Assembly: GCF_029081005.1 (NCBI RefSeq)
Contig: NZ_JAJQTQ010000005.1
Coordinates: 62,001 to 126,000, forward strand
DNA from: Halomonas elongata
Lineage (GTDB): Bacteria; Pseudomonadota; Gammaproteobacteria; Pseudomonadales; Halomonadaceae
Length of the DNA: 64,000 nucleotides
Direction: 5' to 3'
Of the stretch, positions 1 through 64,000 are shown one piece after another. The notes under the pieces are model-generated. The model saw only the letters and a program-made list of their open reading frames with translations, was not told the DNA's origin and ran no database searches. Position 1 is the first letter of the stretch. The number at the start of each line of letters is the position of its first letter. The position numbers and the translations under genes are program-made.

Positions 1-1047
1 GCCGTGGTCGATGATCGCCTCGGCGTTCCAGGAGGTGGCGAAGTCGCCGCCGCTGGCCGGCACCCCGCCATAGGTACCGAGCTCGGTGGTCAGGGTCATC
101 AGGTCGCTGACGCCCTCCTCGGCGGCGACGCTTGCGACCCCCTCGGGCATGCCGATGCCGAGGTTGACCATGCCGCCCGGCACCAGCTCCATGGCGGCGC
201 GCCGGGCGATCACCTTGCGCGGGTCGAGCGGCATCGGTGCGATGCCGCCGAGCGGCACCTTGAGATCGCCGGACAGCGCCGGGTTATAGCCGGTGGCCAT
301 GGTCTGCATGTGTTGTTCGGGTTCGGCCACCACCACGTGGTCCACCAGGTCGCCCGGTACCTTGACGCGCTGCGGGTGCAGGCTGCCCTGCCTTGCCAGG
401 TACTCCACCTGGGCGATGACGATGCCGCCGCTGTTCTTCGCCGCCTGGGCCATGGACAGCTGTTCGAGGAAGATCGCCTCGCGTTCCAGGCTCAGGTTGC
501 CGCGCTCGTCGGCGGTGGTGGCGCGGATCACCGCCACATCCACGGGGAAAGTCCGATAGAGCAACCACTCCTCGCCCTCGAGGTCGAGGCACTTGACCAG
601 ATCCTCCTCGGCCGCCGCGTTGGCCTTGCCGCCCTCCAGCCGCGGGTCGACGAAGGTGCCGAGCCCCACCTTGCTGATCACCCCGGGCTTGCCGCCGGCG
701 ATGTGGCGCCACAGGTGGGCCAGCACTCCCTGAGGCAGCAGGTAACCTTCGATACGATTCTCGCGGATCAGCTCGCCCATGCGCGGCGCCTGGCCGGTGT
801 GGCCACTGACCAGCCGCTTGACCAGGCCGGCATGCCCCAGGTGATTCATGCCACGGGTCTTGCCATCACCACAGCCACAGCTGTGCGCCACCGTCAGGTC
901 GCGAGGGGCACCGGTTTCAAGGAAACGCGTTTCCAGCGCCGCGGCTATCGCTTCGGCGAAGCCACACAGGCCCGCGGTGGTCCAGGCAATGGTGTCACCG
1001 TCCCCGATCAGGCCAGCCGCAGTTTTGCAGTCGATCACCTTGTTCAC
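1..1047 (-). CDS. Acyl-CoA:carboxylate (propionate/acetoacetyl type) CoA-transferase, 3' end cut by window edge
   Basis: The visible 349 residues match the fused family I CoA-transferases (YdiF / propionate CoA-transferase, about 520-530 residues), which move CoA between short acyl-CoAs and free acids in the cytoplasm. The alpha-like half is complete. The beta-like half begins near residue 295 with a GIGMPEGV motif, and the expected catalytic Glu is about residue 322 in TTELGTYGG. The best start is GTG at 1047 after a GGGG stretch; the upstream ATG at 1061 reaches a stop after five codons. The C-terminal third lies outside the window. The gene has its own leader carrying the TGTTTAT palindrome shared with the TRAP and CoA-ligase units, so it probably serves the same substrate pathway. 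The acyl substrate cannot be read from sequence. Confidence 0.85.
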   Translation of the reverse strand, partial: MNKVIDCKTAAGLIGDGDTIAWTTAGLCGFAEAIAAALETRFLETGAPRDLTVAHSCGCGDGKTRGMNHLGHAGLVKRLVSGHTGQAPRMGELIRENRIEGYLLPQGVLAHLWRHIAGGKPGVISKVGLGTFVDPRLEGGKANAAAEEDLVKCLDLEGEEWLLYRTFPVDVAVIRATTADERGNLSLEREAIFLEQLSMAQAAKNSGGIVIAQVEYLARQGSLHPQRVKVPGDLVDHVVVAEPEQHMQTMATGYNPALSGDLKVPLGGIAPMPLDPRKVIARRAAMELVPGGMVNLGIGMPEGVASVAAEEGVSDLMTLTTELGTYGGVPASGGDFATSWNAEAIIDHG

Positions 1048-1089
1048 TGTGAAGCCCCCATGCGCCAAAAGTTATGAAATAAAATATAT

Positions 1090-1106
1090 TGTTTATACAA
1101 CAAACA
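1090..1106. promoter_or_regulatory. Operator-like palindrome, copy 1 of the TGTTTAT-N3-ATAAACA motif
   Basis: TGTTTAT-ACA-ACAAACA, 13 of 14 arm positions matching the perfect copy at 6840-6856. It lies 43 bp upstream of the CoA-transferase GTG, in an AT-rich stretch. The likely binder is the MarR protein at 6900; this is inferred from the repeated motif. Confidence 0.6.
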
Positions 1107-1146
1107 AATTAAGCGAAAACTTGGCACGTCCCTCCATACGGCGCGA

Positions 1147-2445
1147 TCAGCCGCCGGTCAGTACCAATACGATCTGGGGATAGAAGATCACCAGGGCGAC
1201 CACCAGGATATCGGCGACCAGGAAGGTCGCGACGCCCTTGAAGATGTCGATCAGGGAAGCGTACTGCCCCGCGACACCCTTGATGACAAAGATGTTCATG
1301 CCCACCGGAGGGGTGATCATGCCGATTTCTAGCAGCTTGACCAGCAATACCCCGAACCAGATCAGACTGACGTCATAAAGCTCGAACACTGGCAACAGCA
1401 CCGGCAGAGTCACCAGCATGGCGCCGAAGGGCTCCATGAACAGTCCCAGGAACAAGTAGATGCAGACGATCACCAGCATCAGTTCCAGAAAGGAAGGATC
1501 CCAGCCGGTCACCAACCCCGTCACCTGACCTGCCAGCCCGCTCAGACTGAGAAACAGGGTAAACATGCTGGCCCCGACGCCGATGATCAGCAGCGACGAG
1601 GTCGTCGATAACGTCTCGAGCAGTGCCGCCTTCATCGACTGACGATTCAAGCGCCCGAGCATCAAGGCGACCAGGATGGCGCCAGCGGCGCCGACCGCCC
1701 CTGCCTCGGTAGCGGTGAAGATGCCCGAGAAAAGTCCACCGAACACCAGAACCCCCAGCACCAGCACCGGCCAGATATCGACCAGAGCCTCGCGGGCCCC
1801 CACCTCCCGGGCACCGATGGCCTCGCGCGGCACGATATCGGGACGCAACCAGCTGACCACCAGGATCACCAGGCTGTAGCTCAGCGCCGTCAGCAGGCCG
1901 ATGGTGATCCCCCCCAGGAAGACCTGGGTAATGGAAACCTGGGCGAAGACTCCATAGACGATCATCAGGATACTGGGAGGAATCAGCGCGCCGATGGTGC
2001 CACCGGCGGCGATGGTGCCGCAGGCAAAGCTCGGCTTGTAACCACCGTTGACCATTTCGGGAATGGCGATACGCCCCATGGCCGCCGAACAGGCGACGCT
2101 GGAACCACTCACGGCGGCGAACCCCGAACTGGCGACAATGCTCGAGATCGCCACCCCGCCCGGCAGCCAGCGGAACAAGACCTTGGCGGCATTGAACAGC
2201 CCCTTGGTGAGGCCGGCATGAAAACAGACGAAGCCCATCAGCAAGAACATCGGTACCGCACTGAGCGTCCACTTGGCGATGAACTCATAGGGCGCGGAGG
2301 ACAACATGCCGATGGCGGTATCCCAGCCCAGCATCAGGGTCATGCCGCCCATCGAGACGCTGATCAAGGCCAGGGCGACCGGGACACGCAGGGCCAGCAG
2401 CGATAACAGGGCGATGAGACCATAGAAGCCGATAGTGACGGACAT
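1147..2445 (-). CDS. TRAP transporter large permease (DctM family), first cluster
   Basis: A 432-residue, strongly hydrophobic protein with about 12 membrane segments, the usual size of the DctM ion-coupled subunit of tripartite ATP-independent periplasmic transporters. The family signatures are visible: the SSGFAAVSGSSVA region near residue 105, IPPSILMIVYG near residue 155, and TPPVGMNIFV near the C terminus. It works in the inner membrane with the DctQ (2449-2967) and DctP (3034-4167) partners. The three genes run leftward in the order P, Q, M, with 3 bp between Q and M. The neighbouring CoA ligase, thioesterase and CoA-transferase suggest an organic, perhaps aromatic, acid as cargo. The sequence alone does not fix it. 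Confidence 0.93.
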   Translation of the reverse strand: MSVTIGFYGLIALLSLLALRVPVALALISVSMGGMTLMLGWDTAIGMLSSAPYEFIAKWTLSAVPMFLLMGFVCFHAGLTKGLFNAAKVLFRWLPGGVAISSIVASSGFAAVSGSSVACSAAMGRIAIPEMVNGGYKPSFACGTIAAGGTIGALIPPSILMIVYGVFAQVSITQVFLGGITIGLLTALSYSLVILVVSWLRPDIVPREAIGAREVGAREALVDIWPVLVLGVLVFGGLFSGIFTATEAGAVGAAGAILVALMLGRLNRQSMKAALLETLSTTSSLLIIGVGASMFTLFLSLSGLAGQVTGLVTGWDPSFLELMLVIVCIYLFLGLFMEPFGAMLVTLPVLLPVFELYDVSLIWFGVLLVKLLEIGMITPPVGMNIFVIKGVAGQYASLIDIFKGVATFLVADILVVALVIFYPQIVLVLTGG

Positions 2446-2448
2446 GGG

Positions 2449-2967
2449 TCACTTTCCTCCTCGGGGCTCGAGAGACGAAGATGTGTCTCCCATCAGGAAG
2501 GGCAACCGGACCAGGCAGACCAGAGCCGCCAACGCGAAAGCCAGAGGCAGCACGAAATAGGTCGGCCAGACCGGCATGGGAACGTTGAGAGACATCACGT
2601 AGGAACCGATGTCGTACTGCTCCATGGCCTTGCCCCAGGTAGCCACGGCCAGGACGGCGTAGATCGCCACCGAAAGCAGCGATACCAGGACGTCCGACAG
2701 TCGCACCAGCCAAGGCCCCATCAGCCCTTCCAGCGCCTCGACGGCGATCATGTCGCGTCGCCACTCCACCCACCCCAGGGGCAGCAGCGCCATGGTAATC
2801 AGGTAATAGCGGGTCACCAGCTCCACAGTAGCCGGCATCGATACCGACAGGGTCGAGCGCAGCACCACATCCAGCGTGATATGAATCACCATCAGCAAGA
2901 TGCCGATAGTCCCCAATAGCGCCAGCCCGACGGCGGCCTGGTTGGTCAAGCGATACAAAACGGCCAT
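2449..2967 (-). CDS. TRAP transporter small permease (DctQ family), first cluster
   Basis: A 172-residue inner-membrane protein with four hydrophobic segments, typical of the DctQ subunit that links binding protein and large permease. The start at 2967 (MAVLYRLTNQ) is chosen over upstream in-frame ATGs because GGAGG lies at the right distance and the first membrane helix follows directly. Its stop is 3 bp before the dctM start, so translation is probably coupled. No specificity can be inferred from this subunit. Confidence 0.88.
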   Translation of the reverse strand: MAVLYRLTNQAAVGLALLGTIGILLMVIHITLDVVLRSTLSVSMPATVELVTRYYLITMALLPLGWVEWRRDMIAVEALEGLMGPWLVRLSDVLVSLLSVAIYAVLAVATWGKAMEQYDIGSYVMSLNVPMPVWPTYFVLPLAFALAALVCLVRLPFLMGDTSSSLEPRGGK

Positions 2968-3033
2968 GAGCGCGCCTCCTGCATCATCGGCGGGCCCGGA
3001 GACCGGCAAGAGCCGATCTCCCGGGGCATGACA

Positions 3034-4167
3034 TCAGGTTCCGTAGGAAGAGAAATCCACCTGGTTCCAGATCTCGCGTTTCATGGCCTCGGCCACCGCT
3101 TCGGGATCCTCACCGACTTCCTCGACGATGCCGGTCCATTTATCCACCAGGCCCTGGAAGCGCTCGATCTTCGCCGCCGCATCCTCGACCTCATAGCGAC
3201 TCTCGGCCTGCTCGGCGGCATGGGTCAGATCCTCTTCGAGGAAGGCCTCGGTGGCTTCCAGCAGTTCGGGATCAGGCTCCACGACCTCGATGTCACTCTC
3301 CTGGGCGATCTCCCGGGCCTCATCCGCCATCTCGTAGCCCCAGCGCTGAGTGATGGCCGCACTCGCTTCCACGGAGGCCTCGACCAGCGACTTGCGCTGC
3401 TCGGGAGAGAATGAATCCCAGGCCTGCTGTGCGACCGCATGCGAGATGGAGCTATGGAAGGTGCCGAGTTCGATGTCGGTGATATAGTTCAGCGCGTCAT
3501 CCAATCGGAAGGAGATGATATCGGCGACGGAGGCAACGCTGCCCTCGATCACGCCCTGCGAGAGCGCCTCATACTGCTCTCCCACGGGAATGGAGGCCGG
3601 CGATATACCCACCGCTTCCGCCCAGCGGGAATACTGGGGGCCACCGACCCGCATGCGCAGCCCCTGGAGATCATCGAGGGAACTTGCCGGCTCGGTACTG
3701 AGGATCCGATACAGGTCGGAAGCATGGGAACTGGTATAGACGATACCCAGCTCCTTGAGTTCTTCCTGGCACTCGCCACAGGTGACGATGTACTCGGTCA
3801 CCGCCGCTCCCATGGCATGAGGGTTCGTGCCCAGAAGCGCCAGATCCCCCACCAGGTTGATCTCGGGCAGGTCGGCCGGGAAGTAGGCCGGCAGGAAGAG
3901 CCCCACTTCCACCATGCCACTGCGCAACGCATTCCGCATATTGCCGATATTGGCTATCTCGGTACCCAGCAGATTTCCCGTGAGCTCGCCGTCGGTCTTC
4001 TCTGCCAGGCGCTCGGCGAATTCGGTGAACATCGGGTCATACGCCGGATGCGCCGGTGGCACACCCGGCGCCATGCGTAGATCTCGAGCCTGGGCCTGAC
4101 CGGCGAACGCCAGACTCCCCAGAGAAACAGCAATGGCCAGGAACTTGAGCAGGGGACGATGCATCAT
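3034..4167 (-). CDS. TRAP transporter substrate-binding protein (DctP family), first cluster
   Basis: A 377-residue periplasmic binding protein and first gene of a dctP-Q-M operon. A Sec signal peptide of about 27 residues ends at GQAQA/RD. The mature protein has the DctP fold, including the GLRMRVGGPQYSRWAEA block near residue 175 (where the conserved carboxylate-binding Arg usually lies) and a following block where QGVIEGSV replaces the family's common G-V-x-D-G-x-E. It is highly acidic, as expected of a moderate halophile. Two Met codons open the gene (4167 and 4164); the first is taken. The 255-bp leader carries operator copy 2. An aromatic or hydroaromatic acid is a reasonable but unproven ligand. 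Confidence 0.9.
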   Translation of the reverse strand: MMHRPLLKFLAIAVSLGSLAFAGQAQARDLRMAPGVPPAHPAYDPMFTEFAERLAEKTDGELTGNLLGTEIANIGNMRNALRSGMVEVGLFLPAYFPADLPEINLVGDLALLGTNPHAMGAAVTEYIVTCGECQEELKELGIVYTSSHASDLYRILSTEPASSLDDLQGLRMRVGGPQYSRWAEAVGISPASIPVGEQYEALSQGVIEGSVASVADIISFRLDDALNYITDIELGTFHSSISHAVAQQAWDSFSPEQRKSLVEASVEASAAITQRWGYEMADEAREIAQESDIEVVEPDPELLEATEAFLEEDLTHAAEQAESRYEVEDAAAKIERFQGLVDKWTGIVEEVGEDPEAVAEAMKREIWNQVDFSSYGT

Positions 4168-4198
4168 GGATCACCTCAGCGTTTTTCGAGCTTGTAAT

Positions 4199-4215
4199 TG
4201 TTATCTATATAAACA
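4199..4215. promoter_or_regulatory. Operator-like palindrome, copy 2 (upstream of the first TRAP operon)
   Basis: The right arm ATAAACA is perfect; the left arm is TGTTATC. Around the same centre the outer bases also pair (ATTGTT at 4197-4202 with AACAAT at 4212-4217). It lies 32 bp upstream of the dctP start. Confidence 0.55.
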
Positions 4216-4422
4216 ATAGATAATCACATCTATCTTGTTTCGGATTATAGTCCAGGTCACCACCTGTCCCGATACCAGACTTTGGTATACCGCGATGTAC
4301 CGCCCATCGGACCCGACGCACGCACCCGCGGAGGACGCAGGACAAGCCGCCGACCGACGAGAAACTCGACCAGCATGGCCTGCCCGCCGAGCGAGCGAGT
4401 GAAACGGCGGCATGTGTCAGGC

Positions 4423-4878
4423 TCAGCAGCTGGACACCCGGTCCGACGGGGCACGCTTCTCTCCCTGCCTCAACGCCACCTTCACCTCCTCGGGCACCGG
4501 ACGGCTCTTCAGTCGCCACGGGTCGTCCGGGTGCTGCTCCGACCAGACGCGGGTCACCCTGGCCTCCACGGCCAGGATCTCCTCCCGATGGAGGGCGTGG
4601 TACACGTCGAAGCTGCTGTTGCGGAACTCGGCGATCCGCGTCTCGATGCGTATCTCGTCGCCGAAGCGGCAGGGCGTCGTGAAACGGCTGTGCAGGTCGA
4701 CCACCGGGTAGCCGACCACGCCGAAACGCGTCTGCAGGGTCGCCAGGTCGAAGCCGGCCCTGGCGAACAACAAGCATGTCGCGTGATCGAGATAAGCCAG
4801 GTAGCGAGGGTGGAAGACGATCCCTGCCGGATCGCAATCGCCCCATTCGATGGAGCGGACATGGGTGTGGGTCAGCAT
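4423..4878 (-). CDS. Hotdog-fold aryl-CoA thioesterase (4-hydroxybenzoyl-CoA thioesterase family)
   Basis: A 151-residue cytoplasmic thioesterase. The N-terminal signature EWGDCDPAGIVFHPRY (residues 11-26) is that of 4-hydroxybenzoyl-CoA thioesterases of the Pseudomonas type; the Asp of CDPAGIV (about residue 16) is the expected catalytic residue. It should release a free aromatic acid from its CoA ester. It lies 23 bp downstream of the CoA ligase on the same strand, so the two are probably co-transcribed. A ligase plus a thioesterase implies that the acyl group is modified between activation and release, for example by side-chain shortening of a cinnamate. No hydratase or aldolase is visible here; such genes could lie left of the window. 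Confidence 0.85.
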   Translation of the reverse strand: MLTHTHVRSIEWGDCDPAGIVFHPRYLAYLDHATCLLFARAGFDLATLQTRFGVVGYPVVDLHSRFTTPCRFGDEIRIETRIAEFRNSSFDVYHALHREEILAVEARVTRVWSEQHPDDPWRLKSRPVPEEVKVALRQGEKRAPSDRVSSC

Positions 4879-4901
4879 GTTGTCCTCTTCGATGCCCTGG
4901 C

Positions 4902-6740
4902 TCAGTCGAGCCGAAGCACATCCTCGGAAGGCTCGGCGGCGTAGAGCTTTTCTACGGTGGCAGCCCGGTTCTCCAGCACGGCGCGCTGGTTGATGGAGCC
5001 CTTGTCGGTGGCCTCGTTGGCATCCAGACGCGGCGGTTCGGTGAGCAACACCGCCCGCCGAACCCGATTGGCACTGCCCGTACTCTCGACGGCCAGATCG
5101 CGAAGCATCTCGAGAAACCGGTCACGCACCGGCTCGCTGGCCAGCACCCTGCCGACCCCGGCCTCATCCCCCAGCCCCGCCAGGTCACGGCACTTCTGCA
5201 TATCCGGAAAGATCATGATCGAGACATAGGAGCGATCGAGCCCGGCGATCACCACATCCTTGACGTGTGGCGCCCCGACTTCAATGATGCGAGCCCTCAG
5301 CGGGCCCACGCTGACCCAGGTGCCGGTATCGAGCTTGAAGTCCTCGGAGATGCGCCCGTCGAAGCGCATGCCGCGCTGGGGATCGTCCGGGTCGATGAAC
5401 TTGACGGCATCGCCCAGACAGTAGAAGCCTTCCTCGTCGAAACTCTTGGCGGTGATCTCGGGCTGGCGCCAATAGCCCGGCATCACACTGGGTCCCTTCA
5501 CCCGGCATTCGAGCTTGCCGCCGTTGGGCACCAGCTTGACCGTGACCCCGCGCGCCGGCAGGCCCACCACGCCGGACTGCGACTCCTCCAGAGAGGCGAA
5601 CATCGCCGAGGGGGCCGTCTCGGTGGCCCCCAGCCCGGTCAGCATGCCGACCTTGCGACCCAGGGTCTGGATGGCCAGGCGGTCGAGCTCGTCCCAGATA
5701 TGCTGGGAGAGTCCCGCCGCGGCGAAGAACATCAGGTTGAGGCGAGAGAAGAAGGTCTCACGCAGGGCATCGTCACGCTTCAGGTGATCGACCAGGATCT
5801 CGAACCCCTTGGGCACATTGAAGTAGACGGTCGGCGCGATATCGCGCAGGTTGGCGATGGTCTTCTCGAATTCGCCCGGTACCGGGCGGCCGTCGTCGAT
5901 ATAGAGACTACCGCCGTTGTAGAGCACGATGCCGGCATTGTGGTTGCCGCCGAAGGTATGATTCCAGGGCAACCAGTCCACCAGCACCGGCGGCTCGTCG
6001 CGCAGGAAGGGCATCTGGGCCGCCAGCATCTCCTGGTTGGCGCAGAGCATCCGGTTGGTGTTGATCACCCCCTTGGGCATGCCGGTGGAGCCGGAGGTGA
6101 ACAGAAACTTGGCGATGGTATCCGGGGTGACGGCCGCATGGGCCGCGTCGACCGCCTCGGTTACCGGCGTGTCCAGAAGCTCGTCGAAGGCGCGCGCGCC
6201 GACCACCTCACCGGGCTCCAGCGCCAGGCAGACACAGTCATCGGCCTTTACTGCCGCCAGGGCGGCGGCAAAGTCATCCGCCTTGTCGACCAGCACCATG
6301 CCCGGCGTCAACAAGTCGGTGATATGGCGTAACTTGCCGAAGTCCTTGCTGACCAGCGAGTAAGCCGGCGATACCGGCGCATAAGGGATCCCCACGTACA
6401 TGGCCGCCATCGCCAGCAACAAGTGCTCGATGGAATTTCCGCTGAAAATGGCCACGGGACGTTCGGCATCAAGGCCCGCATCGAGCAGGCCCTGGGCCAG
6501 GGAGCGCACCTTGGTCAATGTCTCGGCATAACTCAGCCGCCGCCACTCGCCGGTAACGTCACGACGCGCCACGAAGCAGCGCTGCGGGGCGTCGAGCGCC
6601 CAGTGATCCAGTCGCCCCATCAGGGTTTCCGGATATTCGCCGAGCGGTTCTTCGACACGCAGCAATTGCACCCCATCATCACGACGGGCGAGGTGAGCGG
6701 TCGCCGTGCCCAGACGGACATCGCGGAAGGAATCTAACAT
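4902..6740 (-). CDS. AMP-forming aryl/hydroxycinnamoyl-CoA ligase (feruloyl-CoA synthetase family)
   Basis: A 612-residue adenylate-forming enzyme that would activate an aromatic acid with ATP and CoA. Motifs in order: FTSGSTGMPKGV (P-loop-like A3, near residue 215), GATETAP (A5), GDAVKFID (A7), RFDGRISEDFKLDTGTW (A8) and a late Lys in TDKGSINQ, a candidate for the A10 lysine. The N-terminal half, including SGNSIEHLLLAMAAMYVGIPYAPVSP, resembles feruloyl-CoA synthetases more than acetyl- or long-chain acyl-CoA synthetases. No vanillin-forming hydratase or vanillin dehydrogenase is adjacent, so the substrate may be another cinnamate or a benzoate. It is first in an operon with the thioesterase and divergent from the MarR gene, across a promoter region holding the perfect operator copy. 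Confidence 0.85.
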   Translation of the reverse strand: MLDSFRDVRLGTATAHLARRDDGVQLLRVEEPLGEYPETLMGRLDHWALDAPQRCFVARRDVTGEWRRLSYAETLTKVRSLAQGLLDAGLDAERPVAIFSGNSIEHLLLAMAAMYVGIPYAPVSPAYSLVSKDFGKLRHITDLLTPGMVLVDKADDFAAALAAVKADDCVCLALEPGEVVGARAFDELLDTPVTEAVDAAHAAVTPDTIAKFLFTSGSTGMPKGVINTNRMLCANQEMLAAQMPFLRDEPPVLVDWLPWNHTFGGNHNAGIVLYNGGSLYIDDGRPVPGEFEKTIANLRDIAPTVYFNVPKGFEILVDHLKRDDALRETFFSRLNLMFFAAAGLSQHIWDELDRLAIQTLGRKVGMLTGLGATETAPSAMFASLEESQSGVVGLPARGVTVKLVPNGGKLECRVKGPSVMPGYWRQPEITAKSFDEEGFYCLGDAVKFIDPDDPQRGMRFDGRISEDFKLDTGTWVSVGPLRARIIEVGAPHVKDVVIAGLDRSYVSIMIFPDMQKCRDLAGLGDEAGVGRVLASEPVRDRFLEMLRDLAVESTGSANRVRRAVLLTEPPRLDANEATDKGSINQRAVLENRAATVEKLYAAEPSEDVLRLD

Positions 6741-6839
6741 GATCGCACCCTGTCATTATGGTCATTGTCGAGAAGGGTCGACCCGCCCTACCCCGGGCGT
6801 CGACGCCTTGGTAGCATGTACTTAAAGAATTTCATAAAT

Positions 6840-6856
6840 TGTTTATCGTATAAACA
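6840..6856. promoter_or_regulatory. Operator-like palindrome, perfect copy 3 (CoA ligase / marR divergent region)
   Basis: TGTTTAT-CGT-ATAAACA, a perfect inverted repeat of 7-bp arms, between the ligase start (6740) and the MarR start (6900). A further single half-site ATAAACA lies at 6880-6886, close to the marR ribosome-binding site. Autoregulation of the MarR gene and control of the ligase operon are inferred. Confidence 0.7.
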
Positions 6857-6899
6857 TTATTAGCATTAAACATTGGTCTATAAACATCAGGACGGGCTC

Positions 6900-7358
6900 A
6901 TGAACAGCGACGACAAGAATGGAATCGACTACTCGATGCTGCAGTCGCGTCTCGGCTACAAGCTGCGGCGCGCCCAACTGGTCTACTTCGACGTTTTCTC
7001 CGAAGCCTGTGCTCAGGAGGGCATCACGCCGGGCCTGTTCGGCATCCTCGCTATCGTCTACCACAACCCGGGGCTCACCCAGTCGGCCGTATCGAATGCC
7101 CTGGATGTGGATCGCTCCGCCATGGTCGCGGCCATCGACAAGCTGGAAGGCATGGAGGTCGTGGAACGTCGGAAATCGAAGAATGATCGCCGCTCTTACG
7201 CCCTGTACCTGACAGAGAAAGGCAAGGCCTTCACGGAACGCCTCGATTACAAGGTGAATGAAGGCGAGTCGGCCTTCGACAGCTTCCTGTCCAAAGGGGA
7301 GCGGGAGTGGCTTCTGGATACGCTGGACCGGATCATCCAGGCCAGAAAAGGGGGATAA
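6900..7358 (+). CDS. MarR-family transcriptional regulator, probable regulator of the CoA ligase/TRAP/CoA-transferase units
   Basis: A 152-residue winged helix-turn-helix protein. The recognition region LTQSAVSNALDVDRSAMVAA lies near residues 57-76, and the wing carries the RRKSKNDRRSYALYLT block typical of MarR proteins. The start at 6900 (MNSDDKNG) is favoured by an AGGAC site 8 bp upstream; a TTG nine codons earlier overlaps operator half-sites and is less likely. Aromatic-acid MarR repressors (FerR/CouR/HcaR types) are often released by the CoA thioester or free acid; whether this one is released by the product of the adjacent ligase is inference. Confidence 0.85.
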   Translation: MNSDDKNGIDYSMLQSRLGYKLRRAQLVYFDVFSEACAQEGITPGLFGILAIVYHNPGLTQSAVSNALDVDRSAMVAAIDKLEGMEVVERRKSKNDRRSYALYLTEKGKAFTERLDYKVNEGESAFDSFLSKGEREWLLDTLDRIIQARKGG

Positions 7359-7465
7359 GCCCGCTCACGGCATCTCGGGCACCATCGCCCCGAGACCGTA
7401 CTCCTGGTTGCCGTCGCCTCGAGACAAGAGGCTAGCCAAACGTCTCATTGCCTTGCCACCCATCA

Positions 7466-7494
7466 ATCACAATACTGATCATCACAATAGTGAT
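7466..7494. promoter_or_regulatory. Tandem operator-like repeats upstream of mobA
   Basis: Two 14-bp sites 15 bp apart: ATCACAATACTGAT (7466-7479) and ATCACAATAGTGAT (7481-7494). The second is a perfect palindrome (ATCAC-aata-GTGAT); the first differs at one base. The second ends 19 bp before the mobA ATG, so binding would block transcription or translation start. The MarR protein at 9545 is the obvious candidate ligand. Confidence 0.6.
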
Positions 7495-7513
7495 AAATGA
7501 TTAAAGGTGACCC

Positions 7514-9463
7514 ATGCAATTCCATCTCGATGGCTTCCGGACCGGCGATCCAAGCATTCACGAGCCCGCCGAGACACTGGCCAACTCGGATGCGCTGCCA
7601 CCGGAGGTGGATGTGCTGATCGTCGGCTGTGGCCCGGCGGGCTTGACCCTGGCATCGCAACTGTCGGCCTTCCCCGGCATCACGACACGCATCGTCGAGC
7701 AGAAGGAAGCTCCTCTGACACTCGGCCAGGCAGACGGGATCGCCTGCCGCAGCATGGAAATGTTCGAGGCCTTCGGTTTCAGCGAACGCGTCCTCAAGGA
7801 GGCCTATTGGGTCAACGAAACGACCTTCTGGAAGCCCGACACGCAACATCGCGAGACCATCGTGCGCAGCGGTCAGATACAAGATACCGAGGATGGCCTC
7901 TCCGAATTCCCCCATGTCATCCTCAACCAGGCGCGCGTTCATGACTTCTTCCTCAGCACGATGCGCGACTCGCCCAGCCGACTGACGCCGAACTACTCGC
8001 GTCGCCTGATCGACATGACGATCGATCCCGACCTCTCCCGGGCGGTAACGCTCGACGCGACCGACTATCCGGTCACCGTGACGCTGGAGCGTTCCGATCC
8101 GGCGCACCGGGGCGAGGTGGAAACCGTGCGCGCCCGCTATGTGGTCGGCTGCGACGGCGCCCGCAGTACGGTCAGGAAATCACTCGGGCGATCTCTGAAC
8201 GGCGACTCCGCCAATCAGGCCTGGGGGGTCATGGATGTCCTCGCGGTCACCGACTTCCCGGATATCCGCAAGAAATCGGCAATCCACTCCGCCAACGAAG
8301 GCAATATCCTGATCATCCCTCGTGAAGGCGGCTACCTCGTGCGCCTGTATATCGAGCTGGACAAGCTCAGGACCGATGAACGGGTCGCCAACCGCCATAT
8401 CACCTCGGATCAACTGGTCGCTGCGGCGCAGCGCATCCTGCACCCCTATACGCTGGACGTGAAGGAGATCGCCTGGTGGTCGGTGTACGAGATCGGCCAA
8501 CGGCTATGCGACAAGTTCGACGATGTCCCCGCAGACCAGGTATCAACGCGCATCCCGCACGTCTTCATCGCCGGGGATGCCTGCCATACCCACAGCCCCA
8601 AGGCGGGCCAGGGCATGAACGTCTCGATGCGCGACACTTTCAACCTGGGCTGGAAACTGGCCGCCGTGTTGCAGGGCCGATCCACGCCGGAACTTCTGCA
8701 CACCTACACCACGGAACGGCAGACCGTCGCCCGGGAATTGATCGACTTCGATCGTGAATTCGCCAGGATGTTCAGCGCCCCTCCCAAGGGCTCCCCGGAG
8801 GACAAGGGCGATGGTGTGGACCCGGCAGCATTCCAGCAATACTTCGTCCAGCAGGGCCGCTTCACTGCCGGAACGGCGATTCAGTACTATCCCTCGTTGA
8901 TTTCCGCCGAACCCGTTCACCAGCATCTCGCCAAGGGCCTGGAAATCGGCAAACGCTTCCACTCCGCCCCGGTCATCCGACTGGCGGACGCCAGGCCTCT
9001 GCACCTCGGGCATGTCGTCAAGGCAGATGGCCGTTGGCGTCTGTTTGCCTTCTCCGGCAACGAGGATCCCGCGGCTCCCGATTCGGGGCTTCGCTCGCTG
9101 TGCGAGTTCCTCGAGGCGTCACCCGACTCGCCGATCAGGCGCTATACACCGACGCATGCCGACATCGATGCCGTGATCGACCTGCGCGCCATCTGCCAGC
9201 AAGGATTCCGCGATCTTTCCCTGGACGCCTTCCCGCACTTGCTGTGGCCCGCCAAGGGCCACTACGGACTGCATGACCACGAGAAAGTGTTCTGCCCGGA
9301 CACGAAGGGCGACCATGACATCTTCGACATGCGCGGCATCGACCGTGAACGGGGCTGCATGGTGCTCGTGCGCCCGGACCAGCACATCGCGCATGTACTG
9401 CCGCTCGATGCCCATGAGGCCCTGGCCAGGTTCTTCGCCGGTTTCATGATCGACGCGAACTGA
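7514..9463 (+). CDS. mobA: 3-hydroxybenzoate 4-monooxygenase (MobA-like flavoprotein hydroxylase)
   Basis: A 649-residue class A flavin monooxygenase of the phenol 2-monooxygenase fold, close in length and N-terminal pattern to Comamonas MobA. FAD-binding motifs are in order: GCGPAG near residue 40, VGCDGARSTVRK (DG motif) near residue 213, and GDACHTHSPKAGQGMN (GD motif) near residue 355. A C-terminal thioredoxin-like domain follows. The expected reaction converts 3-hydroxybenzoate, O2 and NADPH to protocatechuate, which feeds the pca genes that start 620 bp downstream on the opposite strand. The ATG at 7514 has AAAGGTG upstream. A MarR gene follows at 9545, as in the known mobA-mobR pair. 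Another meta-substituted phenolic substrate is possible. Confidence 0.85.
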   Translation: MQFHLDGFRTGDPSIHEPAETLANSDALPPEVDVLIVGCGPAGLTLASQLSAFPGITTRIVEQKEAPLTLGQADGIACRSMEMFEAFGFSERVLKEAYWVNETTFWKPDTQHRETIVRSGQIQDTEDGLSEFPHVILNQARVHDFFLSTMRDSPSRLTPNYSRRLIDMTIDPDLSRAVTLDATDYPVTVTLERSDPAHRGEVETVRARYVVGCDGARSTVRKSLGRSLNGDSANQAWGVMDVLAVTDFPDIRKKSAIHSANEGNILIIPREGGYLVRLYIELDKLRTDERVANRHITSDQLVAAAQRILHPYTLDVKEIAWWSVYEIGQRLCDKFDDVPADQVSTRIPHVFIAGDACHTHSPKAGQGMNVSMRDTFNLGWKLAAVLQGRSTPELLHTYTTERQTVARELIDFDREFARMFSAPPKGSPEDKGDGVDPAAFQQYFVQQGRFTAGTAIQYYPSLISAEPVHQHLAKGLEIGKRFHSAPVIRLADARPLHLGHVVKADGRWRLFAFSGNEDPAAPDSGLRSLCEFLEASPDSPIRRYTPTHADIDAVIDLRAICQQGFRDLSLDAFPHLLWPAKGHYGLHDHEKVFCPDTKGDHDIFDMRGIDRERGCMVLVRPDQHIAHVLPLDAHEALARFFAGFMIDAN

Positions 9464-9544
9464 TCCACGATGCCGCAAACCGCCGGACCGGCGGCACCTG
9501 CTACAATCCGCCGGTCGCTTCATTTATTGCCTCGAGTAGCTCCC

Positions 9545-10015
9545 ATGACCGACTCCCCCCTCTCCCAGGCCAATGCTCTGCCCGGCAACCTCCTGAGGCG
9601 CTGCCATCAGATCAGCGTGGCCATTTTCCTGCGCAAGTGCGAGGCCTACCAGTTGACCCAACTGCAGTACGTGATGCTTTCGGCTCTGGAAGAGATGGGC
9701 TCGATCGACCAGATCACCCTGGGCCGGCATACGGCACTGGACCGCAACACCGTGGCCGTGGTGGTCCGAAAGCTGGAAGAGCGTGGTCTGGTCTCCCGCC
9801 GGCGCCGTCCGGAAGACCGTCGTTCCATGCTGGTCACGATCACCGGGGAAGGACGGCAACTGCGCCATCGGGTCGAGGCAACCGTCGCCGAAGTGCAGGA
9901 CGAGATCCTGGCGCCTCTCGAGGAGGCGGAAAAGACCCAGCTCTGCCGGCTTCTGCAGCGCCTCGCCGATGGCAACAACGCACACAGTCGTGTGCCGATC
10001 CAGCCAGCCGGTTGA
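9545..10015 (+). CDS. mobR: MarR-family regulator of mobA (MobR-like)
   Basis: A 156-residue MarR protein: helix-turn-helix around ITLGRHTALDRNTVAVVV (residues 54-71), wing RRRRPEDRRSMLVTIT. It lies 81 bp after mobA on the same strand and may be co-transcribed with it. Comamonas MobR is a MarR repressor of mobA released by 3-hydroxybenzoate; the same role is inferred here from pairing and from the palindromes at 7466-7494. The start at 9545 is preferred because the upstream extension to 9470 is Pro/Ala/Arg-rich and unlike MarR N termini, although the ribosome-binding site at 9545 is weak. Confidence 0.75.
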   Translation: MTDSPLSQANALPGNLLRRCHQISVAIFLRKCEAYQLTQLQYVMLSALEEMGSIDQITLGRHTALDRNTVAVVVRKLEERGLVSRRRRPEDRRSMLVTITGEGRQLRHRVEATVAEVQDEILAPLEEAEKTQLCRLLQRLADGNNAHSRVPIQPAG

Positions 10016-10033
10016 CCGGTCTGGCCATGGAAA

Positions 10034-10063
10034 CCTGCGGGCCCCGCAGGCTCGGGGCCCGAG
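10034..10063. terminator. Two adjacent GC hairpins between convergent mobR and pcaG
   Basis: CCTGCGG-GCC-CCGCAGG (10034-10050) is followed at once by CTCGGG-G-CCCGAG (10051-10063). They lie in the 67-bp gap between two converging genes and could end transcription from both sides, but no T-run follows either, so intrinsic termination is uncertain. Confidence 0.4.
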
Positions 10064-10082
10064 TCATCGTCATGATGCCCGC

Positions 10083-10715
10083 TCAGAAATCGAAGAACAC
10101 CGTCTCGCCCTCACCCTGAAGGCGGATGTCGAGGCGGTAACGCACCTTGTCGTCGACCTCCTCGCGCTTGGCGATCAAGGTCCGACGGCGCGCCGGCGAC
10201 TCGATGGCACCCAGTACGGGACAGGCGGCATTGGCCTCCCCCTCGTCCTCGAAATAGAGACGGGTCTGCAGATGAATATTGATGCCCCGAGCGAAGATCG
10301 CCAGGTTGATGTGCGGCGCCATCACCTTGCCATCGCCGCGAGCCACTGCACCGGGCTTGATGGTGGTCAGCGACCATTCGCTGTTGCCATCGGCAGTGGT
10401 GGCGGTACGGCCAAAGCTGTTGAACGCATTCTGCAGGTCGAATGCCGGCTGATACTGGCCTCGGGCATCGGCCTGCCAGGCTTCCAGCAGGGCATCGCGT
10501 ACCAGGTCACCGTTACCGTCGATCACGGTACCGACCACCTCGATGAACTCGCCCTCGGCCTCGGGCGTGGCCATCCGGTTCCAGACTTCCTCATCGCGCT
10601 CGGGCAGGCCGGCCACATCCAGGGCCAGACCGATGTGCACATAAGGCCCGGCGGTCTGGGAGGCGGTCTCGCGCAGTATCAGCTCGCTGCAGGGCTGGGA
10701 ATTCGGCTGTCGCAT
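10083..10715 (-). CDS. pcaG: Protocatechuate 3,4-dioxygenase alpha subunit
   Basis: A 210-residue non-catalytic alpha subunit of the intradiol ring-cleavage enzyme that opens protocatechuate to 3-carboxy-cis,cis-muconate. It has the intradiol dioxygenase core (GTVIDGNGDLVRDALLEAWQADARGQY near residues 62-88, then an APHINLAIFARGINIHLQTRLYF segment) but lacks the complete Tyr/His iron-ligand set present in PcaH. The start at 10715 (MRQPNSQ) has GGGGAG upstream; a longer start at 10733 would overlap pcaH. It lies 14 bp after pcaH, the usual H-G order. Confidence 0.95.
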   Translation of the reverse strand: MRQPNSQPCSELILRETASQTAGPYVHIGLALDVAGLPERDEEVWNRMATPEAEGEFIEVVGTVIDGNGDLVRDALLEAWQADARGQYQPAFDLQNAFNSFGRTATTADGNSEWSLTTIKPGAVARGDGKVMAPHINLAIFARGINIHLQTRLYFEDEGEANAACPVLGAIESPARRRTLIAKREEVDDKVRYRLDIRLQGEGETVFFDF

Positions 10716-10729
10716 GGTCTCGGCTCCCC

Positions 10730-11461
10730 TCATTGATTCTCGAAGTAGGTCTGCAGCTCGCCCCGTACCACCAGGTCGAAACGATAGGCCAGGCAGTCCA
10801 TGGGACGACTGCGCGCCATGTCGAGACGGCCGGTCATGGTCTCGACGGCCTCGGGGTCCTTGAGCGTCTGCACGATCGGACAGATCGGAATCAGCGGATC
10901 ACCCTCGAAATACATCTGGGTCACCAGGCGGGTAGAAATCGACGGGCCCATCACCGACACATGGATATGCGCCGGGCGCCAGGTATTGATGCCATTGCCC
11001 CAGGGATAGGGGCCGGGCTTGATGGTGCGAAAGCGGTACCAGCCCTGCTCGTCGGTGAGACAGCGCCCCACGCCACCGAAGTTGGGGTCCAGTGGCGCCA
11101 GGTAGCCATCCTTCTTGTGGCGATAACGGCCACCGGCGTTGGCCTGCCACATTTCCACCAGGGTATGCGGTACCGGCTTGCCGAACTGATCGACCACCCG
11201 GCCGAACAGGATCATGCGCTCGCCTACCGGCAAGCCATCCTGCCCCTGACCCTGTCGATAGTTCATCAACAGGTCGTTGTCGTAGCGCCCCATGCGCAGC
11301 TGGCGAAAATCCGGCCCGGTCAGTTCGGAGACGCTGGATGTCTGCAGACTGACCAGTGCCTGGCTAGGCGAGCGGGGCACGGATGTCTTGTAACCGGGGG
11401 CATAGGCCGGTGGATGCCAGTCACGGTCGCGCTCCACGAAGCGTTTATTATCGTCTTGCAT
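10730..11461 (-). CDS. pcaH: Protocatechuate 3,4-dioxygenase beta subunit
   Basis: A 243-residue catalytic subunit binding Fe(III). All four expected iron ligands are present: Tyr113 (GGRYRH), Tyr152 (GPYPW), His165 and His167 (RPAHIHVS), each offset by five from Pseudomonas numbering (108, 147, 160, 162). Start 11461 (MQDDNKRF) gives the family length; the frame is open further upstream, but that extension has no family character. It is transcribed with pcaG from a 199-bp leader that contains a PcaQ-type operator. With pcaG it makes the first committed reaction of the pathway into which the quinate and 3-hydroxybenzoate routes feed. Confidence 0.96.
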
Positions 11462-11577
11462 CTTGGTGTCTCTTGCTGGCTGACGGAAGGCGACGCACCG
11501 CACTGCGTGGCACGTCGGCCGATGATGGCAGTGTGGCGCCTGGCCGCAAGGCTGCCAATTGACGTCTCGACGAGAGG

Positions 11578-11597
11578 TCATAACCCAGGAGTTATGA
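11578..11597. promoter_or_regulatory. PcaQ-type operator upstream of pcaHG
   Basis: TCATAACC-CAGG-AGTTATGA: a palindrome that fits the described PcaQ box (ATAACC-N4-GGTTAT type) with one substitution (AGTTAT). It lies 117 bp upstream of the pcaH start, where a LysR activator site is expected, and directly downstream of the pcaQ gene. Confidence 0.75.
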
Positions 11598-11660
11598 CAT
11601 CAGAGCCCCATCGAGGTCGGTCTGAAGGCTTGTCGAGCGCATGCAGTCGTCGGTTGAAGT

Positions 11661-12572
11661 TCAGCGCTCGGCGGCCACTTCGCGCAATACCTCGCAGAAG
11701 GCCTCCAGCGCCAGAGAGGGCTCCATGCTGGCATTGGTGCATAACCCCACCGAGCCGCCCTGCTCTTCCAGCGGCAACGCCAGCTCGATGACGTGTCCTG
11801 CTTCCAGGTCGTCGATCACCGCCTCTCTCGGGGCTACCCAGATGGCATCACCCTCCTGCGTGTAGCGGTGGCTGATCGGCAGCGACAGGGTTTCCAGCAA
11901 CTGACCGGGCAAATCCAGCGAATGGCGCACGCAGAAACTATCGACCTGCTGGCGCAGTGTGGTCTGCGGTGGCGGCAACACCCAGGGGAACTCGACCAGT
12001 CGACCGGGCGCCAGAGGGGTGACGCCGGCCAAGGGGTGACCAGTGCGCACCACCAGCACCAACGGCTCGTAGTAGAGATGCTCGAAGGTCAGGTCACGAA
12101 TCTCGCGCGCCTCGGTCATGCGCCCTACCACCAGATCAAGTTCGCCGAGACGCAGTTGCGAGAGCAGGAAAGCACTGCGCCCGGCCACCACCTTGACGCC
12201 GACCTCCGCCGCCTCGTTTTCCTGCCAGCGGCGGATGGCCTCGGGCAACAATCGACTCTCCACGGTGGACAGCGCCCCGATACGCAGCCAGTGCCCCCGA
12301 TGGGTGTCGCTCACCGCCGTCACACCTTCCTCCAGCGCACGAATCGCCGGCCCGGCATGACGCAGGAAGGTCAGCCCGGCCTGGGTCAGCGCCACGCCCT
12401 GGGCGCTGCGCTCGAACAGCTCGGCGCCCAGCGTCTCCTCGAGCTCACGGATGGTCTTGGAGATCCCGGGTTGGCTGATCGCCAGGCCATCGGCGGCGCG
12501 TGCGAAGCTGCGCCGCTTGGCAACCTCGAGGAAGGCCTGCAGGTGACGCAGCTTGATACGTGAACTCAGCAT
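11661..12572 (-). CDS. pcaQ: LysR-type activator of protocatechuate genes (PcaQ)
   Basis: A 303-residue LysR protein: helix-turn-helix at residues 9-66 (SFARAADGLAISQPGISKTI), then a periplasmic-binding-like effector domain. PcaQ of Agrobacterium and Sinorhizobium activates pcaDCHGB with beta-carboxy-cis,cis-muconate or its lactone as inducer. The assignment here rests on position next to pcaHG and on the PcaQ-type palindrome at 11578-11597. The start at 12572 (MLSSRIKLRHL) has GGGAGG in front; the longer start at 12611 has no such support. Unlike the alphaproteobacterial arrangement, pcaQ lies on the same strand as its target and upstream of it. Confidence 0.85.
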   Translation of the reverse strand: MLSSRIKLRHLQAFLEVAKRRSFARAADGLAISQPGISKTIRELEETLGAELFERSAQGVALTQAGLTFLRHAGPAIRALEEGVTAVSDTHRGHWLRIGALSTVESRLLPEAIRRWQENEAAEVGVKVVAGRSAFLLSQLRLGELDLVVGRMTEAREIRDLTFEHLYYEPLVLVVRTGHPLAGVTPLAPGRLVEFPWVLPPPQTTLRQQVDSFCVRHSLDLPGQLLETLSLPISHRYTQEGDAIWVAPREAVIDDLEAGHVIELALPLEEQGGSVGLCTNASMEPSLALEAFCEVLREVAAER

Positions 12573-12646
12573 CCTGGCCTCCCTCTTCTCGCGCCCCGAT
12601 TCATGTCCCACCTCCTCGACTTACGCCAGAACCTAGCCCGGCTCGC

Positions 12647-12668
12647 CAGGATGCCATATCGCATCCTG
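12647..12668. promoter_or_regulatory. 8-bp inverted repeat upstream of pcaQ
   Basis: CAGGATGC-CATATC-GCATCCTG lies in the 180-bp gap between pcaD-pcaC and pcaQ. No T-run follows on either strand, so it is more likely an operator or processing hairpin than an intrinsic terminator. Confidence 0.35.
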
Positions 12669-12752
12669 AAAACATCCAGAGGCTCGCGGAGATGTGTCTG
12701 AGTCGCGTCGCGAGCGAAGAGAGGCTGGTCGCCACCGGAGCGCAGCAGCGAG

Positions 12753-13952
12753 TCAGGGCGTCTCCCCTCCCCAGCCCAGCTGCTTGGCCAGCGCGAAGGC
12801 ATGGTTGGCCGCCGGCACGCCGCCGTAGACCGCCACGTGCATCAGCACCTGGCGCAGCTGGGCCTCGCTGAGGCCGATGCGCTTGGCGGTCTTGAGGTGC
12901 AGCTCCAGCTCCTCGCGGCCCAGGGCGGCGAGGATGCCGGTGGTGATCATGCTGCGCTCGGCGCGGGTCAGGTCCTCGTTGCCCCACAGCTCGCCCCAGG
13001 CCAGGCGGGTGATCATCTGCTGGAAGGGCGCATCCAGGCTGTTGGCGTTCTCGGTGGAGCGCGCCACGTGGGCCTCGCCCAGCACCTGCTTGCGGGTCTC
13101 GAGGCCCTCGTCATAGGACACGCCCTGCTCACCGACCCACGAGCGGTCCGCGGCCATCCACAGCAGCAACCGTTTGGCGAACGCCGCGGAGACCTCCACC
13201 GAGGGCACATGGCCGACGGCCTCGAGCACCTCCAGTGGCGCGCCGTCGCACTCGGCGGCCAGGGCCTGCAGGGTCTCGGGCGGGGTCGCCATGTCCTCGC
13301 TGCCGCCCAGCAGGTGGACGTCGACTCCCTCCGGCCCAGTGCGGCCACCCTTGAGCTGGCCACGGAAGTCGCTGTGGCCGAGCATCTCGCACAGTCGGGC
13401 ATAGCTCTCGCCGTCGGTGCGCGCCATCTGGACGCACCAGCCACTCTCCAGGGCCGGGTCGCGCTCGATGAGGCCGGCGGCGAACCAGCGCGGCACGATC
13501 TCGCCGGCCATCGCCGCCAGGCCCTCGTCGCGCACGCGGCCGGCGCGGGTATTCCACATCTCGGCGTTGCCGATCACCGCCCCGGTGTTGGTCAGGGTCG
13601 CCGACAGCAGTCGCTCGGCGTGGGCCTTGAGCAACTGCTGGCCGACCACGCCGCCGATGGAGGTGCCGACGAAGTGGAAGCGTGCCGCGCCGGCGCGCTC
13701 GGCCAGGGCCAGGGCCTCGGCGGCGAGCGCCTCGGGGGTGATCTCGCTGCCGTCGGCCGGCCAGGCCTCACTGGCGCCGTGCCCGGGCAGATCCCAGGTC
13801 AGCACCCGATAGCGCGGCAGCAGCGACGCCAGCACGTCGTCCCACACCGCCTGGGTCATGCCCAGCGGATGGGCCAGGACCACCAGTGGATTGGCCTCGG
13901 CGCCCAGCAGGCGATAGGCCACACTGCGGCCCTCGATATTCAGAAATGCCAT
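12753..13952 (-). CDS. pcaL: Fused 3-oxoadipate enol-lactonase / 4-carboxymuconolactone decarboxylase (PcaD-PcaC)
   Basis: A 399-residue fusion of two consecutive pathway enzymes. Residues 1-260 are an alpha/beta-hydrolase (PcaD) with nucleophile Ser98 in GTSIGG, HPLGMTQAVWDD forming the oxyanion region, and the catalytic His in AVGHVPSVE near 250. Residues 275-399 are a carboxymuconolactone decarboxylase (PcaC) with RSMITTGILAALGREEELHLH-like helices ending in HVAVYGGVPAANHAF. The decarboxylase makes the enol-lactone and the lactonase opens it to 3-oxoadipate, so the fusion keeps the intermediate in one protein. The D-then-C order is that of actinobacterial pcaL. It lies 39 bp after pcaF in the leftward pca cluster. 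Confidence 0.93.
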   Translation of the reverse strand: MAFLNIEGRSVAYRLLGAEANPLVVLAHPLGMTQAVWDDVLASLLPRYRVLTWDLPGHGASEAWPADGSEITPEALAAEALALAERAGAARFHFVGTSIGGVVGQQLLKAHAERLLSATLTNTGAVIGNAEMWNTRAGRVRDEGLAAMAGEIVPRWFAAGLIERDPALESGWCVQMARTDGESYARLCEMLGHSDFRGQLKGGRTGPEGVDVHLLGGSEDMATPPETLQALAAECDGAPLEVLEAVGHVPSVEVSAAFAKRLLLWMAADRSWVGEQGVSYDEGLETRKQVLGEAHVARSTENANSLDAPFQQMITRLAWGELWGNEDLTRAERSMITTGILAALGREELELHLKTAKRIGLSEAQLRQVLMHVAVYGGVPAANHAFALAKQLGWGGETP

Positions 13953-13991
13953 TCGATCTCTCCCCTCTTATCTCTTCCCTCTTCTATCCCG

Positions 13992-15200
13992 TTACGCCCG
14001 CTCGATCAGCGTGGCGATGCCCTGCCCCACGCCGACACACATGGTGCACAGCGCATAGCGCTTGCCGGTCTTCTGGAGCTCGTGGGCGGCGGTCATCAGC
14101 AATCGTGCGCCTGACATGCCCAGCGGATGGCCCAGGGCGATGGCGCCGCCGTTGGGGTTCACGCGCGGGTCGTCATCCTCGAGACCCAGGTCGCGCATGC
14201 AGGCGAGTGCCTGGGCGGCAAAGGCCTCATTGAGCTCGATGACGTCGATCTCGTCGAGGGAGACACCGGTGCGCTCGAGCAGACGACGCACCGCGGGCAC
14301 CGGGCCATAGCCCATGATACGCGGCTCGACGCCGGCGGTGGCCATGCCGACGATCCTGGCCATCGGCGTCAGGCCGTGCTGCTCCATCGCCGCCTGGCTG
14401 GCCACCAGCATTGCCGCGGCGCCATCGTTGACCCCGGAGGCGTTGCCCGCGGTGACGCTACCGCCTTCCGCCTTGAAGGGCGTCGGCAGCTTGGCGAGCT
14501 TCTCGACGGTGGTGCCGGCGCGCGGGTGCTCGTCGGTATCGAAGACCAGCGGTTCCTGCTTGCGGCGCGGGATCTCGATGGCGACGATCTCCTCGGCAAA
14601 GCGGCCGGTGTGCTGGGCCTCGGCGACCTTGGCCTGGGAACGCGCCGCGAAGGTGTCCTGGTCCTCCCGGGAGATGGCGAACTGCTCGGCCACGTTCTCG
14701 GCGGTCTCGGGCATCGAATGGGTGTCGTAGACCTGCTTCATCAGCGGATTGACGAAGCGCCAGCCAATGGTAGTGTCCTCGATCTGCTGGCCACGAGCGT
14801 AGGCGCTCTCGGCCTTGCCCATCACATAGGGCGCCCGGGACATGGACTCCACGCCGCCGGCCAGCGCCAGGTCCATCTCGCCGGCCTTGATGGCGCGGAA
14901 GGCGGTACCCACGGCATCCATGCCCGAGCCACACAGGCGATTCAGGGTAGTGCCGGGCACCGAGGGCGGCAGGCCGGCCAGAAGCGACGACATGCGGGCG
15001 ACATTGCGGTTGTCCTCCCCGGCCTGGTTGGCACAGCCCATGAAGACTTCCTCGATCGCCGCGGGCTCCAGCCGAGGCGTCTCGGCCAGCACGGCCTTGA
15101 AGATATCGGCGGCCAGGTCGTCGGGACGTACGCCGGCCAGGGTGCCGCCGAAGCGGCCGATGGCACTACGGCGCGGATGACAGAGATAGACGTCGGTCAT
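13992..15200 (-). CDS. pcaF: 3-oxoadipyl-CoA thiolase
   Basis: A 402-residue thiolase that splits 3-oxoadipyl-CoA into succinyl-CoA and acetyl-CoA, the last step of the pathway. Catalytic residues are all visible: Cys90 (NRLCGSGMD), the GHPLGMSG histidine near residue 355 and the [10 protein letters not shown] cysteine near 388; the NEAFAAQ motif is near 325. It lies 57 bp after pcaJ on the same strand, between the CoA-transferase and pcaD-pcaC, which supports PcaF over a general fatty-acid thiolase. Confidence 0.95.
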
Positions 15201-15257
15201 GGCAAGACTCCTTGATCGCCCCGGCGCAGCCGGGACGACGATGTCGTTGGCGGCGGC

Positions 15258-16046
15258 TTACTGGCCGGCGTGGGCCCGGGCGGTCCGATCCTTGAGCTCG
15301 CGCAACACCTCGAGCTCGCGGGCGCCGGGCTCCGGGGTGCTCTCCAGGGCCTCGGCGAAGCGAATCTCCCAGCCGGTGGCCTCCTGGACCTGCTCGGCGG
15401 TCACACCCGGGTGCAGCGATACCACCACCAGTTCCTTTGTCTCCGGGTCCGGCTTCATCACGCACAGGTCGGTGATGACCCGGGTCGGGCCACGGCCGAT
15501 GTTGGGCACGCCGTCGCGGGCCTTGCCGTCGCGGCCGAACCCCAGGGTGGTGACGAAGTCGACCTCATCAACGAAGGTGCGCCTGGAGTGCTTGAGGGTG
15601 ATGAAGACCTCCCCCGCATTCGTTGCAATTTCGGGGGCCCCGCCTCCGCCCGGCAGACGTACCTTGGGGGAGGTGTAATCGCCGATCAGGGTGGTGTTGA
15701 GGTTGCAGTAGCGGTCGATCTGGGCGGTGCCGAGGAAGCCGACGTCGATCTTGCCGCCCTGCAGCCAGTAGCGGAACATCTCCGGCACCGAGACGGTGGT
15801 CAGCGCGGTCTCGCACAGCTCGCCGTCGCCGATCGACAGCGGCAGCACCTCGGGCTTGGTCTGCAGGGTGCCGGACTCGTAGATCAATACCACGTCCGGG
15901 GCATGGGTCAGGCGCGCCAGGTTGGCGGCCTCGGACGGCAAGCCGATACCGACGAAGCACGTCATCCCGTTCTCCAGCGCCCGCGCGGCGGTCACGGTCA
16001 TCATCTCGCCGGCGGTGTAATCCAGGCTCTTCTCGACAGCACTCAT
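15258..16046 (-). CDS. pcaJ: 3-oxoadipate CoA-transferase beta subunit
   Basis: A 262-residue family I CoA-transferase subunit that moves CoA from succinyl-CoA to 3-oxoadipate. The catalytic Glu lies in IYESGTLQ near residue 57, and LPGGGGAPEIATNAG follows. The ATG at 16046 overlaps the pcaI stop by one base (TGATG), which implies coupled translation; GGGGGG lies just upstream. An apparent N-terminal extension inside pcaI is rejected. The length fits PcaJ. Confidence 0.94.
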   Translation of the reverse strand: MSAVEKSLDYTAGEMMTVTAARALENGMTCFVGIGLPSEAANLARLTHAPDVVLIYESGTLQTKPEVLPLSIGDGELCETALTTVSVPEMFRYWLQGGKIDVGFLGTAQIDRYCNLNTTLIGDYTSPKVRLPGGGGAPEIATNAGEVFITLKHSRRTFVDEVDFVTTLGFGRDGKARDGVPNIGRGPTRVITDLCVMKPDPETKELVVVSLHPGVTAEQVQEATGWEIRFAEALESTPEPGARELEVLRELKDRTARAHAGQ

Positions 16047-16864
16047 CAGGCGTTCCCCCCTGCGTTCATGACATTGTCGTCGATCCACTTGGTGAACGTA
16101 TCGCGGTCGCGCGCGATGGTATCCCACTCCTTGTAGAAGTGGTTGTCGCGTGGGTAGTAGCCATGTGCGTAGGACGGCAGCGAGCCCTTCTCGGCGACGC
16201 TGATGGCATCGATGGCCCAGCCCGGGATCACGCAGGCATTGGGATGGGTATCGAGGTCGTCGACGATCTCCTCGACGGTGACGATGCTGTGCCTGGCGGC
16301 CAGCACGGCCTCCTTCTGCACGCCGACGATGCCCTCGACCAGGACGTTGCCGGCGCGGTCGGCCTTCTGGGCGTGGACGATGGAGACATCCGGGCGCACG
16401 GACGGGACCGCGGCCAGGCGCTCACCGGTGAAGGGGCACTCGATGAACTTGATCTGGTCGTTGACGTTGGGCAGCTCGCTGCCCACATAGCCACGCAGTA
16501 CGGCCAGCGGCAGCCCGGCGGCCCCGGCCTCGAAGGCGCACGCCATGGCGGCGTGGCTGTGCTCGAGGATCTCGACCTGGTGCGGCCAGCCCTTCTCGAC
16601 GGCATCGCGCAGACGGTGCAACGACCCGACCCCCGGGTTACCGCCCCAGGAGAAGATCACCTTCTTCGCGCAACCGGCACCGATCAGTTGGTCATAGACC
16701 AGGTCCGGCGTCATGCGGATCAGCGTCAGGTCGCGCTTGCCCTGGCGGATGAGTTCGTGCCCGGCGGCAAAGGGAATCAGATGGGTAAAGCCTTCCATGG
16801 CCACGGTGGCACCGTCTTCGACGTAACGTGACACCGCATCATGCAGGCTGAGGATCTCGGCCAT
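16046..16864 (-). CDS. pcaI: 3-oxoadipate CoA-transferase alpha subunit
   Basis: A 272-residue alpha subunit, partner of PcaJ. The glycine-rich ADRAGNVLVEG segment and the SWGGNPGVGS region are those of PcaI/CatI. It is the first gene of the leftward pcaI-J-F-DC run. Its 215-bp leader carries repeated CGAAC half-sites that fit an IclR-type (PcaR) operator, and it is separated from pcaB by a terminator. Confidence 0.94.
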   Translation of the reverse strand: MAEILSLHDAVSRYVEDGATVAMEGFTHLIPFAAGHELIRQGKRDLTLIRMTPDLVYDQLIGAGCAKKVIFSWGGNPGVGSLHRLRDAVEKGWPHQVEILEHSHAAMACAFEAGAAGLPLAVLRGYVGSELPNVNDQIKFIECPFTGERLAAVPSVRPDVSIVHAQKADRAGNVLVEGIVGVQKEAVLAARHSIVTVEEIVDDLDTHPNACVIPGWAIDAISVAEKGSLPSYAHGYYPRDNHFYKEWDTIARDRDTFTKWIDDNVMNAGGNA

Positions 16865-16953
16865 GATGGATCGCCTCTGGTTGAATCACGCACCGGCGCT
16901 TTTCGAAACGCCTGTCGGGCGGCGAAGGTCACCACCCAGCAAGGTGCGCTTTA

Positions 16954-16980
16954 CGAACATAGGTTTGTTATGCGAACAAA
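16954..16980. promoter_or_regulatory. PcaR-type operator upstream of pcaI
   Basis: GTTTG-N5-CGAAC (16963-16977), a one-mismatch copy of the GTTCG-N5-CGAAC palindrome, with a further CGAAC at 16954-16958 exactly 19 bp from the other CGAAC. TTTGTT and AACAAA extend the palindrome's arms (16964-16980). PcaR/PcaU proteins of the IclR family are known to bind multi-repeat sites of this kind before pcaI. Confidence 0.65.
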
Positions 16981-17010
16981 ATAATCCGGCATTCACGGCC
17001 CGTCAAATAG

Positions 17011-17046
17011 GCAAGAAAAATGGGGGCAGGTATTCCCTGCCCCCAT
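17011..17046 (-). terminator. Rho-independent terminator after pcaB
   Basis: On the minus strand, 11-bp perfect arms (ATGGGGGCAGG / CCTGCCCCCAT, 5-base loop) are followed by TTTTTC. It lies 34 bp past the pcaB stop and separates pcaB from pcaI. Confidence 0.88.
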
Positions 17047-17079
17047 CACGGACGTCTCTTTCACTGAATTTTCAGTTGC

Positions 17080-18447
17080 TTACCCACCTTCCAGCCAGTC
17101 ACGAGCACGCGACACCTGTGCCTGGCTGCTACCAAGGTATAAGGCTGGATCCGTAGCGGCCTCGAGGTCCACACGCGCGATCCCGGCCGCCAAGTCGCCG
17201 TGGCGGGAAGCCAGCAGTGCCTCGAGGACCTCGGCGTAGTCACGGCCCTGACGACGCGCCTGGTCCGCCGCCTCTGCCGCCAGCACCTTGGCTTGCTCCG
17301 CCCCCAGATGCGGCGTCAGCAGTCTGGTGACCGGCTCGGCCATGATCGCACCGCCGGTTATCCTGAGATTGCGTTGCATGGCCTCGTCATGCACCTCAAG
17401 CCCCTCCAGCAACACGGCGGCCTGTTCGAGGACACCCTCCAGCAACAGCGCGCTGTCGACCAGTGGTGCCCATTCGGCATGCCACTCCCCCAGCCCGCGC
17501 TCCAGCGGCTGGGCCGTGGCATTGAGGATGACCGAGGTATGCCCGTGGATCTGGCGACAGGCTCCCCGGATCATCGCGCAGCGTACCGGGTTGCGCTTGT
17601 GAGGCATGGACGATGACTCTCCCATGCCTTCCCCGGCGGGCTCGGCCACCTCACCGACTTCGGTCTGGGTCATCAGTGACACGTCCAGCGCCATCTTCTC
17701 GGCGGCGCCGGCCACGGCATCTAAGGCCGTCGCCAGGGCATGGATCGGCTGACGGTCGGTGTGCCAGGGCAGCACTGGTGCCGACAGCCCGAGCCGCTCG
17801 GCCAGGCCGTCCATGACGGTGAGCCCCAGGGCCTCCCAGCCCGGCCCGTCTAAACCAGAGTGCACCCCCACGGCACCACCGAACTGCACGGGAAGCCCCG
17901 GCTCGGCCAATGCGGCGAGGCGCCGCCGCGCCTGCTCGAGACCCAGCGCCCAGTGGGCCACCTTGACGCCGAAGGTGATCGGCAGCGCCTGCTGCATCAG
18001 GGTACGCCCGACCATGGGCGTTTTTTCATGGGCACGCATCAGCGACAGCGCCACCCGTCGACAGCGCGAAAGCAGTGAGTCCAGGCTGTGCAAACGTGGC
18101 ATCAACATGGCCATCAAGGCAGAATCGATCACATCCTGGCTGGTCGCGCCGAGATGCCAGTAGGGCTTGAGATCATCGGGGAGCGCGGCCCGCCCGGCCT
18201 TGACGAAAGGAATGGCGGCATTACCCCCACTGGCGACGCCCTCGGCGATCGCCCGCCGATCGAAGTCCTGGCCTTCCAAGTGCTCTCGCATGCGTTCGGC
18301 GGTACCGGCGGGAATGGCCCCTTCGGCCTCCTGGGTCTCGGCCAGGGCCAGTTCGAAAGCCAGCATGGCGCGAACGAAGTCCTCGTCACGACATGTGGCC
18401 AGGCCACTCTGGCTCATGAAAGGATGCTGGATCAGGGCGTCGGACAT
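17080..18447 (-). CDS. pcaB: 3-carboxy-cis,cis-muconate cycloisomerase
   Basis: A 455-residue member of the fumarase/aspartase superfamily that lactonises 3-carboxy-cis,cis-muconate to 4-carboxymuconolactone. The signature GESSSMPHKRNPVRC is near residue 276 (GSSxMPxKxN type), and HLGATSQDVIDSALM is near 105. Start 18447 (MSDALIQHP) has GGAGA 8 bp upstream; a start eight codons earlier lacks this. It is transcribed alone, ending at the strong hairpin at 17011-17046, and its promoter region is shared with divergent pcaR. Confidence 0.95.
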   Translation of the reverse strand: MSDALIQHPFMSQSGLATCRDEDFVRAMLAFELALAETQEAEGAIPAGTAERMREHLEGQDFDRRAIAEGVASGGNAAIPFVKAGRAALPDDLKPYWHLGATSQDVIDSALMAMLMPRLHSLDSLLSRCRRVALSLMRAHEKTPMVGRTLMQQALPITFGVKVAHWALGLEQARRRLAALAEPGLPVQFGGAVGVHSGLDGPGWEALGLTVMDGLAERLGLSAPVLPWHTDRQPIHALATALDAVAGAAEKMALDVSLMTQTEVGEVAEPAGEGMGESSSMPHKRNPVRCAMIRGACRQIHGHTSVILNATAQPLERGLGEWHAEWAPLVDSALLLEGVLEQAAVLLEGLEVHDEAMQRNLRITGGAIMAEPVTRLLTPHLGAEQAKVLAAEAADQARRQGRDYAEVLEALLASRHGDLAAGIARVDLEAATDPALYLGSSQAQVSRARDWLEGG

Positions 18448-18521
18448 GGCAGGCTCTCCACTGGCGGGCACAACCGACCTCGAAGCAGGGTCGGTTCATC
18501 CCTTGACATAAGTCGTACAAG

Positions 18522-18538
18522 TGTTCGCAATTCGAACA
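18522..18538. promoter_or_regulatory. PcaR-type operator between pcaB and pcaR
   Basis: TGTTCG-CAATT-CGAACA, a perfect inverted repeat, 75 bp from the pcaB start and 65 bp from the pcaR start. A TTGACA hexamer at 18503-18508 lies just to its left, but no convincing -10 is spaced from it. The site fits joint control of pcaB and pcaR autoregulation. Confidence 0.7.
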
Positions 18539-18602
18539 GATATGCTAGATTGGTGACGAGTGACCTAGCAAGTCGACATGAACCCTCTGCGAAGACACGC
18601 CC

Positions 18603-19382
18603 ATGCAAGACGAGACACTGACAGCCGATGATCGCGACTTCGTGACGGCATTGGCCAGCGGCCTGGAAGTCATCCAGGCCTTCGACGAAGACACCCCGCG
18701 CATGACGCTGAGCGAGGTCGCCGCCAAGACGGACATGAATCGGGCCCGCGCCCGCCGTTTCCTGCTGACGCTCCATGCCCTGGGTTATGTCCGCAAGCAG
18801 CAACGCCACTTCGAGCTCGCCCCAAAGGCACTACAGCTGGGCTATGCCTTCCTGTCGGCCAACAACTACCGCTCGGTGATCCAGCAATATCTGGAAGACA
18901 TCACCGCCGAGATCGGCGAATCCTCGTCGCTGGGGGTGCTGGACGGCAACGAAGTGATTTACGTGGCCCGCTCTTCCGCCAAGCATAGACTGATGGCGAT
19001 CACCCTGTCGGTCGGCACACGCCTGCCGGCGGCCTATACCTCGATGGGACGTGTGCTGCTGTCGCAGTTGCCGGATGAGGAACTGGCCCGCTACCTCGAA
19101 CAGGTGAAGCTCGAACCCCATACCGAGCGCTCCATCACCGACACGGCCCAGTTGCGCAACTGTCTCGAACAGGTACGCCAACAGGGTTACAGCATCGTCG
19201 ATCAGGAACTGGACCCGGGTCTGCGCTCCCTGGCCGTACCGGCCTTCGATGCCAACGGCAAACTGCTTGGCGCCATCAACATCAGCACCAACGCCGCACG
19301 CATCGACTTCGACACCCTGACCCAATCGTTTCTGCCGCTGCTGCAGGACAAGGTGCAGTTGATCCAGACCCATGTCAGCTGA
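18603..19382 (+). CDS. pcaR: IclR-family activator of the beta-ketoadipate genes (PcaR-like)
   Basis: A 259-residue IclR protein: winged helix-turn-helix at residues 15-75 (LSEVAAKTDMNRARARRFLLTL), then the effector domain (SSLGVLDGNEVIYVARS; YSIVDQELDPGLRSLAVPAFD). It matches the PcaR/PcaU/PobR subgroup, whose members respond to beta-ketoadipate or protocatechuate. It is divergent from pcaB, with a perfect GTTCG-N5-CGAAC palindrome between them. Similar sites before pcaI, the second TRAP operon and quiC suggest a wider regulon. Confidence 0.87.
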   Translation: MQDETLTADDRDFVTALASGLEVIQAFDEDTPRMTLSEVAAKTDMNRARARRFLLTLHALGYVRKQQRHFELAPKALQLGYAFLSANNYRSVIQQYLEDITAEIGESSSLGVLDGNEVIYVARSSAKHRLMAITLSVGTRLPAAYTSMGRVLLSQLPDEELARYLEQVKLEPHTERSITDTAQLRNCLEQVRQQGYSIVDQELDPGLRSLAVPAFDANGKLLGAINISTNAARIDFDTLTQSFLPLLQDKVQLIQTHVS

Positions 19383-19439
19383 GCGCCACACACATCCTGA
19401 CAGAAGCAACGTTCTCCCGGCCGCTTACAGGAACCTCCC

Positions 19440-20219
19440 ATGGCATCAAGCTTGATCGAGCGCACCCTCGGCGTGCTGGACGCCCTGTCCGGCGACGTAC
19501 GCGGGCTTCCGCTGCAGACCATTGCCGAACGGCTGGCAATTCCCAAGAGTGCCGCGCATCGAATCTGCCAGGAACTGATCCGCCTGGGCTATGTGCGCCA
19601 GGAACCGCTCAGTTCCCACTACCAGCTCACCACGCGCCTGGTCGCCATGGGCAGCCGTTTCCTGGCCAGCAGTGGAGCCCCCGACGTGATCCAGCCGATC
19701 CTCGACCGGCTGGCCGAGGAATCCGGCGAACTGGTCCGCCTGGGCATCATCGAAGGGCAGCGTCAGGTCTGGATCGCCAAGGCCCAGGGAGCTCGTTCCG
19801 GCCTGCGCTATGATCCAGACATGGGGCGCGAGGCACCGCTCTACTACACCGCCTCGGGCCATGCCTGGCTGGCCAGCCTCAGCAACGAAGAAGCGCTCGC
19901 CCTGGTCGAAACCCAGGGCATCGGCGACCCGGACAACTTCGGCCCCCAGGCACCACGCTCCCATGCCGAGCTCATCGAGTGTCTAAACCGGACTCGAACC
20001 CACGGCTACAGCTGGCAGGTGGAACACGTCGGGATCGGCACGGCGGCACTGGCCGTCGTGGTGTCCCATCCGCTCGACGGTCACGTATTGGGGACACTGA
20101 GCGTTGCCGGGCCCAGCGTGCGCCTCAGCGAACCGCGTATGCACCGCCTGGCACCGGAGCTGCTGCGAGCCGCCGAGGAATTGTCACAGGCCTGGCTGTC
20201 CTCGCGACTGTTCACCTGA
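19440..20219 (+). CDS. IclR-family transcriptional regulator, second paralog
   Basis: A 259-residue IclR protein: helix-turn-helix near residues 8-65 (LPLQTIAERLAIPKSAAHRI) and an IclR effector domain with Gly/Tyr-rich segments (YYTASGHAWLAS). It starts 57 bp after pcaR and ends 53 bp before an AEC permease, all on the same strand, so the three may form one operon. It differs clearly from the pcaR product and lacks the RSSAKHRLMAITLSVG block. Regulation of the AEC carrier is a reasonable guess; the ligand is unknown. Confidence 0.83.
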   Translation: MASSLIERTLGVLDALSGDVRGLPLQTIAERLAIPKSAAHRICQELIRLGYVRQEPLSSHYQLTTRLVAMGSRFLASSGAPDVIQPILDRLAEESGELVRLGIIEGQRQVWIAKAQGARSGLRYDPDMGREAPLYYTASGHAWLASLSNEEALALVETQGIGDPDNFGPQAPRSHAELIECLNRTRTHGYSWQVEHVGIGTAALAVVVSHPLDGHVLGTLSVAGPSVRLSEPRMHRLAPELLRAAEELSQAWLSSRLFT

Positions 20220-20272
20220 TTCCATCGCCCTGTCCCCTCACCTGCCCCATCGCACGACGGCAAGGAGGCCCT

Positions 20273-21232
20273 GTGCTCGAGATCCTCGTCATCACCACCC
20301 CGATCTTCCTGATCATCGGCCTCGGCTACCTGGCCCGGGCAGGCCGCCTCATCGACCATGAGGCGCTCAAGGGCATCGGTACCTTCGTCATGTACTTCGC
20401 GTTGCCGGCACTGGTCATCCGCGCCCTGACCCAGAACCCCCTGGAGGAGGTCTTCGACCCCCACTACCTGCTGGCCTACGGCGCGGGCTCGCTGGCGGTG
20501 TTCGGCCTCGGTCTGGCGCTCACCCTGGGTCTGGAGCGCAAGACGCTGGCCGCCGGGGCCATCCAGTCCCTCGGCATGTCGGCCTCCAACAGCGGCTTCA
20601 TCGGCTACCCGGTGGCGGCCATGGCGCTGGGGCCGCCCGCGGCGGTCTTCCTGGCCCTGAACATGCTGATCGAGAACCTGCTGATCATCCCGCTGGCCCT
20701 AATCCTGGCCGAACTGGGTCACCAGACCGGCAATGGCCTGCGCGAGACGCTGCGCCAGACGGGACTGCGCCTGGTGCGCAATCCCATCCTCATCGGGCTC
20801 GCGATCGGCGTGTTGCTGGCCGCGACGGGCCAGCCTCTGCCCCGCTCCCTGGCCAAGGTCGTCGACATGCTGGCCGGGGCCGCTGGCCCCGCCGCCCTGT
20901 TCGTGATCGGCGGCTCGCTGTTCGGCCTGCGCGTCCAGGGCATGGCGCTGGACATGGGACAGATCGCCGTCGGCAAGCTGGTGCTGCACCCATTGGCGGT
21001 GCTCGGCGTCTTCCTACTGCTGCCGGACGTCGATCCCCTGCTGATCACCGGCGCCTTGCTATTCGCATGCGCGCCGATGATCAGCGTCTATCCGCTGTTC
21101 GGTCAGCGCTTCGGTCTCGGCGACATCTGCGCCGCCACCCTGATGGTCAGCACCTTGGCGTCCTTCGTGACCATCAGCCTGGTTCTGTGGCTGACGCGTC
21201 ATAGCGGCCTGTTCGTCCTTTCCACAGGTTAA
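20273..21232 (+). CDS. AEC-family permease (auxin efflux carrier / malonate-transporter type)
   Basis: A 319-residue inner-membrane protein with about ten hydrophobic helices. Family features are the N-terminal PIFLIIGLGYLARAGRLI, the central SMSASNSGFIGYPVAAMALG crossing motif and a C-terminal ITGALLFACAPMISVYPLFGQ repeat. The start is GTG at 20273, supported by AGGAGG five bases upstream; no ATG is well placed. AEC proteins carry organic anions such as malonate. Its place next to pcaR and a second IclR gene suggests an acid related to the pca pathway, but the substrate cannot be assigned. Confidence 0.85.
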   Translation: MLEILVITTPIFLIIGLGYLARAGRLIDHEALKGIGTFVMYFALPALVIRALTQNPLEEVFDPHYLLAYGAGSLAVFGLGLALTLGLERKTLAAGAIQSLGMSASNSGFIGYPVAAMALGPPAAVFLALNMLIENLLIIPLALILAELGHQTGNGLRETLRQTGLRLVRNPILIGLAIGVLLAATGQPLPRSLAKVVDMLAGAAGPAALFVIGGSLFGLRVQGMALDMGQIAVGKLVLHPLAVLGVFLLLPDVDPLLITGALLFACAPMISVYPLFGQRFGLGDICAATLMVSTLASFVTISLVLWLTRHSGLFVLSTG

Positions 21233-21284
21233 CTCGAAAGTGTGGCCCACGGCGGTACATGAATGTCCTTGAATATGATTCGGG

Positions 21285-22232
21285 CTATATCCTTTCCTGC
21301 CAGCGATCCCAAGGAGGGGAAGGCGACACCTCCTCGAGCAAAAAATCCATGAAGGCACGCACTTTGGGCGCCTTGAGTCGGCGTTCGGGGGTCAAGACAT
21401 AAAGCTCGCGATGGCCGGGCATGACCTCACAGTGCCATGGCTCGAGCATTGCAACCAAAGCCCCAGTGGCCAACTCCTCAGCGAGCAGCCAGGTGGGAAA
21501 CATGACCACCCCCTGGCCAAGAAGCGCCGCCCTCAGCAAGCTCTCGGCATCATTGCTGACGAGACTACCCTCGACCTCATGGGCAACTTCCTTCGTCCCA
21601 TCGCCCTGCTGGAAATACCAGCGCTGGCGGCCCAGCTCTCCCTGATAGATCAGGCAGTCATGCTCGACAAGTGCCTCGGGAGCTTCCGGCCTTCCCCGCC
21701 TTGCCAGGTAGTCGGGTGACGCGGCGACGACGTAGTTCATCGGCGCCAGTTGCCGTGCAATCAGCGATGAATCGGATAAATTACCGACTCGGAAGGTAAT
21801 GTCATGGCCTTCGCGCACCGGGTCGACGACGTGATCGCTCAACTGCAGCTCCGCCTTGATACCCGGGAAACGGCATTGAAAGCGATGAAGCAACGGCACG
21901 ATCTGGCGCTGGCCGAGGGCCACCGGAGCATTGATGCGCAACACACCACTAGGTTCCGCCTGTGGTTGATTCAGCGCTTCGGTTGCCATGTCGAGGCGTT
22001 CGAGAATATCGCGCACCTCTTCGTAATAGCGCCAACCTGCCTCGGTCAGGGTGACAGCACGGGTGTGCCGATAAAGCAGCGGCTGCCCCACCGATTCTTC
22101 CAGTCCACGAATCTGTCGCGAGACTGATGATACTGCGCGGTGAAAATGGTGCGCGGCGGCGGTAAAGCTGCCGGTGGCGGCGACACGTTCGAATACACGC
22201 AAGGCGTTCAGGTCCATCGCATCAAGGCTCAT
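21285..22232 (-). CDS. LysR-family regulator divergent from the PRISE-like reductase
   Basis: A 315-residue LysR protein of the DsdA/aaeR-like subgroup: helix-turn-helix at about residues 7-65 (SFTAAAHHFHRAVSSVSRQI) and a C-terminal substrate-binding domain with the RVGNLSDSSLIARQLAP block common in regulators next to oxidoreductases. Starts at 22232 or 22217 are both possible. The divergent spacing of 129 bp to the reductase and a TTGC-N7-GCAA box between them suggest that it controls that gene. Confidence 0.86.
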   Translation of the reverse strand: MSLDAMDLNALRVFERVAATGSFTAAAHHFHRAVSSVSRQIRGLEESVGQPLLYRHTRAVTLTEAGWRYYEEVRDILERLDMATEALNQPQAEPSGVLRINAPVALGQRQIVPLLHRFQCRFPGIKAELQLSDHVVDPVREGHDITFRVGNLSDSSLIARQLAPMNYVVAASPDYLARRGRPEAPEALVEHDCLIYQGELGRQRWYFQQGDGTKEVAHEVEGSLVSNDAESLLRAALLGQGVVMFPTWLLAEELATGALVAMLEPWHCEVMPGHRELYVLTPERRLKAPKVRAFMDFLLEEVSPSPPWDRWQERI

Positions 22233-22236
22233 TGTG

Positions 22237-22251
22237 TTGCGCTCTATGCAA
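22237..22251. promoter_or_regulatory. LysR-type box between the LysR gene and the reductase
   Basis: TTGC-GCTCTAT-GCAA, a perfect palindrome of the T-N11-A class, 5 bp upstream of the LysR start. This fits autoregulation and control of the divergent reductase. Confidence 0.55.
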
Positions 22252-22361
22252 TAAAGATTTTCAATACTACCGATTGTAGCAACAGTTGCCCTCTATCAAA
22301 CTGCACCCATCGATCTGGCGTGAAGCCGGATCTTCTCGAACTTCCAAGAGGGACAACGATC

Positions 22362-23420
22362 ATGCGCAAAGGCACAGCACTCGTTGTGGGCGCCACCGGT
22401 ATCACCGGCGGCAATCTGGCTTCTTATCTGGTTGCCAGCGGGTGGACCGTTTACGGTCTATCGCGCCGTGCCACCGAACAGAGCGGCGTGATTCCCGTTG
22501 CCGCCGATCTGTTGGACAAGCCGGCCACCGAGCAAGCGCTCGCCGGGCTGCCGATCACACACGTTTTCTACTGCACCTGGATTCGTCGCGACGACGAGAA
22601 GGCCAACGTCGAGGCCAACAGCGCGATGATGCGTCATCTGTTCGAAGCGCTCGATAGCGATAACCTGCAACATGCCTCGCTGGTGACCGGCACCAAACAG
22701 TATCTGGGGTCGTTCGAGGCCTATGGTAGCGGGCGTATCGAGACTCCGTTCCGCGAATCCGAGCCGCGCGTGCCGGGCGATAACTTTTACTACGCGTTGG
22801 AAGATGTACTGTTCGAGGCCGCCGAGAATCACGGCTTTGCCTGGAACGTGCACCGACCGCACACCGTGATCGGATATGCCCGCGGCAACGCCATGAACAT
22901 GGGCACGACGATTGCCGTCTACGCATCGATCTGCAAGGCAACCGGCCAGCCCTTCGTGTTCCCGGGATCGCAGACTCAGTGGAATGCACTTACCGACATG
23001 ACCGATGCGCTAGTGCTGGCACGGCAGATGGAATGGGCGGCGACCACGCCGGGCGCAGCGAATCAAGCCTTCAATACGGTCAATGGAGATGTCTTCCGCT
23101 GGCGCCGCATGTGGCATGAGATCGGCGAATACTTCGGCCTCGAGGTGGCTGACTGCCCCGAGACGCCGCAGCCGCTGGAGAATCAGATGGCCGACGCGGA
23201 ATCGACCTGGCGCGAAATCGCCGCGAAGCACGATCTCGTCGAGCCGGACGTCGGCAAGCTGGCTTCCTGGTGGCACACCGATGCCGACCTGGGCCGCGAT
23301 CAGGAATGTGTCAACGACACCACTAAGTCCCGCGACTTCGGCTTCGACCATTTCCGCGAGACACGCGGCGCCTTTTTTGATCTATTCGATCGGCTTCGCG
23401 CCGAGAAGATCATCCCCTGA
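22362..23420 (+). CDS. PRISE-like short-chain reductase (progesterone 5-beta-reductase / iridoid synthase superfamily)
   Basis: A 352-residue extended short-chain dehydrogenase. The NADPH-binding loop GATGITGGN is at residues 9-17, where plant PRISE proteins have GVTGIxG. YALEDVLFEA (near 150) provides the Tyr that replaces the usual YxxxK, as in PRISE enzymes, and WNVHRPHTVIGYARGNAMN follows. Such enzymes reduce activated C=C bonds of enones. The start at 22362 has AAGAGGGA upstream; the long open extension before it overlaps the divergent LysR gene and is ignored. The natural substrate is unknown. It is transcribed alone and ends at a clear terminator. Confidence 0.82.
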   Translation: MRKGTALVVGATGITGGNLASYLVASGWTVYGLSRRATEQSGVIPVAADLLDKPATEQALAGLPITHVFYCTWIRRDDEKANVEANSAMMRHLFEALDSDNLQHASLVTGTKQYLGSFEAYGSGRIETPFRESEPRVPGDNFYYALEDVLFEAAENHGFAWNVHRPHTVIGYARGNAMNMGTTIAVYASICKATGQPFVFPGSQTQWNALTDMTDALVLARQMEWAATTPGAANQAFNTVNGDVFRWRRMWHEIGEYFGLEVADCPETPQPLENQMADAESTWREIAAKHDLVEPDVGKLASWWHTDADLGRDQECVNDTTKSRDFGFDHFRETRGAFFDLFDRLRAEKIIP

Positions 23421-23447
23421 TATCAGGAAGACAGGATCGAGAAATGA

Positions 23448-23477
23448 GCCCGGTGCCAAATGGAGCCGGGCTTTTTT
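23448..23477 (+). terminator. Rho-independent terminator after the PRISE-like reductase
   Basis: GCCCGG (23448-23453) and CCGGGC (23466-23471) form a stem followed by TTTTTT. Confidence 0.85.
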
Positions 23478-23541
23478 CTTATTTCGGCGGGCGTTCCCGA
23501 GAGGAAACCTGCTACTCGACGATGCCAGCCCGACTCGCTGG

Positions 23542-24816
23542 TCAGTAACCAAGCAATGTCGGTAAACCGGTGACGGTAACAGGCACAAAGGTGATGATCA
23601 GCAGTACCAGCAGCTCCACCAGGAACAGCGGCAAGATCCGCATCGACAGGCGTCCCAGCCCGACCTTGGCCACCGAATCGGCGACGAACAGGCACAGCCC
23701 CATGGGCGGGGTGATCAACCCGATCATCAGGTTGAAGATCACGATGATGCCGAAGTGGACCGGGTCCACCCCCAGGCTCACCGCGATGGGATGCAGGATC
23801 GGCACCAGCACCAGCATGGCGGCGATGCCCTCGAGGATCATCCCCACCAGCAGGAACAGCACGATCACCGCCAGCAGGAAGGTCCACTGTACGGAGATGT
23901 AGGATAGCGTCAGCTCAGTGAGCAGATTGGGAACGCGGTTGTAGGTCAGCAGCCAATTGGCGGCTCCTACCGCAGCGATGATGATCATGATCACCGCGCT
24001 GTCGACCATGGTCCGCGAGAAGATTCCCGGCAGGTCCCTCCAGCTCAGCTTGCGGAACAGCACCGTGCCCACGAACAGCGCATAGGCGACCGCGAAGGCC
24101 GCGGCTTCGGTAGGCGTGACGATGCCCAGCAGGATAGCACCGACCACGAACACCGGCATCAGCAACGGGATGATGCCATCAACCAGGATGGTGCGCTTCT
24201 CCTCCTTGGGCATATCGACCTCGTGACGCTTCTCGTACTTGCTGGCAAACAGCAGCACGTAGCCTGACAGGAAGACCGCCAGCAGCACCCCGGGCACGAT
24301 CCCCGCCAAGAACAGCGAAGGCACCGAGACCCCAGTCACGATCAGCGCATAGATGATCACCGGAATGCTCGGCGGAATGATCGGCCCGATCACCGAGGAG
24401 GCGGCGGTCAGCGCCGCGGCAAAATCTCGCGGATAGCCCTCCTTCTCCATCTCGGGAATGAACACTCGCCCCAACGCCGAGGTATCGGCCACCGCAGAGC
24501 CAGACAGTCCGGCGAAAATCACCGAGGCCCAGATGTTGACGTGGGCCAGGCCACCCTTGACCCGCCCGATCAGCACCTTGGAGAAGGCGATGATGCGCAC
24601 TGTGATGCCGCTCTCGTTCATCAGCTCACCGGCCAGCACGAACAGCGGAATGGCCAGCAGAGCGAACGAGTTGAGACTCGAGAACATCTCGGTGGCTACG
24701 GTGGAGAGTTGGTAGGGGAAGCCGGCGGTGACCATGAAATACAGCAACGCGGCGACGATGGCGAAAGCGACCGGCACGCCGATGGCGAGGCCGAGCAGCA
24801 AGATGACGTAAACCAT
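23542..24816 (-). CDS. TRAP transporter large permease (DctM), quinate/shikimate cluster
   Basis: A 424-residue DctM-family permease with about 12 membrane segments: FAGLSGSAVADTSALGRVFIPEM near residue 115, IIPPSIPVIIYAL near 150, and ITPPMGLCLFV near 370. It lies 1 bp after dctQ in a leftward dctP-Q-M operon downstream of dehydroquinase, shikimate dehydrogenase and dehydroshikimate dehydratase genes. Import of quinate, shikimate or a close relative is the likely role, by context. Confidence 0.93.
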   Translation of the reverse strand: MVYVILLLGLAIGVPVAFAIVAALLYFMVTAGFPYQLSTVATEMFSSLNSFALLAIPLFVLAGELMNESGITVRIIAFSKVLIGRVKGGLAHVNIWASVIFAGLSGSAVADTSALGRVFIPEMEKEGYPRDFAAALTAASSVIGPIIPPSIPVIIYALIVTGVSVPSLFLAGIVPGVLLAVFLSGYVLLFASKYEKRHEVDMPKEEKRTILVDGIIPLLMPVFVVGAILLGIVTPTEAAAFAVAYALFVGTVLFRKLSWRDLPGIFSRTMVDSAVIMIIIAAVGAANWLLTYNRVPNLLTELTLSYISVQWTFLLAVIVLFLLVGMILEGIAAMLVLVPILHPIAVSLGVDPVHFGIIVIFNLMIGLITPPMGLCLFVADSVAKVGLGRLSMRILPLFLVELLVLLIITFVPVTVTGLPTLLGY

Positions 24817-24817
24817 G

Positions 24818-25372
24818 TCAGGACACCTCGGAAGAGGGAGAGCACAGCGCCGCCAGGCGCTCGACGAGTTTGATCAATGCCGCGAAGGCGAGCATCACAC
24901 CCCCCAGGCACAGCGCAAACTGGTAAGGTGCCAGGGTACCGAGAGCGGTGAGGAACTCCAGCCCGGTAGCATCGCGCAGGCTGCGAACCGGGCCACTGAG
25001 CCCGGAGATGCGCATGCCGCCGCGACTGGCCATGAAGAGGTAGCCCGACCAGGCCAGCAAGGCGCCGATCACCACCACCGCCAGGTCGACGATCACGAAC
25101 AGTGCCTCGCGCACGCGGGCCGACAGGAAGTCGACGACGATGCCCAGGCGCACATGGCGGTCCTGCACATAGGCCAGCGCCATGCCGAACATCACGCCGT
25201 AGATGCCCAGGAAGACCGGCACCTGATCGCCCCAGGCCAGGGAACTGCCGAATACGTAGCGGATGAAGGCATTGGAGAACACGATCAGGAAAATCAGCGC
25301 CATGGAGAGTCCCGCTCCCAGAGCGAAGACTCCTGTGGCGACGCGCCGCGTCGTCCGAAAGAGGGTAGCCAT
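24818..25372 (-). CDS. TRAP transporter small permease (DctQ), quinate/shikimate cluster
   Basis: A 184-residue membrane protein with four helices and the DctQ pattern (FSNAFIRYVFGSSLAWGDQVPVFLGIYGVMFG). The start at 25372 (MATLFRTT) removes an Arg-rich, non-conserved extension. It lies 65 bp after dctP and 1 bp before dctM. Confidence 0.88.
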   Translation of the reverse strand: MATLFRTTRRVATGVFALGAGLSMALIFLIVFSNAFIRYVFGSSLAWGDQVPVFLGIYGVMFGMALAYVQDRHVRLGIVVDFLSARVREALFVIVDLAVVVIGALLAWSGYLFMASRGGMRISGLSGPVRSLRDATGLEFLTALGTLAPYQFALCLGGVMLAFAALIKLVERLAALCSPSSEVS

Positions 25373-25437
25373 AAGCGTTCCATCCAAAACAGGTGCGGAG
25401 GAGCACCGTGCCGGCTCACCAGCACGGTGCGGGAGGC

Positions 25438-26460
25438 TTATTCGTCGGCGGTGGCGGCGGCCACGGCCTCCTGGAGACGATCGACCCATGCCGCGTCGTC
25501 ACCCAGATCGTCGCGCAACCACTCGATGACCGGCGGCTGAGCCTGCTCGCGGAACGCCGCCAACTCCTCAGGCTTCGGGCGATAGACCTGCATGCCCTCC
25601 TCCTGAACGGCCTTCAGGCCCTCGGCGGTGGTGAACTGCTGGATGGCCCGTCCCATGTTACCGGCGATTTCCCCGGCGCGTTCAAGCACCTGCTGCTCCT
25701 GCTCTGAAAGCTGGTTGAAGAACTGGTCGTTGATCAGCAGAAAGTCGGTGCCGTAGACGTGGCCGTCCAGGGTCATGTAGTCCTGCAGCTCATGCAGGTT
25801 GTTGTTGTAGATGGTACCTACCGGGTTCTCCTGGCCATCGACGACCCCGGTGGAGAGTGCCGTAGGTAGCTCGGACCAAGCGATCGGCGTGGGCTCGGCG
25901 CCCAGTCCCTTGACCATCTCCACGTAGAGCGGGATGTCCTGCACCCGGAACTTGAGGCCTTCCATGTCCTCCGGCGTGCGGATCTCGTGGTCGCTGTTGG
26001 TGAAATGGCGGAACCCGGTTTCGCCGTAGCCCAGGGTACGCAGGCCGGTCTGTTCGAGGCAGTGCTGTGCCAGGGCCTCGCCGAACTCGCCGTCGAGCAC
26101 CTCCCAGGCGACCACCGGCGATTCGAACATGTAAGGGATGTCCAGCACCCCTGCGGCCGGACAGATCTTGGACATCGCGCCCGAGACCATCACCACCGGC
26201 GTCATGCCATCGATGGCCTGCTGGATCATCTCGTCCTCGTCGCCCAGCGAGCCGGCGGGGAACAGTTCCACCGTCAGATCGGTCTCCGCTTCGACGATAT
26301 TCTTGAAGATCCGCGCGGCGGCCCCCTTCTTGGAGCTCTGCCAGTTGTCCGGGTCAACGTGGCCAAACCGAATCGTCTGCGGCTGGGCCTGGGCAACCGA
26401 AGCAATTCCGACGGCGAGGGCGGTGCCGAGGAAGGCAAGTTTGGCAGCTCTGAAGGTCAT
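25438..26460 (-). CDS. TRAP transporter substrate-binding protein (DctP), quinate/shikimate cluster
   Basis: A 340-residue periplasmic protein with a Sec signal peptide cleaved near AQAQP (about residue 26). The central block GLKFRVQDIPLYVEMVKGLG (near 165) contains the Arg that usually binds the substrate carboxylate, and TGVVDGQENP (near 205) is the conserved DctP segment. It is the first gene of the P-Q-M operon. Its leader holds the GTTCG-N5-CGAAC operator plus a third half-site, so PcaR-type control with the pca genes is likely. Quinate or shikimate is the probable ligand because the next genes upstream degrade exactly those compounds. Confidence 0.9.
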   Translation of the reverse strand: MTFRAAKLAFLGTALAVGIASVAQAQPQTIRFGHVDPDNWQSSKKGAAARIFKNIVEAETDLTVELFPAGSLGDEDEMIQQAIDGMTPVVMVSGAMSKICPAAGVLDIPYMFESPVVAWEVLDGEFGEALAQHCLEQTGLRTLGYGETGFRHFTNSDHEIRTPEDMEGLKFRVQDIPLYVEMVKGLGAEPTPIAWSELPTALSTGVVDGQENPVGTIYNNNLHELQDYMTLDGHVYGTDFLLINDQFFNQLSEQEQQVLERAGEIAGNMGRAIQQFTTAEGLKAVQEEGMQVYRPKPEELAAFREQAQPPVIEWLRDDLGDDAAWVDRLQEAVAAATADE

Positions 26461-26881
26461 GGGTTATCCCCCTAGATTTGATTTGTCATCTTTATCGGTC
26501 ACCGACGGTAGGGACGTCGGAGTTCGCCTTGCGAACTAAAGTGCACGAAACGAACACTAGAATTCCCCCGCCTGAGTGTCAACGCGCGACGCGGGGATTA
26601 CGACCAAGGTTTAAGGCACATCGCTTTCTTCCTACCCCACATATCACAGTATGGCGTCCATGGCCGGCTCCTTCTCATCAGCGCCGCATGGGCGCCGGTG
26701 AGCAGGGGCTGGCAGCGAGAGGAGTCATGTGAGGCGATGAACGAGAGAGGTGTTGGCCCGGCGTTGCGGAAGCACACCCGCACGTCGGAGAGCGTCGCCA
26801 CGGAACATGGCGGCGACACAAAAAATGCAACGACATTCCAGAAAGCAACCTCGCGAACAGCAGCTTCGCAGGGCCCGGCGC
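26461..26881. other. 421-bp intergenic region between aroQ and the second TRAP operon
   Basis: It holds the TRAP operon leader and the three-part PcaR-type operator (26521-26555). The part nearest aroQ (26600-26880) shows a GTCGCC/GGCGAC stem near 26804-26827, but the adjoining A-run is on the wrong side for terminating aroQ. No coding sequence with family character was seen. Confidence 0.6.
26521..26555. promoter_or_regulatory. PcaR-type operator upstream of the quinate/shikimate TRAP operon
   Basis: AGTTCGC-CTT-GCGAACT (26521-26537) is perfect and contains GTTCG-N5-CGAAC. A third half-site CGAAC at 26551-26555 is 19 bp from the second, the same spacing as at pcaI. It lies 61-95 bp upstream of dctP. 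Confidence 0.72.
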
Positions 26882-27322
26882 TCAGCCCGCCTTGATCAAC
26901 GCCTCCAGGGCGGCGTGGTAGCCCTGGCTGCCGAGGCCGGCGATCACGCTGTCGGCGCGCAGCGAGACGTAGGAATGGTGGCGGAAGGTCTCGCGCTTGT
27001 GCACGTTGGAGAGGTGCACCTCGAAGACCTTACCGTCGAAGGCGTTCAGGGCATCGAGGATAGCCACCGAGGTGTGGGTGTAGGCCGCCGGGTTGATGAT
27101 GATCGCCACGGTGCCGTCCAGTCGGGCGGCGTGGATGGCATCGATCAACTCGCCCTCGTGGTTGCTCTGCCGGCAGGCAATCTCCCAGCCATTGTCCGCT
27201 GCCCTCTCGTAGAGGGCGTTGTTGATGTCTTCGAGGGTCTCGTAGCCGTAGATCTCCGGCTGGCGGGTCCCCAGCAGGTTCAGGTTGGGGCCATGCAATA
27301 CCAGCACCTTGCCCTTGCTCAT
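26882..27322 (-). CDS. aroQ: Type II 3-dehydroquinate dehydratase
   Basis: A 146-residue type II dehydroquinase that converts 3-dehydroquinate to 3-dehydroshikimate. Catalytic features are visible: [16 protein letters not shown] with the active Tyr about residue 25, the [11 protein letters not shown] segment near 78, and [11 protein letters not shown] with the catalytic His near 103. The ATG overlaps the stop of the upstream shikimate dehydrogenase gene (ATGA), so it is translationally coupled. In this setting it is catabolic (quinate degradation), not part of aromatic biosynthesis; a second biosynthetic copy elsewhere is expected but cannot be seen. Confidence 0.95.
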
Positions 27323-28185
27323 GAATCGCTCTCCTTCAGCAGCTGCCGCTTGTAATGATCAAACAGCGCACCGGCCTGCACATCGGCCGCGGCGCGCTTG
27401 TCGGCATCCTCGCAGAACCGCTTGAAGGCGTCGACGCCCTGGAAGACGAACAGGCTGACGCCGCTCATCACTCCAGCGTCGGCCGCCTTGGCCGCAGCGA
27501 TGAACTCGGTGACCGCCGGCACATAGACAGCGTCGAATATCCAGTGCCTGGACTCGATCAGCTCCTTGGGCAGCGGGCAGCCGGGGCTCTTCTCGTGGCC
27601 GATGGGCGTGCAGTTGACCAGGCCGTCGCAGTGCCCCACTGTCTCGGTCAGTTGATCCTGCGTGATCCAGGAAGCCGGAACCCCCTGCGCCTGCAACTCG
27701 CCGGCGAGCCGACGCGCCCTGGTCTCGTCGAGATCGAGCAGAACCACTTCGTCAGCATCCAGCGTGCCGAGCCCGAAAGCCACCGCTTTGCCCACGCCCC
27801 CAGTGCCGATCAGCAGCACCCGCCCCGGTACACGCTCGCCGAAAGTGGCATGAAAGCCACTGACGAAGCCGGTAAAGTCGGTATTCTCGGCGAAGATTTC
27901 ACCGTCCTCGAACACCAGGGTATTGGCGGCACCGACCATGTACGCCCCCTCGGAGGCCTGATCAGCCAACTGCACGGCCTCCTCCTTCCAGGGGAAAGTG
28001 ACGTTGACGCCACGATAGCCTCTGGCGATGACCCGACGCACCTGACTCTCCAGCGAGTCGATGGTCATCTCGTTGGCGTCGAAGAGATCATAGGTAACAG
28101 GAATGCCGGTCAGTTGGCCGAGCCGCACGTGCAGGTCCGGCGAGCTGGAGTTCATTATGGCTTTGCCGATCAACCCCAATTTCAT
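27319..28185 (-). CDS. Shikimate/quinate dehydrogenase, NAD-type catabolic form
   Basis: A 288-residue AroE/YdiB-fold enzyme. The substrate pocket segment is MNSSSPDLH near residue 13, the catalytic Lys is in [10 protein letters not shown] near 67, the Asp in NTDFTGF near 103, and the nucleotide loop is GTGGVGKAV near 127. The acidic residue after the second strand (VVLLDLDE) in place of the NRT motif of NADP-dependent AroE suggests NAD preference, as in catabolic quinate/shikimate dehydrogenases. Start 28185 (MKLGLIGK) has GGAGAC upstream. It lies between quiC and aroQ in one operon and would feed dehydroquinate or dehydroshikimate into the route. Confidence 0.88.
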
Positions 28186-28282
28186 ATCATTGTCTCCTGA
28201 ACGAGGATGAGCTTTCGGCGATCGAAACACTCACACGAAGCTCACCCGTCAACCTCCGGGCCGCCACCTACTCCGCGGGGCC

Positions 28283-30127
28283 TCAGTTGGCCTTGGACTG
28301 AGCCGCGAGGCGAATCCCCGCATTGGCCTCGCCGAACTGCTGGTAACCGCCACGCCGCTCGACGAGCTCGAAGAAGAAACGCCCCGAGAAGGTTTCGGTA
28401 TAGGCATGGAAGAATTCACCCTCGTCGTTGCGATCATAGAGGATATTGCGAGTACGCAAGGCCTCCAGCAGAGCCTCGTCGAGACCGAAGCGGGCTTCCA
28501 GATCGTCGTAATAGTTGCGCGGGATCTTCAGCAACGGCAAGCCGCGCCCCTGAATCTCGTCGACGGTGGCGAAGATGTCGCGACTCTCGAAGGCGATCTG
28601 CTGCACGCCGCCACGGAATTCGCTGAGGAAGCGCCCGGGCTGGGTCTCCTGGGCCTGTGACACGGTGAGCGGCAGGCGGATGCTGCGGTCCGGGCTGACC
28701 ACCGCCTGGCTGACCATCATGCCGCGCGGATCGACGATCTCGTTTTCCGCTTCGGCGGCAAAACCGAACACGGTGCGATGGAACAGCTGCCAGCCCAACA
28801 GTTGGGTAGCCGGCAGCACATAAGAAAGGTGATCGATACGTACCAACCCAGCCTCGTCACGGCTCTCCTGGTCGAAGAGTTCGAAGTCGGTCCGCCACTG
28901 CAGGTCCTCGGCAGCCTGGTCATCGACCAGGTAGACCAGGCTACCCTCGATGCCACGCAGCGCCGGGATTTCCATCTCGCCCTCTCCGACCTGACCGCGG
29001 AAACGCGGCGCCAGGAAGGCCCTGGCTCTGGCCTGCGATTGCTCCACGTCATCGACGCGAAAGCCCACGGCGCAGACCGAGGTCCCATGCAGCAGACGGA
29101 AAGTATGGGCGAAGCTGTCAGTCTCGAAATTGAGCACAAGGTGAATGTCACCCTGCTTCCACAGCTCGACGTTCTTCGAACGGTGGCGCCCCACGTGACG
29201 GAAGCCGAGCGCGCCGATGAATTCGCCCAGCGGCGCGGCACTCTCCTCGTCGAGGGTGAACTCGATGAAGTGGATGCCGTGGTAGTGCGGCGCCGGCGGA
29301 ATCCGCCCCGCCCAGGGCCCGTCCTCGACCAGATTCTCGAGCCAGATCAGTGAGCGCAGGCCGTCCAGGGCGGTGATCTCGGTGGGCGCGGCGCGGAAGG
29401 CGTCGCTGAAGATCTCCAGCGACAGCGGGCCATCGTAGCCCGACTTGGCCAGCTCACGCATGAAGGCCTCCAGCGGCAGCCGCCCCTGCCCGGGAAAGCA
29501 GCGGAAGTGACGGCTCCACTGCAGCACGTCCATGTCCATCAGCGGCGCGTCGGCCACCTGCACGAAGAAGATCTTGTCCCGGGGAATTTTGCCGATCGCG
29601 GAGAGGTCGTGTCCCCGCGAGAGGATATGGAAGCTGTCGAGCACCACCCCCAGGTAGGGGTGATCGGCACGCCGCACCACCTCCCAGGCATCGCGGTAGT
29701 CGGAGATGTGGCGTCCCCAGGCGAGCGCCTCGAAGCCGATGCGGATGCCGCGCTTGGCAGCGCGCTCGGCGAGCTCGCGCAGGTCGGCAGCGGCGCGGTC
29801 GAGATCGTTGTCGACCTGGGGCGAAACGTTGCTGCAGACCAGCAAGAAGTCGGTGCCCAGTTGCTCCATGAGATCGAACTTGCGCTCGGCACGCTGCATG
29901 TTACGGCTGCGCTGGGGCTCGGGCATGGCCTCGAAGTCGCGGAACGGCTGGAAGGCGACGATGGTCAGCCCCAGCGAGGCACATAGCTCGCGAATCTCCT
30001 CTGGCGAGCCATCGAACGACAGCAAGTCGTTCTCGAAGATCTCTACGCCACCATAGCCGGCACGGGCGATGGCTTCGAGCTTGGTACGCAGATCTCCACT
30101 CAGGCATACGGTGGCGATGGCACGCAT
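28283..30127 (-). CDS. quiC: 3-dehydroshikimate dehydratase, TIM barrel fused to an HPPD-like domain (QuiC)
   Basis: A 614-residue two-domain enzyme that dehydrates 3-dehydroshikimate to protocatechuate. Residues 1-275 are a sugar-phosphate-isomerase TIM barrel with the metal ligands in order: Glu in GFEALAWGR, Asp in VVLDSFH, Gln in VQVAD and Glu in SLEIFSD. Residues 285-605 form a 4-hydroxyphenylpyruvate dioxygenase-like vicinal oxygen chelate domain (HYHGIHFIEFTL ... SGRFFFELVERRGGY). This is the fused QuiC1 form known from pseudomonads. Start 30127 (MRAIATVCL) has GGAGG upstream. It is the first gene of the leftward quiC-dehydrogenase-aroQ operon, 98 bp before the dehydrogenase, and delivers the substrate of PcaHG. 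Confidence 0.94.
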   Translation of the reverse strand: MRAIATVCLSGDLRTKLEAIARAGYGGVEIFENDLLSFDGSPEEIRELCASLGLTIVAFQPFRDFEAMPEPQRSRNMQRAERKFDLMEQLGTDFLLVCSNVSPQVDNDLDRAAADLRELAERAAKRGIRIGFEALAWGRHISDYRDAWEVVRRADHPYLGVVLDSFHILSRGHDLSAIGKIPRDKIFFVQVADAPLMDMDVLQWSRHFRCFPGQGRLPLEAFMRELAKSGYDGPLSLEIFSDAFRAAPTEITALDGLRSLIWLENLVEDGPWAGRIPPAPHYHGIHFIEFTLDEESAAPLGEFIGALGFRHVGRHRSKNVELWKQGDIHLVLNFETDSFAHTFRLLHGTSVCAVGFRVDDVEQSQARARAFLAPRFRGQVGEGEMEIPALRGIEGSLVYLVDDQAAEDLQWRTDFELFDQESRDEAGLVRIDHLSYVLPATQLLGWQLFHRTVFGFAAEAENEIVDPRGMMVSQAVVSPDRSIRLPLTVSQAQETQPGRFLSEFRGGVQQIAFESRDIFATVDEIQGRGLPLLKIPRNYYDDLEARFGLDEALLEALRTRNILYDRNDEGEFFHAYTETFSGRFFFELVERRGGYQQFGEANAGIRLAAQSKAN

Positions 30128-30214
30128 CAGAACCTCCTGGTCAGACGGATCGTGAGACCCTCGCCACATCTCCCTGATGGGGTCGTTCCGACGAGGCGAG
30201 TGACGCCCAATAAT

Positions 30215-30252
30215 GTTCGCACAGCGTTCTTAAGTTCGCATTATGCACGAAC
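30215..30252. promoter_or_regulatory. PcaR-type half-site cluster proximal to quiC
   Basis: GTTCG at 30215-30219 and 30234-30238 are exactly 19 bp apart; the inverted CGAAC is at 30248-30252 (AGTTCG-N9-CGAACT). The distance to the quiC start is 88-125 bp. The palindrome spacing is looser than at the other sites, so this copy is less certain. Confidence 0.5.
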
Positions 30253-30399
30253 TACAGGGGGTAAAAGCAAGCCACTCTCAGGACCGGATGCCTCTCAGCA
30301 TAGAAGCCTATCCCCATAACCGGCCCGTTATCGGCACTCTTCTCCTCCCAGCCACGGCCTTTCACCTGCCAACGTGACCACACCGCCCATACCGCGGCA

Positions 30400-30428
30400 T
30401 TGACAGATCTGGAAAGCGATTCTAGTTT
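30400..30428 (+). promoter_or_regulatory. Possible sigma-70 promoter reading toward the HAD gene
   Basis: TTGACA (30400-30405), a 17-bp spacer and TAGTTT (30423-30428). The -10 is poor (3 of 6 consensus bases). It abuts the distal GTTCG cluster, so PcaR could act here. Confidence 0.35.
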
Positions 30429-30462
30429 GTTCGCCCAAAGTACGAAAGTTCGATTATCGTAC
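30429..30462. promoter_or_regulatory. PcaR-type operator distal to quiC, proximal to the HAD gene
   Basis: GTTCG (30429-30433), then 19 bp on GTTCG-ATTAT-CGTAC (30448-30462). The second part closely resembles the Pseudomonas PcaR consensus GTTCGATAATCGCAC. Confidence 0.62.
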
Positions 30463-30658
30463 TCACTGACATGATAAGCATCACGGGGTGATCGCCAATG
30501 CCATGGACCCAGTCCAACATGATCATTCTGGTATCGTGGGTGAACATCCCGAACGAACGGCGGGGAGGACTTCTCGCTGCCCAAGAGGCAGAAACACCCC
30601 CGGACCCAATCGAGACGCGGCCCCGAGCCAGCCGCGTTCGCGCGCAGCGGAGCCTGAC

Positions 30659-31348
30659 GTGAGCGATTTCTTCTCCGATCCGGACAACGTCCTCGTCTTC
30701 GATTTCGACGGCGTGATCCTCGACTCGGCGAGCCTGAAGCGCGAGGCCTTCGCCGCCCTCTACAACGACCAGCCAGAGCCCCTGCAACGGGCAGTGCGTG
30801 CCTATCTGGGTCGGCGCGGCGGCCAGCCCCGGGAGGTCAAGTTTCGTCATATCGAGGCCCAGATCCTGGGCCGCACGGCCACCGACACATCCATCAATGA
30901 GCTCTGCCGGCGCTTCAAGGACAATGTCGAGCGACGTATCGTCGAGGCACCCGCCATTCCCGGGGCACTGAAATTCCTCGCGCGACATCGGGGTCGCCTG
31001 CCGATCTATCTGCTCTCCGCGACTCCCGAGCAAGAACTCAGAAACATCGTCTCGCAACGCGGCCTGACACCTTGCTTCGACGACGTCATCGGGTCACCAC
31101 CGGATAAAGTCACAGGCCTTCACAACTTGCTGAATCGCCATGGCTACCGAGCAGAACATACGGTCATGATCGGCGATTCCTACAACGACTACCGCGCCGC
31201 CCGCTCCAACGGTACGGGGTTCATCGGCATCACTGCCGAGCCGGCAGCCTCGCCCTTCCCCGATGATGTCGTGACGGCTCTCGACCTATGCGGCCTGGAA
31301 GCCGCACTCGCGACCTGGTACCGCCACGGGGACTCAGGTAGCGACTGA
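30659..31348 (+). CDS. HAD-superfamily hydrolase (phosphatase-like)
   Basis: A 229-residue haloacid-dehalogenase-like hydrolase. Motif I is DFDGVILDS (nucleophile Asp15, acid/base Asp17), motif II the Ser/Thr of LLSATP near residue 117, motif III the Lys of SPPDKVTGL near 149, and motif IV GDSYNDYRAA near 171. A helical cap lies between motifs I and II. The GTG start at 30659 follows GGAG at 6 bp; an open extension to 30488 is low-complexity and is not used. It is divergent from quiC and converges on glnE with a 15-bp 3' overlap. Phosphoglycolate- or sugar-phosphate-type substrates are possible; none can be named. Confidence 0.8.
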   Translation: MSDFFSDPDNVLVFDFDGVILDSASLKREAFAALYNDQPEPLQRAVRAYLGRRGGQPREVKFRHIEAQILGRTATDTSINELCRRFKDNVERRIVEAPAIPGALKFLARHRGRLPIYLLSATPEQELRNIVSQRGLTPCFDDVIGSPPDKVTGLHNLLNRHGYRAEHTVMIGDSYNDYRAARSNGTGFIGITAEPAASPFPDDVVTALDLCGLEAALATWYRHGDSGSD

Positions 31349-34327
31349 CCCCGGCTCGAGCAGCCGTTCCCATACCGCAATGACGGCATCGCGGTGTAAC
31401 TGGAAGTCCTCGACCCCGCCGCGGGCCGGTTCGCGGGTCAGGGCCGAGCGATGGGACGCCGTGCGGCAGGCCAGATAGGCCTCGCGCAGCCGGCGGCAAT
31501 CGTCGGCCGGCAGTCGGCCGGTCTCCTCGAGGGTCTCGAGGATGCGCATGTTGTCGCTGTAGGTCAGCAGCTCGGGCGTCTCGTGCCCCATGGCGAGCAC
31601 CGCGTACTGGCACAGGAACTCGATGTCGACCATACCGCCCGGGTCGTGCTTGAGATCGAAGCTGTCGGCATCGGCCTTGCCGCCCAGGTGCTCGCGCATC
31701 CGGTTGCGCATGGCCACGACCTCCCCCCGCAGCTCGCCGAGGTCACGTTCGCCGCCGAGGATATCGCAACGCACCTTGGCGAAACGCTCGCTCAGCGTTT
31801 CGTGGCCCGCCACCACACGCGCTCTGACCAGGGCCTGATGCTCCCAGGTCCAGGCTTCGCGGCGCTGGTAATCGGCGAAGGCATCGAGACTCGAGACCAG
31901 CAGGCCCGAGTTGCCCGAGGGACGCAGACGCATGTCGACCTCGTAGAGGCTTCCTGCCGGCGTCATGGCAGTGAGCAGGTGGATGATGCGCTGGCCGAGC
32001 CGGGTGAAGAATACCGCGTTGTCGATGGGCCTTGCTCCGTCGGTGCTGCCCTGCCCGGCGCCATCGTGCAGGAACACCAGGTCCAGGTCGGAACCATAGC
32101 CGAGCTCGATGCCGCCGAGCTTGCCGTAACCGATGATCAGAAATTCCGGCACCTGGTCGCAACGCCCGCCATCTCGACGTTCGGGGAAACCATGCTTGCG
32201 CGTCAGGTGCTTCCAGGCCATGGCCAGCACCGCCTCGAGAACGACTTCGGCGATATAGGTCAGATAGTCGCTGACCTTCATCAGGTGACGGGTGCCGGCG
32301 ATGTCCGAGGCGGCAACGTGCAGCACCTGGGCGTGCTTGAAGACCCGCAACGCCTCCAGCTGACCTTCTTCGTCATCCTCGGGAATCCGCCCCAGGGTCT
32401 GGCGCAGCTCATCGGCCAGACGCGTCTTGTCCGCCGGTGTATAGAGAGTATCCGGCGTGAGCAGTTCGTCGAGCAGGATGGGGTAGCGCGCCAGTTGCTC
32501 GGCAATCCAGGGGCTGGCGCTGCACAGCCGCATGAGATGCTCCAGGGCCACCGGGTTCTCGCGCAGCAACGCCAGATAGGCGGTGCGTCGCAGCACCGCC
32601 TCGATCAACGGCAGCACCCGCTCCAGAGCCGTATCGGGCGCATCGCTGTCCGCGGCAGCCTCCAGCAGCAACGGCATCAGGGCATCGAGACGCTCGAAGC
32701 CGATGCGCTGCATGGCCTGGACCTGCCGGGAGCGGCGCAGCGCCATCAACCGGCGCAGGCTGGCATCGGCCGCGACGAAACCGCCCGTCTCCAGCAGAGC
32801 CATGGCCTCCTCGTCGCTTTCATGGCCGCGCCACAGGGCGCGCCACTCATCCAGCTCGACGCCGCCATCCGCCACGGGCGCCTGATCGTTGTGCTCCGCC
32901 TCTTCCTCGGGCTCGGCGATCACCGCATCGAAGTGCCGACGTACGCGTGCCCGGACCTCGTCGAGTCGCGCCATCACCGCCGGCCAGTCTTCCATGTCCA
33001 GTCCCAGGGCGACGCGCTCGCGTTCGAGCTCGCCATCGGGCAGGGTCTGGGTCTGGCGATCCTCGAGGGCCTGCAGGATATGCTCCAGGTCACGCAGGAA
33101 GCGATAATCCGGTTCGAGTTCGTCGACCACCTCTTGCGGCAGCAACCCCAGCCCCGGTAAACGCTCGAGCGCAGTGCGCAACGAGGTCACCTGCAGTTCC
33201 GTGTCACGCCCTCCGCGGATCAACTGGAAGGCCTGCACCACGAATTCCACCTCGCGGATGCCACCGGGGCCGAGCTTGATGTTGTCCTCCATGCCACGGC
33301 GCTTCACCTCGCGGTTGATCATCGACTTCAACTCGCGCAGCGATTCGATGGCACCGAAGTCGAGGTACTTGCGATAGACGAAGGGCCGCAGGCTCGCCAG
33401 CAACTCATCGCCGGCATCCCGATCACCGGCGACCGGCCGCGCCTTGAGCATGGCGTAGCGTTCCCATTCACGCCCCTGATCCTGATAGTAGCCGGCCAGG
33501 GAGGCGAAGCTGCCGACCAGGGGCCCGCCATCCCCCAGGGGACGCAGCCGCATGTCGACTCGGAAGGCGAAACCGTCGGCGGTCACCGCATCCAGCGCGG
33601 CGATCAACTTCTGGCCGAGCTTGGTAAAATATTCCTGATGCGCCAGCGACTTGCGCCCCCCCTGGGTCTCGCCCTTCTCCGGAAAGGCGAAGATCAGGTC
33701 GATGTCGGAGGAGAGATTGAGTTCGCCGGCCCCGAGCTTGCCCATGCCCAGTACCACCAGGCGCTGCTCGCTGCCGTCGGCCCGCACCGCAGGACGCCCC
33801 CAGCGCGGCTCGACGTGGGTCTCGAGCCAGGTCAGGGCCGCATCCAGGCATACCTCGGCCAGGCGCGACACGGCACCGCTGGTGCCCCACATGTCGAGGC
33901 CCTCGGGGCGTGTCAGGTCGCGCCACACGATGCCCAGCATGCGAGCCTGCCGAAAGCGACGAATGGCGGCATGCATGGCCGCTTCATCCTCGACGTCCTC
34001 GAGGCGTCCTTCGAGCGACTCGCGCAGTACCGCCTCGGACGGCGCTTCATCCAGCTCGCCTTCGGCGTCCAGGTGGGCGAGCCAATCGGGATGCCGTACC
34101 AGTGTCTCCACGGCAAAGCCGGAAACGGCCAGCACCCGGGCCAGTTGTTCGCGCCGACCGGTCGACAGTGCCGTCCAGCACTCGCTGGGCGCCTCCTGCC
34201 CCTGCATCGAGGCCAGGTTGTCCGCTTGCTCGAGCGAAGCAGCGAGGCGCTCCCAGGCATGTCGCAACGCCGTGGCCGGCGGTTCGGGAATGGCATCCAG
34301 GGGCAGGAAATCGGCAGGCAGGGCCAT
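31334..34327 (-). CDS. glnE: Bifunctional glutamine synthetase adenylyltransferase/deadenylase
   Basis: A 997-residue cytoplasmic enzyme that adenylylates and deadenylylates glutamine synthetase in response to PII and glutamine. It has two nucleotidyltransferase domains, each with the G-S-D-x-D motif: LNLSSDIDLIF near residue 205 (deadenylase half) and LGYGSDLDLVF near 735 (adenylyltransferase half). Each is followed by a GlnD-PII-uptake helical domain; KLGPGGIREVEFVVQ and LKHDPGGMVDIEFLCQ are the conserved links. The length is slightly above Pseudomonas GlnE. Its 3' end overlaps the HAD gene by 15 bp. This gene marks the change from the catabolic island to core genes. Confidence 0.97.
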   Translation of the reverse strand: MALPADFLPLDAIPEPPATALRHAWERLAASLEQADNLASMQGQEAPSECWTALSTGRREQLARVLAVSGFAVETLVRHPDWLAHLDAEGELDEAPSEAVLRESLEGRLEDVEDEAAMHAAIRRFRQARMLGIVWRDLTRPEGLDMWGTSGAVSRLAEVCLDAALTWLETHVEPRWGRPAVRADGSEQRLVVLGMGKLGAGELNLSSDIDLIFAFPEKGETQGGRKSLAHQEYFTKLGQKLIAALDAVTADGFAFRVDMRLRPLGDGGPLVGSFASLAGYYQDQGREWERYAMLKARPVAGDRDAGDELLASLRPFVYRKYLDFGAIESLRELKSMINREVKRRGMEDNIKLGPGGIREVEFVVQAFQLIRGGRDTELQVTSLRTALERLPGLGLLPQEVVDELEPDYRFLRDLEHILQALEDRQTQTLPDGELERERVALGLDMEDWPAVMARLDEVRARVRRHFDAVIAEPEEEAEHNDQAPVADGGVELDEWRALWRGHESDEEAMALLETGGFVAADASLRRLMALRRSRQVQAMQRIGFERLDALMPLLLEAAADSDAPDTALERVLPLIEAVLRRTAYLALLRENPVALEHLMRLCSASPWIAEQLARYPILLDELLTPDTLYTPADKTRLADELRQTLGRIPEDDEEGQLEALRVFKHAQVLHVAASDIAGTRHLMKVSDYLTYIAEVVLEAVLAMAWKHLTRKHGFPERRDGGRCDQVPEFLIIGYGKLGGIELGYGSDLDLVFLHDGAGQGSTDGARPIDNAVFFTRLGQRIIHLLTAMTPAGSLYEVDMRLRPSGNSGLLVSSLDAFADYQRREAWTWEHQALVRARVVAGHETLSERFAKVRCDILGGERDLGELRGEVVAMRNRMREHLGGKADADSFDLKHDPGGMVDIEFLCQYAVLAMGHETPELLTYSDNMRILETLEETGRLPADDCRRLREAYLACRTASHRSALTREPARGGVEDFQLHRDAVIAVWERLLEPGSVAT

Positions 34328-34411
34328 GGGCGTCTCATCGTCGGCTGGCGAATGCCCTCAGCATAACCAAGCCGGCGCCTCCGACACTAGGCGTTATCCG
34401 AAAAGCGCCCG

Positions 34412-34783
34412 TCAGCCCAGGAGCTTGTCCCACAACAGCAGCCCCCAGGTCAGCCCGGCGAAGATCAACGCCAGCATCACCGCGGCCGAGCCGATGTCCT
34501 TGGCACGCCCGGAGAGCTTGTGACGCTCGGGCCCGATGCGATCCACCACGCTTTCGACGGCGGTGTTGAGCAGCTCGACGATCAGCACCAGCAGGCAACT
34601 GCCGACCAGCAGGATCCACTCCACCGGCGACCCACCGACCCACCAGGCCAGGGGTATCAATACCAGGCAGAGGCCAAGCTCCTGACGAAAGGCCGATTCA
34701 TAGCGATAGGCCGCCTTGAACCCCTTCAAGGAATAGCGGGTGGAATGCACCAGGTGGCGCCAGCCGGTGTGTCCAGGTTTCAT
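34412..34783 (-). CDS. dgkA: Diacylglycerol kinase (prokaryotic, DgkA)
   Basis: A 123-residue inner-membrane protein with three helices that phosphorylates diacylglycerol to recycle it from membrane-derived sugar synthesis. The YSLKGFKAAYRYESAFRQE and VELLNTAVESVVDRIG blocks (near 18 and 68) carry the catalytic Glu residues of the family. Start 34783 (MKPGHTGW) has GGAACC upstream. It lies 11 bp downstream of dacB. Confidence 0.93.
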   Translation of the reverse strand: MKPGHTGWRHLVHSTRYSLKGFKAAYRYESAFRQELGLCLVLIPLAWWVGGSPVEWILLVGSCLLVLIVELLNTAVESVVDRIGPERHKLSGRAKDIGSAAVMLALIFAGLTWGLLLWDKLLG

Positions 34784-34794
34784 GGTCGGGGTTC

Positions 34795-36246
34795 CTAGTG
34801 GGACTCGATAAGTTGGGCCAGATCCTCGGAAAGGCGTTCCAGCACCATTGTCCAGTTGAGATAAGGGGTCGACTCGGTGCCGTTGACCAGCACGGTGAAG
34901 GCGCCCCATCGGTTCGATTCCGTACGGAAGTAGCCGGTGATCGCCCGCACCCTCACCGGCTCGTTGAGGGTGCCGGTCTTGATCATCACGCGATCCTGGA
35001 AGTTTGCCGGCCCCTTGCGGATGAAACGCATCACGCCACTGCTGGGCGACTGCAGGCCGGCCACGAAACTGGGAAACAGCGACGGTTGGTTGAACATGTA
35101 AGCCAGCAGGCCATTCACGCCACTGGCGGTGGTCCGATTCTCCGGCGTCAGGCCGCTGCCGCTGCGCAGCGTCAGGGGGCCATGCCCCGGGATGCCGGCG
35201 GCGAAGGCTTCGATGGCCGCGCCTCCCTGCTCCAGGGTCGGGCGCGGCCCCGTCGCCATGTCCAGCGCCAGGACATCGGCCATGAAATTGTTGGAGTAAT
35301 TGAGGGTCCGCAGCAGGATCTCCTGGAGGGGCTTGCCGTCCACCGCTGCCAGTTGTCGTGACGAGGCCGGCGGCTTGACGGTGCTGGTGGCATGCCCACC
35401 GCGAACCCGAATACCGGCACGCTCGAGCATCGCCTTCAGCAATTGCGCGGTCTGGTCGGCCGGATCGGCGCTGGCACGGTAGAGGTCGCGAGGATAGGCG
35501 TTGGTGGAAATCTGACCGCTGAGGCGCATCACATCACCGCCACCCTCGGTCAGTCGCAGGGCCGATAGCTGGGTCCCGCTATCGGCGGCCCTGGTGTCGA
35601 CCCGATTGTCGATGCCCGGCAGCAGGACCTTGCTGTCGCAGCCGGTGACCGCCGCGGACGTGCCGGGTGCCGCTCCCGGCGCGACATTCACGCACCAGCT
35701 GCCGAAATTGACGCCCGCCGAAGAGAGCAACGCACTATAGCTGTTATCCACTCGACGGCGCGCCTGACAGCGATCGGCGGTGATGCAATCCACCGGGCCA
35801 AAGCGCCATTGACTGACCACCAGCCGGCCGGTCACCTCGCGCACGCCGGCCTGGTGCAGTCGCTGCACCAGCCGCCACAGGTCTTCGCTGGTCAGTGCCG
35901 GATCGCCGCCGCCGTCGAACACCAGATCGCCGCCAAGCACCCCATTGGCATCGGGCTCGGCGGTACTGACCAGGCGAGTGGTAAAGCGGTGCTGGGGACC
36001 GAAGCGATCGAGGGCCGCCGCCGCCATGTACACCTTGGAAACCGAGGCCGGCGACAGCGAAAGCGTCGGCGACAGGCTTGCCAGGACCTCGTCGGATCGG
36101 TCCCCCGTCCCCAGCAGGCGTGCCTCGGCACTGATGCGAAAGCCGTCGTCGGTCAGCGTCGAGAGTCGCGAAAACCCCGATGCCATGGCGGACAACGGCA
36201 GCAATGACAAGACCAGCAGACAGCAGCTCAGCGTGCGATGAAACAT
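34795..36246 (-). CDS. dacB: D-alanyl-D-alanine carboxypeptidase/endopeptidase (PBP4, DacB)
   Basis: A 483-residue periplasmic class C penicillin-binding protein that trims peptidoglycan peptides. The signal peptide ends near SAMASG. The active-site motifs are SVSK (SxxK, near residue 55), YSNN (SxN, near 312) and KTGT (near 422). An internal inserted domain between the first two motifs gives the usual PBP4 length. The start at 36246 puts the signal peptide at the N terminus; a second ATG at 36258 is possible. Two Cys pairs in the inserted domain (CITADRC, WCV...GCD) could form disulfides. Confidence 0.93.
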   Translation of the reverse strand: MFHRTLSCCLLVLSLLPLSAMASGFSRLSTLTDDGFRISAEARLLGTGDRSDEVLASLSPTLSLSPASVSKVYMAAAALDRFGPQHRFTTRLVSTAEPDANGVLGGDLVFDGGGDPALTSEDLWRLVQRLHQAGVREVTGRLVVSQWRFGPVDCITADRCQARRRVDNSYSALLSSAGVNFGSWCVNVAPGAAPGTSAAVTGCDSKVLLPGIDNRVDTRAADSGTQLSALRLTEGGGDVMRLSGQISTNAYPRDLYRASADPADQTAQLLKAMLERAGIRVRGGHATSTVKPPASSRQLAAVDGKPLQEILLRTLNYSNNFMADVLALDMATGPRPTLEQGGAAIEAFAAGIPGHGPLTLRSGSGLTPENRTTASGVNGLLAYMFNQPSLFPSFVAGLQSPSSGVMRFIRKGPANFQDRVMIKTGTLNEPVRVRAITGYFRTESNRWGAFTVLVNGTESTPYLNWTMVLERLSEDLAQLIESH

Positions 36247-36331
36247 GATGGCATCCATGCAGCGTGATTCGGGCGACGTGGCGACACCGCAGTTTACCCG
36301 GGCATGGGAAGCGTTTCGACCGTGCGTCGGC

Positions 36332-36661
36332 TCAGTGCGCCACCGACGAAGAAAATATCTGAATCACCGCCACGCCGCCGATGATCAGAGCCATCCCCAC
36401 CACCGCCGGTAGATCGGGGCGTTCGCCATAGACCACCATGCCGACCAGCGTCACCAGCACGATGCCGAGCCCTGCCCAGACGGCATAGGCGATCCCCACC
36501 GGCAGGGTACGGAACACCAGCGTCAACAGATAGAAGGTCGTGACATAGCCCACCACCACCAGCACGCTGGGCCAGAAGCGCGAAAATTCATCCGATGCCT
36601 TGAGGGCTGATGTCGCCACCACTTCGGCGATGATCGCCAGGGCGAGAAACACATAACTCAT
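36332..36661 (-). CDS. SMR-family multidrug efflux protein (EmrE/SugE type)
   Basis: A 109-residue, four-helix inner-membrane transporter. The essential Glu is in helix 1 (AIIAEVVATSALKAS, Glu13), and YAVWAGLGIVL (residues 59-69) and the GERPDL loop are typical of the EmrE-like group. The start at 36661 overlaps the stop of the PACE gene by 4 bp, so the two are translationally coupled. It exports small cations by proton antiport. Confidence 0.93.
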   Translation of the reverse strand: MSYVFLALAIIAEVVATSALKASDEFSRFWPSVLVVVGYVTTFYLLTLVFRTLPVGIAYAVWAGLGIVLVTLVGMVVYGERPDLPAVVGMALIIGGVAVIQIFSSSVAH

Positions 36662-37077
36662 CCGCACTCTCCCCGCGCCAGTCGCCGGCGCATGACATGA
36701 TCGAAAGCCGTGTTGAATACCATGGCATAGGCCAGAAAGAACAGCATGAAGCCGAGATCCAGCCAGAAAGCCTCGATGATCCCGATACCGAGCCACCAGG
36801 CCACGGCCGGCAGCGTCATGATCAACAGTCCCAGCTCGAAGCCGAAGGCTTGGGCCAGGCGCTGGACGAGGGTACGTCGACGCGTCGGCACCCAGATATC
36901 GAAGAGCCGGTTCCATACCAGGTTCCAGAGCATGGCGGCACTCGCCAGCCCCACCGCCAGCACGCCGATCTCGCCCAGACCGTGACCGGTCAGCCAGCTC
37001 GCCAGCGGCGTCACCATCACCAGCCCTCCCATCTCGAAGAGCAGGGTGTGCGTGACCCTTTCCTTCCAGGAACGCAT
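36658..37077 (-). CDS. PACE-family efflux transporter (AceI type)
   Basis: A 139-residue protein made of two tandem bacterial-transmembrane-pair domains, the PACE architecture: RVTHTLLFEMGGLVMVTPLASW (helix 1, acidic Glu near residue 15) and the matching FGFELGLLIMTLPAVAWWLG (helix 3). AceI exports chlorhexidine and short-chain diamines. Start 37077 (MRSWKERV) has GAGGAGG upstream. It is the first gene of a PACE-SMR pair divergent from a LysR gene. Confidence 0.92.
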   Translation of the reverse strand: MRSWKERVTHTLLFEMGGLVMVTPLASWLTGHGLGEIGVLAVGLASAAMLWNLVWNRLFDIWVPTRRRTLVQRLAQAFGFELGLLIMTLPAVAWWLGIGIIEAFWLDLGFMLFFLAYAMVFNTAFDHVMRRRLARGECG

Positions 37078-37148
37078 CGTGACCTCCTCACCCACATCGT
37101 TCGGGCCGACATGGCCTCGACGTGACGCCCCATTCTCGTCATCATGGC

Positions 37149-37172
37149 GATGGATGCGAGTTGGAATCCATC
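37149..37172. promoter_or_regulatory. Inverted repeat in the LysR / PACE divergent region
   Basis: GATGGAT-N10-ATCCATC, perfect 7-bp arms, 17 bp upstream of the LysR start and 72 bp from the PACE start. A LysR binding site is likely, given the position. Confidence 0.5.
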
Positions 37173-37189
37173 ACTTTTTCAGATAGGTC

Positions 37190-38092
37190 ATGAACGTCAT
37201 GCGCTGGAGCATCGACCAGCTCGAGATCCTCATCGCCTGCGCCGAACGGGGTTCCTTCTCGGCGGCGGCCCGCCACCTGGGCCGAGCCCAGTCCGCGATC
37301 AGCACCGCCATCGCCCACCTCGAGACCGACCTCGACTGCCAGCTGTTCGACCGTACGGGACGAATGCCCCGTCTCACGGAAGCCGGCGAGGCGCTACTCC
37401 ACGAGGCCCGGGCCGTGATCCGCCAGTGTCAGCGACTCGAGTCCCGGGCCCGTGCCATCGGCCAGGGCGAGGAGGCCCGGCTGGTCCTGGCCATCGACGA
37501 GGCCCTGGTGGAAATGCCGCCGGTGGACGAAAGCCTGGAAGCGCTGGCCGGCCACTACCCGTCCCTGCAGTTGACGCTGCTCTACGGTGCCCAGGGCGAT
37601 ATCGCCGGCTGGGTGGAAGACCGCACCGCCGATCTCGGCATCCTGCTGCGCCAACAAGGCCAGGGGCCGCTACTGGAAGGCATCCGCATCGCCCATCTCC
37701 AGCAAGCCCTGGTCGTGGCACGCCACCACCCGCTCGCCGGGCTCGCTGCCCCCTCGGCAGGGGATCTGGCCGGACATCGTCAACTGCTGATCGCCTCGCG
37801 CAGCGAAGGCGATGCCTGGCAACCGCTGAGTGCCCAGTTCTGGCGCCTCAACAGCTTCTACTCCATGGCCGAACTGGCAACCCGGGGACTCGGCTGGGCC
37901 CTGGTGCCACAGCACATCGCCCAGTATCCGCCCTTTCGCGACGACCTCATCCACCTGGCCAGCGACGCCCTCGGCACACCGCCGGTCATCGAGGTCGAAA
38001 CGGTCTCCCGCCGTGACGGCGGACGCGGGCCCATCGCCCAGTGGCTGCAGCGTACCCTGGGAGAACGCTTTCGTGATCATCGACTCAGGTGA
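37190..38092 (+). CDS. LysR-family regulator of the PACE-SMR efflux pair
   Basis: A 300-residue LysR protein: helix-turn-helix at residues 6-63 (SFSAAARHLGRAQSAISTAI), linker helix, and an effector domain. PACE genes are commonly paired with divergent LysR genes, and the palindrome at 37149-37172 lies between them. A second start at 37199 (MRWSIDQLEIL) is close to the usual LysR N terminus. It converges with the TrmB-like gene, with a 3-bp gap. Confidence 0.87.
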   Translation: MNVMRWSIDQLEILIACAERGSFSAAARHLGRAQSAISTAIAHLETDLDCQLFDRTGRMPRLTEAGEALLHEARAVIRQCQRLESRARAIGQGEEARLVLAIDEALVEMPPVDESLEALAGHYPSLQLTLLYGAQGDIAGWVEDRTADLGILLRQQGQGPLLEGIRIAHLQQALVVARHHPLAGLAAPSAGDLAGHRQLLIASRSEGDAWQPLSAQFWRLNSFYSMAELATRGLGWALVPQHIAQYPPFRDDLIHLASDALGTPPVIEVETVSRRDGGRGPIAQWLQRTLGERFRDHRLR

Positions 38093-38095
38093 GTG

Positions 38096-38788
38096 TCATC
38101 GCGCCGCTGGCAGCAGTTCGGGACGATGCGGCAGCTCGGTCACCAGCCGCCAGAGCGACTGCCCACTTTGCCGATACTTGCCCTCGAAGGGCGTCAGCGG
38201 CTCGCCGTCGGGCTCGAACGCCTCGACCCGCCCCTCGACGCCGGTGGCCTGTCGCAGCGCCAGAGCGAACTCCTCGACGTAGAGCCGCCAGTTGGAGCGC
38301 AGTTCGAGCCGCCCACCCAGGGCCGGAATGACCGGAAACACCGGATGGCCATGCCAGCGCATCTTGAGATGCACCGACTTGGGATAAGGATTGGGATACA
38401 GCAGGTAGTGCCGCGCCGGCCGCCAGCCTTCGGCCAGCCCCAACCGCCAGAAATCGACCAGGTCGGCACGCACCAGCAGGGCGTTGTCGGGCAAGGTGCC
38501 ATGATCCCGCGACAACCGATCGGCACTGCGATCGACGCCGATCACCGCGCATTCGGGATGTGCGCTGGCCAAGTGGCGGGTCGACAGCCCCACCCCGCAA
38601 CCGGCGTCCAGGATCAGCGGCATGTTCGCCCGGGCGGCGCGCCAGTGCTCGGCTCGCTCGAAGGCCTCTCGGGTATGCTCGGCCACGGGCTTGCGCAAGG
38701 GATGCTGCAATGCCCGCTCGACGCGACGATTCAGGTCCCGGTGAGGGCCGGGCTGATTGGAGACGATGGCGCGGGAATGTCCAGTCAT
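38096..38788 (-). CDS. TrmB-like SAM-dependent methyltransferase (tRNA m7G46 family, divergent)
   Basis: A 230-residue class I methyltransferase. The SAM motif is ILDAGCGVGLSTRHLA near residue 59, and DRSADRL is the acidic loop. It belongs to the COG0220 group, but the family's FPDPW-K-KRH motif reads YPNPYPK, without the following basic cluster, and SNWRLYVEEFALAL replaces the usual TDxxxYxxxM segment. It may therefore be a paralog rather than the main tRNA (guanine-N7) enzyme. It is transcribed alone. Confidence 0.72.
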   Translation of the reverse strand: MTGHSRAIVSNQPGPHRDLNRRVERALQHPLRKPVAEHTREAFERAEHWRAARANMPLILDAGCGVGLSTRHLASAHPECAVIGVDRSADRLSRDHGTLPDNALLVRADLVDFWRLGLAEGWRPARHYLLYPNPYPKSVHLKMRWHGHPVFPVIPALGGRLELRSNWRLYVEEFALALRQATGVEGRVEAFEPDGEPLTPFEGKYRQSGQSLWRLVTELPHRPELLPAAR

Positions 38789-38948
38789 GAAAGGAACCGA
38801 TGGCGAAGGCGACGGTCGGGCATTCTAGCAGCCACCATCGCCCCGGCGCAGCGGCCCGGCATGACGCCGTGGCGGGCCGGGTGCTATGATCCATGGCCTA
38901 TCGAGAGACGATTCTGCCCTGTTATTTCAATCCAACGAGGAACCCGGC

Positions 38949-41344
<2,396 letters not shown>

Positions 41345-41396
41345 CCGAAGTACTCGGGCTTATGTGCCCGACATCGATTTGCTCAATTCCCGTTTA

Positions 41397-41777
<381 letters not shown>

Positions 41778-41778
<1 letters not shown>

Positions 41779-41919
41779 GAGGGTGTTTACAAAAGTCACG
41801 AGCGACGGCCAGACAAGGCGAAATTAGGCGAGAATGCGGAGTTTATCCGTACTAAATGAGCACTTCGAGCCGAATTTCAACGCAGTATGGTCGAGCGCAG
41901 TAATTTGTAAACACCCTCT
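41778..41919. repeat. Long palindromic intergenic repeat, copy B
   Basis: A 142-bp element with perfect 16-bp terminal inverted repeats AGAGGGTGTTTACAAA (41778-41793 and 41904-41919). Direct repeats CGAGCG at 41799-41804 and 41892-41897 bracket a 93-bp core (41805-41897). Its first base is the last base of the ferredoxin stop codon. The core also has an imperfect internal stem (GAAATTAGG with CCGAATTTC). It may act as a transcript 3' end. Confidence 0.88.
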
Positions 41920-42150
41920 GAAGAAGGCTCTCGCCTTCCCCCTTGAACAGGCCCGACCACTCGCGACACGGCCAGACTCCCGGCAGCCCCTCGTCGCGGC
42001 GTTCCATCGCCCCTGTCTCCCCCGATTGATTGAGCTAAGCTTGATCCGAGGCAACAACGTCCGGCAAGCCGGTGTTCTGGCAGTCTTTCCATGCCGTCCT
42101 GCAAACACTCTGGCTTCCATGATCGGCGACAAACCACCGAGGAGACATTC

Positions 42151-43680
42151 ATGTCCTTGCGCTACCCCGCAACATCCATGCTGATCGCCCTGTCGGCTCT
42201 GGCCACCAGTCCTGCGGTCTGGTCGAGCTATGCCTTCTACGTTGGCAAGGACTTCACCGAAAGCGGTGCAGTGATGATCGGCGGGACCGGCGAAGAGGTC
42301 TCGAGCCACTGGCTCGAAATCGTGCCGGCCGAGGACCATGACAGTGACGCAACCCTGTCCGTGGGCGTCACCCGGGATGCCTCCATTCCTGGCAAGCTTC
42401 TCGACATCCCGCAGGAGTCTCATACCTACCGCTACCTTTCCATGTCGTACTCGGACTATGTCGGTTTCCCCGCGCCGCTGACCAATGGCGGCGTCAACGA
42501 GCATGGTGTGGCGGTGCGTGACGTCTGGGCGACCAACCGCAGCGAGTTGATCGACATGACGCAGACGCCGCAACGCGGCCCTCAGTACAGTGACCTGGCC
42601 CGGCTGGTCATGGAGCGGGCAAGGACGGCTCGCGAGGGGGTCGAGCTGATTGGCGAGCTGATCGAGCATCATGGTTACTCCACCTATGGCGGGAATACCC
42701 ACTTGATCGCCGACGACAAGGAAGGCTGGGTCGTTTGGGAGTTTGCAGGCAGCCAGGGGTTATGGGCCGCCGAACGGCTGGGACCGGATGAAATCCGAGT
42801 GCTTTATCCCGGCTATATCGAGGATTTTCCCACGGATTACCGGGACAATCCGGACTTCATGGGCTCGGACAACCTGGTGAGCTTCGCCGAAGAGCAGGGC
42901 TGGTACGATGGCTCGAGCGACTTCAATGTCTTCGAGGTCTACGGCCGGCAGGACACCGAGGCCCGCACCGGTGGCTACAAGTACATGACCCAGGCGGAAC
43001 TGGAGCAGGCCGTCGAGGAGATGGCTCCCGTCACCGAGCGCGATATGATGGCCCGCGTCCGGGATCCTCGTATTGCCGATGATGAGGCCGGCTATGGGCA
43101 AGTGATCAGTCTCTTCGGCGATACCGACAGCGACCTGATCCGCGCCTGGGTAGCCCCGACAGGTTCCGTGGCCGCCCCCTTCGTGCCCTGGTGGCTGGGT
43201 GTCCAGGAGATACCACAGGAATATGGCCAGCACCGTTACCTGACCAAGGGAGCCGCGTCCCACTTCCTCAATCCGGACTTCCAGGTTCAGGAGGCCGCCG
43301 ATTTCGCCGGACGCCGCTTCAAGCAGGTGATGTACCTGACCTGCGAGAAACCCGATACCTTCCTGCCCCGTATCACCGCCATGCTGGAAGGCTTCGAGCA
43401 GCAGAGCTTCGAGGACCTTGCCTGGGTCGAGACATCGGCCCGGACGCTGATCGAGCAAGACCAGCGCGATGCTGCCAGGAAGCTCCTGACTCACTACAGT
43501 CAAACCCGCGCCGCCGACGCGATGACACTGGGGGATACCCTGGTCGACTGGCTGACAGCCTCTCTCACGCTCGAGGGCGGTCGTCGAGCCCCCGAAGGCG
43601 CATTGATCAATGATCCGGGCGGCGAAACCGTCAACTGCCTGGCCGACGCCGATCCCGACAAGCCCAAGGACGCCCAGTAA
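42151..43680 (+). CDS. Secreted C69 (U34)-family dipeptidase-like protein lacking the usual Cys nucleophile
   Basis: A 509-residue exported protein with a signal peptide of about 25 residues. The mature part matches the peptidase C69 fold (NGGVNEHGVAVRD; YSTYGGNTHLIADDKEGWVVWEFAG; SHFLNPDFQVQEAADFAGRRFKQVMYLTCE). In classical C69 enzymes the mature N terminus is a Cys that acts as the Ntn nucleophile; here the corresponding stretch reads SSYAFYVGKDF, and no Cys occurs in the first 400 residues. It may use Ser or may be a non-peptidase relative. Start 42151 has GAGGAGAC upstream. A terminator follows. No linked operon partner is present. Confidence 0.78.
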   Translation: MSLRYPATSMLIALSALATSPAVWSSYAFYVGKDFTESGAVMIGGTGEEVSSHWLEIVPAEDHDSDATLSVGVTRDASIPGKLLDIPQESHTYRYLSMSYSDYVGFPAPLTNGGVNEHGVAVRDVWATNRSELIDMTQTPQRGPQYSDLARLVMERARTAREGVELIGELIEHHGYSTYGGNTHLIADDKEGWVVWEFAGSQGLWAAERLGPDEIRVLYPGYIEDFPTDYRDNPDFMGSDNLVSFAEEQGWYDGSSDFNVFEVYGRQDTEARTGGYKYMTQAELEQAVEEMAPVTERDMMARVRDPRIADDEAGYGQVISLFGDTDSDLIRAWVAPTGSVAAPFVPWWLGVQEIPQEYGQHRYLTKGAASHFLNPDFQVQEAADFAGRRFKQVMYLTCEKPDTFLPRITAMLEGFEQQSFEDLAWVETSARTLIEQDQRDAARKLLTHYSQTRAADAMTLGDTLVDWLTASLTLEGGRRAPEGALINDPGGETVNCLADADPDKPKDAQ

Positions 43681-43719
43681 CGGCACCGGCAACGCCATGA
43701 AAAACTGAGTCGATCCATG

Positions 43720-43753
43720 AAACGGCTCTCGTTGACCACGAGAGCCGTTTTCT
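43720..43753 (+). terminator. Rho-independent terminator after the C69-like gene
   Basis: 13-bp perfect arms AAACGGCTCTCGT / ACGAGAGCCGTTT with a 5-base loop, then TCTT. Confidence 0.85.
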
Positions 43754-43810
43754 TGCCCAGACGAGCTATCTCCCCCATCCTGTCGGGCTCGCTGAACCTC
43801 CGGAGCCGTC

Positions 43811-45130
43811 GTGTCATCTTCCGATCCCGCCCATCGGCGCATCTGGTCACTGGCCTGGCCGATCATTCTCTCCAACATCACCGTACCGCTGCTCGGCCTG
43901 GTGGATACCGCCGTGGTCGGACATCTGTCGGACTCTCGCTATCTGGCCGCGGTCACCCTGGGCGCGACCCTGTTCGGCTTTCTCTACTGGGGCTTCGGCT
44001 TCCTGCGCATGGGCACCACCGGCTTGACCTCCCAGGCGTCGGGCCGCGGCGACGACGAAGGCGTACGCAACCTGCTCGGCCAGTCGATGCTGCTGGCGCT
44101 GGGCATCGGCCTCGTGCTGATCCTGGCGGGCGGCCCGTTGGTCGAGATCGGTCTCTGGCTGCTGGACGGCAGCGCCGAAGCCACGGCGCTGGCGGGCGAA
44201 TACGCGCGGATCCGGCTATGGTCGGCGCCAGCGGTGCTGGCCAACTATGCCATCCTCGGCTGGTTCCTCGGTCAGCAGAATTCCCGGGTAACGCTGATCA
44301 TCCTGGTACTGACCAACGCCGTGAACATCCTGCTCGACCTGCTCTTCGTGGTCGGACTCGGCATGACCAGCGATGGCGTGGCCTGGGCCACGGTCATCGC
44401 CGACATCAGCGCCCTGGTGGTGGGGCTCTGGCTGGTCAGCCGTCAACTACGCCGGCTCGGCGGCCGCTTCCGGCGCGAGCGGCTCCTGCGTCTCGACGCC
44501 TACACCGAGCTCTTCCAGGTCAATGCCAACCTCTTCGTGCGCACCCTGGGACTGCTGTTTGCCATGGCCTTCTTCACCGCCCAGGGGGCGGCTCAGGGCG
44601 ATACCATTCTGGCCGCCAATGCGGTGCTGTTGCAGTTCATCATGCTCACCTCCTACGGGCTGGACGGCTTCGCCCACGCCGCCGAAGCCCTGACCGGCCA
44701 CGCCGTGGGCCGTGGCCGCTGGCGGGAGTTCGCCCTGGCGGTACGCGGCGCGACCCGGTTCTCGCTGCTGACCGCCGGCGGTGCCGCCCTGGCCTTTGCG
44801 CTGGGCGGCCAGTGGTTGATCGCGCTGCTCACCGGGCTGCCGGACGTTCGCGCCAGCGCCGACGAGTACCTGCCCTGGGTGGTGGTCATGCCGCTGATCG
44901 CAGTGTGGAGCTACTTGCTGGACGGCGTCTTCATCGGCGCCACGGCGATTCGCGAGATGCGCAACAGCATCTTCATCGGCCTGGCCGCCTACCTGCCCGT
45001 CTGGTGGCTCACCCAGCCGCTCGACAATCACGGCCTTTGGCTGGCCTTCACCGTCTTCACCGCGACCCGCTCGGCCGTACTGATCGCCTATTATCGGCAC
45101 TATCGTCGGTGGCACTGGCGTGATGCCTGA
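43811..45130 (+). CDS. MATE-family efflux transporter (DinF subgroup)
   Basis: A 439-residue inner-membrane protein with 12 predicted helices. MATE features: WPIILSNITVPLLGLVDTAVVGHL (helix 1, Asp and Asn) and the internal pseudo-repeat YGLDGFAHAAEALTGHAVG near residue 280, which is typical of DinF-type members. The start is GTG at 43811 with CGGAG upstream. It probably exports cationic compounds by ion antiport; no substrate is inferred. It is transcribed alone. Confidence 0.9.
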   Translation: MSSSDPAHRRIWSLAWPIILSNITVPLLGLVDTAVVGHLSDSRYLAAVTLGATLFGFLYWGFGFLRMGTTGLTSQASGRGDDEGVRNLLGQSMLLALGIGLVLILAGGPLVEIGLWLLDGSAEATALAGEYARIRLWSAPAVLANYAILGWFLGQQNSRVTLIILVLTNAVNILLDLLFVVGLGMTSDGVAWATVIADISALVVGLWLVSRQLRRLGGRFRRERLLRLDAYTELFQVNANLFVRTLGLLFAMAFFTAQGAAQGDTILAANAVLLQFIMLTSYGLDGFAHAAEALTGHAVGRGRWREFALAVRGATRFSLLTAGGAALAFALGGQWLIALLTGLPDVRASADEYLPWVVVMPLIAVWSYLLDGVFIGATAIREMRNSIFIGLAAYLPVWWLTQPLDNHGLWLAFTVFTATRSAVLIAYYRHYRRWHWRDA

Positions 45131-45246
45131 ACGGGTCCCCGACCTTGAACTTTGGTGGCTTTGACAGCTCTCGTGAAGTCGGGCAACTTGATGCTGCCAA
45201 CTCACTGATCTGACAAAAATTCTCGTCGCCTAGAGGCCAAGCTGCC

Positions 45247-46557
45247 ATGCTCAAGTCACTGTCGCGCCCAGCCGTCAAACTGGTCGAGCGGTATCTCCCT
45301 GACCCTTACATCTTCGTGCTGCTGCTGACGGTGATCGCCGCCGCTGCGGCCATCGCCGTCGAGCGTCAGACACCCCTGGCGGTCCTGCGCTTCTGGGGCG
45401 ACGGGTTCTGGAACCTGCTGTCATTCTCGATGCAGATGCTGCTGGTGCTGGTCACCGGCTTCATGCTGGCCAGCTCGCCCCCCGTCAAGCGCCTGCTGCA
45501 GCGCCTGGCCGGCCTGGCCAACAACGCCGGCGCCGCCATCATCCTGGTGACCCTGGTATCGTTGGCCGCCAGTTGGATCAACTGGGGCTTCGGCCTGGTG
45601 GTGGGCGCCCTGTTCGCCAAGGAACTGGCCCGCCAGATTCGCGTCGACTATCGCCTGCTGGTCGCCAGTGCCTACTCCGGCTTCATCGTCTGGCATGGCG
45701 GGCTGGCCGGCTCGGTGCCCCTGACCATTGCCACCGATGGCCATTTTGCCGCCGAACAGATCGGCGTCATCGGCACCTCCGAGACCATCTTCTCGCTGTT
45801 CAATCTCGGTATCGTGGTGGTGCTGTTCATCGCCATGCCGCTGATCAATCGGATGATGCTGCCCGATGAAAAGGACAGCGTGTACATCGACCCGAGCCTG
45901 CTGGACGAGGAAGAAGAACGTCGCGTCCGCATCACCCGGCCGGCGGAGCGTCTCGAGAACAGCGTGACCCTGGCCTGGCTGGTCGGCATCCCGGGGCTGC
46001 TGTTCCTGCTCGACCACTTCGTGCTGCGCGGCGGCGGCCTCAACCTCAACGTGGTCAACTTCCTCTTCCTGTTCCTGGCCATCGTCCTGCACCGCACGCC
46101 CCGCAGCCTGCTCGAAAGCCTGCACGAAGCGATCAAGGGCGGCGCCGGCATCGTCATCCAGTTTCCCTTCTACGCCGGGATCATGGCGATCATGGTGCAA
46201 TCCGGCCTGGCCGAGACGCTCTCCGGCGCCCTGATCTCGATGGCCTCCGAGGCCTCGCTGCCCTTCTGGAGCTTCATCAGTGCCGGCATCGTCAACATCT
46301 TCGTCCCCTCCGGCGGCGGCCAATGGGCCGTGCAGGCACCGGTCATGCTGCCGGCCGCCGAGGCACTGGGCGTGGACATTCCTCGCATCGCCATGGCCGT
46401 GGCCTGGGGCGACGCCTGGACCAACCTGCTGCAACCCTTCTGGGCCCTGCCGGTCCTCGGCATCGCCGGCCTCAAGGCCAAGGACATCATGGGGTTCTGC
46501 CTTATCCAGCTGCTGCTGACGGGGGTGATCATCGCCGCCGGCCTGACCTGGCTCTAG
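45247..46557 (+). CDS. AtoE-family short-chain fatty acid transporter
   Basis: A 436-residue membrane protein with about 12 helices, of the same length and pattern as AtoE: ASWINWGFGLVVGALFAKELAR near residue 105, WHGGLAGSVPLTIAT near 149, FVPSGGGQWAVQAPVMLPAA near 352 and WGDAWTNLLQPFWALP near 383. It would carry acetoacetate or butyrate-like acids. It stands alone, without ato genes nearby. A short palindromic repeat copy begins 4 bp after its stop. Confidence 0.9.
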   Translation: MLKSLSRPAVKLVERYLPDPYIFVLLLTVIAAAAAIAVERQTPLAVLRFWGDGFWNLLSFSMQMLLVLVTGFMLASSPPVKRLLQRLAGLANNAGAAIILVTLVSLAASWINWGFGLVVGALFAKELARQIRVDYRLLVASAYSGFIVWHGGLAGSVPLTIATDGHFAAEQIGVIGTSETIFSLFNLGIVVVLFIAMPLINRMMLPDEKDSVYIDPSLLDEEEERRVRITRPAERLENSVTLAWLVGIPGLLFLLDHFVLRGGGLNLNVVNFLFLFLAIVLHRTPRSLLESLHEAIKGGAGIVIQFPFYAGIMAIMVQSGLAETLSGALISMASEASLPFWSFISAGIVNIFVPSGGGQWAVQAPVMLPAAEALGVDIPRIAMAVAWGDAWTNLLQPFWALPVLGIAGLKAKDIMGFCLIQLLLTGVIIAAGLTWL

Positions 46558-46560
46558 CCA

Positions 46561-46600
46561 TTGTCTGAAAACTGCCTGCGCTCATCGACTTTTCGGACAG
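46561..46600. repeat. Short palindromic intergenic repeat, type C arms
   Basis: TTGTCTGAAAACT at one end and the complementary ACTTTTCGGACAG region at the other. Read on the minus strand it equals the left arm of copy C up to GAGCG joined to the right arm, with the 93-bp core absent. The single GAGCG is at 46579-46583. It lies 3 bp past the AtoE stop codon. Confidence 0.8.
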
Positions 46601-46619
46601 TGGCCATGGAAGCACTGCG

Positions 46620-46649
46620 CGCCCGCTCCCCTTCAACGGGGGGCGGGCG
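46620..46649. other. GC-rich hairpin upstream of the acyl-CoA thioesterase
   Basis: CGCCCGCTCCCC / GGGGGGCGGGCG with a 6-base loop, one G-T pair. It could end transcription from atoE or sit in the thioesterase leader; no T-run follows. Confidence 0.4.
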
Positions 46650-46685
46650 TTATGCTGTAGGCAACCATCGCAAGAGAACCCGCAA

Positions 46686-47195
46686 ATGACCGAACACGCG
46701 CTACCCGGTCAGCACGAACTCTCCATGACCGTGCTGATGACCCCCGATATGGCCAACTTCAGCGGCAAGGTCCATGGCGGCGCCATCCTCAAGAAACTCG
46801 ACGAGGTCGCCTATGCCTGCGCCAGCCGCTATTCGGGTCACTATGTCGTGACGCTGTCGGTGGACCAGGTGCGCTTCAAGCAGCCGATCCATGTCGGCGA
46901 ACTGGTCACCTTCCTGGCCAGCATCAACCACGTGGGTCGTTCCTCCATGGAGGTCGGCATCAAGGTGGTGGCCGAGGACATCCAGAACAAGTTGATCCGC
47001 CACACCAACAGCTGTTACCTGACCATGGTCGCGGTGGACGAGGCGGGCAAGCCGGCCGGCGTTCCGCCCCTGACGCTGGCGACCCCCGAACAGCGGCTGC
47101 GCCACGAAAAGGCGGCGTTGCGCAAGAAACTGCGCAAGCAGGCCGAGGAAGAAGAGGAGCGGCAGACGCGGGCAGCGCACGACGCCAGGGAGTGA
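46686..47195 (+). CDS. Acyl-CoA thioesterase (hotdog, YciA/BACH type)
   Basis: A 169-residue cytoplasmic thioesterase. The motif ANFSGKVHGGAILKKLDEVAYACAS (near residues 22-46) carries the Asn and Asp/Glu of this class, and VDQVRFKQPIHVGELV is the following strand pair. The C terminus after residue 135 is a highly charged Lys/Glu helix. It hydrolyses short- to medium-chain acyl-CoAs. It converges with the entericidin-like gene across a perfect hairpin. Confidence 0.88.
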   Translation: MTEHALPGQHELSMTVLMTPDMANFSGKVHGGAILKKLDEVAYACASRYSGHYVVTLSVDQVRFKQPIHVGELVTFLASINHVGRSSMEVGIKVVAEDIQNKLIRHTNSCYLTMVAVDEAGKPAGVPPLTLATPEQRLRHEKAALRKKLRKQAEEEEERQTRAAHDARE

Positions 47196-47197
47196 GC

Positions 47198-47221
47198 CAC
47201 GGCCCGGCTTGCCGGGCCGTG
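47198..47221. terminator. Perfect hairpin between convergent genes
   Basis: CACGGCCCGGC-TT-GCCGGGCCGTG, 11-bp arms, 3 bp after the thioesterase stop and 15 bp from the entericidin stop. It probably ends both transcripts, although there is no T-run. Confidence 0.55.
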
Positions 47222-47235
47222 ACGCAGGCAGAGCA

Positions 47236-47367
47236 TCAGGAGGATGAGTCCTGAATGGCCTCACCACCCCGTTCGATGTCCTGACCGACACCTCGCACGG
47301 TATTGCACCCCGCGAGCAGCGACAGAGTGAACAGGGTGATCATCATCAGAGAAAGGGTCCGTTTCAT
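47236..47367 (-). CDS. Entericidin-like small lipoprotein
   Basis: A 43-residue reading frame with a basic start (MKRTLSL), a hydrophobic core and lipobox LLAGC (Cys21). The mature part begins CNTVRGVGQDIERGGEAIQ, very like entericidin A/B (CNTxxGxGxDIxxxGxAI). GGAGAG lies 8 bp upstream of the ATG at 47367. The mature peptide of about 23 residues would be anchored in the outer membrane; entericidins have been linked to programmed lysis and stress response. The second member of the usual A/B pair is not seen here. Confidence 0.88.
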   Translation of the reverse strand: MKRTLSLMMITLFTLSLLAGCNTVRGVGQDIERGGEAIQDSSS

Positions 47368-47570
47368 CGGGCTCTCCTTGTCACGGCTAGGTAGGGGAAA
47401 CGGCTGAGCTCCTGGCGCATTGCCTTCCTCTCAGGGCTTCCGGGACAGGATGCTACTCGTTCAATCTAGCAGGATCGGCGATCCTGCACAGCCCCTCATC
47501 GCCATCCTGTCCCCCTCGCGGCGGGGCTATGGCATGCTGGGCACATACCGACGACGTCAAGGAGCCCTTC

Positions 47571-48002
47571 ATGCCGGATTTCGAACCGGACGCCCGCCTG
47601 GTCGACGACAGCTACCCCGTCACCGAACTCCCGCTCTGTCAGCTGCGACTGATGGACGATGCTCGCTTTCCCTGGCTGGTTCTGGTGCCGCGCCGTGTCG
47701 GCGTTACCGAGGTCATCGAGCTCGACGAGGCCGACCAGCGCCAGTTCTGGCGGGAAGCCACCCTGGTCGGCGGTGTCCTGAAGGCGTGCCTGGCGGGCGA
47801 CAAGCTCAATATCGCCACCCTGGGCAACGTGGTCGCCCAGCTACACCTGCACGTGATCCTGCGCCGCCATGACGACGACGCCTGGCCGGCACCGGTCTGG
47901 GGCCACGGCCAGGCGTCTCCGTATGACCTGGACGGGCTGGCCAGCATTCGCGACCGCTTGCTGGCGGAGATAGAAGCCATCGACTGGGAGGAGCCCGCCT
48001 AG
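47571..48002 (+). CDS. HIT-family nucleotide hydrolase/transferase
   Basis: A 143-residue histidine-triad protein. The triad region is NVVAQLHLHVILR near residue 93 (Q-L-H-L-H instead of H-x-H-x-H, which occurs in several proteobacterial HIT proteins). The N-terminal PRRVGVTEVIELDEADQRQFWREA segment fits this group. Substrates of HIT enzymes include dinucleoside polyphosphates and aminoacyl-adenylates. Start 47571 (MPDFEPD) has AAGGAG upstream. Its 3' end overlaps the convergent lipoprotein gene by 4 bp. Confidence 0.87.
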   Translation: MPDFEPDARLVDDSYPVTELPLCQLRLMDDARFPWLVLVPRRVGVTEVIELDEADQRQFWREATLVGGVLKACLAGDKLNIATLGNVVAQLHLHVILRRHDDDAWPAPVWGHGQASPYDLDGLASIRDRLLAEIEAIDWEEPA

Positions 48003-48364
48003 ATCTCGCTGCCCAATCGCGAGCGCAGCGTCATCATCCACGGCTCGAGCAGGCGCGAGGGAAGAGGACGACCACCACGCAGGGCCGTCATCTCGACACG
48101 ACTGCCTCGTTCTGCCGACGCTACCTCGAGGCGAATCCGGTAGCCGGGCCAGCGCCCGAGCACGGCCTCGACACGCCCCAGGTCGCCATCGGCGTGACGC
48201 ACGACATAGCCCCGCTCCATCAGCAAGGCCATGGATTCATCCAGCACAGCGGCCACCGAGCCCGGCACGGTCCCCGTGACGGGCTCGGCGGGCGCCGGCG
48301 GTGCCATGCTCGCGCAACCTCCCAATGTCAGCATCAGGGCAATTCCCAGCAACCCGCGTCTCAT
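47999..48364 (-). CDS. Small outer-membrane lipoprotein, unknown function
   Basis: A 121-residue protein with a signal peptide and lipobox LTLGGC (Cys17). The mature domain of about 100 residues (two beta-strand-rich halves around ESMALLMERGYVVRHADGDLGRVEAVLG) resembles no family that I recognise. Its ATG overlaps the stop of the upstream lipoprotein gene (ATGA), so the two are coupled. Both carry a segment of the pattern 'RGYVVRHADGDLGRVEA' / 'RDFLVRDTDTSLGLVSA', which suggests that they are related domains. Confidence 0.75.
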   Translation of the reverse strand: MRRGLLGIALMLTLGGCASMAPPAPAEPVTGTVPGSVAAVLDESMALLMERGYVVRHADGDLGRVEAVLGRWPGYRIRLEVASAERGSRVEMTALRGGRPLPSRLLEPWMMTLRSRLGSEI

Positions 48365-48906
48365 GGCGATGTCTCCCCGGCCTCGATGGCATCGCGGAGT
48401 TCATGACAGAAATCCGCGTCACTGGCAGTACGCGACTGTCGCAACTGGCCCCGCCAGTCGTACAGCTGCACGTCCCGTGACACTCTCACCGACTCGCTGC
48501 CGACCACCACCGAGACACGTTCGATCCGGGTCGCTTCCTCGGAGGCCGCCCCTCCACCGCCGAAGCCGATACCCAGTCCCACGCCGGATGACACATGGCC
48601 GCCACTGCCCCCGAACAGAAAGCCACCGAAACGCGGTTGGGGATCGACGGCATTGTGATAGAGCGTGCGTTCGGCACGCTCGGCACTGACCAGCCCCAGC
48701 GAGGTATCGGTATCCCGCACCAGGAAATCCCGGCTCTCCAGCACCTCGACCACGCGGGCCAGTGGCACGGCGCCCTCATTCACCGGCCAGTGGCAGGCAG
48801 CGGCAGGCGCCGGTTCGGCTTCCGGCATCCGGGTCGGCGTCGCCTGACAGCCAACCAGCGCCAGGAACGGGGCCATCAACAGGATCTTCCGGTATCCGCC
48901 AGCCAT
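48361..48906 (-). CDS. Outer-membrane lipoprotein with Gly-rich segment, unknown function
   Basis: A 181-residue protein with lipobox FLALVGC (Cys20). Residues 50-75 hold the RDFLVRDTDTSLGLVSA segment shared with the downstream lipoprotein. A Gly-rich stretch follows (FGGFLFGGSGGHVSSG near 93), then a beta-rich C terminus. Start 48906 (MAGGYRKI) is chosen because it places the signal peptide at the N terminus. It is first of a two-gene lipoprotein operon. No function is proposed. Confidence 0.72.
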   Translation of the reverse strand: MAGGYRKILLMAPFLALVGCQATPTRMPEAEPAPAAACHWPVNEGAVPLARVVEVLESRDFLVRDTDTSLGLVSAERAERTLYHNAVDPQPRFGGFLFGGSGGHVSSGVGLGIGFGGGGAASEEATRIERVSVVVGSESVRVSRDVQLYDWRGQLRQSRTASDADFCHELRDAIEAGETSP

Positions 48907-49021
48907 GCGCGTCTCTCCTTGGTGTCTCCTCGACAGTCTAGCAGCCGCCGACCACTTGAAGCCCCGCCAGGTCGCCCGCATGTCATCAATCAGCGCTATG
49001 GTGGTCATGCAGGAAATTCGC

Positions 49022-49050
49022 TTAACGGCCACCACCCCGACGCCTATACT
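49022..49050 (+). promoter_or_regulatory. Candidate sigma-70 promoter of dps
   Basis: TTAACG (49022-49027), 17-bp spacer, TATACT (49045-49050), 29 bp before the dps ATG; AAGGAGG follows as a strong ribosome-binding site. Confidence 0.6.
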
Positions 49051-49079
49051 GGCCCGACACGAATCAAGGAGGCATTCGC

Positions 49080-49553
49080 ATGAGCGATACCAACAGCATC
49101 GGCCTGCACGAAGGCAGCGCCAGCCAGCTTGCCGAGCGACTCAACGCCCTGCTGGCCAACTATCAGATTTTCTACATGAACGTTCGCGGCTATCACTGGA
49201 ATGTGAAAGGCGAGAACTTCTTCGAGCTGCACACCAAGTTCGAAGAGTTCTATACCGACCTGCTGGTCAAGGTCGACGAGGTCGCCGAACGTATCCTGAC
49301 CCTCGGCCATCAGCCGGTGCACGCCTACAGCGACTACTTCCGCCTCTCCACCATCGAGGAAGAAAAGAGCATCCATGATGGCGTGGCGTGCGTCCGAGGC
49401 GTGGTCAAGGGCTACCAGACGCTGATCGAGCTGCAGCGCGAGATCCTGTCACTGGCTTCCGACGCCGACGACGAGGGCACCGCGTCTCTGGTCAGCGACT
49501 ATATCCGCGAGCAGGAGAAGACGATCTGGATGTTGAACGCCTATCTCGGCTAA
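49080..49553 (+). CDS. dps: Dps-family ferritin-like DNA-protection protein
   Basis: A 157-residue four-helix protein that forms dodecamers, oxidises Fe(II) with H2O2 and stores iron. The inter-subunit ferroxidase motif is visible: YHWNVKGENFFELHTKFEEFY (His38, His51-region, Asp/Glu) and TDLLVKVDEVAERIL. The N-terminal tail is short and not Lys-rich, so direct DNA binding is not assured. It ends in a short palindromic repeat that overlaps its stop codon by one base. Confidence 0.94.
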   Translation: MSDTNSIGLHEGSASQLAERLNALLANYQIFYMNVRGYHWNVKGENFFELHTKFEEFYTDLLVKVDEVAERILTLGHQPVHAYSDYFRLSTIEEEKSIHDGVACVRGVVKGYQTLIELQREILSLASDADDEGTASLVSDYIREQEKTIWMLNAYLG

Positions 49554-49601
49554 GAAGGCGTTTACAACTTACTGCGCTCGTAACACTTGTAAACACCTTC
49601 T
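49553..49601. repeat. Short palindromic intergenic repeat, type B arms
   Basis: 15-bp arms AGAAGGCGTTTACAA / TTGTAAACACCTTCT (one mismatch). Read on the minus strand it is the left arm of copy B through ACGAGCG joined to GCAGTAA and the right arm, with the core absent. The single GAGCG is at 49575-49579 (complement). It lies between convergent dps and rmuC and probably ends both transcripts. Confidence 0.82.
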
Positions 49602-49613
49602 AGCTCGACGAAT

Positions 49614-51047
49614 TCACATCCCGTCTTGTCCATCATCGTCGCCGCCTTTCGGGGCGGCGTCGTCGTGTTCGGGGGATTCATCCGGTACCTCGCCGTCGGC
49701 GGCGCGCACCAGGTCGTCGGGCAGCGGCTTCTTCATGCGCACGCCCAGGCGTTCCAGCTCCCGGGCCTGTGCCACCAGGCTGCCCTGTCCCGTCGATAAC
49801 CGCCGCATGGCGCGGCGATGGCTGTCCCCGGCACGCTCAAGGTGTCGCCCGACGTCGTCCAGGCTCTCGACGAATCCACTGAACTTGCTCAGCAGGCGCT
49901 CGGCGCGCTCACCGATCAGGCGAGCGTTCTCGTTCTGTCGCTCCAGGCTCCACAGGCCCGCCACGGTGCGCAGGCTGGCCAGCAGCGTGGTCGGCGTGAC
50001 CATCACCACCTGCCGATCGAAGGCTTCCTGGAACAGGGTCGGATCGCGCTCGAAGGCCGCCGCAAAGGCCGGCTCCACCGGCACGAAGAGGAACACGAAG
50101 TCCGGGGAACGCAGCGTCGACAGGCGGGGATAGTCCTTGGCCGACAGCCCCTGGACATGCGCGCGCAGCGACTGCAGATGATCGCGCATCGCCGCTTCCC
50201 GCCCGGCCTCATCCTCGGCATTGACCACCCGCGTCCAGGCACTGAGCGATACCTTGGCATCGACGATCAAGTGGCGATCCTCCGGCAGATAGATGATCGC
50301 ATCGGGACGTCGCCGCCCCTGCTCGTCGTGCAGCGTCACCTCACGGCGATATTCGATATCGCGGCGCAGGCCACTGCGCTCGAGCACCCGTTCCAGGATC
50401 AACTCGCCCCAGTTGCCCTGGGCCTTCTGGTCGCCCTTGAGTGCCCGGGCCAGCCCGGCGGCTTCCTCGCCGAGCCTGGCATTGAGGCCGGCGAGCTGAT
50501 CCAGCTGGGCCTTGAGCGAGCCGCGCTCACGCTGCTCCTGACCGTGCAGCTCCTCGACACGCCGACGAAAGTGATCGACCTGCTCACGGAACGGCTTGAG
50601 CAGGGCCTCGAGGCTCTCTCGACTCTGGGAGCTATAGGTACGCTGCCGCTCGTCGAAGACCTGGCCGGCGAGCTGGTGGAACTCGTTCTTGAGCCGTTCG
50701 CGGGCGTCTTCCAGCAATGCCAACTGCTCGCGGTGCCGCAATGCCGTCTGCTCACGCTCCGTTTCCAGGCGTGCCGCCCGTTCGCGCTGTTCGGCGAGTT
50801 GGCCCTGGGTCTGCTCGAGCGTCGTCTCGACATTGGCCAGCCGCTCCCGACAGCCATCCAGTTGGGCGTCGCTCTGGGTCAGCTCCTGCTCGAGCCGCAC
50901 CACGGCGGCGTCGCGCTCGGCCAGGCGCTTGGCAGCGGCGTCATGCCGACGACGTTGCCCGAGTCCCCACGCCAGGCTTGCCAACGCCACCAGGCTCAGC
51001 CCGAGCGGCAATGCCCAGGCGGACGACGCGAGCCATGCCTCGTTCAT
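49614..51047 (-). CDS. rmuC: DNA recombination protein RmuC
   Basis: A 477-residue protein: an N-terminal membrane helix (residues 8-28), a long coiled coil (about 30-200, rich in Glu/Arg/Gln), then the RmuC nuclease-like domain (KGDQKAQGNWGELILERVLERSGL; DAIIYLPEDRHLIVDAKVSLSAW; FVFLFVPVEPAF). RmuC limits inversions at short inverted repeats in E. coli. The ATG at 51047 follows GGGGGG. The C-terminal tail is acidic and Asp/Gly-rich, as in other halophile proteins. Confidence 0.94.
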   Translation of the reverse strand: MNEAWLASSAWALPLGLSLVALASLAWGLGQRRRHDAAAKRLAERDAAVVRLEQELTQSDAQLDGCRERLANVETTLEQTQGQLAEQRERAARLETEREQTALRHREQLALLEDARERLKNEFHQLAGQVFDERQRTYSSQSRESLEALLKPFREQVDHFRRRVEELHGQEQRERGSLKAQLDQLAGLNARLGEEAAGLARALKGDQKAQGNWGELILERVLERSGLRRDIEYRREVTLHDEQGRRRPDAIIYLPEDRHLIVDAKVSLSAWTRVVNAEDEAGREAAMRDHLQSLRAHVQGLSAKDYPRLSTLRSPDFVFLFVPVEPAFAAAFERDPTLFQEAFDRQVVMVTPTTLLASLRTVAGLWSLERQNENARLIGERAERLLSKFSGFVESLDDVGRHLERAGDSHRRAMRRLSTGQGSLVAQARELERLGVRMKKPLPDDLVRAADGEVPDESPEHDDAAPKGGDDDGQDGM

Positions 51048-51058
51048 GCTGCCCCCCC

Positions 51059-52525
51059 TCAAGCCGTCGGACTCGCCAGATCCTCGACCAGGGTGCGCAG
51101 CATGTCCCAGAACTCCGACACCGAGTCGATCTCCACGCGTTCGTCCGGCGAATGCGCGCCACGGATCAATGGGCCGAAGGAGATCATCGACAGCTCCGGA
51201 TACTTGGCCCCGAGGATGCCGCACTCCAGGCCCGCATGGATCACCTTGATGGCAGGATCGACGCCCAGTCGATCGCGGTGCAGAGTACAGAAACGTGCCA
51301 AGAGCGGGCTCTCGGGCACCGGTGTCCAGCCGGGATAGGCGTTCTCGACCCGGGTGCGGGCACCGATCAGCTCGAACAGCGCGCGAAAGCGATCGGCGAT
51401 GTCGGCACGGGCGCTGTCACGCAGCGAGCGCACCAGGGCGCACAGGTGGAAACGTCCTCCTTCCAGGCGCACCACGCCGAGGTTGTTGGAGGTTTCCACC
51501 ACGCCCGGCACGGCGGTGCTCATGCGCTCGACGCCACAGGGCGCGACATGCAGGGCGTTGATCAACAGGCGGCTGGCGTCACGGGTCAGGACCTCCGCAC
51601 CCTCGGTGTCACCGGGGTCGAGTGTCAGCTGCAGGCCATCATCGACCCCGGCCAGTTCGTCGCGCAACGCCTGCTCCAGTGCCGTCAAACGGGCTCGAGC
51701 GGCTTCCACTTCGTCGACGGGCAGCGCCAGGGTGGCAAAGGCCTCTCGAGGCAGGGCATTGCGCAGGGTGCCACCATGGTAGTCGACCAGGCGCACATCG
51801 CAGTCGCCAAGACAGCGCAGAGCCCGCACCAGCAACCGGTTGGCGTTGCCGCGGCCCTTGTCGATATCGATGCCGGAATGCCCCCCGCTCAGCCCGGTCA
51901 GGGCGAGGCGCATCGACGTCTCGTCCTCGCCCAACGCGGTGGTGGGCAACTGTGCCTCGACGACCACGTCGGCCCCACCGGCGCAACCGATGTAGACCTG
52001 GCCACGATCCTCGGAATCGAGATTGAGCAGAATCTCACCCTCGAGCCAGCCCTCCGCCAGGTTCAAGGCGCCGCCCATCGAGGACTCTTCCTCCAGGGTG
52101 AACAGCGCCTCGAGCGGCCCATGCACCAGCGAGTCGTCCTCCAGGATCGCCAGCGCCGCCGCCACGCCCATGCCGTTGTCGGCTCCCAGGGTGGTATTCC
52201 GCGCATGCAGCCAGCCGTCTTCCACATAGGTCGCGATGGGATCGCGGGTGAAGTCGTGGGGATGCTCGGCGTTGGCCTGGGCGACCATGTCCAGGTGTCC
52301 CTGCAGGATCACCCCCGGCGCCTGCTCGTGGCCGGACGTGGCGGGCTTGCGGATTCGCAGGTTGCCGAAGCCATCGCGGTCGTGGGACAGGCCGAGCCCT
52401 TCGGCCCAGGCTTCAAGATGCGCCACCAGGGCCACCTCGTGGCCGGAGGGACGCGGGGTGTCGCACAGGGTGCGGAAATGGCGCCACAGCGGGCGCGGCG
52501 CAAGTTGCTCGAGATGTGCGTTCAT
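51059..52525 (-). CDS. pepD: Aminoacyl-histidine dipeptidase (PepD, M20)
   Basis: A 488-residue cytoplasmic zinc peptidase that splits X-His dipeptides. Metal ligands in order: QGHLDMV (His, near residue 77), LGADNGMG (Asp, near 115), LEEESSMGG (catalytic Glu and ligand, near 144), NLDSED (Asp, near 168) and HAGLECGIL (His, near 433). The lid domain contains GLSGGHSGIDI. The length equals E. coli PepD. It lies 11 bp upstream of rmuC. Confidence 0.95.
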   Translation of the reverse strand: MNAHLEQLAPRPLWRHFRTLCDTPRPSGHEVALVAHLEAWAEGLGLSHDRDGFGNLRIRKPATSGHEQAPGVILQGHLDMVAQANAEHPHDFTRDPIATYVEDGWLHARNTTLGADNGMGVAAALAILEDDSLVHGPLEALFTLEEESSMGGALNLAEGWLEGEILLNLDSEDRGQVYIGCAGGADVVVEAQLPTTALGEDETSMRLALTGLSGGHSGIDIDKGRGNANRLLVRALRCLGDCDVRLVDYHGGTLRNALPREAFATLALPVDEVEAARARLTALEQALRDELAGVDDGLQLTLDPGDTEGAEVLTRDASRLLINALHVAPCGVERMSTAVPGVVETSNNLGVVRLEGGRFHLCALVRSLRDSARADIADRFRALFELIGARTRVENAYPGWTPVPESPLLARFCTLHRDRLGVDPAIKVIHAGLECGILGAKYPELSMISFGPLIRGAHSPDERVEIDSVSEFWDMLRTLVEDLASPTA

Positions 52526-52557
52526 GGCGCTTCTATACCGTGATTGACTCGGAGACT

Positions 52558-54738
52558 CTACCGGCCGTCCTCAGCCTTGGGAAGGCTAGCCGCTTCGAGC
52601 CACCTGGCGACACTTCGGCGGCGCCAGGCATCAACCTGCCGGGCACCGCTGAGCGACAACCGCCGGGCGAGCCAGTCGTCGGAGCGCCCCTGAAAGGCCC
52701 AGGCAGCCAGCATGGCCAGCTCGGCATCGCCCTGACCATGAGCGGCGACAATGCCGATCAGCGCCTGCATGGCCGGTCTCGCCATGGCCGGATCGCGATG
52801 GCCATGGGCCACATCATCGAGGTCACGGCGGTCCTCCGCCGACAGTGACCCGACGGCGCGATCGCCGAGCAGGGTCAAGGCCACCAGGGGCTCCAGGTCA
52901 GCCAGTTCGAAGGCCAGCAGACCGGGAAGCTGGCGATGGAAGCGACGCGTCAAACGGTCCGCCAGGGCTTCGCCGCCGGCGCTGACAGCTCGCACCACCA
53001 TCAGGGCATACTCGCCGGTGGAGGTCTCGCGGGTCACCCCGAGGCGCACCACTCGGAATCCCCGGGCCTGCCAGAAGGCCAGCAGGCCGGGCTCGGCGCC
53101 GAAGCTCGCCCCGAGCAGGTCGATACCATCCGCGTCGGCATCGGCCTGCTCGGCCGCCAACAGCCGCGTCCCCAGGCCCTGTCGACGGCACTGCGACACC
53201 ACCGCAATGCGCGAGACGCGACGTAGCCGGGCCGTCAGGGCCTCGCGTTCGCCGGCATGGGCCGCCAGCGACTGGGCCAACAGGTGACCACGAGGGCGCC
53301 GCTCGCCACGCGCCACACGCTCGGCCAGATCGGCATCGAAGTTCCCCTCGTCGCCGGTGACCACCACCGCCTCGATGCCGGCCTTGCCCGACAGGCTGGC
53401 GACACGGCTCCCCGGCGCATCCAGCAACCGCCGCAGGTCACCGGGCGTGGTGCGGTAATGGGCCTGGACCAGCAGGCCGAAGATGGCACGCAGGCGCGGC
53501 TCGTCAACGGCCAGGTCACGACGATCCTCGCGCTGCCAGTACTCTGCCCCGGGCTGTCCGGTCTCGCCATCCGGTTCCGCATCGAGCATCAGCAGGCGCG
53601 AGGTCAGCGCCTCCAGAGGATCCCCCTCGGCCCAGCGCACCGGCATGGCCAGATGGCATTCACGCCAGTCCGGGGCCAACCGGTCGAGTCGCTCGCGAAA
53701 ACGCAGTGCAAAACCACGCCCGGCCCCTTCATAGCCATGCACGGTGGTGGCGAAGGCGATGCGCGGAAAGGCCTCGAGCCAGCCGCCCAGGAGGCCGGCG
53801 GGAATCGCCGCGGCCTCATCCACCAGCAGCCAGCCCCCCGCACCGCCGGCCTCACCGCGCTCGATTCGCGCCTGGAGTTCATCCGGCGCCAGGAAGATTA
53901 CGCGACCCGCGTCGGTCTCGAAGCGATTGCCCCGGCGCGCACCCTCGGGGCACAGCACCGTCAGACGCTCGAAGAGCCCCGCCACCGCTGCCGGACGCGG
54001 AGCGGTCACCAGGATGTCGCCGACGCCTCGCGCCAGCAGTCGGGCACAGGCGATCCCCAATGCCGCCGTCTTGCCGCGCCCGCGGTCGGCAGTGATCACC
54101 AGCGGTCGACGACGGCGCAGGCGCACGAGCCGCGCCACGGCATCGGCCTGATCCCGGGTGAGGCAAGCCGGGTCCGGCGGCACCGACACGTCCCGGGGAA
54201 CGTCGGTCAGCACCGGCGTGACCGGCGATTCCCCTTCCGTCCAGCGCGCCACGTCCGTCGAATTCATCAGCAACGTCGCCAAGCGCATCAGGTATCGACA
54301 CGGCAAGGCCTCCACCGACCAGGGGTGCTCGGCCAGGCGCGCATAGTCGGCATCGGGCCGTGTCCCCCAGTCGACGGGCGTCATCAGTACCATCACCCCC
54401 CCGGCACGCAGGGTGCCGGACAGGGCGCCGAACGCTTCGGGGTCGAATCCGGCCCCCGGGGAGACTGCATCGAAGACGACCAGATCCTGTTCGCCACCGA
54501 GTCGAGTCCGTGCCTTGCTCGCCGGCAGCCACTCGGCTGCCTCGATGCCACCCGGTGACTCGGGCGCGACCCAGAGCGGTGCCCCCCAGGCCTCGCCGCA
54601 CCATAGCCGCCGGGCACGCTCACGACAGCACTCGACGCTACCCCGCAGCCAGATCAGTCCCCGCCAGCGTCGCGCGACGAGCGCCCGATGAAAACCGTCC
54701 AGATCGGGCGGCAGATCATGCCTGGGTAGTGGCGACAT
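52558..54738 (-). CDS. tmcA: tRNA(Met) cytidine acetyltransferase
   Basis: A 726-residue enzyme that makes N4-acetylcytidine at position 34 of elongator tRNA-Met, using ATP and acetyl-CoA. Order of parts: N-terminal Rossmann-like domain (about 1-165), RecD-like helicase domain with Walker A ADRGRGKTAALG near 205 and Walker B WLLVDEAAAIPAGLL near 300, then a GNAT acetyltransferase domain with IAVVSQCRRQGLGTRLL near 520, and a C-terminal tRNA-binding tail. Start 54738 (MSPLPRHDL) has AGGAG upstream. It lies 32 bp before pepD. Confidence 0.94.
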   Translation of the reverse strand: MSPLPRHDLPPDLDGFHRALVARRWRGLIWLRGSVECCRERARRLWCGEAWGAPLWVAPESPGGIEAAEWLPASKARTRLGGEQDLVVFDAVSPGAGFDPEAFGALSGTLRAGGVMVLMTPVDWGTRPDADYARLAEHPWSVEALPCRYLMRLATLLMNSTDVARWTEGESPVTPVLTDVPRDVSVPPDPACLTRDQADAVARLVRLRRRRPLVITADRGRGKTAALGIACARLLARGVGDILVTAPRPAAVAGLFERLTVLCPEGARRGNRFETDAGRVIFLAPDELQARIERGEAGGAGGWLLVDEAAAIPAGLLGGWLEAFPRIAFATTVHGYEGAGRGFALRFRERLDRLAPDWRECHLAMPVRWAEGDPLEALTSRLLMLDAEPDGETGQPGAEYWQREDRRDLAVDEPRLRAIFGLLVQAHYRTTPGDLRRLLDAPGSRVASLSGKAGIEAVVVTGDEGNFDADLAERVARGERRPRGHLLAQSLAAHAGEREALTARLRRVSRIAVVSQCRRQGLGTRLLAAEQADADADGIDLLGASFGAEPGLLAFWQARGFRVVRLGVTRETSTGEYALMVVRAVSAGGEALADRLTRRFHRQLPGLLAFELADLEPLVALTLLGDRAVGSLSAEDRRDLDDVAHGHRDPAMARPAMQALIGIVAAHGQGDAELAMLAAWAFQGRSDDWLARRLSLSGARQVDAWRRRSVARWLEAASLPKAEDGR

Positions 54739-55055
54739 GCGGACTCCTGAGCCGATCAACTTTGGTCTAATGAGACTCGGCAATTAAACGCTCGATTGCA
54801 CTGCGGCAACGCAACATGAAGAACCTCGAATTCCGTCCATCTCACTGATATGTCACCTATATTCATAATTCATCGTCATGTGCGACCGCCACAAGATAGC
54901 GTGAAACACGACCATGGTGGACATCGAACCTCACGGAAAAGCCATGCTAGCTTGATGACTGGCACCGTCCCGCTGCCGTCCTGCATCCGGGATGGTCACG
55001 CTCTCTGTCCGCGTCTCTTCTCGACAACCACAACAAGTCCCAGAGGGAGTCTCTC
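54739..55055. other. 317-bp divergent leader between tmcA and the third TRAP operon
   Basis: AT-rich in its first half. No palindromic operator comparable to those of the other TRAP operons was found, and no convincing -35/-10 pair or sigma-54 site. AGAGGGAG precedes the dctP start. Confidence 0.5.
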
Positions 55056-56159
55056 ATGACAACACGCTTCACTCTCACCGGCCTGGCCGCCGGTATCGCC
55101 CTGGCCACGCTGGCGACCAATGTCCAGGCCCAGGAAGAATGGACCATGACCACCACCTGGCCGGACAACCTGGATCTCATCCAGATCGACCGTCACTGGG
55201 CGGAACTGGTCAACCAGCTGGCCGGCGACGAACTGCAGATCGAGTTCCGTGCCGGTGGCACGCTCATGCCCGGCACCGAGGTATTCGATGCCACCGAGAC
55301 CGGCAGCATCGAAGCCGCCGGCGACTGGCCCGGCTACTGGGCCGGCCGCAGCCCGGCCTTCTCGCCGCTGGCCACCACCACCAGCCTGTTCAATGGCGTC
55401 GACTATCTGAACTGGATCCAGCAGTGGGGCGGCTTCGAGCTCTATCAGGAGGTCTACGGCCAGTACAACATGGTCTATCTGCCCTACGGTATCACCAATA
55501 ACGAATCCGGTTTCCGTGGCGGCACGCCCATCGAGAGTCTCGCCGACCTGGAAGGCAAGCGTCTGCGCCTGTCCGGGCGCGACCAGGGGCGTGTACTGGA
55601 GCAGCTGGGCGGTTCCCAGGTCACTCTCGCTGGCGGCGAAATCTACCAGGCCATCGAGCGTGGCGTGGTCGACGGCGCCGAGTTTTCCACGCCCGGCGTG
55701 GACTACAAGGCCGGCTTCAACGAGGTCGCCGATTACTGGCTGACCCCGGGCTGGCACCAGTCCGCCAGCGTGTTCGGCGTGATGATCAACCAGGATGCCT
55801 GGGATGCACTGTCCGAAGAGACGCAGGAAAAGCTCAAGATCGCCGCGGACGCCACCATGGCCTGGTCGCTGGCCTGGTCCGAACGCCAATCCACCGAAGG
55901 CACGGTGAAGTTCCTCGAGGACGGCACGGAGATCAACCAGCTTTCCGAGGAGGATCTCGCCGAGATACAGCGCATCACCAACGAGGTGATCGTGCAGGGC
56001 GCCTGTGAGGATCCGATGCATGCCAAGATCTATCATTCGATGATCAGCTACATGGAGCACTACGCCAACTGGCGCGACATCTCGGTGCCGTACAACATGA
56101 GCCGAGTCACCGACAACCTGCCGCCCCTGGAGGAAATCGAAGCCTGCATGGAGCAATGA
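55056..56159 (+). CDS. TRAP transporter substrate-binding protein (DctP/TakP type), third cluster
   Basis: A 367-residue periplasmic protein with a signal peptide cleaved near NVQAQ/EE (residue 25). The mature part has the TakP-like pattern (WPDNLDLIQIDRHWAELVNQL; GKRLRLSGRDQGRVLEQLGG; AIERGVVDGAEFSTPGVDY), related to 2-oxoacid and carboxylate-binding TRAP proteins. It is the first gene of a rightward P-Q-M operon. Nothing nearby reveals the substrate; 2-oxoacids or other monocarboxylates are possible. Confidence 0.88.
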   Translation: MTTRFTLTGLAAGIALATLATNVQAQEEWTMTTTWPDNLDLIQIDRHWAELVNQLAGDELQIEFRAGGTLMPGTEVFDATETGSIEAAGDWPGYWAGRSPAFSPLATTTSLFNGVDYLNWIQQWGGFELYQEVYGQYNMVYLPYGITNNESGFRGGTPIESLADLEGKRLRLSGRDQGRVLEQLGGSQVTLAGGEIYQAIERGVVDGAEFSTPGVDYKAGFNEVADYWLTPGWHQSASVFGVMINQDAWDALSEETQEKLKIAADATMAWSLAWSERQSTEGTVKFLEDGTEINQLSEEDLAEIQRITNEVIVQGACEDPMHAKIYHSMISYMEHYANWRDISVPYNMSRVTDNLPPLEEIEACMEQ

Positions 56160-56255
56160 ACCGGAGTCGCCGTCAACCGGGACGGGAGGGCCCCATCGGG
56201 TCCTCTCCCTTCCATCGACCTGACCTCGACACCGACTCACGCCGGGATCCCCATC

Positions 56256-56759
56256 ATGAATGCCATGACCAGAGCCATCGATGCCCTCAACGAGGCGTTC
56301 GGGCGCCTGATCGCCCCATTGCTCGCCGTGATCACCCTGATCGTGATCTACGACATCGCCATGCGGTTCTTCATCGGACGCCCCAGTGACTGGGCCTTCG
56401 ATGTCACCAAGATGCTGTTCGGCGCTCACTTCATGCTGATGGCCGCCTATGGACTGCGCCATCATGCCCACGTGGAAGTCGACGTGCTCAAGCGCCTGCT
56501 GTCACGACGCAAGCAGGCGGCCCTCGAGCTCCTCGGCTATCTGATCTTCTTCGTTCCCTTCATCGGGATGCTGCTCAGCCTTGGCTGGGATTTCTTCCTG
56601 CGTTCCTTCAGTCGCGGCGAAACCACGTACGGCATGGTGGCCATCCCCGTCTATCCGGTGAAGGCGGTCATCGTCGTCACCGCCGCTCTGCTCCTGCTCC
56701 AGGCCCTCGCCGTGGTGAGCCGTGCCATTCAGGAATTGCGCCGGGAGGAAACCCCATGA
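56256..56759 (+). CDS. TRAP transporter small permease (DctQ), third cluster
   Basis: A 167-residue, four-helix membrane protein: IAPLLAVITLIVIYDIAMRFF in helix 1, ALELLGYLIFFVPFIGMLLSLGWDFF in the middle. It belongs to the longer-loop DctQ group found with TakP-like binding proteins. Its stop overlaps the dctM start by 4 bp (ATGA). Confidence 0.88.
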   Translation: MNAMTRAIDALNEAFGRLIAPLLAVITLIVIYDIAMRFFIGRPSDWAFDVTKMLFGAHFMLMAAYGLRHHAHVEVDVLKRLLSRRKQAALELLGYLIFFVPFIGMLLSLGWDFFLRSFSRGETTYGMVAIPVYPVKAVIVVTAALLLLQALAVVSRAIQELRREETP

Positions 56760-58084
56760 GTGCCGAGATGCTTACCCTGTTCATGTTCGGCGGCCTGCTC
56801 GTCGGCCTTTTCATGGGCCATCCACTGGCCTTCGTGCTGGGCGGCGTCGCCGTGCTCGGGGCCTGGCTCGGGCCGGGCGCCAATACTCTGGGCATCCTGA
56901 TCAACAACATCTACGGCAACGCCATGGACAACTACGTCCTGGTCGCCATCCCCCTCTTCGTGCTGATGGCCCGCTTCCTCAATGACTCCGGCGTCACCGA
57001 GAAGATGTTCGAGTCGATGCGCCTGCTGCTGGCCAACCTGCGCGGCGGCCTGGCGCTCACCGTGGTCATCGTCTCGGTGCTGCTTGCCGCCACCACCGGC
57101 ATCGTCGGCGCCTCCATCGCGGTGATGGGCATGATCGCCCTGGTGCCGATGCTCAAGTACTCCTACAACAAGGAACTGAGTACCGGGGTGATCATGGCCA
57201 GCGGCTGCCTGGGCATCCTGATTCCCCCCAGTATCATGCTGATCCTGATGGCCAGCTACTCACCGGTCTCGGTAGGCGCGCTGTTCGCCGGCGCCCTGGT
57301 GCCGGGCGTCATGCTGGGCGCAATGTATGCCCTCTACGTGCTGATCATCTGCTACCTGAAACCTTCCTATGGCCCGCCGGTGCCCGTCGAAGAGCGCGCC
57401 GACACCTCCACGGGCGAATTGCTGGTCATGCTCGGCAAGTACGTGCTCCCCCCCATGACGCTGATTCTCGGCGTCCTCGGCTCATTGTTCACCGGCATCG
57501 CCACCGCCACCGAGGCCTCGGCCATCGGCGTGGCCATCGCCTTCGTGCTCTTTTTGATCTTCGGCGATCGCAAGGCCTCGACCTGCTATCGCACCCTGGT
57601 AGAAGCCAGCAAGACCACCACCATGGTGATGCTGGTGCTGGTGGGGGCCACCGCCTTCACCGGGGTCTTCTCGATCGGTGGCGGCATGGACGTCATCAGC
57701 GACGTCGTCCTGGCCATGCCCGGCGGTACCACCGGCGCGCTGATCCTGATGCTGTTCCTGGTGTTCATCCTCGGCATGTTCCTGGACTGGACCGGCATCG
57801 TGCTGCTCAGCTTTCCGATCATGCTGCCCATCGTCGAGCAGATGGGCGTGGACGTCCTGTGGTTCGTGGTCATGGTCGCGGTGGTGCTGCAGACATCCTT
57901 TCTCACTCCCCCCTTCGGCTATGCCCTCTTCTACCTCAAGGGGGTGGCTCCCCAAGGGGTCGAGATCGTCGACCTCTATCGGGCGGTGATTCCTTTCTGT
58001 GCGCTGATCGTGCTGGCCTGCGTGCTGATGGCCCTCTTCCCCTCCCTGATAACGGGGCTGCCGGCGGTGATGCTCGGTCACTGA
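56756..58084 (+). CDS. TRAP transporter large permease (DctM), third cluster
   Basis: A 442-residue permease with about 12 helices: TGIVGASIAVMGMIALVPMLK near residue 122, GILIPPSIMLILMASYSPVSVGALF near 155, and FLTPPFGYALFYLKGV near 380, which is typical of the DctM branch that accompanies TakP-type receptors. A perfect hairpin follows 14 bp after the stop. Confidence 0.93.
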   Translation: MSAEMLTLFMFGGLLVGLFMGHPLAFVLGGVAVLGAWLGPGANTLGILINNIYGNAMDNYVLVAIPLFVLMARFLNDSGVTEKMFESMRLLLANLRGGLALTVVIVSVLLAATTGIVGASIAVMGMIALVPMLKYSYNKELSTGVIMASGCLGILIPPSIMLILMASYSPVSVGALFAGALVPGVMLGAMYALYVLIICYLKPSYGPPVPVEERADTSTGELLVMLGKYVLPPMTLILGVLGSLFTGIATATEASAIGVAIAFVLFLIFGDRKASTCYRTLVEASKTTTMVMLVLVGATAFTGVFSIGGGMDVISDVVLAMPGGTTGALILMLFLVFILGMFLDWTGIVLLSFPIMLPIVEQMGVDVLWFVVMVAVVLQTSFLTPPFGYALFYLKGVAPQGVEIVDLYRAVIPFCALIVLACVLMALFPSLITGLPAVMLGH

Positions 58085-58097
58085 TCGATATCTCCAT

Positions 58098-58122
58098 GCC
58101 GCCTGCCGTCACGGCAGGCGGC
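58098..58122. terminator. Strong hairpin after the third TRAP operon
   Basis: GCCGCCTGCCGT and ACGGCAGGCGGC, complementary arms around a central C; no T-run. It lies between dctM and fbpB, both rightward. Confidence 0.5.
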
Positions 58123-58232
58123 GCCGTATCATGCGCCTCGATGCAGCCCCCGCGTCCAACTGATAGTATTCTCGCCTGCCATCCCATCGCATTCGACCGG
58201 TGCCGGGTCCCCTCACCGGAAGGAGTTGTCGC

Positions 58233-59927
58233 TTGTCCAGTCCCGCCAGCCATCGACCCACCGCGTCCGCCCGACGGTTGTCGCTGCGCCTCGATGCCTG
58301 GAACCTGCTGACCCTGGGGATCGCCGCCATCGTGGTGCTGCCGGTCCTGGTGGTGTTCGCCCATATCGTCATGCCCACCGAGGGGATCTGGCACCACCTG
58401 GCCAGTACCGTGCTGGGACGTTACCTGGCCAATACCCTCTTTCTGGTGATCACCGTGGGCCTGGGTACCTTCGTCATCGGTACCGGCACGGCCTGGCTGG
58501 TGGTGATGTGTCGCTTCCCGGGGCGTCGCCTGTTCGAATGGGCCCTCTTGTTGCCGCTGGCGGTGCCGACCTATGTGATCGCCTATGCCTACACCGACTT
58601 CCTGCAGTACGCCGGCCCGGTTCAGGGCTGGTTGAGGGAAGCCTTCAACTGGGGACGCGACGACTACTTCTTCCCCGAGATCCGCTCCCTGGGCGGGGCC
58701 GCGACCCTGATCACCCTGGTGCTCTATCCCTACGTCTACATGCTGGCCCGGGCCACCTTCCTCGAACAATCGGTGTGCGTGCTGGATGTGGGTCGAACCC
58801 TGGGCCGCGGTCCCTGGCGTCTGTTCGGTGGCGTGGCGATTCCCCTGGCACGACCGGCCATCGTCGGCGGCGTCTCGCTGGCGCTGATGGAGACCCTCAA
58901 CGAATTCGGTGCGGTGCAGTACTTCGGCGTCGACACCTTCACCACCGGCATCTATCGCACCTGGTTCGGCATGGGCGAGCAGGTCGCCGCAGCCCAGCTG
59001 GCGGCCTGTCTGCTGACCTTCGTGATATTCCTGGTGCTGCTGGAGCGCGCCTCGCGAGGCAAGCGTCGCTACTTCCATACCACGGGGCGCTATCAGCGCC
59101 TGCCGGAGTTCCCGCTCACCGGCTGGCGGGCAGCGGCGGCCTGTCTGGCCTGTCTGTTACCGGTGCTGATCGGCTTCCTGATCCCCAGTGGCCTGCTGGG
59201 CTATCTGTCGATCAGGGGCGGGGATTCGCTGTTCGGCCCCCAGTTTCTGGAATTCGCGGGCAACAGCCTGGTGCTGGCCATCCTGGCGGCGGGTGCCGCG
59301 GTGGGCCTGGCGCTGGTGCTGAGCTACGGCGCCCGGCTCAACCCGGGGCCGGTGACCCGCACCGCTACCCGCGTGGCCGCCATGGGCTATGCCGTGCCCG
59401 GCTCGGTCGTGGCGGTGGGCATCCTGATTCCCTTCGCCTGGCTGGACGACCAGATCAATGGTTGGCTACGCGCTCATCATGGCGTCATCGCCGGCCTGAT
59501 CTTCAGCGGCTCGGCCTTCATCCTGATCTATGCCTATGTAGTGCGCTTCCTGGCAGTATCGTTCAATGCCCTGGAGGCCAGCCTCGGCAAGGTCACCCCC
59601 AACATGGACGCGGCGGCCCGCACCCTGGGTCAGACCGCCAGCGGCACCCTGCGTCGGATACATACGCCGATCATGCGCAGCAGCCTGCTGGCCGCCGCCA
59701 TCCTGGTCTTCGTCGACGTGATGAAGGAACTGCCGGCGACCATCATCCTGCGCCCCTTCGACTTCGACACCCTGGCCGTGCGCGCCCACAACCTGGCCGC
59801 CGACGAGCGCCTCGCCGAGGCCTCCACCGCCTCGCTGTCGATCGTCGCGGTGGGCATCATTCCCGTGGTGCTGTTAAGCCTCGCCATGCGCGGCGCTCGC
59901 CCCGGCGGGAAAGACGAACACCTGTGA
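58233..59927 (+). CDS. fbpB: Iron(III) ABC transporter permease (FbpB type)
   Basis: A 564-residue inner-membrane protein made of two fused permease halves of about six helices each. EAA-like loops occur in each half: ARTLGRGPWRLFGGVAIPLARPA near 190 and ARTLGQTASGTLRRIHTPIMR near 465. This is the FbpB/HitB arrangement. The start is taken as TTG at 58233 because AGGAG lies 7 bp upstream; a GTG at 58200 is possible. It converges with fbpC, and the two 3' ends overlap by 54 bp. Confidence 0.88.
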   Translation: MSSPASHRPTASARRLSLRLDAWNLLTLGIAAIVVLPVLVVFAHIVMPTEGIWHHLASTVLGRYLANTLFLVITVGLGTFVIGTGTAWLVVMCRFPGRRLFEWALLLPLAVPTYVIAYAYTDFLQYAGPVQGWLREAFNWGRDDYFFPEIRSLGGAATLITLVLYPYVYMLARATFLEQSVCVLDVGRTLGRGPWRLFGGVAIPLARPAIVGGVSLALMETLNEFGAVQYFGVDTFTTGIYRTWFGMGEQVAAAQLAACLLTFVIFLVLLERASRGKRRYFHTTGRYQRLPEFPLTGWRAAAACLACLLPVLIGFLIPSGLLGYLSIRGGDSLFGPQFLEFAGNSLVLAILAAGAAVGLALVLSYGARLNPGPVTRTATRVAAMGYAVPGSVVAVGILIPFAWLDDQINGWLRAHHGVIAGLIFSGSAFILIYAYVVRFLAVSFNALEASLGKVTPNMDAAARTLGQTASGTLRRIHTPIMRSSLLAAAILVFVDVMKELPATIILRPFDFDTLAVRAHNLAADERLAEASTASLSIVAVGIIPVVLLSLAMRGARPGGKDEHL

Positions 59928-60998
59928 GGGGTCCAGGCAAATCGCCACCGGCTGCCCTTCCTCGGGCAGGAAGACGCCCGGCACCCGAGCATGCAAGTGC
60001 GCCTCGCGGCCATCGGCGCCATGCGCGCAGATATGCAGCAGGCTGGTACGCCCGAGCAACTTGGCCATGACCACATGGCTATGGGCAGGCGCCGGCGGTG
60101 TCGCCAGCGCCTCGACCCGCAGCGCCTCGGGGCGGATCATCACCCGAGCGCGCTCGCCTTCCGCCAGTTCCGGGGCCGCCACGTCGCCCACTGGCGTGGC
60201 CACACGTCCCCCTCGCACCTCGCCGAACAGCTCGTTGACCGTGTCGAAGAAGGTCACCACGAAGGGATCGGCCGGCTCGCAGTAGAGTTCCCGGGGGGTG
60301 CCCATCTGCACGACCTGGCCATCACGCATCAGGGCGATGCGATCGGCCATGAACATCGCCTCCTCGGGATCGTGGGTCACCAGCAGGGCCCCGGCCTCCA
60401 GTTTCTTGAGGACGTGCAGGGTATCGTCGCGAATGCGGTCGCGCAGCCGCGCATCGAGACTCGAGAAGGGTTCGTCGAGCAGCATCAGGCCGGGCTCCGG
60501 CGCCAGGGCCCGGGCCAGGGCGACGCGCTGCTGCTGCCCTCCCGACAGGGTATGCGGGTAACTCTCGGCATAGCCTTCCATGCCCAGTTGAGCGAGCAGC
60601 GCCATGGCACGCTCGCGGCGACGCCGTGCGGGCAACGACTCCAGTCCGAAGGTGACATTCTCGAGGACGTTGAGATGCGGGAACAACGCCGACTCCTGGA
60701 AAGCCAGGCCGACATTGCGTCGCTCCGGGGGCACGTGCGGCTCTCCCAACGTCCGCCCATTGACCGCGACATGCCCCCGCTGCAGAACCTCGAGACCAGC
60801 GACGATGCGCAATAGCGTGGTCTTGCCACACCCCGAAGGGCCCAGCAGGCAGACGACCTCGCCCTGGCGTACCGTCAGGTCGATTCCCGCCACTGCCGTG
60901 TGACGGCCGTAGGCGTGATGGATATCCCGCATGGTCAGGACAACGGGGGCCTTCGACTCGAGTGGCTCGACGGCGTTCTGAAAGGAAGCATGGTGCAT
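59874..60998 (-). CDS. fbpC: Iron(III) ABC transporter ATP-binding protein (FbpC type)
   Basis: A 374-residue ATPase. Walker A is GPSGCGKTT near residue 54, Q-loop FQESALFPH near 98, signature LSGGQQQR near 148, Walker B LMLLDEPFS near 168, and H-loop VTHD near 203. The C-terminal half is a TOBE/regulatory domain (RARVMIRPEALRVEA). The start at 60998 (MHHASFQN) is uncertain: alternatives exist at 61055 and 60932. It is divergent from fbpA and convergent with fbpB, not in one operon with either. Confidence 0.87.
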   Translation of the reverse strand: MHHASFQNAVEPLESKAPVVLTMRDIHHAYGRHTAVAGIDLTVRQGEVVCLLGPSGCGKTTLLRIVAGLEVLQRGHVAVNGRTLGEPHVPPERRNVGLAFQESALFPHLNVLENVTFGLESLPARRRRERAMALLAQLGMEGYAESYPHTLSGGQQQRVALARALAPEPGLMLLDEPFSSLDARLRDRIRDDTLHVLKKLEAGALLVTHDPEEAMFMADRIALMRDGQVVQMGTPRELYCEPADPFVVTFFDTVNELFGEVRGGRVATPVGDVAAPELAEGERARVMIRPEALRVEALATPPAPAHSHVVMAKLLGRTSLLHICAHGADGREAHLHARVPGVFLPEEGQPVAICLDPSQVFVFPAGASAAHGEA

Positions 60999-61209
60999 GG
61001 CGTTCGCCGGCTGAGAAGTTCGCGTCTCATGGTAACGCGAAAGCGTCTTCGACACGTTGCGATTTTCAATGACGCCACCTCAACGTCCAGGTCAACGTTT
61101 TTCATATCCCGTGGTTGACGCCCTTCTCGACAAACGCTTCAATACACGACAGGAAATGCAACGCATTAACATCCAAAAATCATTTCCAACACGCTTGAAG
61201 AGGTCTGCC

Positions 61210-62238
61210 ATGCCCCACTACCAGCGACTCGTCATGCCGCTTGCCGCCCTGCTGACCGGCGCGGCCTTCGCCACCAATGCCGCCGCCGATGAGCTCAACA
61301 TCTACTCGGCACGCCACTACGACTCCGACCAGGCGCTCTACGACGCCTTCACCGAAGAGACCGGCATCGAGGTCAATGTCCTTGAGGGCGATTCTGACCA
61401 GCTCATCGAGCGCATCCAGCGCGAAGGCGAGGCCAGCCCCGCCGATGTGATGATGACCGTCGACGCCGGCCGCCTGTGGCGCGCCGAGCAGGAAGACATC
61501 TTCGCCAGCATCGACTCCGACGTGCTGGCCGAGCGCCTGCCGGACTCGATGCGTCATCCCGAGGGCAAGTGGTTCGGCTTCAGCCAACGCGTTCGCGCCA
61601 TCTTCTACAACCCTGATGAAGTCGACGCCGACGAACTCAACACCTACGAAGACCTGGCCGACCCTCGCTACGAGGGCCAGGTGTGCATTCGTTCCTCCAA
61701 CAACATCTACAACCAGTCGCTGCTCGCCTCGTTGATCGCCCATCACGGCACTGAAGACGCCGAAGCCTGGGCCCAGGGCGTGGTCGACAACATGGCCCGC
61801 GACCCCGAGGGCGGCGACACCGACCAGATCAAGGGCGTGGCCAGCGGAGAATGCGATATCGCCGTGGCCAACCACTACTACTATGTGCGCCTGCTGGAGT
61901 CGGATAACGACGCCGACCGGGAAGTCGCCGAGAGCGTCGAGATCATGTTCCCCAACCAGGACGGCCGTGGTGCTCACGTCAACGTCGGCGGGGCGGGCGT
62001 CGTGCAGAACGCACCGAACCACGACAATGCCGTTCGTTTCCTCGAGTTCCTGGCCTCCGATGAAGCGCAGCATGGCTTTGCCGCCGGCAACTACGAATTC
62101 CCGGTCGTCCAGGGCGCCGAGAAGAGCGACGTGCTGGGATCCTGGGGTGACTTCAAGAAGGATCAGTTGAACATCAGCGAGCTGGGCGAGAACAACCCCG
62201 AGGCGATCAAGATCTTCGACCGCGTCGGCTGGCGGTAA
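61210..62238 (+). CDS. fbpA: Iron(III) ABC transporter substrate-binding protein (FbpA type)
   Basis: A 342-residue periplasmic protein with a signal peptide ending at NAAA/DE. The tyrosine cluster ANHYYYVRL near residue 220 corresponds to the paired iron-ligand Tyr of ferric-binding proteins, and IYSARHYDSDQALYDAF is the usual N terminus. Start 61210 (MPHYQRL) has GAGG upstream; the longer open frame from 61057 is ignored. The leader, shared with divergent fbpC, has no clear Fur box by eye. A terminator hairpin follows. Confidence 0.9.
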   Translation: MPHYQRLVMPLAALLTGAAFATNAAADELNIYSARHYDSDQALYDAFTEETGIEVNVLEGDSDQLIERIQREGEASPADVMMTVDAGRLWRAEQEDIFASIDSDVLAERLPDSMRHPEGKWFGFSQRVRAIFYNPDEVDADELNTYEDLADPRYEGQVCIRSSNNIYNQSLLASLIAHHGTEDAEAWAQGVVDNMARDPEGGDTDQIKGVASGECDIAVANHYYYVRLLESDNDADREVAESVEIMFPNQDGRGAHVNVGGAGVVQNAPNHDNAVRFLEFLASDEAQHGFAAGNYEFPVVQGAEKSDVLGSWGDFKKDQLNISELGENNPEAIKIFDRVGWR

Positions 62239-62264
62239 GACGTCACCGGACGCCGATAGCAAGG

Positions 62265-62287
62265 GGCCCGCGGCAATGCCGCGGGCC
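62265..62287 (+). terminator. Terminator hairpin after fbpA
   Basis: 10-bp perfect arms GGCCCGCGGC / GCCGCGGGCC around AAT, followed by TCTTTCGTTCG. Confidence 0.75.
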
Positions 62288-62359
62288 TCTTTCGTTCGTC
62301 GCCGGTTCGCCCTAAAGGAAACACTGCTTAAATGCCTGCGCATGCAAATCGCTGCGCTA

Positions 62360-62430
62360 TAGCCGCCATCCCTGGCGGCTACCCTGCGGGCCCGTCTAAA
62401 GACGGTTCAAATTCGCTCCTGGCGAATTTG
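62360..62430. repeat. Three consecutive perfect hairpins in the fbpA-TauE gap
   Basis: TAGCCGCCA-TCCC-TGGCGGCTA (62360-62381), CCGTC-TAAA-GACGG (62392-62405) and CAAATTCGC-TCCTG-GCGAATTTG (62408-62430). All are perfect and are only 2-10 bp apart. No coding or known RNA family fits. It may be a repetitive extragenic element or a structured RNA; only one copy is in the window. Confidence 0.6.
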
Positions 62431-62535
62431 TGCGCGGTGCTTGAAAGCTCGCCTAACTAAACGTTATGTCTCGCTTTCTGTGCTCCGTGCGCCTTGCGTT
62501 TCACTATGCTCGGCGATTTATTCAGCGTTTCCCGA

Positions 62536-62557
62536 AACGCCGTATGGGCGAGCGCAG
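62536..62557. repeat. Fragment of the right end of the long repeat
   Basis: 22 bases identical to the right end of the core of copy C (62679-62700), that is AACGCCGTATGGG then CGAGCGCAG. It is preceded by a degenerate stretch from about 62494. It looks like a decayed copy next to copy C. Confidence 0.6.
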
Positions 62558-62584
62558 ATAGCTCTCGGGCAATGCCTGGGCTCT

Positions 62585-62713
62585 GTCCGAAAAGTCGACG
62601 AGCGATGGCCAGACAAGGCAAAAATCGGCGAAAAGACGGAGTTTACGCGCTGTAAATGAGTACTTTGAGCCGATTTTTAACGCCGTATGGGCGAGCGCAG
62701 GCACTTTTCGGAC
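62585..62713. repeat. Long palindromic intergenic repeat, copy C
   Basis: 129 bp with 11-bp perfect terminal inverted repeats GTCCGAAAAGT / ACTTTTCGGAC. CGAGCG direct repeats at 62599-62604 and 62692-62697 bracket a core of 93 bp, the same length as in copy B and about 81% identical to it (18 differences, no gaps). It ends 4 bp from the stop of the leftward TauE/SafE gene. Confidence 0.88.
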
Positions 62714-62717
62714 GAGG

Positions 62718-63431
62718 CTAGTGGGGGATCATCAGCGCCACCCCCGACACCAGCGCAAACAGCAGCACCCCCTGACGCAGCCGGCGAGCATCGAGGCGCT
62801 GGTGCATGACGCGGCTGGCCACGCTGCCGACCAGCAGTGGCGGCAGCAGGTAGAGCGCCCAGCGCAATTGTTCCATACCGACCTTGCCCGCCGAAGCCAG
62901 GATCACCAGCGAGATCAGCTCGCCGACCAGGAAGCAGCAGGCGATGGTCGAGCGCAGCTCCGGGCCGGGGCGGTGCTGGTAGAGCAGCGCCAGCGGCGGG
63001 CCGCCGACGCCGGTGGCGGTCTCGGTCACCCCGGTGATCAGCCCCACCGACATGCAGGCCCCCGCCCTGGGGCGGAACACCGGCGCGAACAGCGCGGCCA
63101 GCACGGCCAGCACCGTCGAGGCGCCGATCAGCTGGTTGAGCCCGTTGGTGCTCATCACCACCAGGATCCACAGCCCCAGGAAGGTCCCCGGCAGTCGGCC
63201 CAGGCCGATCCAGGCGCTGCCCCGCCAGTCGATGGCCTCTCGCTCACGCAGCGCCACATAGAGGTTGAGCGGCAGCATCAGCACCAGCAATGCGACCGGC
63301 AGCAGGTCGGGGCGCAGCAGCCCCATCACCGGGGCAACGATCAACGCGAAGCCGATGCCGATCGCCCCCTGCATGAAGGCGGCGATGGCCGTGGCCGCGG
63401 CGAGGACGGCGTAGACGACGAGCTCACTCAT
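62718..63431 (-). CDS. TSUP-family permease (sulfite exporter TauE/SafE)
   Basis: A 237-residue inner-membrane protein with about eight helices in two repeats: AFMQGAIGIGFALIVAPVMGLLRP near residue 19 and MSVGLITGVTETATGVGGPPLALLYQ near 124. TSUP proteins move sulfite, sulfoacetate or other small anions. The start at 63431 overlaps the 3' end of the amidohydrolase gene by 8 bp, so the two genes are probably coupled; the carried anion may be a substrate or product of that enzyme. Confidence 0.88.
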   Translation of the reverse strand: MSELVVYAVLAAATAIAAFMQGAIGIGFALIVAPVMGLLRPDLLPVALLVLMLPLNLYVALREREAIDWRGSAWIGLGRLPGTFLGLWILVVMSTNGLNQLIGASTVLAVLAALFAPVFRPRAGACMSVGLITGVTETATGVGGPPLALLYQHRPGPELRSTIACCFLVGELISLVILASAGKVGMEQLRWALYLLPPLLVGSVASRVMHQRLDARRLRQGVLLFALVSGVALMIPH

Positions 63432-64000
63432 GAGGCCCCCGCGCCTCCGCATCCGACCGCGACGCCATGACCCGCGCGCGATGGGTCATCGAGGTCGGGT
63501 GCACCCGCTGGATCGGGGCGTTGGCCACCGCGGCGCCGGCCGCCTCGCGCACCTCGGCGAGCAGCGCACGGGCGTCCCAGTCCACGGGCCAGCCCTGCCA
63601 CAGCCGCAGCCGACCGTTGGTGAACACCGCCTCGATCTGATCGCGGTTGGCGTAGCGAACCAGCTCCCAGGGGCGGTCCCAGGATGGCGTCATCTCGGGC
63701 ACATTGAGATCCACCAGCAGGAAGTCGGCGGCCAGCCCCGGGGCGATCGCTCCGGTCACGCCCGACAACCCCGCCGCGTCGGCGCCGCCGCGAGTGGCGT
63801 GATCGAGCCACAACCAACCGCCGCCGCAGGAGGAATCGCCGCTGGCCAGCCCGAAGGTCAGTCGCTGGCTGGTCTCGGCGGCGTCCAGCAGCCGGAAGGC
63901 GTCGCTGCGCGTGCCGTCGCTGCCCAGCCCGAAGCGGATCCCCTGGGCGGCCATCTGCAGCGCCGGTGCCACGGCGTTGCCTTTCCAGCTGCTGGCCACC
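63424..64000 (-). CDS. Amidohydrolase-superfamily deaminase/hydrolase, C-terminal part (5' end beyond window)
   Basis: The visible 191 residues are the C-terminal end of a metal-dependent amidohydrolase of the AtzA/SsnA/guanine-deaminase type. GLGSDGTRSDAFRLLDAAE near the beginning carries the metal-ligand Asp, and GAIAPGLAADFLLVDLN is the usual end-of-barrel segment (GSIxPGxxADLxxxD). About 250 N-terminal residues, with the first metal-binding His pair, lie right of the window. It overlaps the TSUP gene by 8 bp. The substrate (purine, triazine or other) cannot be told from this part. Confidence 0.85.
   Translation of the reverse strand, partial: VASSWKGNAVAPALQMAAQGIRFGLGSDGTRSDAFRLLDAAETSQRLTFGLASGDSSCGGGWLWLDHATRGGADAAGLSGVTGAIAPGLAADFLLVDLNVPEMTPSWDRPWELVRYANRDQIEAVFTNGRLRLWQGWPVDWDARALLAEVREAAGAAVANAPIQRVHPTSMTHRARVMASRSDAEARGPHE

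Follow-up and report, generated by a model that had tools for sequence, protein, structure and literature searches.

Core-bearing and core-less hairpins in the window

The short hairpins in the window (the whole 64,000-nt stretch of Halomonas elongata DNA analyzed here) belong to a genome-wide repeat family, more than chance would give. Members of this family are probably MITE-like hairpins whose short forms lost their core by slippage at flanking repeats, repeatedly, with some of them later moving as short elements. The relevant features of the window are as follows.

41405 to 41508, plus strand: third long core, diverged (45.7 bits), immediately 5' of a ferredoxin-like reading frame
41779 to 41918, plus strand: long copy; its type A arms read GAGGGTGTTTACAAA, and TGA flanks it on each side (41776-41778 and 41919-41921)
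41799 to 41900, plus strand: core of the preceding copy, with CGAGCG repeats at 41799-41804 and 41892-41897 (112.4 bits; the copy was in the model)
45655 to 46557, plus strand: 3' portion of the gene for a short-chain fatty acid transporter (PF02667), with a short copy at its end
46557 to 46604, minus strand: short, core-less copy with type C arms, from direct reading and a centre-neutral pattern (52.4 bits with the short model; circular, as the model was partly built from it)
49080 to 49553, plus strand: Dps/ferritin-like gene (PF00210), ending at a short copy
49553 to 49601, minus strand: short, core-less copy with type A arms, from direct reading and arm match (44.7 bits with the short model; likewise circular)
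62536 to 62575, plus strand: right-half remnant of a further copy, adjoining the long copy at 62578
62578 to 62719, plus strand: long copy with type C arms, ends approximate
62599 to 62700, plus strand: core of the preceding copy, with repeats at 62599-62604 and 62692-62697 (111.6 bits; the copy was in the model)

The first short copy (46557-46604) reads GCCATTGTCTGAAAACTGCCTGCGCTCATCGACTTTTCGGACAGTGGC, with a single GAGCG present as CGCTC, and starts after a CTAG at 46554-46557 that includes the TAG stop of the transporter gene. The second (49553-49601) reads AGAAGGCGTTTACAACTTACTGCGCTCGTAACACTTGTAAACACCTTCT, with a single CGAGCG, and lies directly 3' of the TAA stop of the Dps/ferritin-like gene (49551-49553). 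Folded as single-strand DNA, the two were equalled by 4 of 200 and 1 of 200 shuffled sequences. The preliminary description had assigned the arms at 46561 to its copy C type and those at 49553 to its copy B type, and both assignments hold: the former match 62577-62609 over 33 nt (85%), and the latter match the long copy at 41778-41919 over 28 nt (89%) and 27 nt (85%). Both arm types occur with and without the core, as it also claimed (short at 46557 and 49553; long at 62578-62719 and 41779-41918). A hairpin does lie where it placed the first one (46561-46600), but the true span is 46557/8-46604; likewise, its count of one repeat in short and two CGAGCG in long forms stands, except that the first hairpin carries TGAGCG, not CGAGCG. 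The window gave no Rfam match at the gathering score over its whole length, and the stretch 41700-42000 had no hit even at a threshold of E 1.

Distribution of the family and conservation of the core

Forty-five cores were found in the H. elongata genome, and 139 of the 390 genomes surveyed in the order carry the core. The type C inner-arm pattern, with the centre ignored, gave 65 short matches, spread over 36 of the 90 genomes surveyed in the genus (five matches in H. elongata), compared with 5 matches in the 90 genomes, none in H. elongata, when the same pattern was read backwards as a control. Plasmid searches with two queries returned 1 and 9 records, and a phage search with one query returned none.

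The long copies at 41779-41918 and 62578-62719 have CGAGCG at both ends of a core of about 90 nt. This two-copy rule has variants, because only 57 of 104 aligned long cores show exact CGAGCG at both ends; 80 have it exactly on the left, and 59 carry CGAGCGCAG on the right. The core boundary is constant while the arms vary, the core covaries (27 of 31 pairs), and it is oriented relative to gene ends. The diverged core at 41405-41508 has a flank-matched core in genome G022. An integron attC site was considered as an identity for the core; such sites end in GTTRRRY and RYYYAAC, and these motifs were not seen by eye at the core ends of the cores inspected.

Arms resembling transposon ends

Across 81 long copies, the pairing score of a copy's own arms averaged 6.5 (−2.7 when shuffled), and 61 of 81 exceeded the shuffled 95th percentile. 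Arms swapped between copies scored 1.0 on average, and only 19 of the 81 copies lay above the 95th percentile of that control, because subfamilies share arms. Among the 14 type A copies with both ends recognized by pattern, identical TNA flanks were found in 11, the other three having GCA/TCA. Flanks of the CTAG type were seen around type C copies: the short H. elongata copy at C82:259709 has CTAG on its left and an overlapping CTAG on its right, and a short copy in Halomonas sp. ML-15 lies between two CTAG at a site that is unfilled, with a single CTTA, in H. salipaludis. Three of 13 PF01609 loci are insertion sequences (ISs), about 910 bp long, whose ends resemble those of type C. The TNA duplications of type A, and the IS-like ends and CTAG-type flanks of type C, make the arms look like transposon ends, and we therefore class the repeats as MITE-like.

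None of the 13 transposase loci examined held an IS with type A ends, for which the matching IS comes from the literature (ISPsy19, below), and the core gave no match up to E 1 in 11 of the 13 (including the three with type C ends) or in two contig ends. Derivation of the repeats from these ISs is therefore less likely; assignment to the MITE class is unaffected, as MITEs internally unrelated to their IS are known. PF01609 was found in 6 of 10 genomes, with no match in G022, G025, G015 and G010 despite the many cores there, and the two matches in H. elongata are fragments at contig ends. PF13340, considered as the parent IS family, was found in none of four genomes.

The common junction and its exceptions

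About 50 of the 65 short matches share the GAGCG junction, which occurs with arms of several lineages: type A (at 49553), the GAGTGCAG type and other type C. Seven short copies in H. elongata have a single GAGCGCAG-like centre and, on either side of it, the left/right asymmetry of long arms. Letters specific to individual copies are also kept: the short copy at C82:259709 has GAGTGCAG, like the right repeat copy of its subfamily, while that at C94:18327 has CGAA, like the left repeat copy of its long partner in G025. Direct repeats thus lie at the base of an inverted repeat with one copy remaining, as is looked for in slippage deletion at a hairpin. Together with one orthologous pair (below), the shared junction, its several arm lineages and the copy-specific letters support the deletion at a short direct repeat that the preliminary description proposed. 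By arm similarity, the nearest relative of 19 short copies was a long copy in 12 cases, another short copy in six and a tie in one, in an uneven comparison pool (78 long and 19 short, one of the latter, G022:3238756, having another junction).

Core boundaries that vary among copies, named in that description as evidence against its reading, occur in a minority of short copies: the junction differs in 11 of the 65 matches, which represent about nine separate places, and one of these junctions can be read by eye as loss between two CAGACA copies. Repeat length as the sole cause of deletion was rejected. In 19 of 62 long elements the terminal repeat pair ranks with the longest direct repeats and in 43 it does not, 27 of the 62 are without an exact terminal repeat of at least 5 nt, and many long elements hold other direct repeats of 6-8 nt.

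Long and short forms at orthologous sites

Sites were compared across species, with one genome per species, using 145 cores (minus 5 weaker than 27.9 bits and 4 others) and 53 short-model matches up to E 0.062 (minus two reverse-strand duplicates and two others). Seven orthologous sites with both forms were found among the matches listed. The expectation that long and short forms alternate at one locus was borne out across species by one clean pair; the other six mixed sites are not clean. In the clean pair, H. elongata C94:18327 is short and G025 C12:22598 is long, with identical arms and both flanks continuous. The junction is one letter off the prediction, and exchange between neighbors is possible there because a second short copy adjoins C94:18327. 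The pair gives no direction of change, since G022 and G015 carry a different element at this site. Between the two closest species, 15 long-long and 5 short-short shared pairs were found compared with 2 mixed, neither of them a clean swap.

Several candidates were set aside. G025 C58:92160, compared with H. elongata C82:130841 and G015 C8:16464, has a short-copy remnant beside a separate long copy. Other sequence replaces the core where G025 C22:219420 and G015 C16:38285 were set against H. elongata C83:27443 and G022:3381388. At the 3' end of the Dps gene, G022, G025 and G015 have a long element, but its arms differ and its core has diverged, and in G022:3179452 versus G015 C16:251240 the long copy is broken up by another repeat. 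Two more of the seven sites, H. elongata C77:60436 (with G022:167269 and G025 C53:89871) and C33:21736 (with G007 C4:95855), were judged from the flank comparison only, and copies in G051 and G040 (L352/L144) are in opposite orientation. A three-gene tree of the Dps region, which placed G025 with G015, was not used for direction because flank identities elsewhere group G022 with G025 (93.3% versus 88.2-89.9%).

Origin of the short forms

In the explanation that we favor, the outer arms resemble the terminal inverted repeats of IS5-type ISs; type A copies carry a 3-nt TNA duplication, and type C copies sit at CTAG or related sites. The arms enclose a conserved hairpin core whose left base is CGAGCG and whose right base is CGAGCGCAG. 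DNA synthesis would pause where the core hairpin begins, and the nascent strand would slip from one CGAGCG copy to the other, so that one copy and the core are deleted. Such loss would have recurred, affecting several arm lineages, and some of the short copies probably went on to move as short elements. The family itself, its pairing arms, the type A duplications, the common and the minority junctions and the one clean orthologous pair are direct observations; from them we infer that the event was slippage, that it recurred and that IS5-type transposases moved the elements.

An older and separate MITE lineage of short forms, spread by transposition after one or a few deletions, would make the sites a record of insertion instead. 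The filled and unfilled sites of ML-15 and H. salipaludis fit such a history, as do the CTAG flanks of C82:259709, the six short copies nearest another short, and the mostly concordant shared sites of the closest species. We nonetheless regard it as unlikely: short copies carry several arm lineages, for most of those compared (12 of 19) the closest arms are those of a long copy, the junction differs in 11 of 65 matches, and one site differs in form between species. Insertion of a mobile core into short hairpins, with duplication of 5-6 bp (GAGCG), had been offered in the preliminary description and would account for the direct repeat at both core ends. In 20 of 81 cores, arm pairing fails to exceed the 95th percentile of the shuffled control, which also suits insertion; the 12 weakest, however, look interrupted or eroded on reading. 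This scenario is improbable because arms pair in 61 of 81 copies and junctions with partial core need a long precursor. The repeat is, moreover, the same word in nearly all copies, and a site with apparent long forms in two genomes and short forms in two others proved to have other sequence instead of the core. Excision by a dedicated site-specific recombinase, also suggested previously, would explain why one identical junction dominates, but the other junctions in 11 of 65 matches and the small turnover between the closest species make it very improbable.

A further reading, which we consider doubtful, is that the ∼102-nt core acts as a conserved, functional hairpin of RNA or single-stranded DNA that crosses the order by taking on the terminal repeats of many different ISs, with short forms as stripped carriers. 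If so, the CGAGCG boundary would be the joint where core and arms are exchanged. The family raises the question of why a single structured core, most of whose pairs show compensatory changes, persists throughout an order while the ends expected to move it vary so much, and why copies favor one orientation after stop codons. Natural genomes would offer a testable case of hairpin-driven deletion, with dozens of junctions recorded.

Comparison with known repeats

Among the open-licence PMC papers listed for Halomonas with MITEs or repeats, none was recognized as treating the hairpin family. The repeats R0, R2 and R178 of Pseudomonas fluorescens are intergenic hairpins that prefer convergent gene ends; the ends of R0 and R2 match ISs, and R178 is 101 bp long (PMC2718517). 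They resemble the Halomonas repeats by description, and R178 is a candidate counterpart of the core. Correia repeat enclosed elements (CREE) of Neisseria occur in two common lengths, 153-157 and 104-108 bp, the shorter being the “Correia internal deletion” (PMC2649163). Like the Halomonas repeats, they are described as MITE-like, with inverted repeats, a conserved core, a hairpin, target duplication and two lengths, in another host and with TA (sometimes CA) as target (PMC2649163). In contrast to CREE as described there, the Halomonas repeats lose nearly the whole core (about 49 nt are left), and the family combines several arm types on one core with an order-wide range.

Close to the type A arms (GAGGGTGTTTACAAAA, with TNA) is the terminal inverted repeat GAGGGTGTAGACAAAAT of ISPsy19, an IS5 family member with a 3-nt duplication which, unlike the Halomonas hairpins, is a full IS of 1178 bp (PMC3189936). 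MITEPsy1 of Pseudomonas syringae is 100 nt long with 18-nt terminal inverted repeats, inserts at CTAG or YTAA with a 4-nt duplication, and has been shown to transpose (PMC3189936). Its terminal repeat GGAAGGTCTGAAAAAGCC is of similar type to those of the Halomonas repeats, which measure about 140 nt in the long and about 48 nt in the short form. MITEPsy1-like sequences are reported in P. stutzeri, Marinobacter and others (PMC3189936), and such sequences in other genera could include the Halomonas family.

Short copies resemble long copies without the core

A preliminary description held that two short hairpins of the window are long repeat copies that lack the core (the ~102-nt hairpin between the two arms) and carry a single GAGCG instead of two. 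Direct reading confirmed this; one hairpin lies exactly at 49553–49601 as described, while the other, placed at 46561–46600, shifted slightly.

Core-related repeats in the window
46557–46604: short copy (direct reading)
49553–49601: short copy (direct reading)
about 41779–41918: long copy
about 62578–62719: long copy
41405–41508: third, diverged core, just upstream of a ferredoxin-like frame

Arms of short and long copies in the window were 85 to 89% similar over 27 to 33 nt, and the folding of the short hairpins was matched by only 4/200 and 1/200 shuffles. The old core at 41405–41508 has a flank-matched counterpart in the compared Halomonas genome G022. At 62400–62535, the end of another repeat family (ending ATTTATTCAGCGTTTCC) adjoins a core remnant; similar sequence occurs at C83:27443 of the same genome and, in G022 and a second relative, G015, at the C94 site described below.

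Seven short copies from this genome were aligned, each with one GAGCGCAG-like centre and each retaining the long form's unequal inner arms. A model built from these seven (R2), biased by construction toward a GAGCGCAG-like centre, found further short copies in relatives. A centre-neutral pattern (GAAAAGTC N6-36 CASTTTTC), which detects only the inner arms of one arm type (type C) and losses of roughly 70 to 100 nt, matched 65 places, spread over 36 of 90 genomes, against 5 for the pattern read backwards. By reading, 50 of the 65 had the GAGCGCAG junction (52 under a two-difference script rule, which GAGCGATGGCAG and GAGCGAAGGCAG pass, yet these were classed as other junctions by reading); one more had this junction with three differences, 11, from about nine separate places, were joined differently, and three looked like chance. 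The common junction supports the proposed loss of the core at a direct repeat. Among the 11 others, GAGCGATGGCCAGACAG is readable as loss between CAGACA copies and GAGCGAAGGTGATKCAGG is common to G022 and a third relative, G025, at one site.

Distribution and structure of the core

The window covers 62001–126000 of contig C126 in a genome of 4.18 Mb and 170 contigs. This genome has Halomonas as nearest named relatives by its Dps gene (H. eurihalina top at 95%, in a comparison that may omit the genome itself). BLAST with a long copy gave 29 matches in it, the query copy counted. A covariance model of 18 of its cores (R1, from alignment A1) counted, at E up to 0.01, 45 cores here, 34 in G022, 46 in G025 and 20 in G015. 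Genus-wide, with up to 44 candidates scored per genome, at least 83 of 90 genomes had a core match; in 390 genomes drawn evenly across the order, with up to 10 candidates scored per genome and stricter filters, at least 139 genomes and 68 of 142 genera had one. All 17 order-wide loci inspected start with CGAGCG and end in -AGCGCAG, -AGCGCAA or -AGCGTAG. Arms judged by eye were type A in four and type C in three of the seven loci from this genome's own bacterial family; among the ten from outside it, one was type A and nine were neither. Across the order-wide loci (L453–L470) the CGAGCG boundary was constant despite widely differing arms.

Among 104 aligned cores (101 distinct), in an alignment fitted to the structure, 27 of 31 pairs had changed on both sides, 96.8% of cells were paired, and none of 500 shuffles reached any of five covariation measures. 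An 18-row MAFFT alignment, unfitted to the structure but its source, had 16 of 31 pairs changed on both sides, four measures being reached by 0/500 shuffles and one by 11/500. Template switching within imperfect palindromes could produce such paired changes. As for a pairing constraint, the listed strand seems to be the one under it, because in core alignment A3 G·U (230 cells; 134 minus one nearly constant pair) far exceeds A·C (35); a caveat is that the structure prediction used this very strand and that the copies share ancestry. A second hairpin repeat (CAAATCGTCAGG...TGACGATTTGGGCAG...GTGACA..TGTCAC) interrupts the core at nearly the same position in several copies (L011/L018, L019/L021, L064, L071).

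Orientation was scored at 81 intergenic sites in the compared genomes, one per orthologous site, with genes called by a simple program that had been trained on the window. At 57 sites a gene stop was no more than 60 nt from the right end, against 17 sites for the left end (tandem neighbours alone, 38 vs 10). The bias was clear in long copies (46 vs 14) and non-significant in 17 short copies (11 vs 3) and 15 type A copies (10 vs 3). Since the right end is mostly near a gene stop, the gene ending at the element and the paired strand of the core mostly run in opposite (antisense) orientation, which does not fit a simple 3′-UTR role.

Arms that resemble transposon ends

In 11 of 14 long copies type A arms (GAGGGTGTTTACAAA) have identical 3-nt flanks, always TNA (GCA/TCA in the other three). 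They resemble the IS5-family element ISPsy19, which has the TIR GAGGGTGTAGACAAAAT and a 3-nt duplication (PMC3189936). Type C arms (GGTCTGTACGAAAAG and variants) often have CTAG or relatives at their flanks (seen, no count). Three of 13 PF01609 transposase loci are ISs of ~910 bp whose ends resemble GGYTYTGTCYGAAAASTC and whose flanks are CTAG, TTAG or CTAA; from these features we infer them to be IS5-type. MITEPsy1 has CTAG or YTAA as target, with a 4-nt duplication (PMC3189936). A search of 11 of the 13 transposase loci, these three among them, and of two contig ends bearing such an IS did not find the core. Several contigs of this genome (L089, L092, L093, L094) end inside an IS whose copies have ends GGTTTTGTCCGAAAAGTCG and lie at CTAG. 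A short copy in Halomonas sp. ML-15 lies between two CTAG where H. salipaludis has a single CTTA (flanks 84% identical). Judged from sequence, the repeats are MITE-like elements, because they combine IS-like arms, target-type flanks and this filled/unfilled pair.

Long and short copies at the same site

When 185 elements (136 long and 49 short) from five genomes were compared by their flanks, 71 pairs matched, of which 37 were long-long, 17 long-short and 17 short-short. The 17 long-short pairs collapse into seven sites, with clean alternation at one only: C94:18327 of this genome is short and C12:22598 of G025 long, with identical arms and both flanks continuous. The short junction reads CGAAAGCAG, where slippage retaining the left copy would give CGAACGCAG. 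A second short copy adjoins this site in both species, and exchange between neighbours is therefore possible. Four further mixed sites, when aligned, proved nested, replaced, interrupted or of differing arm type and thus no clean swap; the last two were dropped as clean pairs from the flank-comparison listing alone. Between the two closest genomes, G022 and G025 (mean flank identity 93.3%), both copies were long in 15 pairs and short in 5, and 2 pairs were mixed; as mixed pairs are so few and neither is clean, the long-to-short change is rare and no switch.

At the 46561 site, G022 has only the left half of the element. This is readable as loss between two CTGCGC copies, the first inside the element and the second beyond it, and likewise a deletion at a short repeat. 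G025 and G015 lack such an element at this site. At the site of 49553, all three (L099–L101) have a long element with other arms (GGAAGCACTGATTTAT) and a diverged core right after the same dps stop codon.

Proposed core loss and relation to known elements

Short forms recur with arms of type A, of the GAGTGCAG type and of further type C kinds, and by arms 12 of 19 shorts were nearest to a long copy and six to another short, with one tie. In the consensus fold the two repeat copies face each other at the core base, because the left repeat's GCG pairs with CGC at the right repeat, and slippage deletions occur in such a layout, with direct repeats at a hairpin base (PMC4134008). Against slippage, the terminal pair ranks with the longest direct repeats of the element in 19 of 62 long elements and does not in 43, and in 27 of the 62 no exact repeat of at least 5 nt is present at the ends; a slippage account would have to let geometry outweigh repeat length.

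Slippage at hairpins is established, and Correia elements too come in two lengths, with an internal deletion (PMC2649163). No description of the core itself was found in Rfam or in the literature listings and passages searched. Pseudomonas MITEs with such ends are known, and the similar sequences that the MITEPsy1 authors cite in other genera may include this family (PMC3189936). Compared with these systems, the deletion itself is ordinary; what is out of the ordinary is a covarying core that extends across the order under varied ends.
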